NCBI GenBank assembly: GCA_027487015.1
Contig: JAIYEK010000187.1
Location: 1-54,660, forward strand
Length of the DNA stretch: 54,660 nt
DNA from: Erythrobacteraceae bacterium
GTDB lineage: Bacteria; Pseudomonadota; Alphaproteobacteria; Sphingomonadales; Sphingomonadaceae
Direction of reading: 5' to 3'
Positions 1 to 54,660 of this stretch are shown here, piece after piece. A model generated the notes under the pieces. The model searched no databases. It saw only the letters and a program-made list of their open reading frames with translations, and was not told the origin of the DNA. A program made the translations under genes and the position numbers. Numbering within the stretch: the stretch's first letter is position 1; the number at the start of each line of letters is the position of its first letter.

Positions 1-339
1 CATCACGATGCGGACCTCGTGGCCCGCCCAGTTTGCGAAGTCCTTTTCGCGGGTCAGCGGACGGTCGATGCCGGGGGAGCTGACTTCGAGGTGGTAGGCC
101 CCTTCGATCAGTTCTTCGCCTGCTTCTTCGGCGGCGTCGATCGCGTCGGAGACGCGGCGCGACAGGGCGGCGCACTGGTCGATCACCAGCTGGCCGGTCG
201 CCGGGTCTTCGGCCATGATCTGGAGCGCCGTGCCGCCGTCGCCCGCTTCGGAGGCGATCATGGCCACGCGCACCAGCTCAAACCCGAGCGCGGTCGCTTC
301 GGGTTCGATCAGCTGGGTCAGGCGGGCGATGTCGGCCAT
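1..339 (-). CDS. rimP: Ribosome maturation factor RimP (N-terminal part)
   Basis: The 113 visible residues match the N-terminal half of RimP, which helps 30S subunit maturation in the cytoplasm. Typical blocks are visible: an opening helix MADIARLTQLIEPEATALGF, then GGTALQIM, and the highly conserved LEVSSPGIDRPLTREKDF near residues 90-105. The start at 339 begins the conserved protein exactly. The C-terminal SH3-like half lies left of the window, where nusA/infB often follow; that neighbourhood is known from other genomes and not seen here. Confidence 0.93.
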   Translation of the reverse strand, partial: MADIARLTQLIEPEATALGFELVRVAMIASEAGDGGTALQIMAEDPATGQLVIDQCAALSRRVSDAIDAAEEAGEELIEGAYHLEVSSPGIDRPLTREKDFANWAGHEVRIVM

Positions 340-510
340 GGATTCTTTCGTTAGCAGGCTTTTGCGGCATTGGGACGGCAACGCGGTTTCGGGCCGGCCC
401 CGCGAGGCGCCAGCATCCAAACCTTGTTGTGACAATGTCGGGATTGGCGGTGCACCTAGTCGGCTTTGCCCGCTTTGGCAAGCCTCAACCGCGCCTTGCC
501 GCGGCGTGCC

Positions 511-936
511 TCAGGGCTCGCCGGTGACCCAGCGGCGCACCTGATCGCGCAGCGACTGCCGCTCGCGCTGCTCGAAAAGCTCGGCATAGCGGCGGATTTC
601 GAGGACCTCGGCCTGGCTGATCGGTTCGTCGAAGGCGACCGCATTGACCCCGCCGACGCCGCCGTCCTCGGCGCCGCTCTCGCTGCGCACGACCATGCCG
701 AACACCTCGAGCCGGCCGATTTCGATATAGCCCGACTGGCGGCACGGTGCGGGGCTCGCCAGCGCGATCCGCGCGCCGCTGCGCGATATGTCGAGCATGA
801 TGCAGTTCTGGGTGGCCGTAATCGAGACGAAGCGCGCCGGGATCGCCAGCCGCAGGCGCGGCGCGGCCCGGCGGCCAACGGCCACCGCCGCCGCATCGTC
901 CGGCGTCCGAGATATTTCGCGATCAGCCGCTGTCAT
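511..936 (-). CDS. PilZ domain protein, paralogue 1
   Basis: A 141-residue protein with a single PilZ domain, the usual c-di-GMP receptor fold. The RxxxR-type motif is in GRRAAPRLRL (about residues 21-30) and the second motif in DISRSGARIAL (about 49-59). The C-terminal helix is charged and ends RRWVTGEP. It is a close paralogue of the next gene upstream (1030-1437), with the same GRRAAPRLRL block and the same VTG ending. A role in c-di-GMP sensing is inferred from the family; no partner domain shows the output. The start has only a weak ribosome binding site. Confidence 0.8.
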   Translation of the reverse strand: MTAADREISRTPDDAAAVAVGRRAAPRLRLAIPARFVSITATQNCIMLDISRSGARIALASPAPCRQSGYIEIGRLEVFGMVVRSESGAEDGGVGGVNAVAFDEPISQAEVLEIRRYAELFEQRERQSLRDQVRRWVTGEP

Positions 937-1029
937 CCGGCACTGTTAGTCGCAGCGCCGTGAAGGTCCGGTCGGCAGGAACCTGGGGAGAATACTTAGG
1001 TGCGCCCGGCCGCGCGAGGCCGCGCGCGG

Positions 1030-1437
1030 TCAGATCGGGCGATCGTCGCTCGTGTCGCCGGTCACCCACTTGCGGGCGGTCTCGATCAGCGCGCGCTTCT
1101 CGCGCTCCTCGAAATTCTCGTGGTAGCGCCGCGTCTCGAGCACGACCGCATCGGACAGCGGCTCGTCGAACACCACGGCGTTGAGGCCGAATTCGCTGCG
1201 GGTGATAATTACGAAGTGGTTGATGATCCCGCAGCGCAGGATCGCGCCCTCGCCTTCGCGCATCGCGTCAAGGATGGCGACCTGCGCGCCGGTGCGCGAG
1301 AGGTTGAGGAGAATACAGGTATGCGCCTTCTCGATCGCGATCAGCTGGGCCGGCAGGCTGAGCCGCAGACGCGGGGCCGCGCGCCGGCCAATCGGCACGG
1401 CAGGGCCGTCAGTCGGCTGAGGCTTCGGGTCCACCAT
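1030..1437 (-). CDS. PilZ domain protein, paralogue 2
   Basis: A 135-residue single-domain PilZ protein. It has GRRAAPRLRLSLPAQ near residues 17-31 and NLSRTGAQVAI near 50-60, the two c-di-GMP-binding motifs of the family. An upstream in-frame extension of 52 codons exists. I place the start at 1437 because it has a good GGGGGAGC Shine-Dalgarno about 5 nt before the ATG and gives a length close to its paralogue at 511-936. The two genes look like a tandem duplication on the same strand. The target is unknown. Confidence 0.78.
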   Translation of the reverse strand: MVDPKPQPTDGPAVPIGRRAAPRLRLSLPAQLIAIEKAHTCILLNLSRTGAQVAILDAMREGEGAILRCGIINHFVIITRSEFGLNAVVFDEPLSDAVVLETRRYHENFEEREKRALIETARKWVTGDTSDDRPI

Positions 1438-1755
1438 CCCTTGCTCCCCCCGCGGTTGATCGGGCGCCGGGTGACCAGCCCTTTCGGGGGCGGGCGACTC
1501 GGTGCCGATGACAGGTGCGACCGCTGTCAGCTTACCTGAAGCGGACGAGGCTGACAAAGGGTGCGGGGGCGTGGCGGAAATGTCGGGGCGCATGTCAACC
1601 CTCGCTCCGGCGTGACGCGGCAGATTCGCCCGCGTCGCGACGCAGATTACCGAAATTCCACGAGAAACTTTCGGATAGCTTCAGCACGGTATCGTTTTGC
1701 CCCAAATCGAATGACCGCAATATTCGAAAAGACTTTCGAATCCGTTAGGGACGCC
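1438..1755. other. Intergenic region without a convincing gene
   Basis: About 318 bases between the PilZ gene and the pspF stop codon. The only structure I see is an 8-bp perfect inverted repeat with a 4-nt loop, ATTCGAAA/TTTCGAAT at 1722-1741, just downstream of pspF. It has no strong T-run, so it may be a weak terminator or a binding site. Confidence 0.5.
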
Positions 1756-2796
1756 TCAGTCCTGTCCCTCCATCAGCGCGTGCTTGCGGACGCAGTGGCG
1801 CAGCTGGTCGTAGGTCAGCCCGAGCGCGCGGGCGGTCTGGCGCTGGTTCCAGCGGTGCTTGCCCAGCGCATGGGCTAGGATCGCGCGCTCATGCGCATCG
1901 ACCGCGGCGCGCAGGTCCTCGATGTTGTCGAAATGGACGCTGGCAGGCGAAGGCGCGGCGGGGCCTCCTGTCGCGGCAGGCGCGGCGCTGGCGGCGCGGC
2001 GGTGCTCGGGCGGACGCGGGCGCCACGGGCTGTCGAAGGGATCGAACTGGACATGCGCGATCGGCATCTCGTCGTTCGCCCAGCGATAGACCGCGCGCTC
2101 GACCACGTTGCGCAGCTCGCGCACATTGCCGGGCCAAGGGTGATCCTCGAGCGCCTCCTTGATGTGGGTGGCAAAGCCCGGCCAGCGATCCCAATCAAGC
2201 TCGGCGGCCATGCGGCGGCCGAAATATTCGGCGAGCACGCCGATATCGCCCTCACGCACCCGCAGCGGGGGGAGCGTGATGACCTCAAAGCTCAGCCGGT
2301 CGAGCAGGTCGGCGCGGAACTCGCCTGACGCCGCCAACGCAGGGAGATCATCATTGGTCGCCGCGACGATCCGCACATCGACCCTGATCGGGCGCGAGGC
2401 GCCGATGCGGGTGACTTCGCCATATTCGACCGCGCGCAGCAGCCGCTCCTGCGCGCCCATGGAGAGTGTGCCGAGTTCATCGAGGAACAGCGTCCCGCGA
2501 TCGGCCTCTTCGAAGCGGCCCGCGCGTGACTTGGTGGCGCCGGTGAAGGCGCCCGCCTCGTGGCCGAACAACTCGGCCTCGATCAGGGTTTCGGGGAGCG
2601 CCGCGCAGTTCATGGTGACGAGCGGTTCGTCCCATCGGCTCGACAGGCGGTGAAGGCGTTCGGCGATCAGTTCTTTACCCGTGCCGCGTTCGCCGATCAC
2701 CAGCACGGGGCGGTTCATGGCCGCGGCGCGGCTGGCACGTTCGACCGCGTCGAGGAAGGCCCCGGATTGGCCGATGAACTGGCTCTCGAGCTTCAT
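1756..2796 (-). CDS. pspF: PspF-type sigma-54-dependent activator
   Basis: A 346-residue bacterial enhancer-binding protein. It has no N-terminal receiver or sensor domain, starting directly with the AAA+ ATPase domain as PspF does. Walker A is GERGTGKE (about residues 35-42), the sigma-54-contacting loop GAFTGA is intact, Walker B is GTLFLDEL, and the R-finger region follows. The C-terminal Fis-type helix-turn-helix is near residues 300-340 (RWNQRQTARALGLTYDQL). In known systems PspA binds and inhibits PspF until envelope stress. It is divergent from the psp operon and shares its control region, so autoregulation is likely. The start at 2796 was chosen because translation further upstream would run through the promoter region. 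Confidence 0.93.
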   Translation of the reverse strand: MKLESQFIGQSGAFLDAVERASRAAAMNRPVLVIGERGTGKELIAERLHRLSSRWDEPLVTMNCAALPETLIEAELFGHEAGAFTGATKSRAGRFEEADRGTLFLDELGTLSMGAQERLLRAVEYGEVTRIGASRPIRVDVRIVAATNDDLPALAASGEFRADLLDRLSFEVITLPPLRVREGDIGVLAEYFGRRMAAELDWDRWPGFATHIKEALEDHPWPGNVRELRNVVERAVYRWANDEMPIAHVQFDPFDSPWRPRPPEHRRAASAAPAATGGPAAPSPASVHFDNIEDLRAAVDAHERAILAHALGKHRWNQRQTARALGLTYDQLRHCVRKHALMEGQD

Positions 2797-2862
2797 GTCC
2801 AAACTATAGTGAAATTCCCCAATGCTTGGCAATAGAGACCAACACCTCCTCCGCCACCAAAG

Positions 2863-2892
2863 CGAAAAATCGCGGAATTCCGCCATTCGCGC
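2863..2892. promoter_or_regulatory. Palindromic activator site, probable PspF box (copy 1)
   Basis: It contains the perfect 12-bp palindrome GCGGAATTCCGC (2872-2883), flanked by CGAAAA on the left. A 30-bp segment here is 26/30 identical to 16565-16594. In both copies the palindrome centre is 19.5 bp from the first base of a sigma-54 -24 element, so it sits near -45. Binding by PspF is an inference from position and sharing. Confidence 0.7.
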
Positions 2893-2896
2893 GGTT

Positions 2897-2912
2897 TGGC
2901 ACGGCCCGTGCA
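2897..2912 (+). promoter_or_regulatory. Sigma-54 (-24/-12) promoter of the psp operon
   Basis: TGGCACGGCCCGTGCA matches the RpoN consensus, with GG (2898-2899) and GC (2910-2911) separated by exactly 10 bp. Transcription should start near 2922, leaving a short leader before the first operon gene. This fits the family rule that psp genes are transcribed by sigma-54 RNA polymerase with PspF. Confidence 0.88.
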
Positions 2913-2966
2913 AAATACCTGGCAACACCACGGACACATGCACCGACACATTCGGGGAGGCCCACA

Positions 2967-3161
2967 ATGATCAACCGCAAAGCCAGTCAAGCCAGCCAGG
3001 CCAGCTTCTGGAACACCAAGCTCGGCCACGCCGCGATGGCCAGCATCGCCGCGATGGTGCTGATGATCGCGCTGTCCTCGCAGCTTCAGCCGGGCGCGGC
3101 CAACGCCGCCCCGCTCGCCCACCCGGCGAGCGAAGCCGGCGCCGTGATCGAGATCGCCTGA
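2967..3161 (+). CDS. Small single-span membrane protein heading the psp operon
   Basis: A 64-residue protein with a strong ribosome binding site (GGGGAGG, 6 nt before the ATG). Residues 1-20 are polar and positively charged. Residues 21-42 form one hydrophobic segment (AAMASIAAMVLMIALSSQL), and the tail is Ala/Pro rich. It is the first gene after the sigma-54 promoter and is followed with no gap by an open frame leading into pspA. I do not recognise the family. It could be an inner-membrane stress peptide, or a cleaved exported peptide, because AANAA resembles a signal-peptidase site. Confidence 0.6.
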   Translation: MINRKASQASQASFWNTKLGHAAMASIAAMVLMIALSSQLQPGAANAAPLAHPASEAGAVIEIA

Positions 3162-3162
3162 A

Positions 3163-3453
3163 GTGGCCGATCCCTTTGACCCCCTCGGGCCGGAGCGCCC
3201 CTCGCAGGACGTCCCCCCTGCCGACGCCGATCGCATCGCGGTACCCACGCGCAATGTCGATCTCGGCGATGCTCCGGCCCAACCCTCCCGTCTGCTGTCG
3301 GCCGGAAACCCCCTGTCGCGGCTCGACGCGGAAATCGAAGCCTTGCGCCGCAACCCGGGCAAGGCACAATCCGGCAGCCGCACCGACGAGCGGCACGACC
3401 CGCGAGTCGCACCCCTCGACCGCGTCAATTCGTTTCTCGATGGAGTAGCCTTC
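3163..3453 (+). other. Open 97-codon frame in phase with pspA
   Basis: A GTG at 3163, one base after the stop of the preceding gene, opens a frame that runs without a stop straight into pspA. Its codons have the same G/C-rich third positions as real genes here, and the peptide is Pro/Asp/Arg rich with one helical stretch (LSRLDAEIEALRR). It could be an N-terminal extension producing a 324-residue PspA, or a chance open leader. The canonical pspA start at 3454 has its own Shine-Dalgarno. Confidence 0.4.
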
Positions 3454-4137
3454 ATGGGCATTTTCAGCCGTACCCGCGACATCATTGCCGCCAACTTCAA
3501 CGACATGCTCGACAAGGCGGACGATCCTTCGAAGATGATCCGCATGATCATCCTCGAGATGGAGGAAACCCTGGTCGAAGTCCGCGCCAGCGCGGCGCGA
3601 ACCATCGCCGACCAGAAGGAGATGCATCGCCACTGCATGAAGCTCGACCGGCTCCAGGCCGACTGGGGCGAGAAAGCGCAGCTGGCGCTCAGCAAGGACC
3701 GCGAGGACCTCGCCCGTGCCGCGCTCGTCGAGAAGAAGAAGGCCGGCGACATGGCCGACCAGCTCAAGGCGGAAATCGCCGTGCTCGACGATGCTCTGCG
3801 CGCCTACGAGGAAGACATCGCCAAGCTGCAGCACCGCCTGCGCGAGGCCCGCAGCCGTCAGACCGCGATCGCCGCGCGCCTCGAAAGCGCCGAGAACCGC
3901 GTCAAGCTGCGCACCCTCATGAGCACCGAGCGCACGGATGAAGCGCTCGCCCGCTTCGACCAGCTCGAACGCCGCGTCGATTACGCCGAAGGCCGCGCCG
4001 ATGCGCTGCAGATCGCCGAGAACAAGACGCCGTCGCTTGCCGACGAGATCGCAGCGCTCGCCGGGTCGGACGCGATCGACGATGAACTCGCGGCCATGAA
4101 GAAGGCGCTCGGCAAGTCCGACGAAAAGGGGGAATAA
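3454..4137 (+). CDS. pspA: Phage shock protein A
   Basis: A 227-residue PspA/IM30 (ESCRT-III-related) protein, a peripheral inner-membrane protein that stabilises damaged membrane and inhibits PspF. The N-terminal amphipathic helix MGIFSRTRDIIAANFNDML is canonical and is followed by the conserved DKADDPSKMIRMIILEMEETL. The rest is long coiled coil up to about residue 190. The chosen start has GGAG 9 nt upstream and gives the usual family length. The frame stays open upstream to 3163, so a longer isoform cannot be excluded. pspB follows after 3 nt. Confidence 0.95.
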   Translation: MGIFSRTRDIIAANFNDMLDKADDPSKMIRMIILEMEETLVEVRASAARTIADQKEMHRHCMKLDRLQADWGEKAQLALSKDREDLARAALVEKKKAGDMADQLKAEIAVLDDALRAYEEDIAKLQHRLREARSRQTAIAARLESAENRVKLRTLMSTERTDEALARFDQLERRVDYAEGRADALQIAENKTPSLADEIAALAGSDAIDDELAAMKKALGKSDEKGE

Positions 4138-4140
4138 GCC

Positions 4141-4452
4141 ATGGAAGACGTGTTTCTGCCGATCATCATCGTCGGCATGCTGTTCATCGGCCTGCCCTGG
4201 GTAATCCTCCACTACCTCACCAAGTGGAAGACCGCCGCGACCATCACCAGTGACGACGAGGTGCTCCTCGAAGAGCTCTACAACCTCGCCCGCCGGCTCG
4301 ATGAGCGCATGGACACGGTCGAGCGGCTGGTCGCCTCGGACGACCCGAGCTTCGCCCCGGCCCGCCGCCTGATCGCCGATCATGCCAAGGACAATGAGCA
4401 GCTGCGCGAACTCGAAGCGCTGCTGGCCGAAAAGAAAGGAACCCGCCTGTGA
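4141..4452 (+). CDS. pspB: Phage shock protein B
   Basis: A 103-residue inner-membrane protein. One N-terminal membrane helix (about residues 5-28, LPIIIVGMLFIGLPWVILHY) is followed by a cytoplasmic helical region with LYNLARRLDERMDTVERLV, the PspB-type coiled coil. It is longer at the C terminus than the enterobacterial protein of about 74 residues. PspB and PspC sense envelope stress and relieve PspA inhibition of PspF. Its GTGA junction with pspC shows translational coupling. The downstream small proteins share its architecture. Confidence 0.88.
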   Translation: MEDVFLPIIIVGMLFIGLPWVILHYLTKWKTAATITSDDEVLLEELYNLARRLDERMDTVERLVASDDPSFAPARRLIADHAKDNEQLRELEALLAEKKGTRL

Positions 4453-4826
4453 ACAGCCCCCGCACCACGCTCTACCGTGACAAGCACAATGCCAAGCTGA
4501 TGGGCGTGTGCGCCGGGATCGCCGATTACACCGGGGTCAACGTCTTCTGGATCCGCCTGATGGCGTTCCTCTCGATGTGGCCCACGGGCGGCGCCTCGCT
4601 GCTGGTCTACTTCGTCGCCGGGTTCCTGCTCAACAAGAAGCCGCCCTACCTCTACCGCGACGAAAGCGAGCAGAAGTACTGGCAGGGCATCCGCCAGAGC
4701 CCCAAGCGCACCGCCCGCGAGATCCGCGCCAACTTCCGCGACATCGACCGGCGCCTCGCCGCGGTCGAAGCCCACTATGTCAGCAGCAACCCGCGCCTGA
4801 CCGCCGAGATCGAGCGGCTGCGCTAA
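4449..4826 (+). CDS. pspC: Phage shock protein C
   Basis: A 125-residue PspC-domain protein. It has the N-terminal motif LYRDKHNAKLMGVCAGIADY (about residues 8-27), then a long hydrophobic segment with WIRLMAFLSMWPTGGASLLVYFVAGFLL in several pieces. The C-terminal cytoplasmic part is charged and helical, ending in RLAAVEAHY. It starts at a GTG overlapping the pspB stop. With PspB it forms the membrane sensor that recruits PspA away from PspF. The C-terminal helix resembles the coiled-coil block of the proteins encoded downstream. Confidence 0.92.
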   Translation: MNSPRTTLYRDKHNAKLMGVCAGIADYTGVNVFWIRLMAFLSMWPTGGASLLVYFVAGFLLNKKPPYLYRDESEQKYWQGIRQSPKRTAREIRANFRDIDRRLAAVEAHYVSSNPRLTAEIERLR

Positions 4827-4858
4827 GAAGCCCAACTCACGCAACAGGGACCACTACA

Positions 4859-5173
4859 ATGGACGTAGCACAACTGGGCGTCATGATCCCGATCATCGCC
4901 CTGATGATCCCGATCGTCGCGATCTGGACCAAGCACCAGCAGAAGATGGCCGAAATGCAGGTCGGCGCCACCGCCGAACAGACCGCCGAAAAGGCCGCGC
5001 AATATGTCGGCCAGATCAAGCGGCTCGAAGATCGCGTGCAGGTGCTCGAACGCATCGTCACCGACCGCGGCTACGACATCGCCACCCAGATCGAGGCGCT
5101 GCGCGACCAGCGGCGGGTGGATGAAATGGACGCCGGCATCCCGCTCGGCCTCGAGAAGAAGGAGCGCGTGTGA
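4859..5173 (+). CDS. PspB-like small membrane protein 1
   Basis: A 104-residue protein. Residues 5-24 form a membrane helix (QLGVMIPIIALMIPIVAIWT). Next comes a polar stretch and then a coiled coil with RLEDRVQVLERIVTDRGYDI (about residues 60-80) and QIEALR. This coiled-coil block recurs in the next genes and resembles the C-terminal half of PspB. It sits 32 nt after pspC and overlaps the next gene (TGATG). It is likely a membrane-anchored accessory of the stress response; the exact function is unknown. Confidence 0.75.
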   Translation: MDVAQLGVMIPIIALMIPIVAIWTKHQQKMAEMQVGATAEQTAEKAAQYVGQIKRLEDRVQVLERIVTDRGYDIATQIEALRDQRRVDEMDAGIPLGLEKKERV

Positions 5174-5484
5174 TGTTTCATGATGGCCCCGGTTTCATCG
5201 CCGGCATTGTCCTGATCTGCACCATGGGCTGGGTGTTCAACAACTGGATCCGCGCCCGCCACGGCTACCCGCTCGAAGACGAGTGGGGCGGCAAGACCGT
5301 AAAGCCCGACCAGGCTGAGACCCTGCGCCTCCAGACCGAGAACAAGGCGCTGCACGACCGGCTCGACACGATGCAGGACCGTCTGGTCGTGCTCGAGAAG
5401 ATTGTCACTGACCGCAGCTATTCGCTCGCCTCCGAGATCGAGGCGCTGCGCGAAACGCCGAGCCTGAGCAAGGAGCGCGTGTAA
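5173..5484 (+). CDS. PspB-like small membrane protein 2
   Basis: A 103-residue protein with an N-terminal membrane helix (FIAGIVLICTMGWVFNNWI, about residues 8-26). Then comes a conserved HGYPLEDEWGG segment shared with protein 3, and a long coiled coil ending in RLVVLEKIVTDRSYSLASEI. The start at 5173 overlaps the previous stop and has AAGGAG at a good distance. It belongs to the tandem family; proteins 2 and 3 are the closest pair by their GYPLE-W-G block, so they are probably a late duplication. Confidence 0.75.
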   Translation: MFHDGPGFIAGIVLICTMGWVFNNWIRARHGYPLEDEWGGKTVKPDQAETLRLQTENKALHDRLDTMQDRLVVLEKIVTDRSYSLASEIEALRETPSLSKERV

Positions 5485-5843
5485 TGGATGAGTTCAACGC
5501 CATCCTGCCTTATGTCGGGTGGATCATCGCAGGGGCCTTCACGCTGGGCGCGGCGGGCATCCTGACCTCGTTCCAGACGACCCGGATGAAGATCAAGAAC
5601 GGCTACCCGCTCGAAGGCATGTGGGGCCAATCGCTGAAGCCGGGCTCGGACAAGCACACCGCCGAACGCGTCACCCTGCTCACTCAGGAAAACGCCCAGC
5701 TGCGCGCCGAACTCGGCAGCATCAAGGACCGGCTCGCCAACGTCGAACGGATCGTCACCGACGGCGGCTATCACCTCGGCAACGAGATCGACGCGCTGCG
5801 CGAACGTGCGCTCGAAGGTCTCCAGGACAAGGGCAAGGCATAA
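5484..5843 (+). CDS. PspB-like small membrane protein 3
   Basis: A 119-residue protein with one membrane helix (YVGWIIAGAFTLGAAGILTS, about residues 9-28), the NGYPLEGMWGQSLKPG block shared with protein 2, and a coiled coil with RLANVERIVTDGGYHLGNEI and DALRERA. The start codon overlaps the previous stop (TAATG) and has AAGGAG upstream. The function is not known. The architecture suggests an inner-membrane anchor with a cytoplasmic helix that could pair with PspA, PspB, PspC or its own paralogues. Confidence 0.75.
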   Translation: MDEFNAILPYVGWIIAGAFTLGAAGILTSFQTTRMKIKNGYPLEGMWGQSLKPGSDKHTAERVTLLTQENAQLRAELGSIKDRLANVERIVTDGGYHLGNEIDALRERALEGLQDKGKA

Positions 5844-6139
5844 TGGGCGAGATGGTGGTCATCGCAATGGCGATTGTCGCAATCGTGCTGATTGCCGGCG
5901 TGAGCATTAACGGCATCGTCGACAAGGTGATGCAGGCCAAGCGCCAGCGCCTCGAGATGGAGGCCGGCAAGCCGGGTCCTGAGCTGCGCGAGATCGCCGA
6001 ACGCCAACAAATGTTCGAGGATCGCCTGCGCGTGCTCGAACGCATCGCCACCGACCGCGGCAGCCTGCTTGCCGACGAGATCGAGGCGCTGCGCCTCAGC
6101 GCGGACAAGGCCATCGGCAAGGAGCACGTGCAGCAATGA
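5843..6139 (+). CDS. PspB-like small membrane protein 4
   Basis: A 98-residue protein. The first 27 residues are a membrane helix (VVIAMAIVAIVLIAGVSI). A basic stretch follows (QAKRQRLEME), then the coiled-coil block MFEDRLRVLERIATDRGSLL and DEIEALRLS. The start overlaps the previous stop (TAATG) and the stop overlaps the next start (ATGA), so translation is coupled on both sides. It is the copy whose coiled-coil block is nearest to those of proteins 1 and 5. Confidence 0.75.
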   Translation: MGEMVVIAMAIVAIVLIAGVSINGIVDKVMQAKRQRLEMEAGKPGPELREIAERQQMFEDRLRVLERIATDRGSLLADEIEALRLSADKAIGKEHVQQ

Positions 6140-6450
6140 GCAGCTGGGCGATCGTTGCCCTCGTGGGCATCCTCATCTGGGGCGTCGTGCAGATCGCACG
6201 CGCCCGCGCCGGGATCGTCACCGACGAGGACGGCAACCAGAAGTATATCGCTCCCGAAAATGGGGGCAGCCGGGCCGAGCTGGAAGCGACGCGCCGCGAG
6301 GTCGAGACCCTGCGCGAACGGGTGAAGGTGCTCGAACGCATCGCCACCGACGCCAACACCGGCGACGCGCGCGAACAGGCGCGGATCGCTGCCGAAATCG
6401 AAGCGCTGCGGGGCCTGCCTGCGGCCCGAACGGAAGGAACGGACCAATGA
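6136..6450 (+). CDS. PspB-like small membrane protein 5
   Basis: A 104-residue protein with an N-terminal membrane helix (WAIVALVGILIWGVVQIA, residues 4-21). A linker contains DEDGNQKYIAPENGG. The coiled coil has LRERVKVLERIATDANTGD and ends in AAEIEALRGL. Compared with its neighbours it carries an insertion between the ERIATD and EIEALR parts. ATGA junctions at both ends couple it to genes 4 and 6. Confidence 0.74.
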   Translation: MSSWAIVALVGILIWGVVQIARARAGIVTDEDGNQKYIAPENGGSRAELEATRREVETLRERVKVLERIATDANTGDAREQARIAAEIEALRGLPAARTEGTDQ

Positions 6451-6701
6451 CGACTGTTCTTCTCGACCCCACCCTGGTGCTGACCGCGGGGCTGCTCGTG
6501 GGAATCATCGTGCTCACCGGGGCAGCCTTGCGCGCCTGGCAGGGGTGGCTTGAACTCAAGCGCTCGGAACTCGAACGCGTGGCCACGGGCCGCAGCAGCA
6601 GCGAGGAAGGCTCAGGCTTCGGCACCGCGCGGATCGAGCTTGCCGACCTCAAGGAACGCATCCGCAAGCTGGAAGCGATCGCCAGCGGGGTCGAATTGTG
6701 A
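6447..6701 (+). CDS. Small membrane protein 6 of the psp operon
   Basis: An 84-residue protein with one membrane helix (LVLTAGLLVGIIVLTGAAL, about residues 9-27) and a charged helical tail ending LKERIRKLEAIASGVEL. The tail keeps the L-ERI-KLEAIA pattern of the other copies, but the EIEALR part is missing. It looks like a shortened member of the same family. It is coupled by ATGA upstream and GTGA downstream. Confidence 0.7.
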   Translation: MTTVLLDPTLVLTAGLLVGIIVLTGAALRAWQGWLELKRSELERVATGRSSSEEGSGFGTARIELADLKERIRKLEAIASGVEL

Positions 6702-6874
6702 GCGGCCCGCGCACCACCGCCGCCCAGGCCGGCATCGGCCTTGGCAGCGCGATCGCGGTGGCGATCAGCTGGAGCCTCCACAAGTCGATCATCTGGGCGG
6801 CAGTCCACGGCTTCCTGAGCTGGTTTTACGTGATCTACTATGCGCTGACCCGGCCGGGCGGCATCGGCGGGTAA
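6698..6874 (+). CDS. Small membrane protein 7, last psp operon gene
   Basis: A 58-residue protein starting at a GTG that overlaps the previous stop (GTGA). It has two short hydrophobic stretches, GIGLGSAIAVAISWSL (about 13-28) and a Trp/Tyr-rich one ending FYVIYYAL (about 32-51), and the end is PGGIGG. It lacks the coiled coil of genes 1-6. I do not recognise the family. The tight junction and GC-rich third positions support it as a real gene. No terminator hairpin was seen before sufE. Confidence 0.62.
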   Translation: MSGPRTTAAQAGIGLGSAIAVAISWSLHKSIIWAAVHGFLSWFYVIYYALTRPGGIGG

Positions 6875-6918
6875 ACTAGCCCCTTCCGTTTCGCTCTCGC
6901 CCTGCCTAACGCGTCCCC

Positions 6919-7329
6919 ATGCGCACCCTTTCCGACATCCTCGAAGAGTACGAATTCCTCGAAGGCGACGAGCGTTACGGCTTGCTGATCGAGCTTGGCC
7001 GCAGCCTCGAGCCCATGCCCGACGCGCTGAAGACCGACGCAACGCTGGTTCGCGGCTGTTCGGCTGCGGTGTGGGTCTACCCCGCTGGCACCGAGCCTGA
7101 GCGGCTGCACTTCCTCGCCGACAGCAATGCCGCGATCACCAAGGGCATCGTCGCGCTGGTCATCGCGGCGGTGCAGGACCGGCCCGCAGCCGAAGTCGCC
7201 GCGATGGACGTGATGGGAACCCTCGCCCCGTTCGATCTCAAGAACCAGCTATCGAGCAACCGCACTCAGGGCGTGCCCAACATGATCGCGCTGGTGAAGG
7301 AGCATGCCGCAAGGCTGGCGGCGGTCTGA
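6919..7329 (+). CDS. sufE: Cysteine desulfuration protein SufE
   Basis: A 136-residue SufE. It accepts persulfide sulfur from the cysteine desulfurase SufS and passes it on for Fe-S cluster assembly in the cytoplasm. The acceptor cysteine is Cys47 in LVRGCSAAVW, the expected conserved context. The length is normal for the family. It is not with other suf genes; here it follows the psp operon after 44 nt without a visible terminator, so some read-through from the stress promoter is possible. Confidence 0.93.
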   Translation: MRTLSDILEEYEFLEGDERYGLLIELGRSLEPMPDALKTDATLVRGCSAAVWVYPAGTEPERLHFLADSNAAITKGIVALVIAAVQDRPAAEVAAMDVMGTLAPFDLKNQLSSNRTQGVPNMIALVKEHAARLAAV

Positions 7330-7415
7330 CACTCTGGCGCGCCGAGGCGGATGGCGTAAACTCGCCTCCGAGGGGGACAAGCGCTCGGCGAGTCGCCCCG
7401 ATGGGGAGATTAGCC

Positions 7416-7793
7416 ATGCTCACCAATGCCAAGCCCGTCTGCTTCGTCCTTGCTGCCGATCTGCCCAAGGCGCGAGCCTTCTACACCGAGACGCTGGGCC
7501 TCAGCGAAACCGGGGAAGATCCCTTTGCCGTCAGCTATGAACTGGCAGGCACCATGCTGCGCCTCACCAAGGTCGAAGGCCACGTGGCAGGCCCGCATAC
7601 CGTGCTTGGCTGGCAGGTTGCCGATATTGGCGCAGCGATCGCGGATTTGAGCGCCAAGGGTGTCACTTTCGCGATCTATGAAGGCTTTGGCCAGGACGAA
7701 CAGGGCGTGTGGACCGATCCCGGCTCAGGCACCAAGATCGCGTGGTTCCACGATCCCGAAGGCAATAACCTGAGCCTGACGCAGTTCGGCTGA
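7416..7793 (+). CDS. VOC/glyoxalase-family protein
   Basis: A 125-residue vicinal-oxygen-chelate fold protein made of two beta-alpha-beta-beta-beta units: VCFVLAADLPKARAFYTETLGL at the start (in two parts) and DPEGNNLSLTQF at the end. The final E in DPEGN is a typical metal-ligand position of the family. The start at 7416 has GGGGAG 8 nt upstream. The substrate cannot be told from sequence; single-domain members include glyoxalase I-like, resistance and unknown enzymes. Confidence 0.82.
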   Translation: MLTNAKPVCFVLAADLPKARAFYTETLGLSETGEDPFAVSYELAGTMLRLTKVEGHVAGPHTVLGWQVADIGAAIADLSAKGVTFAIYEGFGQDEQGVWTDPGSGTKIAWFHDPEGNNLSLTQFG

Positions 7794-7796
7794 CGC

Positions 7797-8327
7797 CTAA
7801 AGGTTGCGGCCCACCGTCTCGAAGTCGCCGGCCCCCGCGCTATCGCGCACCACAGCAAGGCCTGCTTCCTTCTGCGCCTTCAGCTCGGCCTTGAGCTTGG
7901 CTGGATCGCGCGCGAAGACGAAGCCGAAGCTCACCCCGCCCTCCTTGCCGATGGTCGCATGGTGGAGCTTGTGCGCCTGAACCAGTCGCTTGGCGTAGCC
8001 CTTCCTCGGCACCCACTTCCAGTAACGCTGGTGCACCAGCCCGTCATGCACCAGCGTGTAGATCACGCCATAGAGCGTGATCCCGACCGCAAACCACCAC
8101 AGCCAGTCCCAGTAGAGCGAGCCGTAGATATACATCGCGGCGTTGATCGTGCCGAAGACGACCGCGAAGAGATCGTTCTTTTCCAACACATTGTTATGCG
8201 GCTCGTGATGGTCGCGGTGCCAGGCCCAGCCCCAGCCATGCATGATGTACCTGTGCGCGTACCACGCGAACAGCTCCATCCCGATCAGCGAGGACATGAC
8301 GGTGAGGAATATCTCGAGCCAGCTCAT
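7797..8327 (-). CDS. crtZ: Beta-carotene 3-hydroxylase CrtZ
   Basis: A 176-residue membrane di-iron hydroxylase that adds 3-OH groups to beta-ionone rings, giving zeaxanthin, or astaxanthin together with CrtW. The histidine motifs are visible: HRYIMHG (about residue 25), HRDHHEPHNN (about 37-46), HDGLVHQRY and HKLHH near 120. The family length is about 160-180. Its ATG overlaps the crtW stop (ATGA), so the two are co-translated. The rest of the carotenoid cluster is not in this window. Confidence 0.95.
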   Translation of the reverse strand: MSWLEIFLTVMSSLIGMELFAWYAHRYIMHGWGWAWHRDHHEPHNNVLEKNDLFAVVFGTINAAMYIYGSLYWDWLWWFAVGITLYGVIYTLVHDGLVHQRYWKWVPRKGYAKRLVQAHKLHHATIGKEGGVSFGFVFARDPAKLKAELKAQKEAGLAVVRDSAGAGDFETVGRNL

Positions 8328-9109
8328 GCGGGCACCTTTTCGGTCAATTCTACGCGGCCCACTCCCGCCCGGCGCGCGTCCGGAAGTGCCCACCACGGCA
8401 CGTCGGGGCGGCGGTGGTGTTCGAGATGATAGCCGAAATGGAAGCAGGTGGCGAGGCTGGCGAGCGTGCCGAAATCCTCGGAGCGGGCGTTGTGGTGATC
8501 GGCAAAGCCGTTGGCGTGTTCGCCCGGGATGTGACGATGCGTGCGGAAGGTGCCGAAGTAGAACAGCTGCAACGACGAAGCCAGCGCGGGCAGCCCGTAG
8601 AGCAGCACGATCTGCACCATCGGGATCCCCAGCACCAACCAGTACATGCCCACCACCGTGTGCACGAAAAGGATCGAGCGCCACCCGAAATAGCGCCGGA
8701 AGAACGTCGCATACCAGCGCTTGAAATCGGCCGGGTTATGCTCGTCGAAATCGGGATCGCCCGCATGGCCGGCGAGCTTGTGGTGGGTGAGATGCGCGTC
8801 GCGCAGGTGCTTCCAGCCAAAGCCCGCGTAGAGCGCCAGCAATACCGTACCAATACCTGCGTTCAGCCTCGGATGGCCGGGCACCAGCGTCCCGTGCATC
8901 GCATCGTGGCAGACGATGAACACGCCGACCGAAAGCCAGCATTGCACCGCGGCCATCACCAAGGCGAGCGGCCAGTTGGTCCAGCTGAGCTCGAACACGA
9001 ACATCGCATAGGCGTGGATCGTCAGCCAGCTTCCGGCAATCGCCAAAGCCAGCGCAAGGCCGATGGCGCGCTGGAAGCCGTGAGGGGGCAAGGCGAAATG
9101 CGGGTTCAT
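8324..9109 (-). CDS. crtW: Beta-carotene 4-ketolase CrtW
   Basis: A 261-residue integral membrane ketolase of the fatty-acid-desaturase-like fold that adds 4-keto groups to beta-carotene or zeaxanthin. The conserved histidine boxes are HDAMHG, HLTHH and the C-terminal HLEHHRRPDVPWWALP. Several hydrophobic segments match the expected membrane topology. The start at 9109 was chosen over an upstream TTG because it gives the normal length. Coupled to crtZ, it suggests the organism makes ketocarotenoids such as canthaxanthin or astaxanthin. Confidence 0.93.
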   Translation of the reverse strand: MNPHFALPPHGFQRAIGLALALAIAGSWLTIHAYAMFVFELSWTNWPLALVMAAVQCWLSVGVFIVCHDAMHGTLVPGHPRLNAGIGTVLLALYAGFGWKHLRDAHLTHHKLAGHAGDPDFDEHNPADFKRWYATFFRRYFGWRSILFVHTVVGMYWLVLGIPMVQIVLLYGLPALASSLQLFYFGTFRTHRHIPGEHANGFADHHNARSEDFGTLASLATCFHFGYHLEHHRRPDVPWWALPDARRAGVGRVELTEKVPA

Positions 9110-9220
9110 CTGGCGAGGGATACGCGCGAGGCTGGCATGCAGATGCGTATAGAGCGCGCACGGCAAACGGCAATTGCGTTTGCTTGGCCGGGTTTTGCAC
9201 CCTGCGCGGCGGCGGATGCT

Positions 9221-9886
9221 TTAGCAAACGGCGGCCAGCGCTGCGACGTCCGCCCAGTTGTTCGCGAGATGATCGGCCCCCGCAGCGCGCAGCCGCGCGT
9301 CATGGCCCGGCTGGATATGCGCCCCGGCAAGCAGGCCGATGACATGCATCCCGGCCGCCTTGGCCGCCTTGACCCCCGACGGGCTGTCCTCAATCACGAG
9401 ACACGCTTCGGGCGCGACCGCGATGCGCTCAGCCGCGAGCAGATAGATGTCGGGATGAGGCTTGCCGCGCGTCACCAGCTCGGCGCTGAAAACGTGGGGA
9501 CCGAAAACCTCGGCGAGCCCCAGCACCTCGAGGCACAGCGCCAGCCGCGCAGGGCTGCTCGAAGAGGCGATGGCGCGGGGGCGTTCTCCCAGCGCGCGGA
9601 TAAAGGTCCCTGCCCCCGGCACTTCGGCAAGGTCGCGGCGGAACCGCGCCATCATGGCGGCAGAAAGGCGCGCGCCCCAATCCTCCGGCACCGGGCGGCC
9701 CAGCGCTTCCTCGATCAGCGCGATCACCTCGTCCCAGCGCGTGCCGACATAACGCGCATAGCTCTGCTCGAGCGTGGTCGGCAGGCCGAGCGCGGTCAGC
9801 TCCTCGGCGAGCACCAGATTGGCGAGCATTTCGCTATCGGCGATCACGCCGTCGAAATCGAAGATCACCGCGGCAGGATCGAGCAT
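9221..9886 (-). CDS. HAD-superfamily phosphatase (phosphoglycolate phosphatase/beta-PGM-like)
   Basis: A 221-residue HAD hydrolase of subclass I. Motif I is FDFDGVIADSE with nucleophile Asp10 and Asp12, motif II is ASSSSP, motif III Lys is in RGKPHPDIY, and motif IV is IEDSPSGV. The cap is a four-helix bundle between residues 18 and 85. Relatives act on phosphoglycolate, sugar phosphates or beta-phosphoglucose. The substrate is not identifiable here. It stands alone, transcribed like the two carotenoid genes. Confidence 0.85.
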   Translation of the reverse strand: MLDPAAVIFDFDGVIADSEMLANLVLAEELTALGLPTTLEQSYARYVGTRWDEVIALIEEALGRPVPEDWGARLSAAMMARFRRDLAEVPGAGTFIRALGERPRAIASSSSPARLALCLEVLGLAEVFGPHVFSAELVTRGKPHPDIYLLAAERIAVAPEACLVIEDSPSGVKAAKAAGMHVIGLLAGAHIQPGHDARLRAAGADHLANNWADVAALAAVC

Positions 9887-9896
9887 GATCTGGCGC

Positions 9897-10727
9897 CTAC
9901 TTGATCACGCGGATATGCGGCTTGCCGTTCGCGATTTCGACTGCCCAGATCCGGTCCTGCCCGGTGCCGACGAACATCGGCAATTCGGCCGCGAACACCG
10001 AGAAGACGTGGATTTCGGTTGGCGTCTGGTCGAGCAGATGGGTGATGAACAGGCTGTTGGGACGATTGCCATCTTGCTCGAGCGGAAGCGCGATACAGCT
10101 CTTGGTGAACTGGCGTTGTCCGGCAATCTTGCCGTCGACGATCTCGAAGCGGTAATGTCCGCCCAGCGGCACGACATTCGTGGTTTCCTGCGGCACCAGC
10201 AGATAGGCGTAGAGACCGCCATTGGGCTTGCCGGTCGGGATCACCACCGTGTTGAACGGCTTTGCCGAGCAGCGGTCGACTTTCTGGCCGCGCACCAGCA
10301 GCGAGGCTTCGACGAGCGCTACCTCGCTCGGCACGAACTGCCGCTCTCCTGCCGCATAGGTGGTGCGCCGGATGACCTTTCGGCCATCATAAACACCCGC
10401 CCACACAGCTTCATAGCCGCTCCCGGCGGGACGGAAGAACACCGTCTCCCAGCCGTCCTCGATGTCGTTGACGATCCAGCCAGCAATGCCGCGCGTCCGT
10501 GCGTCGGGCACATCTTCCAGCATTGCATCAGTGCCATGCCATGCGGCCTGATCGTAGGAATAGACGAGCCAGCCGAGATTCACCGCCTGCTGGACGCCGG
10601 GCCGCTCGGCATCGGTGATCGGAGCGGCAGCATCAGCCTTGGCCGGTGGCAGTTCCTGCGCGGCAAGCGGTGCGGCGGCCGATAAACAGGCGCTGAGGAA
10701 AATGGCGAAAGCCTTGAACTTGTTCAC
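9897..10727 (-). CDS. Secreted protein of unknown function
   Basis: A 276-residue protein starting at GTG 10727, with GGGAGG 8 nt upstream. Residues 1-24 are a clear Sec signal (KFKAFAIFLSACLSAAAPLAAQ). The mature part is mainly beta-strand with few cysteines (RCSAKP, KSCIAL), which could form one disulfide in the periplasm. I do not recognise a domain. The stretch GWIVNDIEDGWETVFFRPAG may help a family search. The flanking genes give no hint. Confidence 0.65.
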   Translation of the reverse strand: MNKFKAFAIFLSACLSAAAPLAAQELPPAKADAAAPITDAERPGVQQAVNLGWLVYSYDQAAWHGTDAMLEDVPDARTRGIAGWIVNDIEDGWETVFFRPAGSGYEAVWAGVYDGRKVIRRTTYAAGERQFVPSEVALVEASLLVRGQKVDRCSAKPFNTVVIPTGKPNGGLYAYLLVPQETTNVVPLGGHYRFEIVDGKIAGQRQFTKSCIALPLEQDGNRPNSLFITHLLDQTPTEIHVFSVFAAELPMFVGTGQDRIWAVEIANGKPHIRVIK

Positions 10728-10776
10728 GATTGCGTCCCTCCCGTCCCTGCCGAGGGACAAGACAGAGCCTATCGCG

Positions 10777-11193
10777 TCACTCGCCCTTGGGGAAGAAGAA
10801 CTCGCGCAGGTGTTCGCCGATGCGTGCGGGGCGCAGGGTTTCGGCGTCGATGCAGCACCACGAGGATTGCACCTCGGCGAGCACTTCCTCGCCGCGCTTG
10901 ATCAGCGTCGAGTAGAACGCGCGCGCGCCGTTGAAGCGTTCGAGCACGGTCTGGGCGATCACGTCGTCTTCGAGGAAAGCGGGCTTGCGATAGGTGATCT
11001 CGTGCTTGAGCGCGACCCAGGCCTTGCTCGCCACGTCTTCTTCCGGGGCGATCCCGCGCCAGTGCGCCAACACCGCGTCCTGCACCCAGTTCAGATAGCG
11101 CGCATTGTTGACATGACCCATGAAGTCGATGTCGGCCGCGACGACCTTGATCGGGTGGACGAAGGCGGGCGAAAGGGGCGCGATTGCTGACAT
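10777..11193 (-). CDS. Acyl-CoA thioesterase, hotdog fold (YbgC/FadM type)
   Basis: A 138-residue hotdog-fold protein of the 4-hydroxybenzoyl-CoA thioesterase family. It has the typical DIDFMGHVNNARYLNWVQD block, in which the first Asp is the catalytic residue, and a TYRKPAFLEDDV strand. Such enzymes hydrolyse short to long acyl-CoA. It is monocistronic and divergent from leuC, with about 130 bp of shared AT-richer upstream DNA. Confidence 0.87.
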   Translation of the reverse strand: MSAIAPLSPAFVHPIKVVAADIDFMGHVNNARYLNWVQDAVLAHWRGIAPEEDVASKAWVALKHEITYRKPAFLEDDVIAQTVLERFNGARAFYSTLIKRGEEVLAEVQSSWCCIDAETLRPARIGEHLREFFFPKGE

Positions 11194-11323
11194 GAATGTA
11201 AACTAGCGCAAGAATTTTACAATTTCCATCACCGACTGGGGGTAAATCGCCGCAATCTTGCCACGGCTCGGCAATCGTGACACTTGGGCCGCTCTTCCAG
11301 CCCCCAACCAATGGACCCGAGCC

Positions 11324-12753
<1,430 letters not shown>

Positions 12754-12754
<1 letters not shown>

Positions 12755-13320
12755 TGGTCTGGCCTTTCCGGCGCAAAGAGCAAAGCGCCGCCGACAAGTT
12801 GCGTGGTGAATGGCAATGCAGCACGTGTGGCAACGCTCACAACGGCATGTTCGATCTTTCTCCGTTGTCGCCCGACCCTTGGCCGCACGCGCGCAACTAC
12901 GCGCCCAACGCCGAGCTTAGGCTGGACGCTGACTTCCTGAGCGAGGATTTCTGCGTGATGGGCGGATCGACGTTTTTCGTGCGCTGCGTTCTGCCCATAC
13001 CCGTCCACGGGATGGAACACCACTTCGCCTTCGGCTGCTGGGGGACATTGAAGCGCGAGAATTTCGAGCATTATGTCGATCATTTCGACGCCGGGACAGT
13101 GCCCCCCGAGGCGCCTTTCTTCAGCTGGCTGTGCAATTCTCTGCGGCCTTTCGACCTCACAGAACCGCTCGCCTGCGAAATGCAGCCGCAGGAAGGACGC
13201 CAGCGTCCGGCGCTGTTCGTCCTCGACGAAGACCACCCGCTCGCCGTGGCACAGCGCGACGGCATATCGCCCGAGGAGGTCCTGCGGTATTACGCGTTGC
13301 ACGGACACGGTGGAGTGTGA
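12754..13320 (+). CDS. DUF2199 protein inserted between leuC and leuD
   Basis: A 188-residue DUF2199-family protein. The N-terminal pair QCSTCGNAH (Cys22, Cys25) looks like half of a zinc knuckle. The typical features GCWGTL and FFSWLCNSLRP follow, and the end is RYYALHGHGGV. The function of the family is not established. Translation is coupled to leuC by a TGATG overlap. It separates leuC from leuD, which are usually adjacent. Confidence 0.78.
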
Positions 13321-13365
13321 CGCCAACCCCTTGAAACCCGCGCGCGCGAGGCGCATGGAAAACGG

Positions 13366-13551
13366 ATGACCGACGAAGCCCCCAAGAAATCGAACACCGC
13401 CCGCAACGCCGCCATCGCCGCGGCGGGTGCCATCGGATCGGCGGCCGTGGCCGCAGCCCTGCTCTATGCCGGCAAGCGCAAGAAGAAGCCCGCCGACGAG
13501 CCGACCAAGCCCGGCCCGATCCCCTCGGGCGAGCCGCCGCAAACAGATTGA
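13366..13551 (+). CDS. Small single-span membrane protein
   Basis: A 61-residue protein. Residues 13-35 form an Ala-rich hydrophobic helix ([21 protein letters not shown]), followed by a basic KRKKK anchor and a Pro-rich tail. It lies 45 nt after the DUF2199 gene and 25 nt before leuD on the same strand. No family was recognised. Coding looks likely from codon use and position, but the function is open. Confidence 0.55.
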
Positions 13552-13576
13552 AACTGGCCGACTAAAAGGACGCCCC

Positions 13577-14179
13577 ATGCAGCCCCTCACCCGCGTCGAA
13601 GGCCGCGCCATCCCGCTCGGCCTCAAGAATGTCGACACCGACATCATCATTTCGGCCAAATGGCTCAAGACCATCAGCCGCGAGGGGCTCGGCGCAGGCG
13701 CGTTTGAATCGCTTCGCGCCGAACCCGGCAACGTCTTCGACGATCCCGCCTACAAGGGCGCGCCGATCCTGATCGCGGGCGACAACTACGGGTGCGGATC
13801 AAGCCGCGAGCATGCAGCCTGGGCGATGCTCGACCTTGGCATCCGTGTGGTCATCGCGCCGAGCTTTTCGGACATTCATTCGGGCAACGCGGTCAAGAAC
13901 GGGATCCTGCCCGTCGTGCTGCCGCAGGACGCGGTCGACCGGCTTCTGGAGGTCGCGCGCGAGGGTCTCGAAATCACCGTCGATCTTGAAGCGCAGACCG
14001 TCACCACCCCCTATCAGGACCGCTTCACCTTCGAGATTGACCCGTTCCGGCGGCATTGCCTGCTGAAAGGTCTCGACGAGGTGGGGCTGACGATGGCGCG
14101 GGGCGAGGCGATCGGCGGCTTCGAGGCCGAGCGCACCGCATCGCAGCCATGGCTGATGCGCGGCACGGAAGCCGCCTGA
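13577..14179 (+). CDS. leuD: 3-isopropylmalate dehydratase small subunit LeuD
   Basis: A 200-residue swivelling domain of isopropylmalate isomerase, partner of LeuC. The motifs [14 protein letters not shown] near residue 18, [17 protein letters not shown] near 70 and [17 protein letters not shown] near 95 are canonical, as is the late [21 protein letters not shown] in two parts. The length is normal. It is the end of the leuC unit; the next gene starts 30 nt later on the same strand. Confidence 0.96.
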
Positions 14180-14209
14180 GACATTCGAAAAAACAGGGAG
14201 AGACCACCG

Positions 14210-15208
14210 ATGAAAGCCATCCGCACCCACCAGACCGGCGGGCCCGAAACCCTGACTTTGGACGAAGTCGAAACCCCCGTCCCCGGCAAGGGCGAGGTGC
14301 TGGTCGCGGTCAAGGCCTGCGCGATCAACTATCCCGACGGGCTGATCATCCGCGACATGTACCAGTTCAAGCCGCAGCGGCCCTTCTCGCCCGGTGGCGA
14401 GATTTCGGGCGTGATCGAGGCGGTCGGCGAGGGTGTCGAGGGCTTTGCGGTGGGTGACCGGGTGCTGGCCGGGATCGGCAACGGGGGCCTCGCCGAAAAG
14501 GTCGTGGTGCCCGCAGGCCGCATGTTCGCGGTGCCCGAGGGCGTGCCCTTCGAGAAAGCCGCCAGCCTGCTGATGACCTACGGCACCACGATCCACGGAT
14601 TGAAGGACCGCGGTCACATCAAGGCGGGCGACACCGTGCTGATCCTCGGCGCGGCCGGCGGCGTGGGGCTTTCTGCGATCGAACTCGCCAAGGCCTTCGG
14701 TGCCCGCGTGGTCGCCGCTGTCTCGTCCGAAGCCAAGGGCGAAGTCGCGAAGCAGGCCGGGGCCGATGAAGTCGTGATCTACCCGCGCGAGGCGATGGAC
14801 AAGGACGCCTCAAAGGCGCTCGCCGAGGCCTTCAAGAAGGCGTGCGGGCCGGAAGGCGCGAACATCGTCTACGATATCGTCGGCGGGCAATATTCCGAGC
14901 CTGCGCTGCGCGCCATCGCGTGGGAGGGCCGCTTCCTCGTGGTCGGCTTCCCCGCCGGGATCGCCAAGATGCCCTTGAACCTCACCCTGCTGAAAAGCTG
15001 CGACATCTGCGGCGTGTTTTGGGGCGCCTTCACCGCGCGCGATCCCAAGGGCTTCCACGCGCAGGTGATGGAGCTGTTCGACCTGATGAAGGCCGGCAAG
15101 ATCGACCCGCTGGTCAGCGAGACCTTCCCCCTCGCCCGCGCCGGCGATGCCATCGCCAAGCTCGAAGCGCGCGAGGCGGTCGGCAAGCTCGTGGTGACGA
15201 TGGACTAA
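14210..15208 (+). CDS. NADPH:quinone oxidoreductase-like MDR protein
   Basis: A 332-residue medium-chain dehydrogenase/reductase without the structural zinc cysteine cluster, so it belongs to the quinone oxidoreductase/QOR branch. The N-terminal GroES-like half starts MKAIRTHQTGGPETLTLDEV. The Rossmann half has LILGAAGGVGLSAIELAK near residue 145. Substrates in this branch are quinones, enoyl compounds or aldehydes; none can be assigned. It is 30 nt behind leuD and probably co-transcribed. Confidence 0.85.
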   Translation: MKAIRTHQTGGPETLTLDEVETPVPGKGEVLVAVKACAINYPDGLIIRDMYQFKPQRPFSPGGEISGVIEAVGEGVEGFAVGDRVLAGIGNGGLAEKVVVPAGRMFAVPEGVPFEKAASLLMTYGTTIHGLKDRGHIKAGDTVLILGAAGGVGLSAIELAKAFGARVVAAVSSEAKGEVAKQAGADEVVIYPREAMDKDASKALAEAFKKACGPEGANIVYDIVGGQYSEPALRAIAWEGRFLVVGFPAGIAKMPLNLTLLKSCDICGVFWGAFTARDPKGFHAQVMELFDLMKAGKIDPLVSETFPLARAGDAIAKLEAREAVGKLVVTMD

Positions 15209-15217
15209 GTCGCCAAT

Positions 15218-15247
15218 GCGCGCGGCTTCGCGCTTGAAGCCGCGCGC
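15218..15247. terminator. Strong hairpin without T-run after the MDR gene
   Basis: A 12-bp perfect stem (GCGCGCGGCTTC/GAAGCCGCGCGC) with a 6-nt loop lies 9 nt after the stop codon. No U-tract follows, so it may protect the 3' end or act with Rho instead of being a classical intrinsic terminator. Confidence 0.45.
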
Positions 15248-15297
15248 GCTGCGCACTATCGCTGCCCGCGGATCGTCACCCAAGGGACAACACGCAC

Positions 15298-15621
15298 ATG
15301 ACCGATTTCAGGGACCGCGAACGCGCCGAAGAAGCCCATTTCGCGCTTGAGGAAGAGACCGCGTTCCGCATCCTCGCCCGCCGCAACCGGCTGCTGGGCG
15401 AATGGGCCGCGGGGCTGATGAGCCTCACGCCCGAGGAAACCGACAGCTACCGCAAGGCGGTGGTGCAGGCCGAGTTCGAGGAAGCGGGTGACGAGGACGT
15501 GGTGCGCAAGCTCCTCGGGGATCTCACCGGCGCGCAGATCGACATCACCGAGGCCGATATCCGCAGCAAGATGAACGAAATGGCGATCGAAGCGCGCCGC
15601 CAACTGTTGGGCGAGGTCTGA
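15298..15621 (+). CDS. DUF1476 protein, F1Fo-ATPase zeta-type inhibitor
   Basis: A 107-residue all-helical protein of the DUF1476 family. In alphaproteobacteria this family is the zeta subunit that inhibits the F1-ATPase. The conserved opening TDFRDRERAEEAHFA and ARRNRLLGEWAAGLM (residues 29-43), and the end MAIEARRQLLGEV, are all present. It starts a four-gene plus-strand run with bolA and grxD. The inhibitory role is known for Paracoccus-type proteins; in other alphaproteobacteria inhibition is weaker, so the role here is by family. Confidence 0.88.
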   Translation: MTDFRDRERAEEAHFALEEETAFRILARRNRLLGEWAAGLMSLTPEETDSYRKAVVQAEFEEAGDEDVVRKLLGDLTGAQIDITEADIRSKMNEMAIEARRQLLGEV

Positions 15622-15625
15622 GCCC

Positions 15626-15859
15626 ATGCCCATGACCGCGCGCGAGATCGAGGACGCGATCCTTGCCGCCCTGCCCGGGGCCGAGGTCCAGCTGACCGAT
15701 CTTGCGGGCGATGACGATCACTGGGCGGCGACCGTCACCGCCCCACAATTCGCAGGGCTCAGCCGCGTGGCGCAGCACAAGCTGGTCTACGGCGCGCTCG
15801 GCGGGCGGATGGGCGGAGTGCTGCACGCCTTGCAAGTCACCACGGTTGTCCCCAAGTAA
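15626..15859 (+). CDS. BolA-family protein
   Basis: A 77-residue BolA-like protein. The fold core is [21 protein letters not shown], followed by [25 protein letters not shown] (in pieces) with the conserved His in [11 protein letters not shown]. BolA proteins pair with monothiol glutaredoxins to bind [2Fe-2S] clusters. Here the grxD gene is 40 nt downstream, which fits such a complex. It begins 4 nt after DUF1476. Confidence 0.9.
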
Positions 15860-15899
15860 CCGTTCATTCAACGCAACACCTGCCAAGGCCGCACACCCC

Positions 15900-16226
15900 A
15901 TGACTGACGTCAACGCGCGCATCTCCGACCTCGTCACCAGCAACGACGTGGTGCTGTTCATGAAGGGCACGCCGCTCTTCCCGCAATGCGGCTTTTCAAG
16001 CCGTGCGATCGCGATCCTCGAGCATTGCGGCGTCGCCTATGAAAGCGTCGATGTGCTGCAGGACATGGAAATCCGTCAGGGCATCAAGAGCTTCTCGGAA
16101 TGGCCGACGATCCCGCAGCTCTACGTGAAGGGCGAATTCGTCGGCGGCAGCGACATCATGATGGAGATGTTCGAGGCGGGCGAGCTGCAGCAGCTGCTGG
16201 ATGAGCAGGGCGTTAAGACGGTTTGA
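15900..16226 (+). CDS. grxD: Monothiol glutaredoxin, Grx4/GrxD type
   Basis: A 108-residue monothiol glutaredoxin with the CGFS active site (Cys30) in [15 protein letters not shown]. The glutathione-binding [20 protein letters not shown] block is present in full. It binds a glutathione-ligated [2Fe-2S] cluster and hands it to partners such as BolA, encoded just upstream. The ATG at 15900 gives the family length. A hairpin follows 4 nt after the stop. Confidence 0.95.
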
Positions 16227-16429
16227 GTTTCGCACCCGCCTCCGCGGGTGCGGTCCTCGGCGCTGTTCCTCCGCTGCGCTGCGGGCGCCTGCGGGCTGCC
16301 GTTCGGCCTTGCGGTCGCTAGCGCGACCGATGCCAGCACCACACCGCTAGATCGCGATGAACCGGCCCGAAGGGCCGCAAGCGCGAACGCGCGCCGGCCG
16401 GTGAGGCGCAAACAAACAAACCACAAAAC
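16227..16429. other. Gene-free stretch with several hairpins
   Basis: About 200 bases after grxD with no convincing reading frame. I see a 9-bp perfect stem with 4-nt loop at 16231-16252 (CGCACCCGC/GCGGGTGCG), GGTCGC/GCGACC at 16313-16328, and small GGCCC-GAA-GGGCC and GCGCG repeats. The first could end the grxD transcript. The stretch ends in the A-rich side of the terminator at 16430. Confidence 0.5.
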
Positions 16430-16535
16430 AAAAAAGCGCTCCGCAGGACCAGTGCGGAGCGCTTTTTCTTTTTCGGGGAGGCGCAACCCGGAGACCAGGA
16501 AGGGCGCGCCTCGCGTCGAAGACCATTGGGACCGC
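16430..16535 (-). ncRNA. Candidate sigma-54-dependent small RNA
   Basis: A sigma-54 promoter on the minus strand (16545-16560) predicts a start near 16535. An intrinsic terminator ends at about 16430, giving an RNA of about 106 nt with no reading frame of note. Predicted structure: a 7-bp stem GAGGCGC/GCGCCUC (16506-16512 with 16478-16484), then CCCC and an A-rich unpaired stretch, then the 11-bp terminator stem with a U-run. The CUCCCC segment could bind Shine-Dalgarno sequences. The layout resembles Hfq-type trans-acting sRNAs. It is a prediction from sequence alone. Confidence 0.62.
16435..16463. terminator. Bidirectional intrinsic terminator
   Basis: AGCGCTCCGCA and TGCGGAGCGCT form an 11-bp perfect stem with a 7-nt loop. 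A-run on the left (16430-16435) and T-run on the right (16463-16467 and beyond) let it work in both directions: for the minus-strand RNA and for any transcript from grxD. Confidence 0.9.
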
Positions 16536-16544
16536 TCCCTACTA

Positions 16545-16560
16545 TGCACACCGCGTGCCA
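16545..16560 (-). promoter_or_regulatory. Sigma-54 (-24/-12) promoter, minus strand
   Basis: Read on the minus strand, TGGCACGCGGTGTGCA has GG and GC separated by exactly 10 bp, as at the psp promoter. GTTTGGCACG is identical in both. It points away from the NUDIX gene toward the 106-nt RNA candidate. Confidence 0.78.
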
Positions 16561-16564
16561 AACT

Positions 16565-16594
16565 CGAAAAACCACGGAATTCCGCCATTTTCGC
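16565..16594. promoter_or_regulatory. Palindromic activator site, probable PspF box (copy 2)
   Basis: It contains CGGAATTCCG (16575-16584). The 30 bp are 26/30 identical to 2863-2892, and the palindrome centre is again 19.5 bp from the first base of the -24 element. These are the only two GGAATTCC copies I found in the window. Confidence 0.68.
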
Positions 16595-16749
16595 CGCAAC
16601 GTTTTCTTCTCCTTAACTGCGAGTTGTAAAGCCGCCCGACACTCCCTCCCCCGGCCCACCGGACCGCAACGCCAGGCCTGCGGGTCCGCGCGGCAGCATT
16701 TCGCCTTGGCTCTTGGCAAGCACGCGCCGTGCGGCCATCCTTTGCCGCG

Positions 16750-17547
16750 ATGACCACCGAATCCGCCCCCGATCCTGGCCGCGAAGGCATTCCTGCCGCC
16801 ACCATCATCATCTTCCGCAACCCGCCCGATAGCGGCGGCGCGCCGGAGGTGCTGATGACGGTGCGCTCGCGCAACATGACCTTTGCCGGCGGGATGGCAG
16901 TGTTCCCGGGCGGACGGGTCGATCCGGCCGATTACGAACTCGGCGAGACGGTCGCGGCCGCGCATGGCCTCACGCCTGACGAAGCCGCGCACCAGATCGC
17001 CGCGGTGCGCGAAACGCTTGAGGAAACCGGCCTTGCCCTCGGCCTCGCAGGCGAGATCAACGCGGCCAGCGCCGATGCCGCGCGAAAAATGCTCGGCGAA
17101 TGCGGCGCGCTCGCGCCGGTGCTCGAGGCTTTCGACTGGCAGCTCGACCTTGCGCAGATTACGCCGTTTGCGCGCTGGTTCCCCAAGAACGAGGCGATCA
17201 CGCGGGTCTATGACACGCGTTTCTACCTCGCCGACCTCGGCACCGGTGCGGTCGATGTGTCGATCGACCATGCCGAAAACACCCACCTGTTCTGGACGAC
17301 GGCCGAGGGCGCGCTCGATGCGGCGGCGCGGGGTGACATCAAACTGATCTTCCCCACCCGCCGCAATCTCGAACGCCTCGCGCTGTTTGCGAGCTTCGCC
17401 GAGGGCAAGGCTCAGGCCGAGGCGATTCCGGTGCGCACGATCATGCCGCAGGTGGTGGAGCAGGACGGCAAGCCGTGGCTGACGATCCTCGCCGATGCGG
17501 GCTACCCGGTGACAGGCGAACTGCTGGAGACCGTCGCGCGCGGATAA
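16750..17547 (+). CDS. NUDIX hydrolase
   Basis: A 265-residue NUDIX-fold protein of the longer NUDT19-like type. The N-terminal strand PAATIIIFRNPPD is followed by FAGGMAVFPGGRVDPADYE. The Nudix box is split by an insert and completed by AAVRETLEETGLAL (about residues 80-93), with the catalytic glutamates in RETLEET. Members cleave CoA derivatives or other nucleoside diphosphates; the substrate is unknown. The start at 16750 is preferred to an in-frame ATG 7 codons upstream, but neither has a strong ribosome binding site. It is divergent from the sRNA candidate. Confidence 0.82.
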   Translation: MTTESAPDPGREGIPAATIIIFRNPPDSGGAPEVLMTVRSRNMTFAGGMAVFPGGRVDPADYELGETVAAAHGLTPDEAAHQIAAVRETLEETGLALGLAGEINAASADAARKMLGECGALAPVLEAFDWQLDLAQITPFARWFPKNEAITRVYDTRFYLADLGTGAVDVSIDHAENTHLFWTTAEGALDAAARGDIKLIFPTRRNLERLALFASFAEGKAQAEAIPVRTIMPQVVEQDGKPWLTILADAGYPVTGELLETVARG

Positions 17548-17587
17548 GCGGATGCGCAGACCATAGGCGAATCGCTATCGTTTACGT

Positions 17588-17601
17588 TGGTATCGCTACC
17601 A
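17588..17601. promoter_or_regulatory. LacI-type operator O1 upstream of the GH3-GH5 unit
   Basis: TGGTATCGCTACCA differs from the locus consensus TGGTAGCGCTACCA at one base. It lies in an AT-rich 120-bp stretch about 200 bp before the GH3 start. Confidence 0.78.
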
Positions 17602-17743
17602 TTTTCTGCTGCGCGGGCGCTGCATTCGTATTTTCAGAGCCATTAAATATTATATTTCAGCGGATTGCCGGATAAGCTCCGATGCATCCCGCGCGCACCC
17701 TCGCCATCGGATTGACTTCCGGGCGCAGATTTTACAACATTCA

Positions 17744-17757
17744 TGTTAGCGTTAGCA
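17744..17757. promoter_or_regulatory. LacI-type operator O2 upstream of the GH3-GH5 unit
   Basis: TGTTAGCGTTAGCA keeps the left half of the variant operator TGTTAGCGCTATCA found before the TonB receptor; the right half is degenerate. It is 156 bp (centre to centre) from O1, which would allow looping between the two. Confidence 0.6.
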
Positions 17758-17799
17758 AAACGCTGGGCACGGCGGCCAGAACCGCCGCGGGAGAGGGAC

Positions 17800-20304
17800 A
17801 TGATGGGCCACCGGGCCTCCACACGTAGCTGCCTTGCGGCAGGCCTGCTCGCTGCGGCGAGCCTTGCCTCCGTGGCACTTGCCGAGACACCGCCCGCCCC
17901 ACCTCCGGGCACCGCGCATCCCGAGCAGTGGCCCGCCTACCAATACCCCGTGCCCGTGCGCGCCGATCACGAGAAGATGATCGCGGATCTCATCGCCCGC
18001 ATGACAATCGAGGAGAAGGTCGGCCAGCTGGTGCAGGCGGACCTGTGCTGCGTGACGCCGGACGACTTCAGCAAATACAAGCTCGGCTCGCTGCTGGTCG
18101 GCGGCAATTCCGGCCCCAACGGCAACGACCTTTCGCCTGCGGCCGACTGGCTGAAAGCGGCGGATGATTTCTACCTCGCCTCGATCGACCGGTCGGACGG
18201 CGGGGTCGGCATCCCGATGATCTGGGGCACCGACGCGGTCCACGGCCATTCGAACATCATCGGCGCGACGCTGTTCCCGCACAATATCGGCCTCGGCGCG
18301 ATGCGCGATCCGGCGCTGATCGAGACAATCGGCGCGGTCACTGCCAAGGAGATCCGCGTCACCGGTCAGGAATGGACCTTCGCGCCCACGGTCGCCGTGC
18401 CGCAGGATTTCCGCTGGGGCCGCGCCTACGAGGGCTATTCCTCCAACCCCGATCTGGTCGCGTCCTATGTCGGCGCGATGGTGCGCGGGCTGCAAGGCTC
18501 GCCGACGGGCGACAACCTGCTCGCAGGACCCCACGTGATCGCCTCGACCAAGCACTTCCTCGCCGATGGCGGGACCGACAAGGGCGTCGATCAGGGCGAC
18601 AGCTCGGCGACCGAAGCGCAATTGCGCGACATCCACGGCAAGCCCTATGGCCCCGCGATCGCCGAGGGCGTTGCGACGGTGATGGTCAGCTTCTCGAGCT
18701 GGCAGGGTGTCAAGATGACCGGCAACCACTCGCTGGTGACCGGCGTGCTTAAGGAGCGGATGGATTTCGGCGGCTTTGTCGTCTCCGACTGGAACGCCCA
18801 CGGACAGGTTGCAGGCTGCACCAACGAGGCCTGCCCGCAGGCGCTGATGGCGGGCGTCGACATGTACATGGCGCCCGACACCTGGAAGCCGATCTACAAC
18901 GACCTCCTCGCCCGCGCCAAGGCAGGCACGATCCCGATGGCCCGCATCGACGAGGGCGTGGCGCGGATCTTGAGGGTCAAGGCGCGGCTCGGGCTGTTTG
19001 GCGCGGGCAAGCCTTCCGACCGCCCCTACTCGGGCCAATGGGAGCTGCTCGGCGCGCCCGAGCACCGCGCGGTGGCGCGTGAGGCGGTGCGCAAGTCGCT
19101 GGTGCTGCTCAAGAACCAGGGCGTGCTCCCGATCGCGCCGGGCGGACGCCTGCTGGTGGCGGGCGACGGGGCGGATGATATCGCGCGTCAGGCCGGCGGG
19201 TGGACGCTGAGCTGGCAGGGGACGGGCCTCAACAACAGCCAGTTCCCCGGCGCGACCTCGATCTGGGGCGGGCTGAAGCAGGCGGTCGAGGCAGGCGGCG
19301 GCAGCGCCGTGCTCTCGCCCGATGGCAGCTTCACCCAGAAGCCCGATGCTGCGGTGGTGGTGTTCGGCGAGACGCCTTATGCCGAGTTCCAGGGCGACCG
19401 CGCGGCGCTGCTGCTCGATCCCGAGCTGACCGGGCCCTTCGCGACGATGAAGAAGCTCAAGGCGCAAGGGATCCCGGTCATCGCGGTGATGATCACCGGG
19501 CGGCCCCTTTACGTGAACCCCGCGCTCAACGCCGCCGACGCTTTCGTGGTCGCATGGCTGCCGGGGAGCGAAGGCGGCGGGATCGCCGATGTGCTGGTGG
19601 GGGACGCGGCGGGCAAGCCGCGCTTCGACTTCTCGGGCAAGCTCCCCGCCGAATGGCCGCGTGCGGCGCAGATTACGGACGGGGTGCTGTTCCCGTTCGG
19701 CTACGGGCTGGGCTACACCTCGCCCGCCTCCGCCTACACCGCCCTGCCCGAGCTCGATGCCTCGGCGACCGGCGCCGATGCACGGGTGTGGTTCAATGCC
19801 GGGACCCCCGCCGCGCGCTGGTCCTTGTGGGTGAGAGGGACGGGCGACGAGGTCGAGACCCGCGTCACCACCCTCCCCGCCGAGGCGCTGGGCGGCCGCG
19901 CGCGGGTGACGGCGGAGAACTACAAGGTCCAGGAAGGCGCGCGCCGTATCGCCGTCTCCAGCGGCACGGCAAGCGTGCAGCTCGGCAAGTTCGAGACCAT
20001 CGATCTCGCGCGCGAGACCAATGGCGATGTCATGGTGCTGGTGACGATGCGCGTGTGGGACGCGCCCGATGCCGCGCGGATCGGTGTGCGCGGCCCGGGC
20101 ACCGATGGCTTCACCGCTGTCACCCTGACCGAAACCCCCGGCTTCGTGCGCTACGGCATCCCCTTGAAGTGCCTGCGCGGCAAGGGCGCCGATGTGGCGA
20201 AGCTCGACCGGCCCTTCGTGATCGAGACGCAAGGCAAGGCCGATTACGCCATTGCCGAAGTGCGCCTCGGCAGCGATGCCGATCAGATATTGCCGTGCAG
20301 CTGA
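17800..20304 (+). CDS. GH3 exo-beta-glucosidase (1,4-/1,3-beta-D-glucan glucohydrolase type)
   Basis: An 834-residue exported GH3 enzyme. The start at 17800 (a second ATG follows directly) has GGGAGAGG upstream and a Sec signal with cleavage near ALAE (residue 28). The (alpha/beta)8 domain has MTIEEKVGQLVQAD, the KHFLADGGT region and nucleophile Asp330 in GFVVSDWNAHG. The alpha/beta sandwich domain follows from about 430, with the FPFGYGLGYT end near 645. A C-terminal beta-sandwich of about 180 residues is typical of ExoP-like glucan glucohydrolases. It should release glucose from beta-glucan oligomers in the periplasm. Two LacI operators precede it, and GH5 follows 53 nt later. Confidence 0.93.
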   Translation: MMGHRASTRSCLAAGLLAAASLASVALAETPPAPPPGTAHPEQWPAYQYPVPVRADHEKMIADLIARMTIEEKVGQLVQADLCCVTPDDFSKYKLGSLLVGGNSGPNGNDLSPAADWLKAADDFYLASIDRSDGGVGIPMIWGTDAVHGHSNIIGATLFPHNIGLGAMRDPALIETIGAVTAKEIRVTGQEWTFAPTVAVPQDFRWGRAYEGYSSNPDLVASYVGAMVRGLQGSPTGDNLLAGPHVIASTKHFLADGGTDKGVDQGDSSATEAQLRDIHGKPYGPAIAEGVATVMVSFSSWQGVKMTGNHSLVTGVLKERMDFGGFVVSDWNAHGQVAGCTNEACPQALMAGVDMYMAPDTWKPIYNDLLARAKAGTIPMARIDEGVARILRVKARLGLFGAGKPSDRPYSGQWELLGAPEHRAVAREAVRKSLVLLKNQGVLPIAPGGRLLVAGDGADDIARQAGGWTLSWQGTGLNNSQFPGATSIWGGLKQAVEAGGGSAVLSPDGSFTQKPDAAVVVFGETPYAEFQGDRAALLLDPELTGPFATMKKLKAQGIPVIAVMITGRPLYVNPALNAADAFVVAWLPGSEGGGIADVLVGDAAGKPRFDFSGKLPAEWPRAAQITDGVLFPFGYGLGYTSPASAYTALPELDASATGADARVWFNAGTPAARWSLWVRGTGDEVETRVTTLPAEALGGRARVTAENYKVQEGARRIAVSSGTASVQLGKFETIDLARETNGDVMVLVTMRVWDAPDAARIGVRGPGTDGFTAVTLTETPGFVRYGIPLKCLRGKGADVAKLDRPFVIETQGKADYAIAEVRLGSDADQILPCS

Positions 20305-20357
20305 CGCGCGGAGAGCTAGACAAATAGGCCGCAAGAGCCGAACCTACGGAGAGACTG

Positions 20358-22502
20358 ATGAACCTCAAGGCTTTCGCTTCACTGCTGCCGCTGGCGGCGC
20401 TGACTCTTGCTCCGCTGGGGGCAGCGCAGGTGCAGGCCGCGCCGCCTGTCTCCAAGCCGCTGCCGGTGGGCACCTGCATCAACCTCGGCAACACGCTCGA
20501 GCCCGAGCGCGAGGGGAGCTGGGGCGGCGTGCCGGTGCGCGAGGAAGACCTGCAACGCATCGCCGCCGCCGGGTTCAAGACCATCCGCCTGCCGGTGCGC
20601 TGGCACAACAAATCCTCCGACAAGCCGCCCTACACCGTCGACCCTGCGTGGATGGACCGCGTGCAGCAGATCGTCGACTGGGCGCTGGCGGCCAAGCTCA
20701 ATGTGATCCTCAACAGCCACCACTTCGACCCGATCCACGATGATCCGCTGGCCGTCGCCGCGTGGCACGGGGGGGTGTGGAAGCAGATTGCCGAGCGCTT
20801 CAAGGGCTATCCCGAGGACACGCTGTGGTTCGAGCTCGAGAACGAGCCGCACAAGAACTTCAACCACACGAACCTGCTCCAGACCCTCGCCCCGGCGCTG
20901 GCCGAGGTGCGCAAGCTCCACCCCACCCGCGCGGTGATTATCGGCGGCGAGAACTGGAGCGGGATCAAGTCGCTGGAGACGCTGCCCCTCCCCGAGGATC
21001 CGAACATCCACCCGACCTTCCACTATTATGATCCGTTCCTCTACACCCACCAGGGCGCGGAATGGACCAAGCCGGATATGCCGCCCGTCGGCCGCGAGTT
21101 CCCGACCGCCGGGGACACCGCGCAGCTGGCCAAGGACGTCGCCAGCATTCAGGCCTATGTCGCGCGCACCGGCAAGACCCCCTTCATGGGCGAGGTCGGG
21201 GCCTACGACAAATTCATCCCCCTAGCCGACCGGGTGAAGTATCACCGCACCATCGCCGAAGCCTTCGCGCCGACGGGCATCGGGATGTGCATGTGGGCCT
21301 ATACCAACACCTTCCCCTTCTTCGATCACGACAAGGGCGAGTGGCTGCCGGGCCTGCGCGGTGCGATCGGGCTGAAGGATGACACCGTCGCCCCACCCGC
21401 GCCTGCGCGCGCCGCCGCGCCTGCGCGTGCGGCCCCGTCATCCTCCTCCAAGTCCAAGCTCCCGCCCGAGCTTGCCGCTTTCGACGATCAGGTGCCGGGC
21501 GACCTCATCAACGATCCCACCCGCATCGACTGGGACAGCTACGGCCCCGCCTTCAATGCGGGCGGGAGGCAGGCGGCGGACATCCCCGGCGGGGGCGCTG
21601 CGCGGGTGTTCACCGTCGCCGAACGGGGGGACTTCCCGTACCGCGCGGCCGCCAACATTCCGCTTCTCGATGGCATTGCCAGCGGCGAGCAGGTGACGGT
21701 CGGCTTCTACGCCCGCACGGTCAGCACCGAGCGGTCGGACGGCAAGGGGGTCGTGAGCCTGCGCTTTCAGGAGAACGTCGCCCCCTATGCCGGGTTCGGC
21801 GACACCGCAGTGCTGATCGGCAGCGAGTGGCAATGGTACGAAGTCACCGCGACAGCCGACCGCCGCATTCGCAAGTCCGATGCGCTGGTGACCCTGCAAT
21901 TGGCGGGCGCCAAGCAGGTGCTGGAAATCGGGCAGGCCATCGTGGTGAAGAACGCGGCCACGATCCAGACCACGCAGACGGCGGCCGCGCCCGCACTGAA
22001 GGACGCGGCCGGGATCGAGATGCCCGACGCGATCCGCACCCTCGGCCAGCTGGTCAACGATCCCGTCAGCCGCAGCTGGGGCAATGGCGGCGAGGGTGGC
22101 ACGTGGGAGGGGCTCGATGTCCCCGAAATCTGGCTCCAGAAGGCGACCCGCTTCACCAGCCCCAAAGTCGGCGAGAACCGCTGGGATCTGGTCACCGGCA
22201 TCCCGATCCTGCCCGATGTAAAGGAAGGCGACAGCTTCGTCGCGGTGGTGATCGCGCGCACGATCAGCGCGCAGACCGACGACGGCATGGGGCTTGTATA
22301 CGCCCGCCTCCAGAGCGGCACGCCGCCCTACGAAGGCTTCGGCGACAAGGCCTTCAAGCTGGGCAACAAGTGGCAGATGATCAAGCTGCCCTTCACCGTC
22401 ACCCGCGGCTTCGGCGCGGGCGACGCGAACGTGACGTTGCATTTTGCAGGCGCGGCACAGACCATCGAGGTCGGGCCGGTCTACGTCTTCAAGACCAACT
22501 AG
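20358..22502 (+). CDS. GH5 endo-beta-glucanase with two repeated C-terminal modules
   Basis: A 714-residue secreted enzyme with a Sec signal ending near VQAA (residue 28). The GH5 domain spans about 35-345: INLGNTLE, acid/base Glu163 in ELENEP and nucleophile Glu279 in FMGEVGAY. An Ala/Pro/Ser linker (about 343-368) leads to two related beta-sandwich modules, about 369-533 and 556-714. Both carry LINDP/LVNDP, VGFYARTVS/VVIARTIS, the Y-GFGD motif and an ending GQAIVVKN/GPVYVFKTN. They are probably carbohydrate-binding. Cellulase or licheninase-type activity is inferred. It lies in the GH3 operon, and its stop overlaps tail to tail with the GH43 gene. Confidence 0.92.
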   Translation: MNLKAFASLLPLAALTLAPLGAAQVQAAPPVSKPLPVGTCINLGNTLEPEREGSWGGVPVREEDLQRIAAAGFKTIRLPVRWHNKSSDKPPYTVDPAWMDRVQQIVDWALAAKLNVILNSHHFDPIHDDPLAVAAWHGGVWKQIAERFKGYPEDTLWFELENEPHKNFNHTNLLQTLAPALAEVRKLHPTRAVIIGGENWSGIKSLETLPLPEDPNIHPTFHYYDPFLYTHQGAEWTKPDMPPVGREFPTAGDTAQLAKDVASIQAYVARTGKTPFMGEVGAYDKFIPLADRVKYHRTIAEAFAPTGIGMCMWAYTNTFPFFDHDKGEWLPGLRGAIGLKDDTVAPPAPARAAAPARAAPSSSSKSKLPPELAAFDDQVPGDLINDPTRIDWDSYGPAFNAGGRQAADIPGGGAARVFTVAERGDFPYRAAANIPLLDGIASGEQVTVGFYARTVSTERSDGKGVVSLRFQENVAPYAGFGDTAVLIGSEWQWYEVTATADRRIRKSDALVTLQLAGAKQVLEIGQAIVVKNAATIQTTQTAAAPALKDAAGIEMPDAIRTLGQLVNDPVSRSWGNGGEGGTWEGLDVPEIWLQKATRFTSPKVGENRWDLVTGIPILPDVKEGDSFVAVVIARTISAQTDDGMGLVYARLQSGTPPYEGFGDKAFKLGNKWQMIKLPFTVTRGFGAGDANVTLHFAGAAQTIEVGPVYVFKTN

Positions 22503-24148
22503 GGTCCGGGTGAATAGGCATAGGGGCCGACCACAAGCCCGGTGAACAGACCGGCATAGACCGAGGCGAGCGGCTCGACATTGATCGGGCCGCCCACCTG
22601 GCGCCACGCGGTTGCGCCCTCTTCGCGGACAAACACCGCCGCCGTCCCGCCGTCGAGCGACAGCTTCAACTCGACCGGCCCGTTGGTTTCGAGCGGTGCG
22701 GAGGCGACCTCCTTGCCCCCCGCCCAGTCGCTCGCCGAGGTGCGAAGGCGGACTACGATCCGCCCCTGCTCCTTGCCCGCGGCGAGGAAATGGGTCTCGT
22801 CCATGAAGGCGAGGAGGCCAGCAAAGTCGCCGCGCCGTTCGGGGGTGAAGGCGAGCCGGGTGGTGAAGGCGGCCTTATGGTGGCGCAACCGCTGTCCGGT
22901 GAAGGCGGGCCGCGCCATGCTGCCTGGCGCGGCGGGACCGGCGGTGACTTCGAGCGCGCCGTCCCGCACCTCCCATTGTGGCGCCGCCCCGGGCGTGCGA
23001 AGCGCGAGCCACTCGTTCGACAGCGGCGAGACGAACTCCTCGCGCCAATTGCTCCATGCCGCCGCCGATGAGGCGGGGAGCTTCGGCGCGGCAGGCGTCA
23101 GCGGCACCGGCGCGCCCTTGGGCAGAAACTGCGGCCAGCCATCCTTCCACGTCACCGGCAGCAGGAAGGTCTCGCGCCCCATCAGCGTCGATTGGCCTGC
23201 GAAGGGCCGGGTGGCGAGGAACACGCCCCACCAGCTCCCGTCATCGAGCTGCACCAGATCGGCATGGCCCGTCGCCTCGATCCGGGCGGGGCGGTTTGCG
23301 GGCAGATCGCGCTGGGTGAGGATCGGGTTGTTCGGCCCCGGCACGTAAGGCCCCTGCAAGCTGCGCGAGCGGTAGATCGTCTGCGAATGTTGGTCCGCCG
23401 TGCCGCCTTCCGCCGTCAGGAGGTAGTACCAGTCGCCGACTTTGTAGATATGCGGCCCCTCGGCCCAGACCGGTTTCGTCGCGGGATCGACACCCTTGTC
23501 GCGCAGCAGCGTGCGCTTGGGCAGCATTTTCATCGCCACCGGGTCGAACTGCTGGAGCCACAGCGCGCGGTGGCCCTCATATTCGGGCGGCCCCGGAGGC
23601 GCGTCGTTGTAGACGATCCACGCGGTGCCATCCTCGGCGAAGAACAGCGAGGGGTCAATCCCGCCGAAATCGAGCCACACCGGATCGCTCCATGGCCCGG
23701 CCGGATCCTCGGCGGTGATGACGAAATTGCCACCGCATTCGATGCAGGTGTTGACGATCCAGAACCGCCCGTCGTGGTGAGTGATCGCCGGCGCGAACAG
23801 CCCGCGGTTGGTGCCGATGCCGCTGAAGTCGAGCATCCCCGGCCGGTCGATGGCATTGCCGATGATCCGCCAGTTGACGAGGTCGGTCGAGTGCAGGATC
23901 GGTAGCCCCGGATACCAGCTGAAGGTCGAGGTGACGGCGTAGAAATCGCGCCCCACGCGCACGATCGAGGGATCGGGGTGGAAGCCGGGGATCACCGGAT
24001 TGGCGTAGCGCCCCTCGGAGGCTTTGGCGTCTGCCGATTCGTAGGCGAGCCAGTCGAAGCTTGCGACCACATCGCGCGCCGCCGCGCCTTGCGCTGCCGC
24101 CGATACCGTCAGCGCCAGTGCTGCAGCGATCATTCTTGTCCTCACCAT
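22499..24148 (-). CDS. GH43 beta-xylosidase/arabinofuranosidase with C-terminal beta-sandwich
   Basis: A 549-residue exported GH43 enzyme. The start at 24148 has GGGAGAG upstream, and the signal ends near GAAARD. The five-bladed propeller holds the three catalytic acids: base Asp59 in GFHPDPS, pKa modulator Asp165 in GGIDPS and acid Glu230 in WAEGPHIY. From about residue 365 a beta-sandwich domain of the XynB C-terminal type follows and completes the active site in xylosidases. It probably trims xylose or arabinose from xylo-oligomers. It is divergent from xylX, sharing the operator at 24208. Confidence 0.92.
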   Translation of the reverse strand: MVRTRMIAAALALTVSAAAQGAAARDVVASFDWLAYESADAKASEGRYANPVIPGFHPDPSIVRVGRDFYAVTSTFSWYPGLPILHSTDLVNWRIIGNAIDRPGMLDFSGIGTNRGLFAPAITHHDGRFWIVNTCIECGGNFVITAEDPAGPWSDPVWLDFGGIDPSLFFAEDGTAWIVYNDAPPGPPEYEGHRALWLQQFDPVAMKMLPKRTLLRDKGVDPATKPVWAEGPHIYKVGDWYYLLTAEGGTADQHSQTIYRSRSLQGPYVPGPNNPILTQRDLPANRPARIEATGHADLVQLDDGSWWGVFLATRPFAGQSTLMGRETFLLPVTWKDGWPQFLPKGAPVPLTPAAPKLPASSAAAWSNWREEFVSPLSNEWLALRTPGAAPQWEVRDGALEVTAGPAAPGSMARPAFTGQRLRHHKAAFTTRLAFTPERRGDFAGLLAFMDETHFLAAGKEQGRIVVRLRTSASDWAGGKEVASAPLETNGPVELKLSLDGGTAAVFVREEGATAWRQVGGPINVEPLASVYAGLFTGLVVGPYAYSPGP

Positions 24149-24207
24149 CCCACTCTCCCGCGCCACGCGCTTTTTTGGGGACTTGCCGCCCCGTGATTGC
24201 ATGCTAA

Positions 24208-24221
24208 TGGTAGCGCTATCA
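24208..24221. promoter_or_regulatory. LacI-type operator O3 between GH43 and xylX
   Basis: TGGTAGCGCTATCA, one base from the perfect palindrome. It is 23 nt before the xylX start and 60 nt before the GH43 start, in a position to control both directions. Confidence 0.87.
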
Positions 24222-24243
24222 CTGAGGAGGGCAAGAGCCAGAA

Positions 24244-25368
24244 ATGGCCGACAGGATACTGGAAAGCCTGCCCGCGGATTTCCGCGAAGGGCACTTCATC
24301 GGCCGGGCCTTGTCGCCCGAGGGGCCGTGCGTCATCACCATTGAGAAGGGCGTGCTTTACGACCTCACTGGCATCGCCAGCACGGTCGCGGGTGCGATTG
24401 CGCGGCGCGCTTTCACCGGCGGCACTGTCATCGGCCCGGTCGAGGATGGCTTGCCGGAGGGCTGGAGCCTGCTCGCCCCCACCGACCTCCAATGCATCAA
24501 GGCCAGCGGCGTGACCTTCGCCCTGTCCGCCATCGAACGCGTGATCGAGGAGCGCGCCCGCGGCGATGCCTCTGCGGCCTCCGCGATCCGCGCGCAGCTT
24601 GAGGACAAGGTCGGCAGCGGCATCCGCTCGGTCGTGCCGGGCAGCCCTGCCGCCGCGCAGCTGAAAGAAGCGCTGATCGAGGAAGGCATGTGGTCGCAGT
24701 ACCTTGAGGTCGCGATTGGCCCGGATGCGGAGATCTTCTCCAAGGCCCCGGTTCTCTCGGCGGTCGGGACCGGGGCGCCGGTCGGCGTGCGCTCGGATTC
24801 GCACTGGAACAACCCCGAGCCTGAAGTGGTGCTCGCCTGCGACGCGCATGGCGAAGTGGTCGGCGCGACGCTCGGCAATGACGTGAACCTGCGCGATTTC
24901 GAGGGCCGCTCGGCCTTGCTGCTGTCAAAAGCCAAGGACAACACCGCTTCCTGCGCAATCGGCCCGTTCATCCGGCTGTTCGATGCGAGCTTCACCCTCG
25001 ACGATGTGCGCAGCGCGGCCATCGAACTGGTGATCGAAGGCCCCGAAGGCTACCGGCTCGAGGGCAAGAACGACATGAGCCAGATCAGCCGCGATCCGCT
25101 CGATCTGGTCGCGCAGTGCCTCTCGGAGCATCACTACCCTGATGGCTTCGTCCTGTTCTGCGGCACGCTCTTCGCGCCGACGCAGGACCGCGATACGCCG
25201 GGGGCGGGCTTCACCCACAAGGTCGGCGATGTGGTGACGATCCGCTCGAAGAAGCTCGGCACCTTGCGCAACACGGTGACGACCTCGCGCGATGCGCCGG
25301 CCTGGACGATGGGGTTTGCCGCATTCGCAAAGAACCTCGCAGCCCGCGGGCTGATCGAGGCGATCTGA
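24244..25368 (+). CDS. xylX: 2-keto-3-deoxy-D-xylonate dehydratase, FAH family
   Basis: A 374-residue fumarylacetoacetate-hydrolase-fold protein. It closely follows my recollection of Caulobacter XylX in many blocks: LLAPTDLQCIKASGVTFA, ALSAIERVIEERARGD, MWSQYLEVAIGPDAEIF and SHWNNPEPEVVLACDAHGE. In the Weimberg pathway it dehydrates 2-keto-3-deoxyxylonate to 2-oxoglutarate semialdehyde. The metal-binding acidic residues lie in EPEVVL and the GNDVNLRDFEGRSALLLSKA region. It starts a five-gene operon (xylX, xylB, xylC, esterase, GH5_7) behind operator O3. Confidence 0.93.
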   Translation: MADRILESLPADFREGHFIGRALSPEGPCVITIEKGVLYDLTGIASTVAGAIARRAFTGGTVIGPVEDGLPEGWSLLAPTDLQCIKASGVTFALSAIERVIEERARGDASAASAIRAQLEDKVGSGIRSVVPGSPAAAQLKEALIEEGMWSQYLEVAIGPDAEIFSKAPVLSAVGTGAPVGVRSDSHWNNPEPEVVLACDAHGEVVGATLGNDVNLRDFEGRSALLLSKAKDNTASCAIGPFIRLFDASFTLDDVRSAAIELVIEGPEGYRLEGKNDMSQISRDPLDLVAQCLSEHHYPDGFVLFCGTLFAPTQDRDTPGAGFTHKVGDVVTIRSKKLGTLRNTVTTSRDAPAWTMGFAAFAKNLAARGLIEAI

Positions 25369-25393
25369 TAGCCTACACGTAAAACCGGGCGCC

Positions 25394-26224
25394 ATGATGG
25401 GGATCGGGGCGCCCGCAAAGGGATGGGGAAGACAGGACTTGGACGCGCAAACCAGCAGCGCCGGCGTGCACAGCGCGATCTACCCGAGCCTTACGGGCAA
25501 GCGGGTGATCGTCAGCGGAGGCGGCTCGGGCATCGGCGAGGCGATGGTGGAGGCCTTCGCCCGGCAGGGCTCGGCGGTCGCCTTCGTCGATATTCAGGAA
25601 AGCCCCAGCGAGGCGCTGATCGCGCGGCTGGCGGGGGCCGATATCGCACCGCATTTCGAGCGCTGCGACATCACCGATTGCGACCAATACACCGGCACGC
25701 TCGCTCGCCTGATCGAGCGTCTCGGCGGCTGCGACGTACTCATCAACAACGCCGCGAGCGATGATCGCCACACGGTCGATGACGTGACCCCCGCCTATTG
25801 GGACGAGCGCATGGCGGTGAACCTCAAGCACCAGTTTTTCGCCGCCAAGGCGGTGGTCCCCGCGATGCGCGCGGCTGGCGGCGGGGCGATCGTCAACATG
25901 GGCTCGATCAGCTGGCACCTGGGCCTTGCCGACCTCGTCGTCTACCAGACCGCCAAAGCCGCGATCGAGGGCCTGACCCGCAGCCTCGCCCGCGAGCTCG
26001 GCCGCGACAAGATCCGCGTCAACACCATCGTCCCGGGAAACGTCCAGACCCCGCGCCAGATGCGCTGGTACACCCCCGAGGGCGAGGCGGAAATCGTTGC
26101 CGCACAGTGCCTTGACGGCCGCATCCAGCCCGCCGACATCGCCGCGATGGCGCTGTTCCTCGCCGCTGACGATGCGCGCTATTGCACCGGGCACAATTAC
26201 TGGGTGGACGCGGGATGGAGATGA
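25394..26224 (+). CDS. xylB: D-xylose 1-dehydrogenase, SDR family
   Basis: A short-chain dehydrogenase that follows my recollection of Caulobacter XylB: SAIYPSLTGKRVIVSGGGSG, the catalytic YQTAK, GSISWHLGLADLVVYQTAKA and the end HNYWVDAGWR. It oxidises D-xylose to xylonolactone with NAD+. The NAD motif is GGGSGIG and the NNA motif is INNAAS. The start is unsure. The ATG at 25394 has no Shine-Dalgarno and adds about 24 residues. A TTG at 25439 and a GTG at 25466 are in frame, and the GTG would match the N terminus of the homologue best. The stop overlaps the xylC start (ATGA). Confidence 0.92.
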   Translation: MMGIGAPAKGWGRQDLDAQTSSAGVHSAIYPSLTGKRVIVSGGGSGIGEAMVEAFARQGSAVAFVDIQESPSEALIARLAGADIAPHFERCDITDCDQYTGTLARLIERLGGCDVLINNAASDDRHTVDDVTPAYWDERMAVNLKHQFFAAKAVVPAMRAAGGGAIVNMGSISWHLGLADLVVYQTAKAAIEGLTRSLARELGRDKIRVNTIVPGNVQTPRQMRWYTPEGEAEIVAAQCLDGRIQPADIAAMALFLAADDARYCTGHNYWVDAGWR

Positions 26225-27099
26225 ACCTGCCGGTCAAGGCCGTGCTCGCGGCGGACAGCCTGCTGGGCGAAGGCGTGCTGTGGGATGCCGAGCGTGCCGT
26301 GGTGTGGTTCGTCGACATCAAGCGCCACCGCTTGTGGCATTTCGACCCCGCGACCGGCAGCAACCGCTTCGCCGAGGCGCCTGCGCCGATCGGCTGGGCG
26401 ATCCCTGCCGAGGGGGGGCTCTTGCTGTGCGGATTGAAGGACGGGCTCTACACCTTCGCGCCGGAAACGGACGCTTTCACAAAGCTTTGCGACGTGCCGG
26501 GCGAGCCTGCCGGCAACCGCCTCAACGATGCATGCACCGACCCCTGGGGCCGCGTGTGGTTCGGCTCGATGGACGATGCTGAGGGCGCGCCGTCGGGCCA
26601 GTTCTACGTGTTCGACCGCGGCACGATCCGCGCTGCCGGGCCGAGCGGAATTTCGATCACCAACGGCCCCGCCGTCAATGCCGATGGCAGCCGCATCTAC
26701 TTCACCGACACGGTCGACCAGAAGATCTTCGTCGCCGATCTGTCCGAGGCAGGGGCCGGTCCGGTGCGGCTCTTCGCCGATACCGGCGTACTGTTCCCGA
26801 CCGCCTACCCCGATGGGCCGGTGGTGGACAGCGTGGACCATGTCTGGACCGGGCTCTACCACGGCAACTGCGTCGCCCGCTTCACGCCCGAGGGCAAGCT
26901 CGATTGCACCGTCGCGATCCCGGCGCGCGACATCACCAAGATGGCGTTCGGGGGTTCAGACCTGAAAACCGTGTTCGTCACCTCGGCGACCAAAAACATG
27001 TCCCAACAGGACATGGCGGAGAAGCCGCTCGCCGGGAGCCTTTTTTCGTTTCCCGCGCCCGTCGCCGGCTTTGCCCAGACCCGCGCGAGACTTTCGTGA
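26221..27099 (+). CDS. xylC: Xylonolactonase, SMP-30/gluconolactonase family
   Basis: A 292-residue six-bladed propeller of the SMP-30 family. Its metal-site residues are Glu in LLGEGVLWD, Asn in NRLNDACTDPWGRVWFGSMD and Asp in PDGPVVDSVDHVWT. It opens xylono-lactone to xylonate, the second Weimberg step, and follows Caulobacter XylC in order and motifs. It starts at an ATG overlapping the xylB stop (ATGA) and ends overlapping the esterase GTG (GTGA). Confidence 0.92.
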   Translation: MNLPVKAVLAADSLLGEGVLWDAERAVVWFVDIKRHRLWHFDPATGSNRFAEAPAPIGWAIPAEGGLLLCGLKDGLYTFAPETDAFTKLCDVPGEPAGNRLNDACTDPWGRVWFGSMDDAEGAPSGQFYVFDRGTIRAAGPSGISITNGPAVNADGSRIYFTDTVDQKIFVADLSEAGAGPVRLFADTGVLFPTAYPDGPVVDSVDHVWTGLYHGNCVARFTPEGKLDCTVAIPARDITKMAFGGSDLKTVFVTSATKNMSQQDMAEKPLAGSLFSFPAPVAGFAQTRARLS

Positions 27100-29012
27100 A
27101 CGCACGCTTTTTCAAGGCGCTGCCAGCCACTCTTGCGATCATCTGGCCCGCCGCCGCGCTGTCCAACCCGGTGCTCGACGCCGGATTTGGCGACAATATG
27201 GTGCTTCAGAGCGGAGCGCCGCTGACGCTCTCGGGACGCGCAAAACCGGCAACAAGCGTGACACTGGTGCTCAATGACCGCACAACCACCACGCAATCCG
27301 ACGCCAACGGCGCGTTTCTGGTCACCCTGCCCGCGCAATCCAACAGCGCCGCACCGCAGAGCCTGACGATCACCGATCCTGCGGGTTCAACAACCTACCG
27401 CAACATCCTGTTCGGTAATGTTTTTCTGTGTGGTGGGCAATCCAACATGGAATTGTCGGTCGAGCGCGCGCTCGATGTCTGGAACCAGCTGCGCATGGCC
27501 GCCGATGACGGCATCCGGTTGGCGATGGTCCCCAAAACCACCGCGCCGGTGCCGCAATCCGCCTTTGCCGCGCCGGTGGCATGGAAGGCCGCCAGCCCTG
27601 AGACCGTCGCGCCCTTCTCCGCCGCCTGCTTCTACATGGCAAAAAGCTTGCGTAGGAAAGACCCTTCGACGCCCGTCGGCCTGATCCATGCCAATTGGGG
27701 CGGCAGCGCCGCGCGCGCGTGGTACGATCCCGAGGGCGCCGCTGCGCCCCACGGCAAGGCCGATATCGATCTCCTCGCGCTCTACGCCCGCGATCCCTAT
27801 GCCGCGACGCAGGCCTTCGTGCCGCAGTGGTTCGACTGGTGGCGCAAGGCCGACAAAGGCCGCGAGCCGCGGAAAAACTCCGCGCTGCTCGACTGGAAGC
27901 CGATCCCCAAGTTCTCCTTCTGGAACGAGTGGACCGGCACCGGGCTCGACACCAATCCGCGCGCCAATGTGTGGCTGAAGAAGGTCATCACCCTCACGCC
28001 GGCGCAGGCCAAGGGCGACGGCAGCCTCGCGATCGGCGCGATTGACGACATGGACCTGACCTTCGTTAACGGGCACCCGGTCGGCTACACCTTCGGCTGG
28101 GGGGTGGAGCGCACCTACCGCGTCCCCGCCGCGCACCTGAAGCCGGGCCGGAACGAGATCCTGATCGCGGCGAACAACATGTGGGACACCGGCGGGTTCT
28201 TCGCGGGGCCCGAGCCCCTCGCCTTCACCGCGGCGAATGGCGAACGCGTGCCGCTGGGTGCCGACTGGGAATACGCGCAAACCGCCGTCACCGACGTTCC
28301 GCCGCGCGCGCCGTGGGATGCCAATGCGGGCCTCGGCGTGATGCACAACGCGATGGTCGCGCCGCTCGGGCGGATGACGCTCGCAGGGGTAGCCTGGTAT
28401 CAGGGCGAGGCCGACATCGGCCAAGGCGCCTATGACGCCAAGCTCGCGGTGCTCTTCGCCGGATGGCGCCGCCAGTTCGGCCCGCAGACGCGGATGCTGG
28501 TGGTGCAGCTGGCGGACTTTGGCGAGCGCCGCTCGGCCCCGGCGGAGTCGGGCTGGGCGCAGCTGCGTGACGAGCAGCGCAAGGGCGTCGCCGCCGATGC
28601 CAATGCCGCGCTCGTCACCGCCATCGACATCGGCGAGCCGACCGACATCCACCCCGCCAACAAGAACGACCTCGGCAAGCGCCTCGCCGCCGCCTTTGAT
28701 GGCCGCGCGATGCCGATGCCCCAGAGCGCCGCGCGCGAGGGCGGCAAGGTCACGGTGCGCTTCACCGGTATCGCAGGCGCGCTGACCGTGCAGGGCGGCC
28801 CTTACCCGCTGGGCGTGGAACTGTGCGAGGCGGCGCAGGGCACCTGCCGCTTCGTGATCGCGCGAGCCGAGGGAAGCAGCCTCGTCATTCCCATCCCCGA
28901 CGGCATGACGCCAACGCGGGTACGCTATGCCTGGGCCGATGCGCCGGTGGTGAACCTCGTCGATGGCGAGGGGATGCCCGTCCCCGGCTTCGAACTGGGA
29001 ATCGCGCCATGA
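27096..29012 (+). CDS. SASA-type carbohydrate acetylesterase with inserted domain
   Basis: A 638-residue exported SGNH-like esterase of the sialate O-acetylesterase (SASA, DUF303) family. It starts at a GTG overlapping the xylC stop; residues 1-22 are a signal. The nucleophile is Ser116 in CGGQSNMELS and the Asp/His pair is Asp517 and His519 in TDIHPANK. Between them a jelly-roll-like insert (about residues 270-400, with WLKKVITLTPAQAKG and NGHPVGYTFGWG) interrupts the core, as in related polysaccharide-locus esterases. With xylan enzymes around it, removal of acetyl groups from xylan or mannan is the likely job. Confidence 0.87.
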   Translation: MNARFFKALPATLAIIWPAAALSNPVLDAGFGDNMVLQSGAPLTLSGRAKPATSVTLVLNDRTTTTQSDANGAFLVTLPAQSNSAAPQSLTITDPAGSTTYRNILFGNVFLCGGQSNMELSVERALDVWNQLRMAADDGIRLAMVPKTTAPVPQSAFAAPVAWKAASPETVAPFSAACFYMAKSLRRKDPSTPVGLIHANWGGSAARAWYDPEGAAAPHGKADIDLLALYARDPYAATQAFVPQWFDWWRKADKGREPRKNSALLDWKPIPKFSFWNEWTGTGLDTNPRANVWLKKVITLTPAQAKGDGSLAIGAIDDMDLTFVNGHPVGYTFGWGVERTYRVPAAHLKPGRNEILIAANNMWDTGGFFAGPEPLAFTAANGERVPLGADWEYAQTAVTDVPPRAPWDANAGLGVMHNAMVAPLGRMTLAGVAWYQGEADIGQGAYDAKLAVLFAGWRRQFGPQTRMLVVQLADFGERRSAPAESGWAQLRDEQRKGVAADANAALVTAIDIGEPTDIHPANKNDLGKRLAAAFDGRAMPMPQSAAREGGKVTVRFTGIAGALTVQGGPYPLGVELCEAAQGTCRFVIARAEGSSLVIPIPDGMTPTRVRYAWADAPVVNLVDGEGMPVPGFELGIAP

Positions 29013-30331
29013 AGCTGACCCGGCGCGAGGGCCTCGCAGGCTCAGCGGCGGGCGCGCTGGCGCTGGCGGCCGGGCACACCGCCAGCGCCAGCCCGCTTGC
29101 CCATTTCGTCACGCGCGAGGGCACCAAGCTGATGCGCGGCGGCAAGCCCTACCGGATCACCGGCGCGAACCTGTGGTATGCCGCATGGCTCGGCGCCGAT
29201 GCCGACTATGGCGACCGCGCAAGGCTGGTGCGCGAGCTTGACCGCCTGAAGGCGCTCGGCATCAACAACCTGCGGATCATGGCCGCGGCCGAGGAAGGCC
29301 CGCTCAGGAATTCGATCAAGCCCGGCTTCACCCGCGCCGATGGCAGCGCCAATGCGGCGCTGTTCGAGGGCCTCGACTTCGCGCTCGCCGAGATCGCCAA
29401 GCGGGGCATGACGGCGGTGGTGGTGCTCTCGAACTTCTGGGAGTGGTCGGGGGGCTTGCAGACGCTGCTGTGGCGCGCGGGCCGCGACTATATCGACATG
29501 GGCGACCCCGCGCATCCGTGGCCCGCCTTTGCCGATGCCACCGCCAAGGTTTACGCCAACCCCGAGGCTATCGCGCTCTACCGCGATCATGTCCGCAGCC
29601 TGCTGGCGCGGCGCAACAGCGTCACCGGCCTCGCCTATGCCGAGGACCCGGCGATCATGGCCTGGCAGCTCGCCAACGAACCGCGCCCGGGCGGGAGCGA
29701 TGCCGCGATTGCAGCGAACCGCGCGGAATACCTGCGCTGGATCGGCGACACCGCCGCGCTGATCCGCGCGGGCGCGCCGCAGCATCTCGTGAGCCTCGGG
29801 CAGGAGGGGACACAGGCGACCAACGGCGATGCCGCGCTGGTCGCCGATGCGCATGCGGCGGTCGACTATGTCACCGCGCACATCTGGCCGCTCAACTGGA
29901 GCTGGGTGAAGGGCGACGACCTCGCCGGGACATGGCCCGAAGGCCGCCGCAAGGTCGAGGCCTATATCGCCGCGCACGTCGCGGTCGCCGAACAACTCGG
30001 CAAGCCGCTGCTGATCGAGGAATTCGGCTTCCCGCGCGATGGCGAGGCCTATGCGCCCTCAGTGCCGAGCACCTTCCGCGAGCAATACTACCGTCTGATC
30101 TATGACGCGGTCGAGGCCAGTTGGGCCAGCGGCGGGGTGATCGGCGGGAGCAATTTCTGGGCGTGGAACGGAGAGGCGCGCGCAGCCCACTCCGACGCGC
30201 GCTTCCGCGACGGCGACCGCAGCTACATGGGCGATCCCCCGCATGAGCCGCAGGGCTGGTACGGCGTGTTCGACAGCGACGCGGCCCTGCACGAGGTGAT
30301 CCGCGCGCATGTGGCCCGCGCTGGCGCTTAG
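29009..30331 (+). CDS. GH5_7-type endo-beta-1,4-mannanase, Tat signal
   Basis: A 440-residue GH5 enzyme of the mannanase-like subfamily. It has YRITGANLWYAAWLG at the first strand, acid/base Glu224 in WQLANEPRP and nucleophile Glu338 in LIEEFGFPRD. WSWVKGD and the FWAWNGEAR region line the cleft. The N terminus (MKLTRREGLAGSAAGALAL) has twin arginines and a hydrophobic stretch, so Tat export is likely. Its start overlaps the esterase stop (ATGA). It indicates that mannan-type hemicellulose is degraded as well. Confidence 0.9.
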   Translation: MKLTRREGLAGSAAGALALAAGHTASASPLAHFVTREGTKLMRGGKPYRITGANLWYAAWLGADADYGDRARLVRELDRLKALGINNLRIMAAAEEGPLRNSIKPGFTRADGSANAALFEGLDFALAEIAKRGMTAVVVLSNFWEWSGGLQTLLWRAGRDYIDMGDPAHPWPAFADATAKVYANPEAIALYRDHVRSLLARRNSVTGLAYAEDPAIMAWQLANEPRPGGSDAAIAANRAEYLRWIGDTAALIRAGAPQHLVSLGQEGTQATNGDAALVADAHAAVDYVTAHIWPLNWSWVKGDDLAGTWPEGRRKVEAYIAAHVAVAEQLGKPLLIEEFGFPRDGEAYAPSVPSTFREQYYRLIYDAVEASWASGGVIGGSNFWAWNGEARAAHSDARFRDGDRSYMGDPPHEPQGWYGVFDSDAALHEVIRAHVARAGA

Positions 30332-31305
30332 GGCGGCGGGGCGGTTACGCCGGCCTGCGTCTGGGTGACGGGGCGCATCAGACCCTTCTCGTCATAGGTC
30401 AGATATTCGACCGTCACCGCCCGCCGCCCGAGCGCGCCCTTCTGCGCGCCGATGGTCAGCGCGGCGTTGTGGAGGAAGAGGTACCACTGCCCTTTGAACT
30501 GGGCGATGCCGGGGTGGATGGTGAAGCTCCCCTCGCCCGATCCGGTCAGCTCGCCGCGGTAGGTCCATGGGCCTTCGAGCGAGATTGCGGTGGCGTAGGA
30601 GACGCGCTCATCGGTGTGCGTGGCGCGGTCCAATGAGGCGTAGGTGAGGTAGTAGAGCCCGCCCCGCTTGTGGAGCCACGGCCCTTCCTCGAAATGCGGC
30701 GGGGTGATTTCGCGGATCGGCCCCTCGATGCTCACCATGTCCGCGCCGAGCTTGGCGATGTAGCACTGGCGGTTGCCCCACGCGATCCAGGTGGTGCCGT
30801 CGTCGTCGGTGAGGACGGTGGGGTCGATATCCTCCCAGCTATGCGTGCCCTTGGGGGTCATGGCGTTGGTGATGAGCGCCGAGCCCTTGGCGTCGGCGAA
30901 CGGCCCCTCGGGCTTGTCCGAGACGGCGACGGCGATGGCCTTGCCGGGGTTGGCCGCGTCATGCTCGACCGCGGCGTAGAGCCAGTAGCGGCCGTTTTTG
31001 GCGATCACCTGCGCGGCCCAGGCATCCTTCGATGCCCATGCAAAGTCCGCGACCTTCATGATGGGGCCATGGAAGGTCCATGTCTTCATGTCGGTGGTGG
31101 AGTAGGCGAGCCATTCCTTCATGTTGAACATCTCGCCCTCGCCCGCCTCGTCGTGGCCGGTGTAGAGCCACAGGCGGTCACCGATCACCACCGGAGCGGG
31201 GTCGGCGGTGAAGCGGTCGCGGATGATGGGGTTGCTGCCGGGTGCGGGCTCCTCTGCCGCGAGCGGACTTGCGGCGAGGAGTATCGCGAGCGGGAGCAGC
31301 CGCAT
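30328..31305 (-). CDS. GH43 single-domain glycosidase
   Basis: A 325-residue exported GH43 enzyme without an extra C-terminal domain. The Sec signal ends near LAAEE (residue 18). The catalytic acids are Asp35 in FTADPAPVV, Asp161 in EDIDPTV and Glu207 in FEEGPWLHK. Related proteins cleave arabinose or xylose side groups or exo-linked galactans. The gene is 16 nt behind xylD on the same strand with GGGGGAAGG before its ATG, so it is the third gene of a lacI-xylD-GH43 operon. Its stop overlaps the mannanase stop tail to tail. Confidence 0.9.
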   Translation of the reverse strand: MRLLPLAILLAASPLAAEEPAPGSNPIIRDRFTADPAPVVIGDRLWLYTGHDEAGEGEMFNMKEWLAYSTTDMKTWTFHGPIMKVADFAWASKDAWAAQVIAKNGRYWLYAAVEHDAANPGKAIAVAVSDKPEGPFADAKGSALITNAMTPKGTHSWEDIDPTVLTDDDGTTWIAWGNRQCYIAKLGADMVSIEGPIREITPPHFEEGPWLHKRGGLYYLTYASLDRATHTDERVSYATAISLEGPWTYRGELTGSGEGSFTIHPGIAQFKGQWYLFLHNAALTIGAQKGALGRRAVTVEYLTYDEKGLMRPVTQTQAGVTAPPP

Positions 31306-31321
31306 CAGTGACCTTCCCCCA

Positions 31322-33106
31322 TCAATGGTTATGCCGCGGCAATTTCCGCGCCGTCCCGCGATATTTGAGCGCGAAGTCCAACACGCCGCCTTCGGACAGC
31401 TGGCCGGTCTTCTCGCGATAAAGCTCCTCCCACGGGGTCTGGCTTTCGGGCACTGGGGGGCAGGTCTCCTCCGCGCGGCGGCGTGCGATCTCCGCCTCTT
31501 CGACCAGCGCGTCGCAAGTGCGCGCGTTGAGATCGACGCGGATCATGTCGCCCGTTCGCAGCCACGATAGCCCCCCCCCGACCGCGCTTTCGGGGCTGAC
31601 GTTGAGGATCGAGGGGCTGTCGCTCGTCCCCGATTGCCGCCCGTCGCCGAGCGTCGGCAGCCACGGCTTGCCGGCGCGGATCATTGCGTCTGGCGGCTGC
31701 ATGTTGACCACCTCGGCGCTCCCCGGCCAGCCGATCACGCCCGAGCCGCGGATCACGAGGATGCAGTCTTCGTCGATGGCGAGCGCGGGGTCGTTGATGC
31801 GGTGGTGGTAATCGTCCGAGCCGTCGAACACGATAGCCCGCGCCTCGAACACGCCCTCGGAGCCGGGGCGCGACAGGTAGCGCGCGCGGAAGGCGGGGCC
31901 GATCACGCTGGTCTTGAGGATCGCGAAATCGAACAGGTTGCCCGAGAGCACCATGAAGCCCGCCTTGTCGATCAAGGGGTCGGCGAAAGTGCGTATCATC
32001 TCGCGGTCATGGCTTTCGGCCCCGGCGAGGTTCTCTACCATCGTCCTGCCGGTGCAGGTGACGACCTCGCCATGCAGGCGGCCCGCTTCCAGCAGCTCCC
32101 ACATCGCCGCAGGCACCCCGCCCGCGCGGTGGAAACGCTCGCCCAGATAGGCTCCGGCGGGCTGCATGTTGACCAACAGCGGCAGGTCATAGCCGTGCGC
32201 CTGCCAGATATCGGTCTCGAGGCTTACCCCTGCGTGCGCCGCCATCGCCATGATATGCGGCTGGGCGTTGGAGGAACCGCCGATCACGCTGACGGTGGCA
32301 ATCGCGTTCTCGAACGCCGCGCGGGTGAGGATGTCGGAGGGCTTCAGATCCTCCAGCACCATCTCGACGATCCGGCGGCCGGTGCGATAGGCCATCTGCC
32401 CGCGCTCGCGGTAGGGTGCGGGGATTGCAGCGCAGCCGGTGAGCGACAACCCCAAAGCCTCGGCGACCGCGTTCATGGTGCTCGCGGTGCCCATCGAGTT
32501 GCAGTGCCCAGCAGAGGGCGCGCTGCTGGTGGCGCGGTGAAGGAATTCGTCCTCGTCGATCTCGCCCGCCGCCAGCTTGCGGCGACTACGCCAGATGACC
32601 GTGCCGCTGCCGACCAACTCGCCCTCGTGCCAGCCGTCGAGCATCGGGCCACCTGAAAGCACGATGGCGGGAATATCCACGGTCGAGGCCGCCATGATCT
32701 GCGAGGGCGTGGTCTTGTCGCAGCCGGTGGTCAGCACCACGCCATCCAAGGGATAGCCGTTGAGCAACTCCACGAGGCCCAGATAGAGCAGGTTGCGATC
32801 CAGCGCCGCGGTCGGCCGGCGGCAGTTCTCGAAGATCGGGTGGACGGGAAATTCGATCGGGATCCCGCCCGCATCGCGGATCCCGTCGCGGGTGCGTTTC
32901 GCCAGATCGACATGGATGCGGTTGCAGGGGGAAAGGTCGCTGCCGCTCTGGGCGATGCCGATGATCGGCTTGCCGCTTTGCAGTTCCTCGGGCGTCATCC
33001 CGTAATTCATGAAGCGTTCGAGATAGAGCGCCGTCATGTCCATGCGTTCGCGGTTGTCGAACCAGTCGCGCGAACGCAGGCGGCGGGGTGAGGCTTGGTC
33101 GGTCAT
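31322..33106 (-). CDS. xylD: D-xylonate dehydratase, IlvD/EDD family
   Basis: A 594-residue IlvD/EDD dehydratase that converts D-xylonate to 2-keto-3-deoxyxylonate, the third Weimberg step. The Fe-S ligands are in [23 protein letters not shown] and [15 protein letters not shown]. The opening [10 protein letters not shown] is usual for pentonate and hexonate dehydratases of this family, distinct from branched-chain IlvD. The start has GGGAGCCC before the ATG and overlaps the regulator stop (ATGA). The xylonate assignment rests on the four other Weimberg genes here; arabinonate or galactonate activity is possible. Confidence 0.9.
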
Positions 33107-34239
33107 GGGCTCCCGGGGGGCTTGCTGAAGGAGGACGCGAGGCTCGGCCCCGCATCGGAATTGCGGCGGATCAGCTGATAGGCCAGCGTCAGCTGCTCGG
33201 CCTTGGCACGCGCGGTGCGCGGCTTGTTCTTGTGGACGCGGGCGATCATCGCCACCGCCTCGGCGGTCATCTCGCGGATCGGCTGGCGGATGGTGGTGAG
33301 CTCGGGCCAGATCGAGCTCGCAAGCTCGGTATCGTCGAAGCCGCAGACCGTGACGTCATTGGGCACGTCGAGATGACGGCGATGCGCCATCGCCACCGTG
33401 GCGGCGGCCATGTCGTCGTTGGAGGCGAAGATCGCGGTCGGCGGATGCTTGGCGCTGAGCAGCTTCTCGGCCGCGACCATGCCCGAGCGGTAAGTGAACT
33501 GGCCTTGCGCGATCAGGCCCTCGTTGATCGTCAGCCCGGCATCGGTCATCGCCGCGCGGTACCCGTCGAGCCGCTGGCCGCTCGCCACCTGATCGGGGTG
33601 GCCGATGATGAAGCCGATGCGTTCATGGCCGAGGCTGATGATGTGCCGGGTCATGTCATAGGCGGCCTGGAACTCGTCGATCAGCACCGCGCCGTGGCTG
33701 CCGCTCGCCCGCCCCGGGCCAACCGCGACCGCGATCCCGCCCGAGGAGCGGATCAGATCGAGCACGCTCTGGTCATCGCACAGCGGCGGCGGGAGGATGT
33801 AGCCCTCGATCCCCCCGTCGATCAGCTTGCGGATCACCCCTTGCGCCTCGGCGGTGTTCTCGCAGGCCTGCACCACGAGGTAGATGTCGCGCCGGCTCGC
33901 CTCCTCCAGCGCCCCCATCAGGAATTCACTGAGGTAGGAAGCGGAAGGATTGTCGAACAGCAAGGCGATGCGCAGCTGCGATCCCGCCGCAAGCGAGCGG
34001 GCCGCGCGGTTGGGGACGTAATTGAGCTTGGCAATCGCGCCCAAGACCTTCTGCTTGGTGTCCTCGCGCACGTTCTCCTCGCCGTTGATGACGCGGCTCA
34101 CCGTCATCGGCGAACACTGCGCCTCGCGCGCGACATCGGTGATTGTGGGCGCGGCGTTGGAGCGCCGGGCGGCGCGCTTGCGGCTGGTGGCGGGGGCGTC
34201 CGCCTTGAGGGTCGAGGGGATTGTCATGGGGTTGGCCAT
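33103..34239 (-). CDS. LacI-family regulator of the polysaccharide/xylose locus
   Basis: A 378-residue LacI/GalR regulator. The N-terminal helix-turn-helix is PTITDVAREAQCSPMTVSRV, followed by the hinge helix NRAARSLAAG. A periplasmic-binding-protein-like effector domain fills the rest (about 90-350, with RIALLFDNPS and GFDDTELASSIWPEL). It begins about 33 residues later than usual because of a basic N-terminal extension rich in Arg and Ala. It is the only regulator in the locus, and every promoter region there holds a TGGTAGCGCTACCA-like palindrome, so it is most likely the repressor. The inducer is unknown, possibly xylose or a xylo-oligosaccharide. Confidence 0.92.
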   Translation of the reverse strand: MANPMTIPSTLKADAPATSRKRAARRSNAAPTITDVAREAQCSPMTVSRVINGEENVREDTKQKVLGAIAKLNYVPNRAARSLAAGSQLRIALLFDNPSASYLSEFLMGALEEASRRDIYLVVQACENTAEAQGVIRKLIDGGIEGYILPPPLCDDQSVLDLIRSSGGIAVAVGPGRASGSHGAVLIDEFQAAYDMTRHIISLGHERIGFIIGHPDQVASGQRLDGYRAAMTDAGLTINEGLIAQGQFTYRSGMVAAEKLLSAKHPPTAIFASNDDMAAATVAMAHRRHLDVPNDVTVCGFDDTELASSIWPELTTIRQPIREMTAEAVAMIARVHKNKPRTARAKAEQLTLAYQLIRRNSDAGPSLASSFSKPPGSP

Positions 34240-34270
34240 ACTGCCATGCCCCGATTGGCAGCAAGCATGA

Positions 34271-34285
34271 TGATAGGCGCTACCA
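34271..34285. promoter_or_regulatory. Degenerate LacI-type half-operator
   Basis: TGATAGGCGCTACCA holds a perfect right half (CGCTACCA), but the left half is shifted by one inserted base. It lies 32 bp upstream of the lacI start and 72 bp from operator O4, a position that fits autoregulation. Confidence 0.45.
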
Positions 34286-34342
34286 CCCCGCGCGCGGCAC
34301 CGCCTGATGCAAGCCGGTTGACAAGCCCTCTCCCTCTCATCA

Positions 34343-34356
34343 TGGTAGCGCTACCA
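34343..34356. promoter_or_regulatory. LacI-type operator O4, perfect palindrome
   Basis: TGGTAGCGCTACCA is fully symmetric. It lies between the divergent lacI-xylD-GH43 and GH3-GH10 units, 47 nt before the GH3 start. Confidence 0.92.
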
Positions 34357-34402
34357 CAAACGGTCGGCCAGTCAAGCCGGCGTGGCAGGAGAGGGACATC
34401 AC

Positions 34403-36823
34403 ATGAAGGGGATCAAGCGGGCTGCGCTGGCAGCTGGCGTGTGTCTGGCAGCGTTCGGGATGGTCGCGGGCGAGGCGGTTCAGGCCCAGACCAAGCCGGC
34501 CGCGATCAAGGTCACGCGCGCCATGAAAGACGCGCCGTACTGGAACGCAGCCCTCCCCACCGAGCAACGCGTCGAGGACCTCCTCGCCCGCATGACGCTC
34601 GAGGAAAAGATCGCCCAGATCATCACCGTGTGGGACAGCAAGAAGGCGGTCCAGAGCGCGGGCGACGTCTTCGATCCCGCCAAGGCGGCGTCGGTCTACC
34701 CCAATGGCATCGGCCAGATCGCGCGCCCCTCTGACCGCTCCGGCCCCTCGAGCCCGCGAAAGGTCGGGCGGCGCAGCATCGACGAATCGGTGGCTTACGT
34801 GATCGCCGCGCAGAAGTGGGCGATGGAGCAGACCCGCCTCGGCATCCCGATCCTGTTCCACGAGGAATCGCTCCACGGCCTCGCCGCCAAGGACGCGACC
34901 GCCTTCCCCCAAGCCATCGGCCTTGCGAGCAGCTGGGACCCGGACCTGATCCGCGACATCAACGCGCTGATCGCCGAGGAAACCAGTGCGCGCGGCGTTC
35001 ACCTGGTCCTCTCTCCCGTGGTGGACGTCGCGCGTGATCCGCGCTGGGGTCGGATCGAGGAAACCTTCGGCGAGGACCCCTTCCTCGTCGGCGAAATGGG
35101 GGTCGCCTCGGTCGAGGGGCTGATGGGCGTCGGCACCACCCGCAAGCTTGCGCCGGGCAAGGTGATGGCCACGCTCAAGCACATGACCGGCCACGGCCAG
35201 CCCGAAAGCGGCAACAACGTCGCCCCCGCCCAGATCAGCGAGCGAACCTTGCGCGAGATGTTCTTCCCGCCCTTCGAACAAGTGGTGAAGCGCACCAAGA
35301 TCGACGCGGTGATGGCGAGCTACAACGAGATCGACGGGGTGCCCTCCCACGCCAACAAGTGGCTGCTGCAGGACGTGTTGCGCGGCGAGTGGGGATATGA
35401 GGGCGCGGTGGTCTCGGACTACTACGCCATCGAGGATATGGCCCGCATCCACCACATTGCCCCCGACTTCGCGGCCGCAGGCGAGATCGCGCTGAAGGCC
35501 GGGGTCGATGTCGACCTGCCCGAGGGGGCTGGCTTCAAGAACCTCGCAGCCGGGGTCAAGGAAGGCCGCGTGTCGATTGCCGAGATCGACGACGCGGTGC
35601 GGCGGCTGCTCACGATGAAGTTCAACGCCGGGCTGTTCGAGAACCCCTGGCCCAACCTTGCCAAGGCGCGCCAGTCGAACGGGCCCGAGGGCGTGGCGCT
35701 GGCGCGGAAGGCGGCGGAGCGCTCGCTGGTGCTGCTCAAGAACAACGACGCGCTGCCGCTGGCTCTGCCCGAAGCGGGCGCGGCCAAGAAGCCGACCGTT
35801 GCGGTGATTGGCCCCAACGCCGATGTCGCCCGGCTCGGCGGCTATTACGGCGAGCCGCGTGCGAGCGTCACGCCGCTGCAAGGCATCCGCGCGGCGGTGG
35901 CGGGCAAAGCGAATGTCGTCCACGCACTCGGCGTCGAGATCATCGACGGTGACAGCGACTGGTGGGACGATGCGGTCGTCCTCGCCGACCCTGAAAAGAA
36001 CCGCCAACGCATCGCCGAGGCGGTCGAAGTTGCGAAGGGTGCGGACACCATCGTCCTCTTCATCGGCGACACCGAGAAGACCAGCCGCGAAGGCTGGGCC
36101 GCCAATCACTTGGGCGACCGCACCAGCCTCGATTTGGTGGGCGAGCAGAACGAATTGTTCAAGGCGATGAAGGCGCTCGGCAAGCCGGTCGTCGTGGTGC
36201 TGATCAACGGCCGCCCGCCCAGCTACCCGACCATCGCCGCCGAGGCCGATGCGATCCTCGAAACCTGGTACGCGGGCGAGCAGCAGGGCACCGCGATTGC
36301 AGATGCGCTGACCGGCAAGCTCAACCCCGGCGGCAAGATGCCGGTCTCGACCGCGCGCAACGTCGGCCAGCTGCCGAACTTCTACAACTACAAGCCGAGC
36401 GCGCGGCGCGGATACCTGTTCGACGAGGTGACGCCGCTGTTCCCGTTCGGCTGGGGGCTCAGTTACACCACCTTTGCGCTGGCCGCGCCGCAGCTATCGG
36501 CGACCACGATCAAGCCCGGCGAAGGCGTGACGGTGACAGTGCGCGTCACCAACACCGGCGCGCGCGCGGGCGACGAGGTGGTGCAGGTCTACCTGCGCGA
36601 CGAGATCAGCTCGGTCACGCGGCCCGTGAAGGAACTGGCCGGGTTCAAGCGCGTGACGCTTGCTCCGGGTGAGAGCCGCGATGTGGCAATCACCATCGAA
36701 CCGCGCGCCTTCGCCATGTGGAACGCCGAGATAAAGCGGGTGACCGAGCCCGGCACCTTCCAGATCATGACCGGGGCGAACTCGGCCGAGCTTCAGACCG
36801 TCACGCTCGAGGTGAAGCCGTGA
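34403..36823 (+). CDS. GH3 beta-glucosidase/beta-xylosidase with Fn3-like domain
   Basis: An 806-residue exported GH3 of the BglX type. The start at 34403 has AGGAGAGG upstream, and the Sec signal ends near VQAQ (residue 29). The N-terminal barrel has LARMTLEEKIAQI, FHEESLHGLA, KHMTGHGQPESGNN and nucleophile Asp339 in GAVVSDYYAIED. The alpha/beta sandwich follows to FPFGWGLSYTTF, and a C-terminal Fn3-like domain (about 695-806) has VRVTNTGARAGDEVVQVYL. With the next gene being a GH10 xylanase, xylo-oligosaccharide trimming is likely. It is coupled to GH10 by GTGA. Confidence 0.93.
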   Translation: MKGIKRAALAAGVCLAAFGMVAGEAVQAQTKPAAIKVTRAMKDAPYWNAALPTEQRVEDLLARMTLEEKIAQIITVWDSKKAVQSAGDVFDPAKAASVYPNGIGQIARPSDRSGPSSPRKVGRRSIDESVAYVIAAQKWAMEQTRLGIPILFHEESLHGLAAKDATAFPQAIGLASSWDPDLIRDINALIAEETSARGVHLVLSPVVDVARDPRWGRIEETFGEDPFLVGEMGVASVEGLMGVGTTRKLAPGKVMATLKHMTGHGQPESGNNVAPAQISERTLREMFFPPFEQVVKRTKIDAVMASYNEIDGVPSHANKWLLQDVLRGEWGYEGAVVSDYYAIEDMARIHHIAPDFAAAGEIALKAGVDVDLPEGAGFKNLAAGVKEGRVSIAEIDDAVRRLLTMKFNAGLFENPWPNLAKARQSNGPEGVALARKAAERSLVLLKNNDALPLALPEAGAAKKPTVAVIGPNADVARLGGYYGEPRASVTPLQGIRAAVAGKANVVHALGVEIIDGDSDWWDDAVVLADPEKNRQRIAEAVEVAKGADTIVLFIGDTEKTSREGWAANHLGDRTSLDLVGEQNELFKAMKALGKPVVVVLINGRPPSYPTIAAEADAILETWYAGEQQGTAIADALTGKLNPGGKMPVSTARNVGQLPNFYNYKPSARRGYLFDEVTPLFPFGWGLSYTTFALAAPQLSATTIKPGEGVTVTVRVTNTGARAGDEVVQVYLRDEISSVTRPVKELAGFKRVTLAPGESRDVAITIEPRAFAMWNAEIKRVTEPGTFQIMTGANSAELQTVTLEVKP

Positions 36824-38022
36824 GCGCCACCCGACGCGATGCATTGGGGGCGATCGGCACTTCGGTCGCCGCACTCGCGATGTCGGGATGCGGCGGGGGA
36901 TCGGCCACGCCCGCCCCCGCCCCCGTCAGCACCCCTCCGCCCGCGCCCACTGGCGTCCAGCAGCCGGGGATCAACACCATCGCCGCACGCGGCGGCCGAC
37001 GGTTCGGGAGCGCCATCGCCTCGACCCCCGGCAATGCCAATGCGGGGTCGATCCAGAACTCCGATTACACCGCGATCATCAAGGGCGAATGCGGCATCGT
37101 CGTCCCCGAGAACGAGATGAAGTGGCAGGCCGTCCGGCCCGCGCCCACGGTCTTCGCCTTCGACCGGATGGACGAGATCGTGCGCTGGGCGCAGACGAAC
37201 GGGCTCGCGGTGCGCGGTCACACGCTGCTGTGGCACCGCCCGCAGTGGTTCCCGAACTGGCTCAACACCTACGACTTCGGTGCGACCCCGGTGCGTGAGG
37301 CCGAGCGGCTGCTGACCGAGCACATCCAGACCGTCACCCGCCGCTACAAGGGCGTGATCACAAGCTACGATGTGGTCAACGAAGCGATCGACCATGATCG
37401 CAACGCGACCATCGAAACCAGTCTCAGCCGCGCGATGGGAAGCCCCGAGGCGGTGCTCGACCTCGCCTTCCACACCGCGCGCGCGGAGCTGCCGACCGAG
37501 CAGCTAGTCTACAACGACTACATGAGCTGGGAGCCGCAGCACGCAAAGCACTGCGCCGATGTGCTGCGCTTGCTCGAAGGGTTCAAGAAGCGCGGCACCC
37601 CGGTCGATGCGCTGGGGATCCAGTCGCATATCGAGATGTTCTCGATCGATCCCGCCACCGGCGTCGGCCCCTATGCCGAACGCGAATGGCGGCGGTTCCT
37701 CGATGAGGTCACCGGCATGGGCTACCGCCTGCTGGTCACCGAGTTCGACGTCAAGGACAAGGCGCTCCCCGGCAATATCGCCCAACGCGACGAGAAGGTC
37801 GCCGATTTCGCGCGGCGCTATTTCGAGGTGATGTTCGATTACAAGCAGCACCTCGACGACGTGCTCGCCTGGGGGATGGTCGACAAGTTCAACTGGCTGC
37901 AGGGCTTCGACCCCGCCAAGCGCGCCGACGGCCTCGAGGTGCGCGGCACGCCCTATGACAGCACCTACCGCGCCAAGCCGCTGCTCACGGCGCTCGCCAA
38001 TGTGATTACCGCCGCCGGCTGA
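36820..38022 (+). CDS. GH10 endo-1,4-beta-xylanase, Tat lipoprotein
   Basis: A 400-residue GH10 xylanase. The GTG start overlaps the GH3 stop. The N terminus has twin arginines (SATRRDALGAIG) and a lipobox AMSGC with the lipid-bearing Cys near residue 26, followed by a Gly/Pro/Ala-rich linker. It is therefore probably a Tat-exported lipoprotein held at the cell surface or in the periplasm. The catalytic residues are acid/base Glu188 in DVVNEAI and nucleophile Glu308 in LLVTEFDVKD. HTLLWH and GIQSHIEM are standard GH10 blocks. It cleaves the xylan backbone. A terminator follows. Confidence 0.94.
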   Translation: MSATRRDALGAIGTSVAALAMSGCGGGSATPAPAPVSTPPPAPTGVQQPGINTIAARGGRRFGSAIASTPGNANAGSIQNSDYTAIIKGECGIVVPENEMKWQAVRPAPTVFAFDRMDEIVRWAQTNGLAVRGHTLLWHRPQWFPNWLNTYDFGATPVREAERLLTEHIQTVTRRYKGVITSYDVVNEAIDHDRNATIETSLSRAMGSPEAVLDLAFHTARAELPTEQLVYNDYMSWEPQHAKHCADVLRLLEGFKKRGTPVDALGIQSHIEMFSIDPATGVGPYAEREWRRFLDEVTGMGYRLLVTEFDVKDKALPGNIAQRDEKVADFARRYFEVMFDYKQHLDDVLAWGMVDKFNWLQGFDPAKRADGLEVRGTPYDSTYRAKPLLTALANVITAAG

Positions 38023-38048
38023 TCCTCTCGCCGACGGTTTCTCCCTGC

Positions 38049-38079
38049 GGCCCGGGCAGCGATGCCCGGGCCCTTTTTT
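38049..38079 (+). terminator. Intrinsic terminator of the GH3-GH10 unit
   Basis: GGCCCGGGCA-GCGA-TGCCCGGGCC forms a 10-bp perfect stem with a tetraloop and is followed by six T, 27 nt after the xylanase stop. Confidence 0.93.
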
Positions 38080-38119
38080 GTGCGCGAGAGCCGGCTCCCG
38101 CGCGCACCGCGCACAAACG

Positions 38120-38152
38120 AAAAGGGCCCCCCAGCAATGTGCCGGGGGGCCC
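38120..38152 (-). terminator. Intrinsic terminator of the TonB receptor gene
   Basis: GGGCCCCCC and GGGGGGCCC (38124-38132 and 38144-38152) form a 9-bp stem. On the minus strand it is followed by TTTT, and it lies 36 nt beyond the receptor stop codon. Confidence 0.88.
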
Positions 38153-38187
38153 ATTCCCTGGGGAGCCTTTCGTCTCGCGCGGCGCTG

Positions 38188-41100
38188 TTAGAAGTTGCCG
38201 CGCACGATGAAGGAGAAGCGCCGGTCGTTCATGAAGAACGAGCGCGGGGCCAGCACGCTGGGATCACCGGTATAGGCCTGCGTGGTCTTGGTCACCTCGT
38301 CGAGCAGGTTCACCCCCTGCACGCCGACCCGGATATTCTTCGTCACGTTGAAGAAGATCGACGCATCGAGCTGCCCGGTCGCCTCGTTGAAGATCGAGTA
38401 GAACGGGAAGATCACGTCCGCCGGGGTGAGCAGGAAGCGCGAGCGCCAGTTATAGGCGGCACGCATGCTGATCGGACCCTTCTCGTAGAAGATCGTCGCA
38501 TTGATGTTGTGCTTCGAGAGCTGTTCGAGCGGCAGGTTGCCCGGCGGGATGGTCGACGGATTGACCGGCTCGCCGGTGTTGAGGAAGGTGTTCGGAAGGC
38601 CCTCGCTCTCGATATAGGTGTAGTTGGCGGCCACACCGAGACCATCGAGCGGCTTGGGCAGGAAGTCATAGGTCTGCTGGTAGGCAACCTCGAAGCCCTT
38701 GATCTTGCCGTTCTGGTCGAAGTTGGCAGGCCCCCGCACCAGCACATCGCGCGTGATCCCGTTGCTGGTGATCTGGCGGTTGGTGATCTGCTGGTAGAAG
38801 AAGTCGTTGATGTCCTTGTAGAAGGCATTGAAGGTCAAGGACCCGACCGTGTCGAAATACCATTCGGCGCTGAGGTCGAACTGCCACGCGGTCGCCGGAC
38901 GGATGAAGGGGTTGCCGGCTTCCGCGGTCAGCTCGCCGCTGCCACCCAGACCGATGTTGACGAAGTTGCGGACGTAGGAGTTGTCCGGCCGGGTCAGCAC
39001 CTTCGAAGCGGCAAAGCGCAGGATCACGTCGTCCGAGAGACCGAACTTCATGTTGAGGCTGGGCAGCCAGAAATCGTAGCTGACTTCGGCCACGTCGAGC
39101 GTGGTCACCCCGTTGCCCGCGAAGGTCTGGAGCTGGGCATAGCCGGTCGCGCCGAGGTTACAGACCCCGCCCGGGACCTGCGGCAGGGTGCCCGGAGGCG
39201 CGCCAGGAGGCACCGTCGCGGCGCAGCGCACCGAGAAGGGATCCTGAATGTTCAGCGCCTGCCGGCTCGGCACGCCGATCGAGCCCTGCGAGCGGATCGA
39301 GGTGTTGACGTAGCGCACCCCGATATTGCCCGACAGGCGAATACCGCCGCCGAACAAGCCGTCGCTGCCGAAATCGAGCTGCAGATAGGCCGCCGAATCC
39401 TGCTGGGCGATCGGCTGGATCTCCGCAGGCAGATAGGGCGATCCCGCGATCGCGTTCTGGCGCGCGGAAGCCGGCAGCCAGGTCGGCGAGGCACCCAGCG
39501 CACGCGCCCGGTTCTGGATCGACTGGAAGTCGGCCACAGCGCCCTCGTAATCGCCGATCAGATCACCGGCGTAGTAGAAGGCACCCGGAGGGCCAGGGAC
39601 CTTGCCGCGGAAGAAGTTCGGGAAATCGTAGCGCTGCGAAAGATCCGCCGGCGTATCGCCGAAGTTGACCGGGCGATCACCCGACCAGGTCTCGCTCAGC
39701 ATCCCCCAGTTGTAGGTGGTGTAGCGAACAGTCTGGTCACGATCCTGATAGCGCGCGCCCCACTTGGCCTTGCGCAGGAAGGCGTCATCGTCGAACTCGT
39801 AACCGAAGTCGGCTTGGAAGGCATATTGCGTGCCCGTCGAATCCTCGATGTGGTCCATCGCCGCGCGCCAGAACTGGAAGCGCGGATCGGTGAAGTACTG
39901 CGCTTCGGTCGCATTGGCGAGATCGGCGCCGGGGGTCGACCACGTGTAGCCGAGGAATTGCGGCTTGTGCGGGATGATCACCGGCAGATCGCCCGAGATG
40001 TCGAGCTCCTGGTCGGCGAAGGACGAGCCGAACACGCTGAAATCGAGGTTTTCCTTGTGCGACGTCGCATATTGCGCGTCGAGCTCGACCGTCAGGCGGT
40101 CGGTCAGTTCGGTGCGCAGGTTGAGCGAGTAATCCTCGTTGGTGATCTCGTCATTGACCTGACGGCGGGCGAGCGACTGCTGAAGGCCGCCGATCGGCAC
40201 GAAGGGCGACGTGCCCGGATTGCCGCGCCAGCCGTTCGAGGCGTTGACGATGTAGCCCGACTGGAACAGCCCGGCGTCGTTGTAGAGGTAATCGGTGAAC
40301 CCGCCGACCGGGCACTGCGCGCGCGCGGTCGGATCGCCGTTCGTCCCATCGGGGTTGATCCGGTTGGGCCCGGCATCGTTCTGCTGGCAGCCGAGCGGAT
40401 AGGTCGAATATTCCGCAAGGTCGGGAGCCGTCTCGAAGGTGTATTCGCCCCACTTGTTGGTCGAGTTGGAGCGGATGAATTCGGCGGTGATCAGCGTCTT
40501 GCCGTCGATCGATTCGAACTGCGCCGAAGCAGCGATCCCGAAGCGCTCGCGGTCGAACTCCTGGGTGCGGAACTGGCCGCCCACCGGCGCCACGCGGCTG
40601 TTGGCATAGTCGGCAAAGCCATCGACCCCCGCCGCGCCGAAGACGCCGCAGGCCGAGCCGCCCGCGGGCAGCAAGGCGGTGTTGGTCGTGCCCGGCAGCG
40701 GGTTGCGGCAAACGCGCACGCCATCGGTGTTGGCGGCGTTGACCAGCCGCCCGTCGCGAGTCTGGTAGTTGGCGACCTGAAGGCCGTCCGCGCGGCTCTT
40801 GATGCGCGAATAGGACGCGCTGGCGAGCAGGCCGAAGCGGCCCTTGTCGGTATCCCAGGTGTTGCTGATGAGGCCCGACAGCGTCGGCGTCCATTCCTTG
40901 CGGAAGTCGCCATAATTGGCCTCGCCGCTGAAGGCGATCTTGAGGCCCTTGTTGTCGAACGGCTTGCGGGTGTTGAGGTTGACCGTGCCGGCAAGGCCGC
41001 CTTCGATGGTCTCGGCGGTGGCGTTCTTGCTGATGATCACCGAACCGAGCAATTCAGCCGGAACGTCGGCGAAGTTGAGCGCCTGCCCGCCCACGCCCGC

Positions 41101-41568
41101 GCCGAAGGCCGAGCGGCCGTTGAATTCGGAGCGCACGAAGTTGAGGCCGCGCACGACCACGCCCGAACCTTCGACCGAGAAGTGGTCGGGGTCGTTGGAC
41201 CCTGCGAAGCGGTTGATCGCGACGCCCGGAACACGCTGGAGCGCTTCGGTGACCGAGCGGTCAGGCAGCGCGCCGATGTCCTGCGCGGTGATTGCATCGA
41301 CCACGGTGTCGGCATTGCGCTTCACGCTCTGCGCATTGGCGAGCGAGGCGCGCAGGCCGCTGACGATGATTTCGGTGACCGGCTCGTCGGTGGTGACGGT
41401 GTCCTGCGTCTCGGGTTCGGCGGATGCCTGCTGGTCCTGCGCGAAAGCGGCGCTGGCGCTGATCGCACTGCCGACCACGAGCGCCGAAGCCCCGGCGCGC
41501 AGCACGCTTTTGTACCACGGCTGGCGGCCACCCGCCCAAACGCCACGCGGCTGCATCGAAGTGCGCAT
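38188..41568 (-). CDS. Large TonB-dependent receptor for oligosaccharides
   Basis: A 1126-residue outer-membrane receptor, at the long end for its class. The start at 41568 has GGGAGGG upstream, and the signal peptide ends near AFAQ (about residue 44). The TonB-box/plug region is EIIVSGLRASLANAQSVKRN and DIGALPDRSVTEALQRVPGV. The rest is a beta-barrel of many aromatic strands that ends in the terminal Phe of FIVRGNF, as needed for barrel assembly. Members next to halogenase genes belong to the Caulobacter/Xanthomonas type that imports plant polysaccharide fragments. Operator O5 lies 15 bp before the start. The substrate is inferred as xylo- or glucan oligomers. Confidence 0.93.
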   Translation of the reverse strand: MRTSMQPRGVWAGGRQPWYKSVLRAGASALVVGSAISASAAFAQDQQASAEPETQDTVTTDEPVTEIIVSGLRASLANAQSVKRNADTVVDAITAQDIGALPDRSVTEALQRVPGVAINRFAGSNDPDHFSVEGSGVVVRGLNFVRSEFNGRSAFGAGVGGQALNFADVPAELLGSVIISKNATAETIEGGLAGTVNLNTRKPFDNKGLKIAFSGEANYGDFRKEWTPTLSGLISNTWDTDKGRFGLLASASYSRIKSRADGLQVANYQTRDGRLVNAANTDGVRVCRNPLPGTTNTALLPAGGSACGVFGAAGVDGFADYANSRVAPVGGQFRTQEFDRERFGIAASAQFESIDGKTLITAEFIRSNSTNKWGEYTFETAPDLAEYSTYPLGCQQNDAGPNRINPDGTNGDPTARAQCPVGGFTDYLYNDAGLFQSGYIVNASNGWRGNPGTSPFVPIGGLQQSLARRQVNDEITNEDYSLNLRTELTDRLTVELDAQYATSHKENLDFSVFGSSFADQELDISGDLPVIIPHKPQFLGYTWSTPGADLANATEAQYFTDPRFQFWRAAMDHIEDSTGTQYAFQADFGYEFDDDAFLRKAKWGARYQDRDQTVRYTTYNWGMLSETWSGDRPVNFGDTPADLSQRYDFPNFFRGKVPGPPGAFYYAGDLIGDYEGAVADFQSIQNRARALGASPTWLPASARQNAIAGSPYLPAEIQPIAQQDSAAYLQLDFGSDGLFGGGIRLSGNIGVRYVNTSIRSQGSIGVPSRQALNIQDPFSVRCAATVPPGAPPGTLPQVPGGVCNLGATGYAQLQTFAGNGVTTLDVAEVSYDFWLPSLNMKFGLSDDVILRFAASKVLTRPDNSYVRNFVNIGLGGSGELTAEAGNPFIRPATAWQFDLSAEWYFDTVGSLTFNAFYKDINDFFYQQITNRQITSNGITRDVLVRGPANFDQNGKIKGFEVAYQQTYDFLPKPLDGLGVAANYTYIESEGLPNTFLNTGEPVNPSTIPPGNLPLEQLSKHNINATIFYEKGPISMRAAYNWRSRFLLTPADVIFPFYSIFNEATGQLDASIFFNVTKNIRVGVQGVNLLDEVTKTTQAYTGDPSVLAPRSFFMNDRRFSFIVRGNF

Positions 41569-41582
41569 AAGATCCCTCCCCA

Positions 41583-41596
41583 TGTTAGCGCTATCA
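41583..41596. promoter_or_regulatory. LacI-type operator O5 before the TonB receptor
   Basis: TGTTAGCGCTATCA keeps the TAGCGCTA core. It lies 15 nt upstream of the receptor ATG, so a bound repressor would block the promoter or early transcription, and 140 nt upstream of the divergent halogenase gene. Confidence 0.82.
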
Positions 41597-41735
41597 TTTA
41601 TTCGCAGATAGCTTGCCCTCTTGTGGGAGCATGGCTTATCGAGGGGTAAGCGGCTTGACAATAGGTCTTCGCATTTTTGCAGGGGAAGTGTGGCAATTTG
41701 CCAACAACGTCCCGCTGCGATAGGATCGGGACGGG

Positions 41736-43295
41736 ATGAGAGAGAGCAATGGTATCGGTAACGCGGGCCGCCTTGCGCGGGTCGTGATCGTGGGCGGGGG
41801 CACCGCCGGATGGATGGCGGCCGCTGCGCTTTCGCGCTTCTTCAACGATGGACGGCGCACGGTCACCCTGATCGAATCCGACGCCATCGGCACGGTCGGT
41901 GTCGGCGAGGCGACCATCCCTCCGATCCGCAGCTTCAACGCCATGCTCGACATCCCCGAGGCCGAGTTCCTGCGCGAGACGCGGGGGACCTGCAAACTGG
42001 GGATCGAATTCGTCAATTGGGGCCGCATCGGCGATCGCTATTTCCACCCCTTTGGCGAATATGGGCAAGCGCTCCACGGCATCGCCTTCCACCAGCTGTG
42101 GCTGCGCGAATATGCCCGCAGCGGCGCAGCCGGGGCGGGCGATATCGGCGAATATTCGATGAGCACCGCGGCCGCCCGCGCGCGCCGATTCGCCCGGCCT
42201 GCGGCGGGGGCGCAGTCGGTGGTGCGCGAGATCGCCTATGCCTATCACTTCGACGCCGGGCTCTACGCCGCCTACCTGCGCCGCCTCGCCGAGCGTCAAG
42301 GGGTCACGCGAATCGAAGGCCAGGTCAACCAAGTCACTCGCGACGGGGAGACCGGCGACGTCGCCAGCGTCACGCTCGACAATGGCACCACCATCGCGGG
42401 CGACCTCTTCATCGATTGCTCGGGCTTCCGGGGTCTCCTGATCGAGGAGGCGCTCGAAACCGGTTACGAGGACTGGAGCCGCTGGCTCCCCATGGACCGC
42501 GCGCTTGCGGTGCCCACACGCTCCCCCGGCCCGCCCGATCCCTTCACCCGCGCAACCGCCCATTCGGCCGGGTGGCAATGGCGCATCCCGCTCCAGCACC
42601 GCACCGGCAACGGCCATGTCTTTTCGAGCGCCTTCATGGGCGAGGACGAGGCGCGCGCCATCCTGCTGGCGAACCTCGAGACCGAACCGCTGGCCGAGCC
42701 GCGGGCGATCCGCTTCCTCACCGGCATGCGGCGCAAGGCGTGGAACCACAATGTGGTGGCGCTCGGCCTCTCATCGGGGTTCATCGAGCCCTTGGAATCG
42801 ACTTCGATCCACCTAATCCAGAACGGCCTCCAGCGCCTCTTCGCGCTGTTCCCCGACCTGCCGATCCGCGCCGCCGAGCGCGACGAGTACAACCGCGGGA
42901 TGCATGAACTCTACGAGGACGTGCGCGATTTCATCATCCTTCACTACAAGGCCACGCAGCGCGAGGATTCCGAATTCTGGCGCTATGTGAAGCACATGGA
43001 GATCCCCGACAGCCTCGCGCGCAAGATCGACATGTGGCAGCACCGTGGGCGCGTGTTCCGCGAGAATGCCGAGCTGTTCGCGCAGCCAAGCTGGATCGCG
43101 GTGATGCTGGGGCAGAACATCTGGCCCGCGATGCACGATCCCATCGCCGACACGCTCGACGAGACGCGGGTCGCCGCCGCGATGGCGCAGATGCGCGCCG
43201 CCTATGCCGATGTCGCCGCGCGGCTGCCCGGCCATGAGGAATTCCTGCGCCAATCGGGCAGCTGGCATGTGGCGCCCGAGGCGGCGGTCGCATGA
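41736..43295 (+). CDS. Flavin-dependent halogenase family (tryptophan halogenase), copy 1
   Basis: A 519-residue member of the Trp_halogenase family. It has the FAD motif GGGTAGWMAA, GVGEATIPPIRSFN and catalytic-Lys position Lys87 in TCKLGIEF. The halogenase WxWxIP motif is in GWQWRIPLQHR (about residue 286), and the end of the FAD site is SGFIEPLESTSIHL. These are all features of true halogenases. Copies next to TonB receptors in Caulobacter-like bacteria have no known substrate. The next gene overlaps by 4 nt (ATGA). Confidence 0.9.
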   Translation: MRESNGIGNAGRLARVVIVGGGTAGWMAAAALSRFFNDGRRTVTLIESDAIGTVGVGEATIPPIRSFNAMLDIPEAEFLRETRGTCKLGIEFVNWGRIGDRYFHPFGEYGQALHGIAFHQLWLREYARSGAAGAGDIGEYSMSTAAARARRFARPAAGAQSVVREIAYAYHFDAGLYAAYLRRLAERQGVTRIEGQVNQVTRDGETGDVASVTLDNGTTIAGDLFIDCSGFRGLLIEEALETGYEDWSRWLPMDRALAVPTRSPGPPDPFTRATAHSAGWQWRIPLQHRTGNGHVFSSAFMGEDEARAILLANLETEPLAEPRAIRFLTGMRRKAWNHNVVALGLSSGFIEPLESTSIHLIQNGLQRLFALFPDLPIRAAERDEYNRGMHELYEDVRDFIILHYKATQREDSEFWRYVKHMEIPDSLARKIDMWQHRGRVFRENAELFAQPSWIAVMLGQNIWPAMHDPIADTLDETRVAAAMAQMRAAYADVAARLPGHEEFLRQSGSWHVAPEAAVA

Positions 43296-44827
43296 ACGCG
43301 CCGCCCGTCACCAAGATCGTCATCGTCGGCGGCGGCACCGCCGGGTGGATGACGGCCGCGGCCATGGTCCGCGTACTCGGCGATATGCCCGGCCTCTCCG
43401 TGACGCTCGTCGAAAGCGAGGCGATCGGCACCGTCGGCGTCGGCGAGGCGACGATCCCGCAGATCATCGGCTTCAACCGCCTGCTCGGTCTCGACGAGAT
43501 GCAGTTCATGCGCGAGACCCGCGCGACCTACAAACTCGGCATCGAATTCGTCGACTGGCTGCGCCCGGGGCATTCCTACGTTCACCCCTTCGGCAGCTTC
43601 GGCATCGACATGCTGGGGATCGAATTCCAGCACTTCTTCCTGCGCGGCAGCAGCCTCGGGGAAACCGCGCGGATCGACGACTATTCGATTGCGGCAGTGG
43701 CGGCCAAGGCAGGCAAATTCGGCTGGCCGCGCCCCGACAATCCGCGCTCGCCGATGTCGAAACTGTCCTACGCCTTCCAGTTCGACGCGGGCCGCTATGC
43801 GCGCTTCCTGCGGCGCTATGCCGAAAGCGCGGGCGCGGTGCGGGTCGAGGGGCGGATCACCGATGTGCGACAGGACGGCGAGAGCGGCTTCGTCACGGGC
43901 GTCGTGCTCGAAGACGGGCGCGAGGTTGCGGGCGAATTGTTCATCGACTGCTCGGGCTTCCGTTCGCTGCTGCTGGGGCAGACGCTGGGCGTGCCTTTCA
44001 CCGACTGGAGCAAGTGGCTCCCCTGCGATTCGGCGGTTGCGATCCCGTGCGAATTGGGCGGGGCGATCGAGCCGCTGACCCGCTCCACGGCCCGGCCCGC
44101 CGGATGGCAGTGGCGCATCCCGCTCCAGCACCGCATCGGCAACGGACATGTGTTCTCCTCGGCGCATATCGACCGTCAGGCGGCGACCGACCTGCTGCTG
44201 GCGAACCTCGACGGCAAGCCGCTCGCCGATCCCAACCAGCTCGCCTTCAAGGCCGGGCACCGCGCGCGGGCGTGGGACAAGAACGTGGTGGCGCTGGGGC
44301 TGGCGGGGGGGTTCCTCGAGCCGCTCGAATCGACCTCGATCCACCTCGTCCAATCGGGTATCGCGCGGCTGATGGCGCTGTTTCCCGACACGGGCTTTTC
44401 CAATGTGGAGCGCGGCCGCTTCAACCTCGAAACCGAGCGCGAGTATCGCAACATCCGCGACTTCCTCGTGCTGCACTATCGCCAGTCCGAGCGCGACGAC
44501 AGCGAGTTCTGGCGCTATTGCCGAAACCTGCCCCCGCCCGACAGCCTGAAGGAAAAGCTCGCCTTGTTCACCTCCTCGGGCCGGATCATCCGCGAGAACA
44601 ACGAGCTGTTCACCGAGGACAGCTGGCTGTCGGTGATGCTCTCGCAAGGGGTGACGCCGCAGGGCTATCATCCGGCGGCCTGGATGCTCGATGCGGCCGA
44701 GACCCGGAACCGGCTCGCGCATATCCGCAGCGCGATTGCGCAGGCGACCGCGCAATTGCCGACGCAGGCCGAGTTCCTGCGGGCGAATGGCGGAGCGATC
44801 CCGGCCGAAGACTACCTCACCGCATGA
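43292..44827 (+). CDS. Flavin-dependent halogenase family, copy 2
   Basis: A 511-residue paralogue of copy 1 with all key features: GGGTAGWMTA near residue 12, GVGEATIPQIIGFN, Lys81 in TYKLGIEFVDW, the WxWxIP motif in GWQWRIPLQHR, and SGF-like GGFLEPLESTSIHL. It needs a flavin reductase to supply FADH2; none is encoded in this window. It is the second gene of a three-gene plus-strand unit ending with the cupin gene, coupled by ATGA on both sides. Confidence 0.9.
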   Translation: MNAPPVTKIVIVGGGTAGWMTAAAMVRVLGDMPGLSVTLVESEAIGTVGVGEATIPQIIGFNRLLGLDEMQFMRETRATYKLGIEFVDWLRPGHSYVHPFGSFGIDMLGIEFQHFFLRGSSLGETARIDDYSIAAVAAKAGKFGWPRPDNPRSPMSKLSYAFQFDAGRYARFLRRYAESAGAVRVEGRITDVRQDGESGFVTGVVLEDGREVAGELFIDCSGFRSLLLGQTLGVPFTDWSKWLPCDSAVAIPCELGGAIEPLTRSTARPAGWQWRIPLQHRIGNGHVFSSAHIDRQAATDLLLANLDGKPLADPNQLAFKAGHRARAWDKNVVALGLAGGFLEPLESTSIHLVQSGIARLMALFPDTGFSNVERGRFNLETEREYRNIRDFLVLHYRQSERDDSEFWRYCRNLPPPDSLKEKLALFTSSGRIIRENNELFTEDSWLSVMLSQGVTPQGYHPAAWMLDAAETRNRLAHIRSAIAQATAQLPTQAEFLRANGGAIPAEDYLTA

Positions 44828-45837
44828 CCGCGCTGCCCCCGCCAAGCGCGCTGGACGAGATCGCAGGCCCGGTCGATGACGCCGCTTTCGCCACGATCCG
44901 CGCCGCCGCACGGCCCGTGGTGCTGCGCGGGCAGGTGGCCGATTGGCCCGCGGTTGCCGCCGCGCGCACAGGCGATGAGGGAATCGTCGCCTACCTCTCC
45001 CGCGAGCCCTCCGCCCGGCCGGTCAAAGCGATCGCCGCCGCGCCTTCGGAAGGCGGGCGGTTCTTCTACACGCCCGACCTCACCCGCCTCAACTTCGTGC
45101 GCGGGAGCGGGCGGTTCGAGGCTTTCCTCAAGGACCTGCTGAGCGCCGCGAGCCATCCCGAGCCCCCCGCGATGGCGGTGCAATCGGAGGACCTGCCGAG
45201 CCTGCTCCCCGGCTTCGTGCGCGACAATCGGCTGGCGCTGCTGCCGGACGTCCCTGCCAAGATCTGGATCGGCAACTGCATCAAGGTCGGCACGCATTAC
45301 GATGCCAAGGAGAATGTCGCCTGCTGCGTGGCGGGTGAGCGGCGTTTCACGCTTTTCCCGCCGGAGCAGATCGTCAACCTCTACCCCGGCCCCTTCGAGC
45401 TGACCCCGGCTGGCATTCCGGTGAGCATGGTCGATCCCCACGCGCCAGACCTCGCGCGCTACCCGCGCTTTGCCGAGGCTGCGCCCCATGCGCTGTCGGG
45501 GACGCTCCAGCCGGGGGATGCGATCTACATTCCCTATGGCTGGTGGCACGCGGTCGAGAGCCTCGCTCCGGTCTCAATGCTGGTCAATTACTGGTGGACC
45601 CCCGGCCAGCCCGAGGGGATCGGCAGCCCCTACGAAGCGCTGCTCCACGCGATGCTCGCCTTCCGTCACCTGCCGCCCGACCAGAAAGAGGTGTGGCGCG
45701 GGATCATCGATTACTATGTGTTCGAGACCGCGGGCGATCCTTCGGCGCATCTGCCGCCCCATGCCAAGGGCGTGATCGGTCCGCCGTCTGCGACGCTGTT
45801 CGCGCAGATGAAGGCGATTATCCGGGATTCGCTCTAG
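44824..45837 (+). CDS. Cupin_8/JmjC-like protein
   Basis: A 337-residue cupin_8 (JmjC-like) protein. The Fe(II)/2-oxoglutarate triad is His158 and Asp160 in GTHYDAKENV, and His242 in YGWWHAVESL. The mid-region ERRFTLFPPEQIVNLYPG is typical of this family. Such proteins hydroxylate proteins or small molecules. Cupin_8 genes next to halogenase and TonB receptor genes are frequent in sphingomonads and Caulobacter; their role is not established. It overlaps copy 2 by 4 nt and runs tail to tail with the next gene with a 20-bp overlap. Confidence 0.85.
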   Translation: MTALPPPSALDEIAGPVDDAAFATIRAAARPVVLRGQVADWPAVAAARTGDEGIVAYLSREPSARPVKAIAAAPSEGGRFFYTPDLTRLNFVRGSGRFEAFLKDLLSAASHPEPPAMAVQSEDLPSLLPGFVRDNRLALLPDVPAKIWIGNCIKVGTHYDAKENVACCVAGERRFTLFPPEQIVNLYPGPFELTPAGIPVSMVDPHAPDLARYPRFAEAAPHALSGTLQPGDAIYIPYGWWHAVESLAPVSMLVNYWWTPGQPEGIGSPYEALLHAMLAFRHLPPDQKEVWRGIIDYYVFETAGDPSAHLPPHAKGVIGPPSATLFAQMKAIIRDSL

Positions 45838-47290
45838 GCTGGAGTGCGCGCGCGAGCCATTGGTCGTAGGGCGGCGCGAAGGCGAGCGCGGCCTCGGCCT
45901 CGGCGGCGAAGGCGGCGCGGGCGCGGGCCTCGCCTGCGGCATCGGCGGCCAGAGCAGCAGGCGGCAATCCGGGGGTCCATCCGAGCGCGACAAGCAGCGC
46001 GAACTGCTCCTGGCTCAGCAGCGGCAACTCCTCGCGAAAGGGAATGCGGCCGCGGCGCTCGAACTGATCGATGACGGCCACCAGACGTCCGGGCAGCGGG
46101 CGCGCGCCGAACACGGTTTGTGCCGGCGCGCTGGCGAAATGCAGCGCGAGGATCTCGTGGACGCCCTCCATCATCAGCACCGAGCGGCGGTTGTATTCGT
46201 CGCGCTCCAGCGGGGTGATGGCGCGGCCCGGCAGCATCTCGACGAGCAGCGCCAGCTGGCGGTGCGCGAGGTCGAGGTGTAGCGGCCCAAGCGGCTCGAA
46301 CCGCGCTGACGCATCGCCGAGCGCGACGACGTTGCCAATCCACGGCGCCTCCACCCGCCCCGGCGTCAGCGCCACCGCTCCCAGCGCCCGCGCGCCGAGC
46401 AGCGCCTCGGCCTCGGCGCGGGGGAGCGGCGCAGGCGTGCCGAGCATCGCGCGGCGTCCGTCGAGGCCCGCGACCTCGCTGACCCAGCCGGCTCGGGTGA
46501 GCGTCAGGCGGTCTTCCAGCGCGATGACGGGGGCGGTTGGCTCGCCGATATAGACGTGGCGGGTCGGGAGCGTCGCGGACCAGTCAGTGAAGGCGAACCG
46601 CGGGTGGCTGGCGAGGAGCGCGGCCTGCGGGCCGGTGCAATCGATGAAGAGGTCGGCTGCGATCTCCCCCTGCCCGGCGATGCCGATGGCGCGCAGGTTG
46701 TCGCCCTCACCGGGTTCGATGCGGTCGATGACGCCTGCGACATAGCCGATGCCGAGGCTCTCGGCGGTCGCGATCAGCAGGTCGCGGTAGGCGGCGGGGT
46801 TCCAGCGCAGGGCATAGTCGACCGCGGAGATCGGGGTCGGCTCGCCCGGCGGGGGCGGCGCGAAGCGGGCAGCAGATGCGAGCACTTCGGCAAGGCTCCC
46901 CGCAGGCGGCGCGCCCTCCCCCGGCAGCCGCACCCGGCCCCAATCGCGCGCGAAGGCGGTCTTAAGCGCGGGGTCCAAGGCCTCGCCATAGGCGACAACG
47001 GCGTCCTGACCGCTCTCGTCCCACCCTACGTAGCGCGTGACAAGGCGGTAGGAGCCGCCCGCGCGGGTGACGATAGCGGCTTCCTCGACCCCCAGCCGGT
47101 CGTGCAGCTTGTTGGTGAACGGCATGGCCGTCGGCGAGGCATCGGCGAAGGCGGCCGGCCCCGGATCGCCGCCCACCACGACGACCTCGCACGAAGGCAG
47201 CGCGCGGCGCAGGGCGATGGCGGCGAGGATGCCGAGCTGCCCGCCGCCCGCGACGACGATGCGGCGCAGGGGCTCGCGCGGAGCGCTCAC
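45818..47290 (-). CDS. Degenerate halogenase-family flavoprotein
   Basis: A 490-residue member of the Trp_halogenase family by overall order, but divergent. The dinucleotide motif is GGGQLGILAA instead of GGGTAGWM. The catalytic Lys position is Arg82 (SYRLVTRY). The WxWxIP motif is absent, with AGWVSEVAG in its place. The later motif DLFIDCTGPQ is kept. It starts at GTG 47290 overlapping the stop of the adjacent halogenase (GTGA). FAD binding looks possible, halogenation unlikely. It may be a regulatory or oxidase-like partner of the intact copies. Confidence 0.8.
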   Translation of the reverse strand: MSAPREPLRRIVVAGGGQLGILAAIALRRALPSCEVVVVGGDPGPAAFADASPTAMPFTNKLHDRLGVEEAAIVTRAGGSYRLVTRYVGWDESGQDAVVAYGEALDPALKTAFARDWGRVRLPGEGAPPAGSLAEVLASAARFAPPPPGEPTPISAVDYALRWNPAAYRDLLIATAESLGIGYVAGVIDRIEPGEGDNLRAIGIAGQGEIAADLFIDCTGPQAALLASHPRFAFTDWSATLPTRHVYIGEPTAPVIALEDRLTLTRAGWVSEVAGLDGRRAMLGTPAPLPRAEAEALLGARALGAVALTPGRVEAPWIGNVVALGDASARFEPLGPLHLDLAHRQLALLVEMLPGRAITPLERDEYNRRSVLMMEGVHEILALHFASAPAQTVFGARPLPGRLVAVIDQFERRGRIPFREELPLLSQEQFALLVALGWTPGLPPAALAADAAGEARARAAFAAEAEAALAFAPPYDQWLARALQPRANPG

Positions 47291-48810
47291 GCCGCCTCGG
47301 CGAGGCGCGCGGCTTCGCGCATCAGGTAGTCGCGGTGGCCGGGCATGGTCGCGACCTCGCCCGCCACCGCCATGCGCAGACGCTCGGTGGCGCGCTGTAG
47401 CGCATCCGGCGCGATCATTGCCGCGCGCGGATCGTGGGCCTCGGGCAGCATTCCCTGCCCGACATAGACCGCGATCCAGCTCGCATCGTAGAACAGACCG
47501 TCGGAATATTTCTCGATCCGCCCCGCGCGCCGCCACAGCTCGAGCTTGCCCGCGAGGCTGTCCGGCACCTGCATCATCCTGACATGGTTCCAGAATTCGG
47601 AATCATCACGCGTTGTGGCGTGGTAGTGGAGGATCAGGAAATCGCGCACCCGGACATATTCCATGTCGACCAGCCGGTTGAACTCGTCACGGTCGCGCGG
47701 GTCGACTGTGCCGCCAGTCGGGAACAGCTCGATCAGATAGGTGATCGCCATTTGCGCCAGATAAATCGACGTCGATTCAAGCGGTTCGAGAAAGCCGCTC
47801 GCCAGCCCGACGCCGATGACATTGTGGCTCCACGAGCGCGCCCTGCGGCCCGGACGGAATTTCAGAATGCGCGGATCGGCCAGCGGCGTGCCCTCGGCAG
47901 CGGCGATGATCGCATCGCAGGCCTGCTCCTCGGTGATGTGCGCCGAGGAGAAGACATAGCCATTGCCCATGCGGTGCTGGAGCGGGATCTGCCAGCGCCA
48001 TCCGGCGGGCATGGCGGTGGCGGTGGTGTAGGGGCGCAGGTCCGGCGTGGCATGGGTGCAGGGCATGGCAGCGGCGCGGTCGCAGGGCAGCCAGTGGGTC
48101 CAATCCTCCCACGCCTCGCCCAATTCCTGTCCGAGCAGGATCGACCGGAACCCCGAACAGTCGACGAACAGGTCGCCAACCACCCGCCGACCATCCGCCA
48201 ACGACAGGGCAACGACATCGCCGCTTTGCGCATCGCGTTCGACGCTGACCACCCGCCCCTCGTGCCGCTCGACCCCGATCTCCCGCGCGAAGTCGCGCAT
48301 GAAGGGGCCGAACAGCGTTGCGTCGAACTGATAGGCATAGCCAAAGGTCGAAGCGAGGCCGTCACCCTGCGCGGGCGGGCGGAAGCGGTTGGCCTTGGCC
48401 GCAGCCACCGCGAGCGAATAATCGCCGATCTCGCGCGCCATGCCGTGCCGCGCGAGCTCCAGCCACCAGTGGTGGAAGCCCACCCCCTGCACCTCCTCGC
48501 CGAAGGAGCCGAAGGGGTGGATGTAGCTTTCCCCGATCCGGCCGAAGTCGCGGAAGTCGATCCCCAGCTTGTAGGTGGCGTGGGTGGCCTTCATGAAGGC
48601 CGCCTCGTCGATCCCGAGCTTTTCGACAAAGCCGCGGATGTGGGGCAGCGTCGCCTCCCCCACCCCGACGATGCCGATCTCCTCGCTCTCGACCAATTGC
48701 ACACTGGCGATGCCGGGGAGGAGCTTTGCGATCCCCGCCGCGGTCATCCACCCCGCGGTGCCGCCACCGAGGACGACAACGCGGACAGGCTTGGGTGCAT
48801 CTCCCATCAT
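47287..48810 (-). CDS. Flavin-dependent halogenase family, copy 3
   Basis: A 507-residue intact family member: GGGTAGWMTAAG near residue 15, GVGEATLPHIRGF, Lys81 in TYKLGIDFRDF, WxWxIP in GWRWQIPLQHRMGNG and SGFLEPLESTSIYL. The start at 48810 has GGGAG before the ATG. It is 25 nt behind the MFS transporter gene and overlaps the degenerate family member, forming a transporter-halogenase-halogenase-like operon on the minus strand. Confidence 0.9.
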   Translation of the reverse strand: MMGDAPKPVRVVVLGGGTAGWMTAAGIAKLLPGIASVQLVESEEIGIVGVGEATLPHIRGFVEKLGIDEAAFMKATHATYKLGIDFRDFGRIGESYIHPFGSFGEEVQGVGFHHWWLELARHGMAREIGDYSLAVAAAKANRFRPPAQGDGLASTFGYAYQFDATLFGPFMRDFAREIGVERHEGRVVSVERDAQSGDVVALSLADGRRVVGDLFVDCSGFRSILLGQELGEAWEDWTHWLPCDRAAAMPCTHATPDLRPYTTATAMPAGWRWQIPLQHRMGNGYVFSSAHITEEQACDAIIAAAEGTPLADPRILKFRPGRRARSWSHNVIGVGLASGFLEPLESTSIYLAQMAITYLIELFPTGGTVDPRDRDEFNRLVDMEYVRVRDFLILHYHATTRDDSEFWNHVRMMQVPDSLAGKLELWRRAGRIEKYSDGLFYDASWIAVYVGQGMLPEAHDPRAAMIAPDALQRATERLRMAVAGEVATMPGHRDYLMREAARLAEAA

Positions 48811-48835
48811 CGTCTCCCGCCTATCACCGCAAGGA

Positions 48836-50236
48836 TCAGCCGACCATCTCCTCGAGTTCCTTGCCCTTGGTCTCCACAATGAACTTGCTCACCAAGACAA
48901 AGCTGATCGCCGCGCTCACCGTGTAGAACAGGTAAGTTGGCGCAAGGCCGAGCCCTGATGCCATGCCGGGGAAGGTCTGCACCACGGCGTAATTCGCGCC
49001 CCACTGTGCCAGCCCGCAGACGGCCAGCGCCGAGCCGCGGATCTGGTTGGGGAACATCTCGCCCAGCATCACCCACATCACCGGGCCCCAGCTGAAGTTG
49101 AAGAAGATGACGTAGAGATTGGCCGCGACCAGCGCGATCCAGCCGGCGCTCTCGCTCAGCGTGAGGTTGCCTGCCGCATCGGAGCCCGCGCCGGAGAACG
49201 CGTAGGTCATCGCGCCCAGCGTCACCGCCATCCCCGCCGAGCCGATCAGCAGCAGCGGCTTGCGGCCAATGCGGTCGATCAGCACCAGCGCTGCAAACAC
49301 CGCCGCGATCGAGGCGAGGCCGGAGATGATGTTGCGCTCGAGCGCGACTTCCTCGGACACGCCCGCGAGCCGCCACAGCGTCTCGCCGTAGTAGAAGATC
49401 ACGTTGATGCCGACGAACTGCTGGAAGGTCGCGAGCAGGATCCCGGCCCATACGATCGGGCGGAAGATGGTGCCCTTCGCGAGCACATCGGACAGGCTCG
49501 GGGCGCGGTCGCCTGCGAAGGACTCGCGGATTTCGCCGACCTTGCGCTCCGCCTCCTCGGCACCGAACAGGCGGGTCAGCACCGCGCGCGCCTCATCCTC
49601 GCGGCCACGGTTGACGAGGTAGCGCGGGCTCTCCGGGATGAAGAGCAGCGCCACGAGGAACACCGCCGCAGGGGCGGCCTGCGCGAGATACATCCAGCGC
49701 CAGGCAGGCATGCCGCCGACCTCGCCCAGAGAATCGCCCGCGGCCTGCGCGAGGAAATAGTTGACGAGGAAGGCCGCCGTCAGACCGGTGATGATCATCA
49801 CCTGCTGCACCGTGGTCAGCCGTCCGCGGATCTTCGCCGGGGCCACTTCGGAGATGTAAAGCGGCGAGAGCACCGAGGCCGCGCCCACCGCCATGCCGCC
49901 GGCGAAGCGCGCGATCACGAACAGGGTGTGACTGTCGGTCTCGCCCTGCACGATCGCGCCGACGAGAAACAGCAGCGCGGCGATGACCATCACGCGCTTG
50001 CGGCCCAGCGCATCGGCCAGCCGTCCCGCGAGGAACGCGCCCGCCGCGCAGCCGATCAACAGCGAACCGACCGTGAAGCCCAGCCCCGCATCGTCGAGCG
50101 CAAAGGCTTCCTTCAGGCCCGCCTGCGTCCCGTTCACCGCGCCGCTGTCATAGCCGAACAACAACCCGCCGATGGTCGCCACAGCGACGATGGCGGAAAT
50201 CAGCGCCATATTGGCGCCGCCCCGTGTAGTTTCCAA
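48836..50236 (-). CDS. MFS sugar/H+ symporter (XylE-like)
   Basis: A 466-residue major facilitator of the sugar porter family with 12 predicted membrane helices. The sugar porter signatures are DALGRKRV, PLYISEVAPAKIRGRL, PESPRYLVNRGR and ETKGKELEE at the end. The likely substrate is D-xylose or a related monosaccharide, given the neighbourhood. I use TTG 50236 because GGAGAGGG lies 5 nt before it. The ATG at 50209 is 9 codons later and has a weaker site. Operator O6 is 42 bp upstream and is shared with the divergent xylA gene. Confidence 0.9.
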   Translation of the reverse strand: METTRGGANMALISAIVAVATIGGLLFGYDSGAVNGTQAGLKEAFALDDAGLGFTVGSLLIGCAAGAFLAGRLADALGRKRVMVIAALLFLVGAIVQGETDSHTLFVIARFAGGMAVGAASVLSPLYISEVAPAKIRGRLTTVQQVMIITGLTAAFLVNYFLAQAAGDSLGEVGGMPAWRWMYLAQAAPAAVFLVALLFIPESPRYLVNRGREDEARAVLTRLFGAEEAERKVGEIRESFAGDRAPSLSDVLAKGTIFRPIVWAGILLATFQQFVGINVIFYYGETLWRLAGVSEEVALERNIISGLASIAAVFAALVLIDRIGRKPLLLIGSAGMAVTLGAMTYAFSGAGSDAAGNLTLSESAGWIALVAANLYVIFFNFSWGPVMWVMLGEMFPNQIRGSALAVCGLAQWGANYAVVQTFPGMASGLGLAPTYLFYTVSAAISFVLVSKFIVETKGKELEEMVG

Positions 50237-50277
50237 GATCCCTCTCCCCGGCTGCTTGTTGCAACCCGCACCAGTTA

Positions 50278-50291
50278 TGGTAGCGCTACCT
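50278..50291. promoter_or_regulatory. LacI-type operator O6 between MFS and xylA
   Basis: TGGTAGCGCTACCT, one base from the perfect palindrome. It lies in the 120-bp divergent promoter region, 66 nt before xylA. Confidence 0.88.
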
Positions 50292-50356
50292 TTGACCGAA
50301 AAACGCGCTATGGCAAGCGGCGTTTTCACAAGAGATTCGCGACAAGGCGGGAGAGA

Positions 50357-51925
50357 ATGATGATGCTGACAGGCCGGAACCTTATTGCGGGCGCATGGCG
50401 CGAAGGCGCAAGCCACTTCACCGCGCGCGAGGCTGCGAGTGGCGCAGCGCTGGAGCCTGCGTTTGCGGAAAGCTCGGCCGCCGATGTCGCCGATGCCTGC
50501 GCGGCGGCCGCTGCGGCCCAACCGATCTACGCCGCCCTTCCCCTGTCGGAACGCGCCGCCTTCCTGCGGCTGATGGCCGCCAAGATCGACGCGCTCGGCG
50601 ATACCCTCACCCAGCGCGCCATGCTGGAGAGCGGCCTTCCCGAGGCGCGGCTCAATGGCGAGCGTGGGCGCACTGTGGGCCAGCTGCGCCTGTTTGCCGA
50701 AGAGGTCGAGAACGGCGGCTGGCAGGGCCTGCGCATCGACCACGCGATCCCCGACCGCGCGCCGCTGCCCAAGCCTGACCTCAGGATGCGCAACATCCCG
50801 CTCGGCCCCGTAGCGGTGTTCGGCGCCTCGAACTTCCCGCTCGCCTTCTCGGTTGCAGGCGGGGACACGGCCTCGGCGCTCGCGGCAGGGTGCTGCGTGG
50901 TGGTCAAGGGGCACCCGGCGCACCCTGGCACCTCGGAGCTGGTCGCAGGCGCGATCCTCGAAGCGATCCGCGAGAGCGGCCTGCCCGAGGGCGTGTTCAG
51001 CCTTGTGAACGGCACCGCCAACGCGCTCGGCGAGGCGCTGGTCAAGGACCCGCGCATCGCCGCGGTCGGCTTCACCGGCTCGCGCGCCGGGGGCCTTGCG
51101 CTGATGAGCCACGCCGCCGCGCGGCCCGTGCCGATCCCGGTCTATGCCGAGATGAGCAGCGTCAATCCGGTGGTGCTGATGCCCGCCCGCCTCGAGGAAG
51201 CCGCCGAGGCGCTGGGCGCGGCCTATGTCGGCTCGCTGTCCTTGGGCGCAGGGCAGTTCTGCACCAACCCCGGGATCCTGCTGGCGGTCGAGGGCGAGGC
51301 GACCACCCGCTTCATCGCCGCCGTCGCTGCTGCGCTCGGCAACGTGCCCGCCCAGACCATGCTCACCGCCGGCATCCAGAGCGCCTATACCAAGGGCATC
51401 GAGGCCATCGCGGCGCACGGCGCGGCGCTGGTCGGCACCGGGGCGGAGGGTTCTGCCGCTTGCGGGCGGGCGCAGGTCTTCACCGTCAGCGGCGCTGATT
51501 TCCGCGCCAACCCGGAATTGGGCCACGAGGTGTTCGGTCCCTCCTCGATCATCGTCACCTGCGCCGATCTGGCCGAGGTTGCGGCGATCCTCGAAGGGAT
51601 GGAAGGCCAACTCACCGCAACGCTCCACATGGCCCCGGCCGATTACGATGCCGCGCGCTCGCTTTTGCCGATCCTCGAAAACCGCGCCGGGCGGATCATC
51701 GCCAATGCCTGGCCGACCGGCGTCGAGGTGACCCACGCGATGGTCCACGGCGGGCCCTTCCCCGCAACCTCCGACGGGCGCAGCACCTCGGTCGGCACCT
51801 TGGCGATCGCACGTTTCCTGCGGCCGGTCAGCTATCAGGACCTGCCCGCCGCGCTGCTCCCCAAGGCGCTGCTCGACGGGCCGAGCACGGTGTTGCGGCG
51901 TGTCGACGGGCGTTATGAGGCGTAG
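50357..51925 (+). CDS. xylA: 2,5-dioxovalerate (2-oxoglutarate semialdehyde) dehydrogenase
   Basis: A 522-residue aldehyde dehydrogenase of the KGSADH type that completes the Weimberg pathway by oxidising 2-oxoglutarate semialdehyde to 2-oxoglutarate. The active site is the Cys in GAGQFCTNPG, with Glu in YAEMSSVNPVV and the Asn of GASNFPLAFS. FTGSRAGG is the NAD-binding turn. Three ATGs in a row start it; the first is used. The ending DGRSTSVGT-AIARFLRPVSYQ is characteristic of this subfamily. It is named by Caulobacter usage and is unrelated to xylose isomerase. The Gfo/Idh gene follows 21 nt later. Confidence 0.92.
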   Translation: MMMLTGRNLIAGAWREGASHFTAREAASGAALEPAFAESSAADVADACAAAAAAQPIYAALPLSERAAFLRLMAAKIDALGDTLTQRAMLESGLPEARLNGERGRTVGQLRLFAEEVENGGWQGLRIDHAIPDRAPLPKPDLRMRNIPLGPVAVFGASNFPLAFSVAGGDTASALAAGCCVVVKGHPAHPGTSELVAGAILEAIRESGLPEGVFSLVNGTANALGEALVKDPRIAAVGFTGSRAGGLALMSHAAARPVPIPVYAEMSSVNPVVLMPARLEEAAEALGAAYVGSLSLGAGQFCTNPGILLAVEGEATTRFIAAVAAALGNVPAQTMLTAGIQSAYTKGIEAIAAHGAALVGTGAEGSAACGRAQVFTVSGADFRANPELGHEVFGPSSIIVTCADLAEVAAILEGMEGQLTATLHMAPADYDAARSLLPILENRAGRIIANAWPTGVEVTHAMVHGGPFPATSDGRSTSVGTLAIARFLRPVSYQDLPAALLPKALLDGPSTVLRRVDGRYEA

Positions 51926-51946
51926 AGGACGATGGGAGAGCGAGGC

Positions 51947-53143
51947 ATGACGCGCAGGCAGGCGATCGAAACGGGCACCGCCGCGGCAGCAGCGATGGTG
52001 GCGAGCGGGGCGCTGGCGCAGGGCGCGGCTCCTGCCGCTGCGGGCCAGCCGCTGCCCGAGGGTGTCACGCTACCCTCGGGCACTCCCAAGGCGCCGCGCC
52101 CCGGCAGCGTCGGCTTCGCGATCATTGGCCTTGGCGACTATGCGCTCAAGCAGATCATGCCGCGCTTTGCCCAGTCCGAGCGCTGCCACATCGCCGCGCT
52201 GGTCTCGGGCAATCCGGAGAAGCTGGCGCAGGTGGGCGAGGCCTACGGCGTGCCCGCCGAGGCCCGCTATTCCTACGAAAGCTTCGGCGCAATCGCCGCC
52301 AACCGCGGGGTCGAGGCGGTCTACATCATCCTCCCCACCGGCCTCCACGCCGAATGGGCGGAGCGCGCCTTTGCCGCGGGCAAGCATGTGATGTGCGAAA
52401 AGCCGATGGCGCTCTCGGCCACCGAATGCGAGCGGATGATCGCCGCCAGCGAGCGCGCCAATCGCAAGCTGATGATCGGCTACCGCTGCCATTTCGAGCC
52501 CTATAACCGCGCGGCGATGGAGCTCACCGCCAACAAGGCGCTGGGCGATCTGCGGCTGATCCGCACCGAACATTCCTACCGCCTCGGCCCGGCCACCCCG
52601 GCGACCAACTGGCGCATCGCCCGCGCGCAGACCGGCGGCGGCCCGCTCGAGGATTACGGCATCTACGGGCTCCAAGCGGCGCTCTACCTCTCGGGCGAAA
52701 TGCCCGAGCGCCTCAGTGCCTCCGCCTTCCGCCCCGAGGGCGACCCGCGCTTTGCCGAGGTCTTCGCCCATGTCGCGGTGCAGATGCACTTTCCCTCCGG
52801 CGCGGTTGCCCAGATCGTCACCTTCTACGATTCGGCCGGGATCAATATGGTCGAGGCGCGCGGCACCCAAGGTGCGCTCAGGATGCATCCGGCGACCGGC
52901 TATGGCGGCAACACGCTCGTGCTGGAACAGGGACGCGAGCGCCGCGTGATGGAACCGGGCGATCCCGAGGTGCAGTTTGCCGCGATGCTCGATCACCTCG
53001 CCGCTGCGGTGCGCGAGGGCACGCCGGTCCTCACTCCGGGCGAGATGGGCCTGCGCGATCTGCGGCTGATGGAAGCGATCTACGCCTCGGCTGCGAGCGG
53101 GCGCAGCGTGGCGCTGAACCCCGACGGCACGATGCGGGGCTAA
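51947..53143 (+). CDS. Gfo/Idh/MocA oxidoreductase, Tat-exported
   Basis: A 398-residue oxidoreductase of the glucose-fructose oxidoreductase type. The N terminus MTRRQAIETGTAAAAAMVAS is a Tat signal with cleavage near ALAQ. The mature enzyme should bind its NADP tightly in the periplasm. The Rossmann motif is GFAIIGLGDYAL, and the catalytic motif EKP is in HVMCEKPMALS, followed by a beta-sheet domain with DYGIYGLQAALYL. Known relatives oxidise glucose or xylose and reduce a second sugar; the substrate here is unknown. The start at 51947 fits the Tat motif; an ATG 5 codons earlier is possible. It is co-transcribed with xylA. Confidence 0.88.
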   Translation: MTRRQAIETGTAAAAAMVASGALAQGAAPAAAGQPLPEGVTLPSGTPKAPRPGSVGFAIIGLGDYALKQIMPRFAQSERCHIAALVSGNPEKLAQVGEAYGVPAEARYSYESFGAIAANRGVEAVYIILPTGLHAEWAERAFAAGKHVMCEKPMALSATECERMIAASERANRKLMIGYRCHFEPYNRAAMELTANKALGDLRLIRTEHSYRLGPATPATNWRIARAQTGGGPLEDYGIYGLQAALYLSGEMPERLSASAFRPEGDPRFAEVFAHVAVQMHFPSGAVAQIVTFYDSAGINMVEARGTQGALRMHPATGYGGNTLVLEQGRERRVMEPGDPEVQFAAMLDHLAAAVREGTPVLTPGEMGLRDLRLMEAIYASAASGRSVALNPDGTMRG

Positions 53144-53940
53144 CCGGCGGAGAGCCCCGCCACCGCCTCCTCGAACGGCGCCTGGTCGATCACGATCGCG
53201 CCCGCGCGCGGCCGGTCGAGATCGAGGATCACCCCGAAGGCAAGCGCGATCAGCAGGTAGAGCGTGGTCGAGGCCACCCGGTGCCGCGCACGCGCTCCGG
53301 CGAGCGCATAGCCGAGCATCGCGGCCGAGATCGTCGCATAGACCGCCAGCAGCCACAGCACCCGCGCGGGCAGGTGCGCCTGGGCCAGCGCCTGCCGCCG
53401 CACCGCGCTGTCCTCGACCGCGTCATAGGCGCCCGCCAGCGCCACGGTGAGCGGTCCGGAGGGGACCTCGCGCATCGCCGCGCGGACCTTTGCGGCGAGC
53501 GGCGCACGCAGGCCTGCCGCCCGCTCCTCGGCAGCGCTGCGCTCCTCGCCATCGGCCATTTCCGCCGCCGCGAGCCTTGCTGCGGCATAGGCCTTGAGGT
53601 CCGACTGGAGCGGCCCCGCGCGCTCTGGCGGTAGGCCCTCGGCGAGCATCGCCAGATAGCCGACCGCGCTCGCCTCCTGCAGCATCAGCTCGCGCCGATC
53701 CTCCAGCCGGTCCAGCGCCATCGAAAAGGAAAAGCCCATCAACAGCGCAAGCAGGCCGAGCACGCCCGAGAGGATGAAGCCTTCATCACCCGGCGCTGCG
53801 TCATCCTTGCCGCTGCCCGCGGGGCTTAGCCGGGCGTGGACCCTCAGAGCCAACTCATGCGCGGCGATCATCGCGGCCAGCAGCACCGGCACCACCACCA
53901 CCAGCGACCATGACCAGAAGCCGTCCACAATTCCCCCCAC
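53140..53940 (-). CDS. DUF4239 membrane protein
   Basis: A 266-residue membrane protein of the DUF4239 (bestrophin-like) type. There are two N-terminal membrane helices (about 9-30 and 54-75), a long helical soluble part (80-190) with a conserved RLEDRRELMLQEASAVGYL block, and two C-terminal helices (195-250). The function is unknown; a channel-like role is only suggested by the domain name. The start may be GTG 53940 or GTG 53928, the latter with GGGGGG directly upstream. It ends tail to tail with the Gfo/Idh gene by a 4-bp overlap. Confidence 0.75.
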   Translation of the reverse strand: MGGIVDGFWSWSLVVVVPVLLAAMIAAHELALRVHARLSPAGSGKDDAAPGDEGFILSGVLGLLALLMGFSFSMALDRLEDRRELMLQEASAVGYLAMLAEGLPPERAGPLQSDLKAYAAARLAAAEMADGEERSAAEERAAGLRAPLAAKVRAAMREVPSGPLTVALAGAYDAVEDSAVRRQALAQAHLPARVLWLLAVYATISAAMLGYALAGARARHRVASTTLYLLIALAFGVILDLDRPRAGAIVIDQAPFEEAVAGLSAG

Positions 53941-54339
53941 AAGTCGCGGCTCACCGGAAAAGATGAGGGTGAGAGCCGGATGACGACCCTCAGGCGGCCG
54001 CCGCTTTGCCTATCATCGCGAGACTTCAGGGGGAATCCCCTTGATGAATCGCGGCACCCTAGCCGCCGGTCTGAAAAGCCGTTGCCGGTCCCCGGTCGCC
54101 CTTTCGTCGATAAAGCGTCACGCTTCGTCGGCTCCCTCGCCCGCTGCCTCCCCGGCCTGCTAGCGCTATGGCAGCGGGGAGAGCTGGTCTCATCAACAGG
54201 GCCGCGCAGGGCCCGATCCTTCGAGCGAATTGCCCGCTTTCGGATCGTCCGGCGCCATGTGTCTCCCCCTCTAAATCAATGGCCCGATTGCCTTCGGATA
54301 CCCCGAAGGACAGGGGCGGCCCGGTTGTGGAGCAGAGTA
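53941..54339. other. Intergenic region, no gene seen
   Basis: About 400 bases before the TldD-like gene. No reading frame has a good start or family match. A TAGCGCTA core (54161-54168) resembles the operator centre, but its flanks do not match, so I do not call it a site. Promoters for both flanking genes must lie here. Confidence 0.5.
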
Positions 54340-54660
54340 ATGGACCGAAGGGATTTCCTGGCGCTGAGTACCTTTTTCGCCGGCGCCACGCTGACACCAT
54401 CCATCTTTGGCAAGGCGATTGCCGCCGAACAGCTGCAGGACGGGATCGACATCGCGGTCAAGAAGCGCCTCGCTGACGCGGCGCTCGGCGCGGCGACGGC
54501 GGCGGGCGCGAGCTATTGCGACGTGCGCGTCGGGCGGTATCTGCGCCAGTTCGTCATCACCCGCGACCGCAATGTCGAGAACATCGTCAACACCGAATCG
54601 ACGGGCACCGGCGTGCGCGTGATCGCCGATGGCTCGTGGGGCTTTGCCGCGACCGGCACC
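54340..54660 (+). CDS. TldD/PmbA-family metalloprotease (5' part), Tat signal
   Basis: The first 107 residues of a TldD/PmbA-like protein cut by the window end. The conserved N-terminal domain is visible: ALGAATAAGASYCDVRVGRY and the STGTGVRVIADGSWGFAATG block. GGAG lies 7 nt before the ATG. The first 29 residues (DRRDFLALSTFFAGATLTPS) have twin arginines and a hydrophobic stretch, a Tat-type signal. This is unlike the cytoplasmic E. coli TldD and suggests an exported or periplasmic paralogue. The metal site (HExxxH) lies outside the window. Confidence 0.85.
   Translation, partial: MDRRDFLALSTFFAGATLTPSIFGKAIAAEQLQDGIDIAVKKRLADAALGAATAAGASYCDVRVGRYLRQFVITRDRNVENIVNTESTGTGVRVIADGSWGFAATGT

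Follow-up and report, generated by a model that had tools for sequence, protein, structure and literature searches.

How PspB and PspC sense damage, and how the hand-over to PspA takes place, is still debated, with differing models in the literature (PMC3068692, PMC5596341). In E. coli, interaction with PspA requires the leucine zipper of PspC (PMC3068692). As for additional sensor-like genes, the accessible part of Ravi et al. 2024 (PMC11237479) devotes one line to ‘PspB duplicates’ in a psp operon (accession AOL22920.1) and notes a fusion of PspC to a divergent PspB. We found no expression, interaction or mutant data for sphingomonad psp systems in the open literature.

Here we analyse a psp locus of an Erythrobacteraceae bacterium (contig JAIYEK010000187.1 of assembly GCA_027487015.1; the whole stretch of 54,660 nucleotides is hereafter referred to as the window). 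As read from the window sequence, seven same-strand open reading frames, o1–o7, follow pspABC at positions 4859–6874. The features of the locus are as follows, with slots and groups as defined in the family survey below:

1756..2796, − strand: divergent pspF-like sigma54 activator (open reading frame and AAA+/GAFTGA motif read from the sequence)
2897..2912, + strand: sigma54-type −24/−12 site TGGCACGGCCCGTGCA (pattern scan)
3454..4137, + strand: pspA (PF04012, E 2.9e-37)
4141..4452, + strand: pspB (PF06667, E 1.3e-21; TIGR02976, 86.7 bits, passing the cut-off of 51.7)
4449..4826, + strand: pspC with C-terminal tail RDIDRRLAAVEAHYVSSNPRLTAEIERLR (TIGR02978, 123 bits, passing the cut-off of 104)
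4859..5173, + strand: o1, slot 1, group C1; membrane helix, coil and EIEALR-type tail (TIGR02976 PspB, E 2.6e-7, below cut-off)
5173..5484, + strand: o2, slot 2, group C0 (profile kinship; orthologue clade of 34 leaves)
5484..5843, + strand: o3, slot 3, group C0 (orthologues in 59 of 81 loci)
5843..6139, + strand: o4, slot 4, group C1 (the most variable slot)
6136..6450, + strand: o5, slot 5, group C2, a type close to free-standing relatives (slot 5 in 67 of 81 loci, group C2 in 77 of 81)
6447..6701, + strand: o6, slot 6, group C3, terminal subunit family (71–72 of 81 loci)
6698..6874, + strand: o7, a hydrophobic membrane protein of 58 aa with no relation to the coil proteins (by pattern, in 7 of 81 loci)

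The original prediction, made from the window alone, described seven small coupled genes after pspABC, and both the positions of the open reading frames and their overlaps bear this out: start and stop codons overlap by 1 or 4 bases at each o1–o7 junction, the exception being o1, which lies 32 bases behind pspC. Within the genus, 83 of 89 junctions are such 1- or 4-base overlaps. In o1 and o2, the codons for the C-terminal KERV (5150–5176 and 5470–5487) contain AAGGAG just 5′ of the next start; we therefore prefer to read these shared ends as overlap with a ribosome-binding site, and discarded the idea of a common peptide tag.

Upstream of the array, a gene for a hydrophobic 64-aa leader protein (2967..3161, + strand) is located between the sigma54-type site and pspA. 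It can be recognised in 25 of the 81 loci, carries the motifs FW(N/S)(T/S)KLG and FW.(T/S)KLG.A..ASIAAM, and is possibly what sphingomonads have in place of PspG, PspD or a similar small Psp protein. The pspA frame is itself open upstream as far as a GTG at 3163 (3163–3453, ~97 codons before the usual MGIF start). Conservation of this extension throughout the genus (NPLGPER, RLDEEIEALRR, NSFLDGVAF) follows the pattern of a coding sequence, and, as in the array tails, an EIEALR motif is present; the extension may represent a long PspA isoform. A second, more distant PspA/IM30 protein is encoded away from the psp operon (L003, contig C266 of G000).

A plan common to five of the genes had been predicted, and the sequences of o1–o5 agree with it: each combines one N-terminal membrane helix with a coil bearing LE(R/K)I(V/A)TD (VERIVTD in o3) and (E/Q)I(E/D)ALR, the pairs being LERIVTD/QIEALR in o1, LEKIVTD/EIEALR in o2, VERIVTD/EIDALR in o3 and LERIATD/EIEALR in both o4 and o5. 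The sixth gene had been taken for a shortened version of the same plan. Instead, o6, which has a related coil without the EIEALR tail and a strongly conserved C-terminus (RIELADLKERIRKLEAIASGVEL), belongs to a separate conserved family (C3) that occurs in 71–72 of the 81 loci and is always last. The seventh gene was correctly described as lacking the coil: o7 is an unrelated 58-aa membrane protein without a Pfam match, whose relatives were found by pattern in 7 of 81 loci, gene walks adding a few more copies. In orthologue comparisons of o1–o6, codon position 3 is more variable than positions 1 and 2, and we therefore regard these as real genes. By hydropathy and charge across 353 members, the C-terminal side is the more positive one in 99 of 99 C1 and 71 of 72 C3 proteins, and this charge distribution, by the positive-inside rule, puts the predicted coil in the cytoplasm. 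An AlphaFold2 model of o1, of moderate confidence (pLDDT 74), has a membrane helix (residues 4–35), a break and a long helix (39–91). Solved structures yielded nothing useful, the matches being prefoldin, a synthetic coil and one unrelated weak match.

To place the array in its family, we surveyed 80 psp loci of the same GTDB family, 20 from the same genus and 60 from 60 other genera, which together with the window gives 81; named relatives of the best-matching loci include Erythrobacter, Porphyrobacter, Qipengyuania and Citromicrobium, with their allies. Coil genes lie on the same strand behind pspABC in all 81. Gene number in sphingomonad psp operons, proposed earlier as something to survey, is one to seven array genes in every locus surveyed, mostly 4 or 5 as counted with the coil model. 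The 354 members fall into four groups, C0 (o2, o3), C1 (o1, o4), C2 (o5) and C3 (o6), and 331 of them occupy six slots: o1, o2, o3, o4-like, o5-like and o6. Gene order is strongly conserved: 585 gene pairs follow the slot order versus 14 that do not, and shuffled orders never exceed 58%. C3 is the last member in all 71 loci that have it, immediately preceded by slot 5 in 64 of 64 cases.

The original prediction saw in the array a tandem expansion by repeated duplication. As a statement about recent events this does not hold: only one of the 354 members finds its best match within its own genome, the slots are orthologous from locus to locus, and their order is conserved. In the tree, slots 1, 2, 3, 5 and 6 form near-pure clades (support 0.90, 0.84, 0.32, 0.92 and 0.996, respectively), with slot 4 members mixed. 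Recent duplication or gene conversion as the main force was likewise rejected, as codon sharing in the genus is barely higher within genomes (0.57) than between them (0.55), and lower than between orthologues (0.61). As judged by sequence, the array genes are ancient, differentiated paralogues rather than recent copies. Given the orthologous slots, the conserved order and the lack of strong gene conversion, copy number varies mainly through loss and occasional gain in an old, ordered set.

Whether the array proteins are kin to PspB had rested on coil similarity, which we replaced with full-length profile comparison with controls; a coil-only HMM scored PspA about as high as PspB, and coil similarity alone was therefore dropped as evidence. 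Profile–profile comparison returned 99.6% for C0–C1, 99.3% for C0–C2 and 98.9% for C1–C2, and 95% and 90% for C1–C3 and C2–C3, respectively. Against PspB the values were 91% for C0, 90% for C1, 33% for C2 and 0.4% for C3; against the second helix plus tail of PspC they were 94%, 90%, 92% and 0.3% in the same order, and against the PspC tail profile alone 95% (C0), 88% (C1), 92.5% (C2) and 0.2% (C3). Control profiles reached at most 18% (PspA coil) and 4.7% (FtsB, another one-helix coil protein). Real profiles scored 27–131 as compared to heptad-shuffled maxima of 14–25, and reversed profiles also fell below the real ones. As the E-values of these comparisons are not calibrated against a database, it is the controls that carry the kinship argument, and since the scores between array families lie far above the heptad-shuffled and FtsB controls, the array genes are paralogous. 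C3 matches only the other array groups, with no direct kinship to PspB or PspC.

The relation to PspB thus appears real but faint, as far as sequence comparison goes, and the last helix and C-terminal tail of PspC match equally well or better. It appears to be visible only from family to family: in pairwise comparison, the window’s own PspB gives no clear signal with the C1 profile (4%), and the window’s own PspC tail gives 30%. The same coil-and-tail plan is found in all 81 PspC proteins (compare RDIDRRLAAVEAHYVSSNPRLTAEIERLR in the window with KRLEDRVQVLERIVTDRGYDIATQIEALR in o1). Against the PspB models, o1 scores 30.8 bits in NCBIfam (cut-off 51.7) and 19.7 in Pfam (cut-off 25.6), and o2–o6 score lower or not at all; among 20 members, o1 and five others have sub-threshold TIGR02976 matches. 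No o1–o7 protein matches the PspC core domain (PF04024), and among the proteins scanned no extra gene passes the cut-off of any NCBIfam or Pfam model. We therefore refer to the array as PspB/PspC-tail-related, not as PspB. Of the two predicted relationships, that of the genes to one another is clear for C0–C2 (98.9–99.6%); the resemblance of the coil to PspB is seen at the family level for C0 and C1 (90–91%), is much lower for C2 (33%) and near zero for C3 (0.4%), gives no clear signal with the window’s PspB taken alone, and is equalled or surpassed by that to the PspC tail.

The predicted tie to the psp operon is upheld by the presence of the array in 81 of 81 loci, by joint loss with pspA in 10 genomes and by the upstream sigma54-type site. 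In a pattern scan, 65 of 81 loci have a site of this type upstream of pspA; downstream of pspC there are only 8 such matches in all 81 loci together. Between pspC and o7 there is no forward terminator-like site; the single weak match is inside o7 at 6808. When we tested 12 family genomes without PspB, 10 also lacked PspA and every array gene. In G106, the contig ends just before pspC. The near-complete genome G082 (L327, 2305–3907) has no pspB but keeps pspA, two array genes and a pspC that encodes the core and lacks the tail; this single case fits the expectation for array proteins able to replace PspB and the PspC tail. Among the family genomes examined, array genes are retained only beside pspA or pspC. 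Taken together, these patterns make a strong sequence-level case for a link between the array and Psp.

The module also occurs outside the family. In other families of the order, nearly every matching genome has exactly one array-type gene, usually free-standing; in the rest of the class such matches are rare, and free-standing one-helix coil proteins of the array type reappear in other families of the phylum, presumably gammaproteobacteria. Two loci of one other family (L210, 2974–4009; L211, 3071–4088) contain pspA-pspB-pspC, a second, tail-less pspC and then one array-type gene, a possible intermediate stage. From this distribution the module is judged to be older than the array, and the simplest path would be the entry of a free-standing gene into the psp operon, followed by duplication and differentiation at the root of the family. 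Since free-standing copies occur away from psp, binding of Psp proteins is not the only possible job of the module.

We propose that the array encodes coil subunits of the Psp complex, an ancient and colinear set anchored in the membrane and acting as extra PspB/PspC-tail partners for PspA, and assign this reading a probability of roughly 0.6. It starts from what is directly seen: which genes are present and in what order, their orthology and coding constraint, the profile kinship, the joint loss with pspA and a conserved upstream sigma54-type site. Each array protein would cross the membrane once, through an N-terminal helix whose periplasmic end is short, and would carry its coil in the cytoplasm; most would end in an L-x-x-E-I-x-x-L-R tail, as PspC does. 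A single sigma54/PspF promoter would drive the array genes along with pspA, pspB and pspC, and the array proteins would most likely assemble with PspB and PspC in the membrane. The cytoplasmic coils could then give PspA, or the PspC tail, additional places at which to dock or be held, with the slot-specific membrane, linker and N-terminal segments perhaps responding separately to membrane disturbances or setting the threshold of PspF release; in this way the coils, as further arms comparable to the PspC leucine zipper, may tune or diversify PspA capture. An ordered row kept by nearly all relatives in the family implies that the stress-sensing complex is probably built from far more subunit types than the textbook E. 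coli version. A bolder form of the proposal, which we put forward tentatively and hold to be somewhat short of an even bet, is that the sphingomonad Psp sensor is a combinatorial membrane complex, in which as many as seven non-redundant coil subunits, colinear and descended from a free-standing membrane-coil protein, feed separate inputs into PspA and, as in G082, can substitute for both PspB and the tail of PspC.

Other readings share part of this evidence. That the coils template or anchor ESCRT-III-like PspA assemblies at the damaged membrane, with little signalling to PspF, would suit the predicted membrane anchor and cytoplasmic coil, the many ordered subunits, fit for a structural role, and the G082 genome, which keeps array genes with pspA despite losing pspB and the PspC tail; the kinship, however, points to the regulatory pair PspB/PspC, and we consider such scaffolds unlikely. 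The array could instead consist of additional PspB genes that are functionally redundant and whose number affects dosage only, as the sub-threshold TIGR02976 matches of o1 and five others of 20 and the ‘PspB duplicates’ in the accessible part of Ravi et al. 2024 (PMC11237479) might suggest. Yet differentiated, orthologous slots in an order kept family-wide do not resemble redundant dosage copies, C0 and C2 match the PspC tail better than PspB, and C3 does not match PspB at all, which makes this reading improbable. Finally, the free-standing relatives away from psp in other families would agree with small membrane proteins that form an envelope system of their own, sharing the psp promoter but not the Psp complex; the profile kinship with PspB/PspC, the 10 genomes in which array and pspA are lost together, and the retention of array genes only beside pspA or pspC in the family genomes examined render it very improbable.

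A whole bacterial family runs its psp operon with about twice the textbook number of genes. It supplies natural variants in which the PspB/PspC coil module has been split, multiplied, ordered and, apparently at least once, swapped, and single-gene deletions in the array would offer a direct test of the PspA-binding part versus the sensing part.

As for what was described before, the accessible part of Ravi et al. 2024 (PMC11237479) already contains extra PspB-like psp genes and a modular PspB–PspC link; the slots, order, orthology, tail match, co-loss and origin are absent from that part of the account, as is the array from the accessible part of the survey of PspA and PspC by Popp et al. 2022 (PMC9239133). 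PspB duplicates in a psp operon are thus known, and in the literature searched we did not find the ordering into slots, the conservation of the array throughout the family, the tail match, the co-loss, the substitution case or the free-standing origin. The array proteins resemble PspB (PF06667/TIGR02976) in having one N-terminal membrane helix and a predicted cytoplasmic coil, in their psp operon position and in their size (~75–120 aa), but differ from it in scoring below the family cut-offs, in their variable linkers, in the LxxEIxxLR tail that most of them carry and in forming an ordered set. With the C-terminal tail of PspC (TIGR02978, positions 82–121) they share the coil, the T(D/S) and the LxxEIExLR end, although they are separate one-helix proteins without the PspC core domain. 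The free-standing proteobacterial membrane-helix and coil proteins (for example L213, L217, L334 and L337) have the same module, closest to C1 and C2, but are usually encoded by a single gene away from psp.
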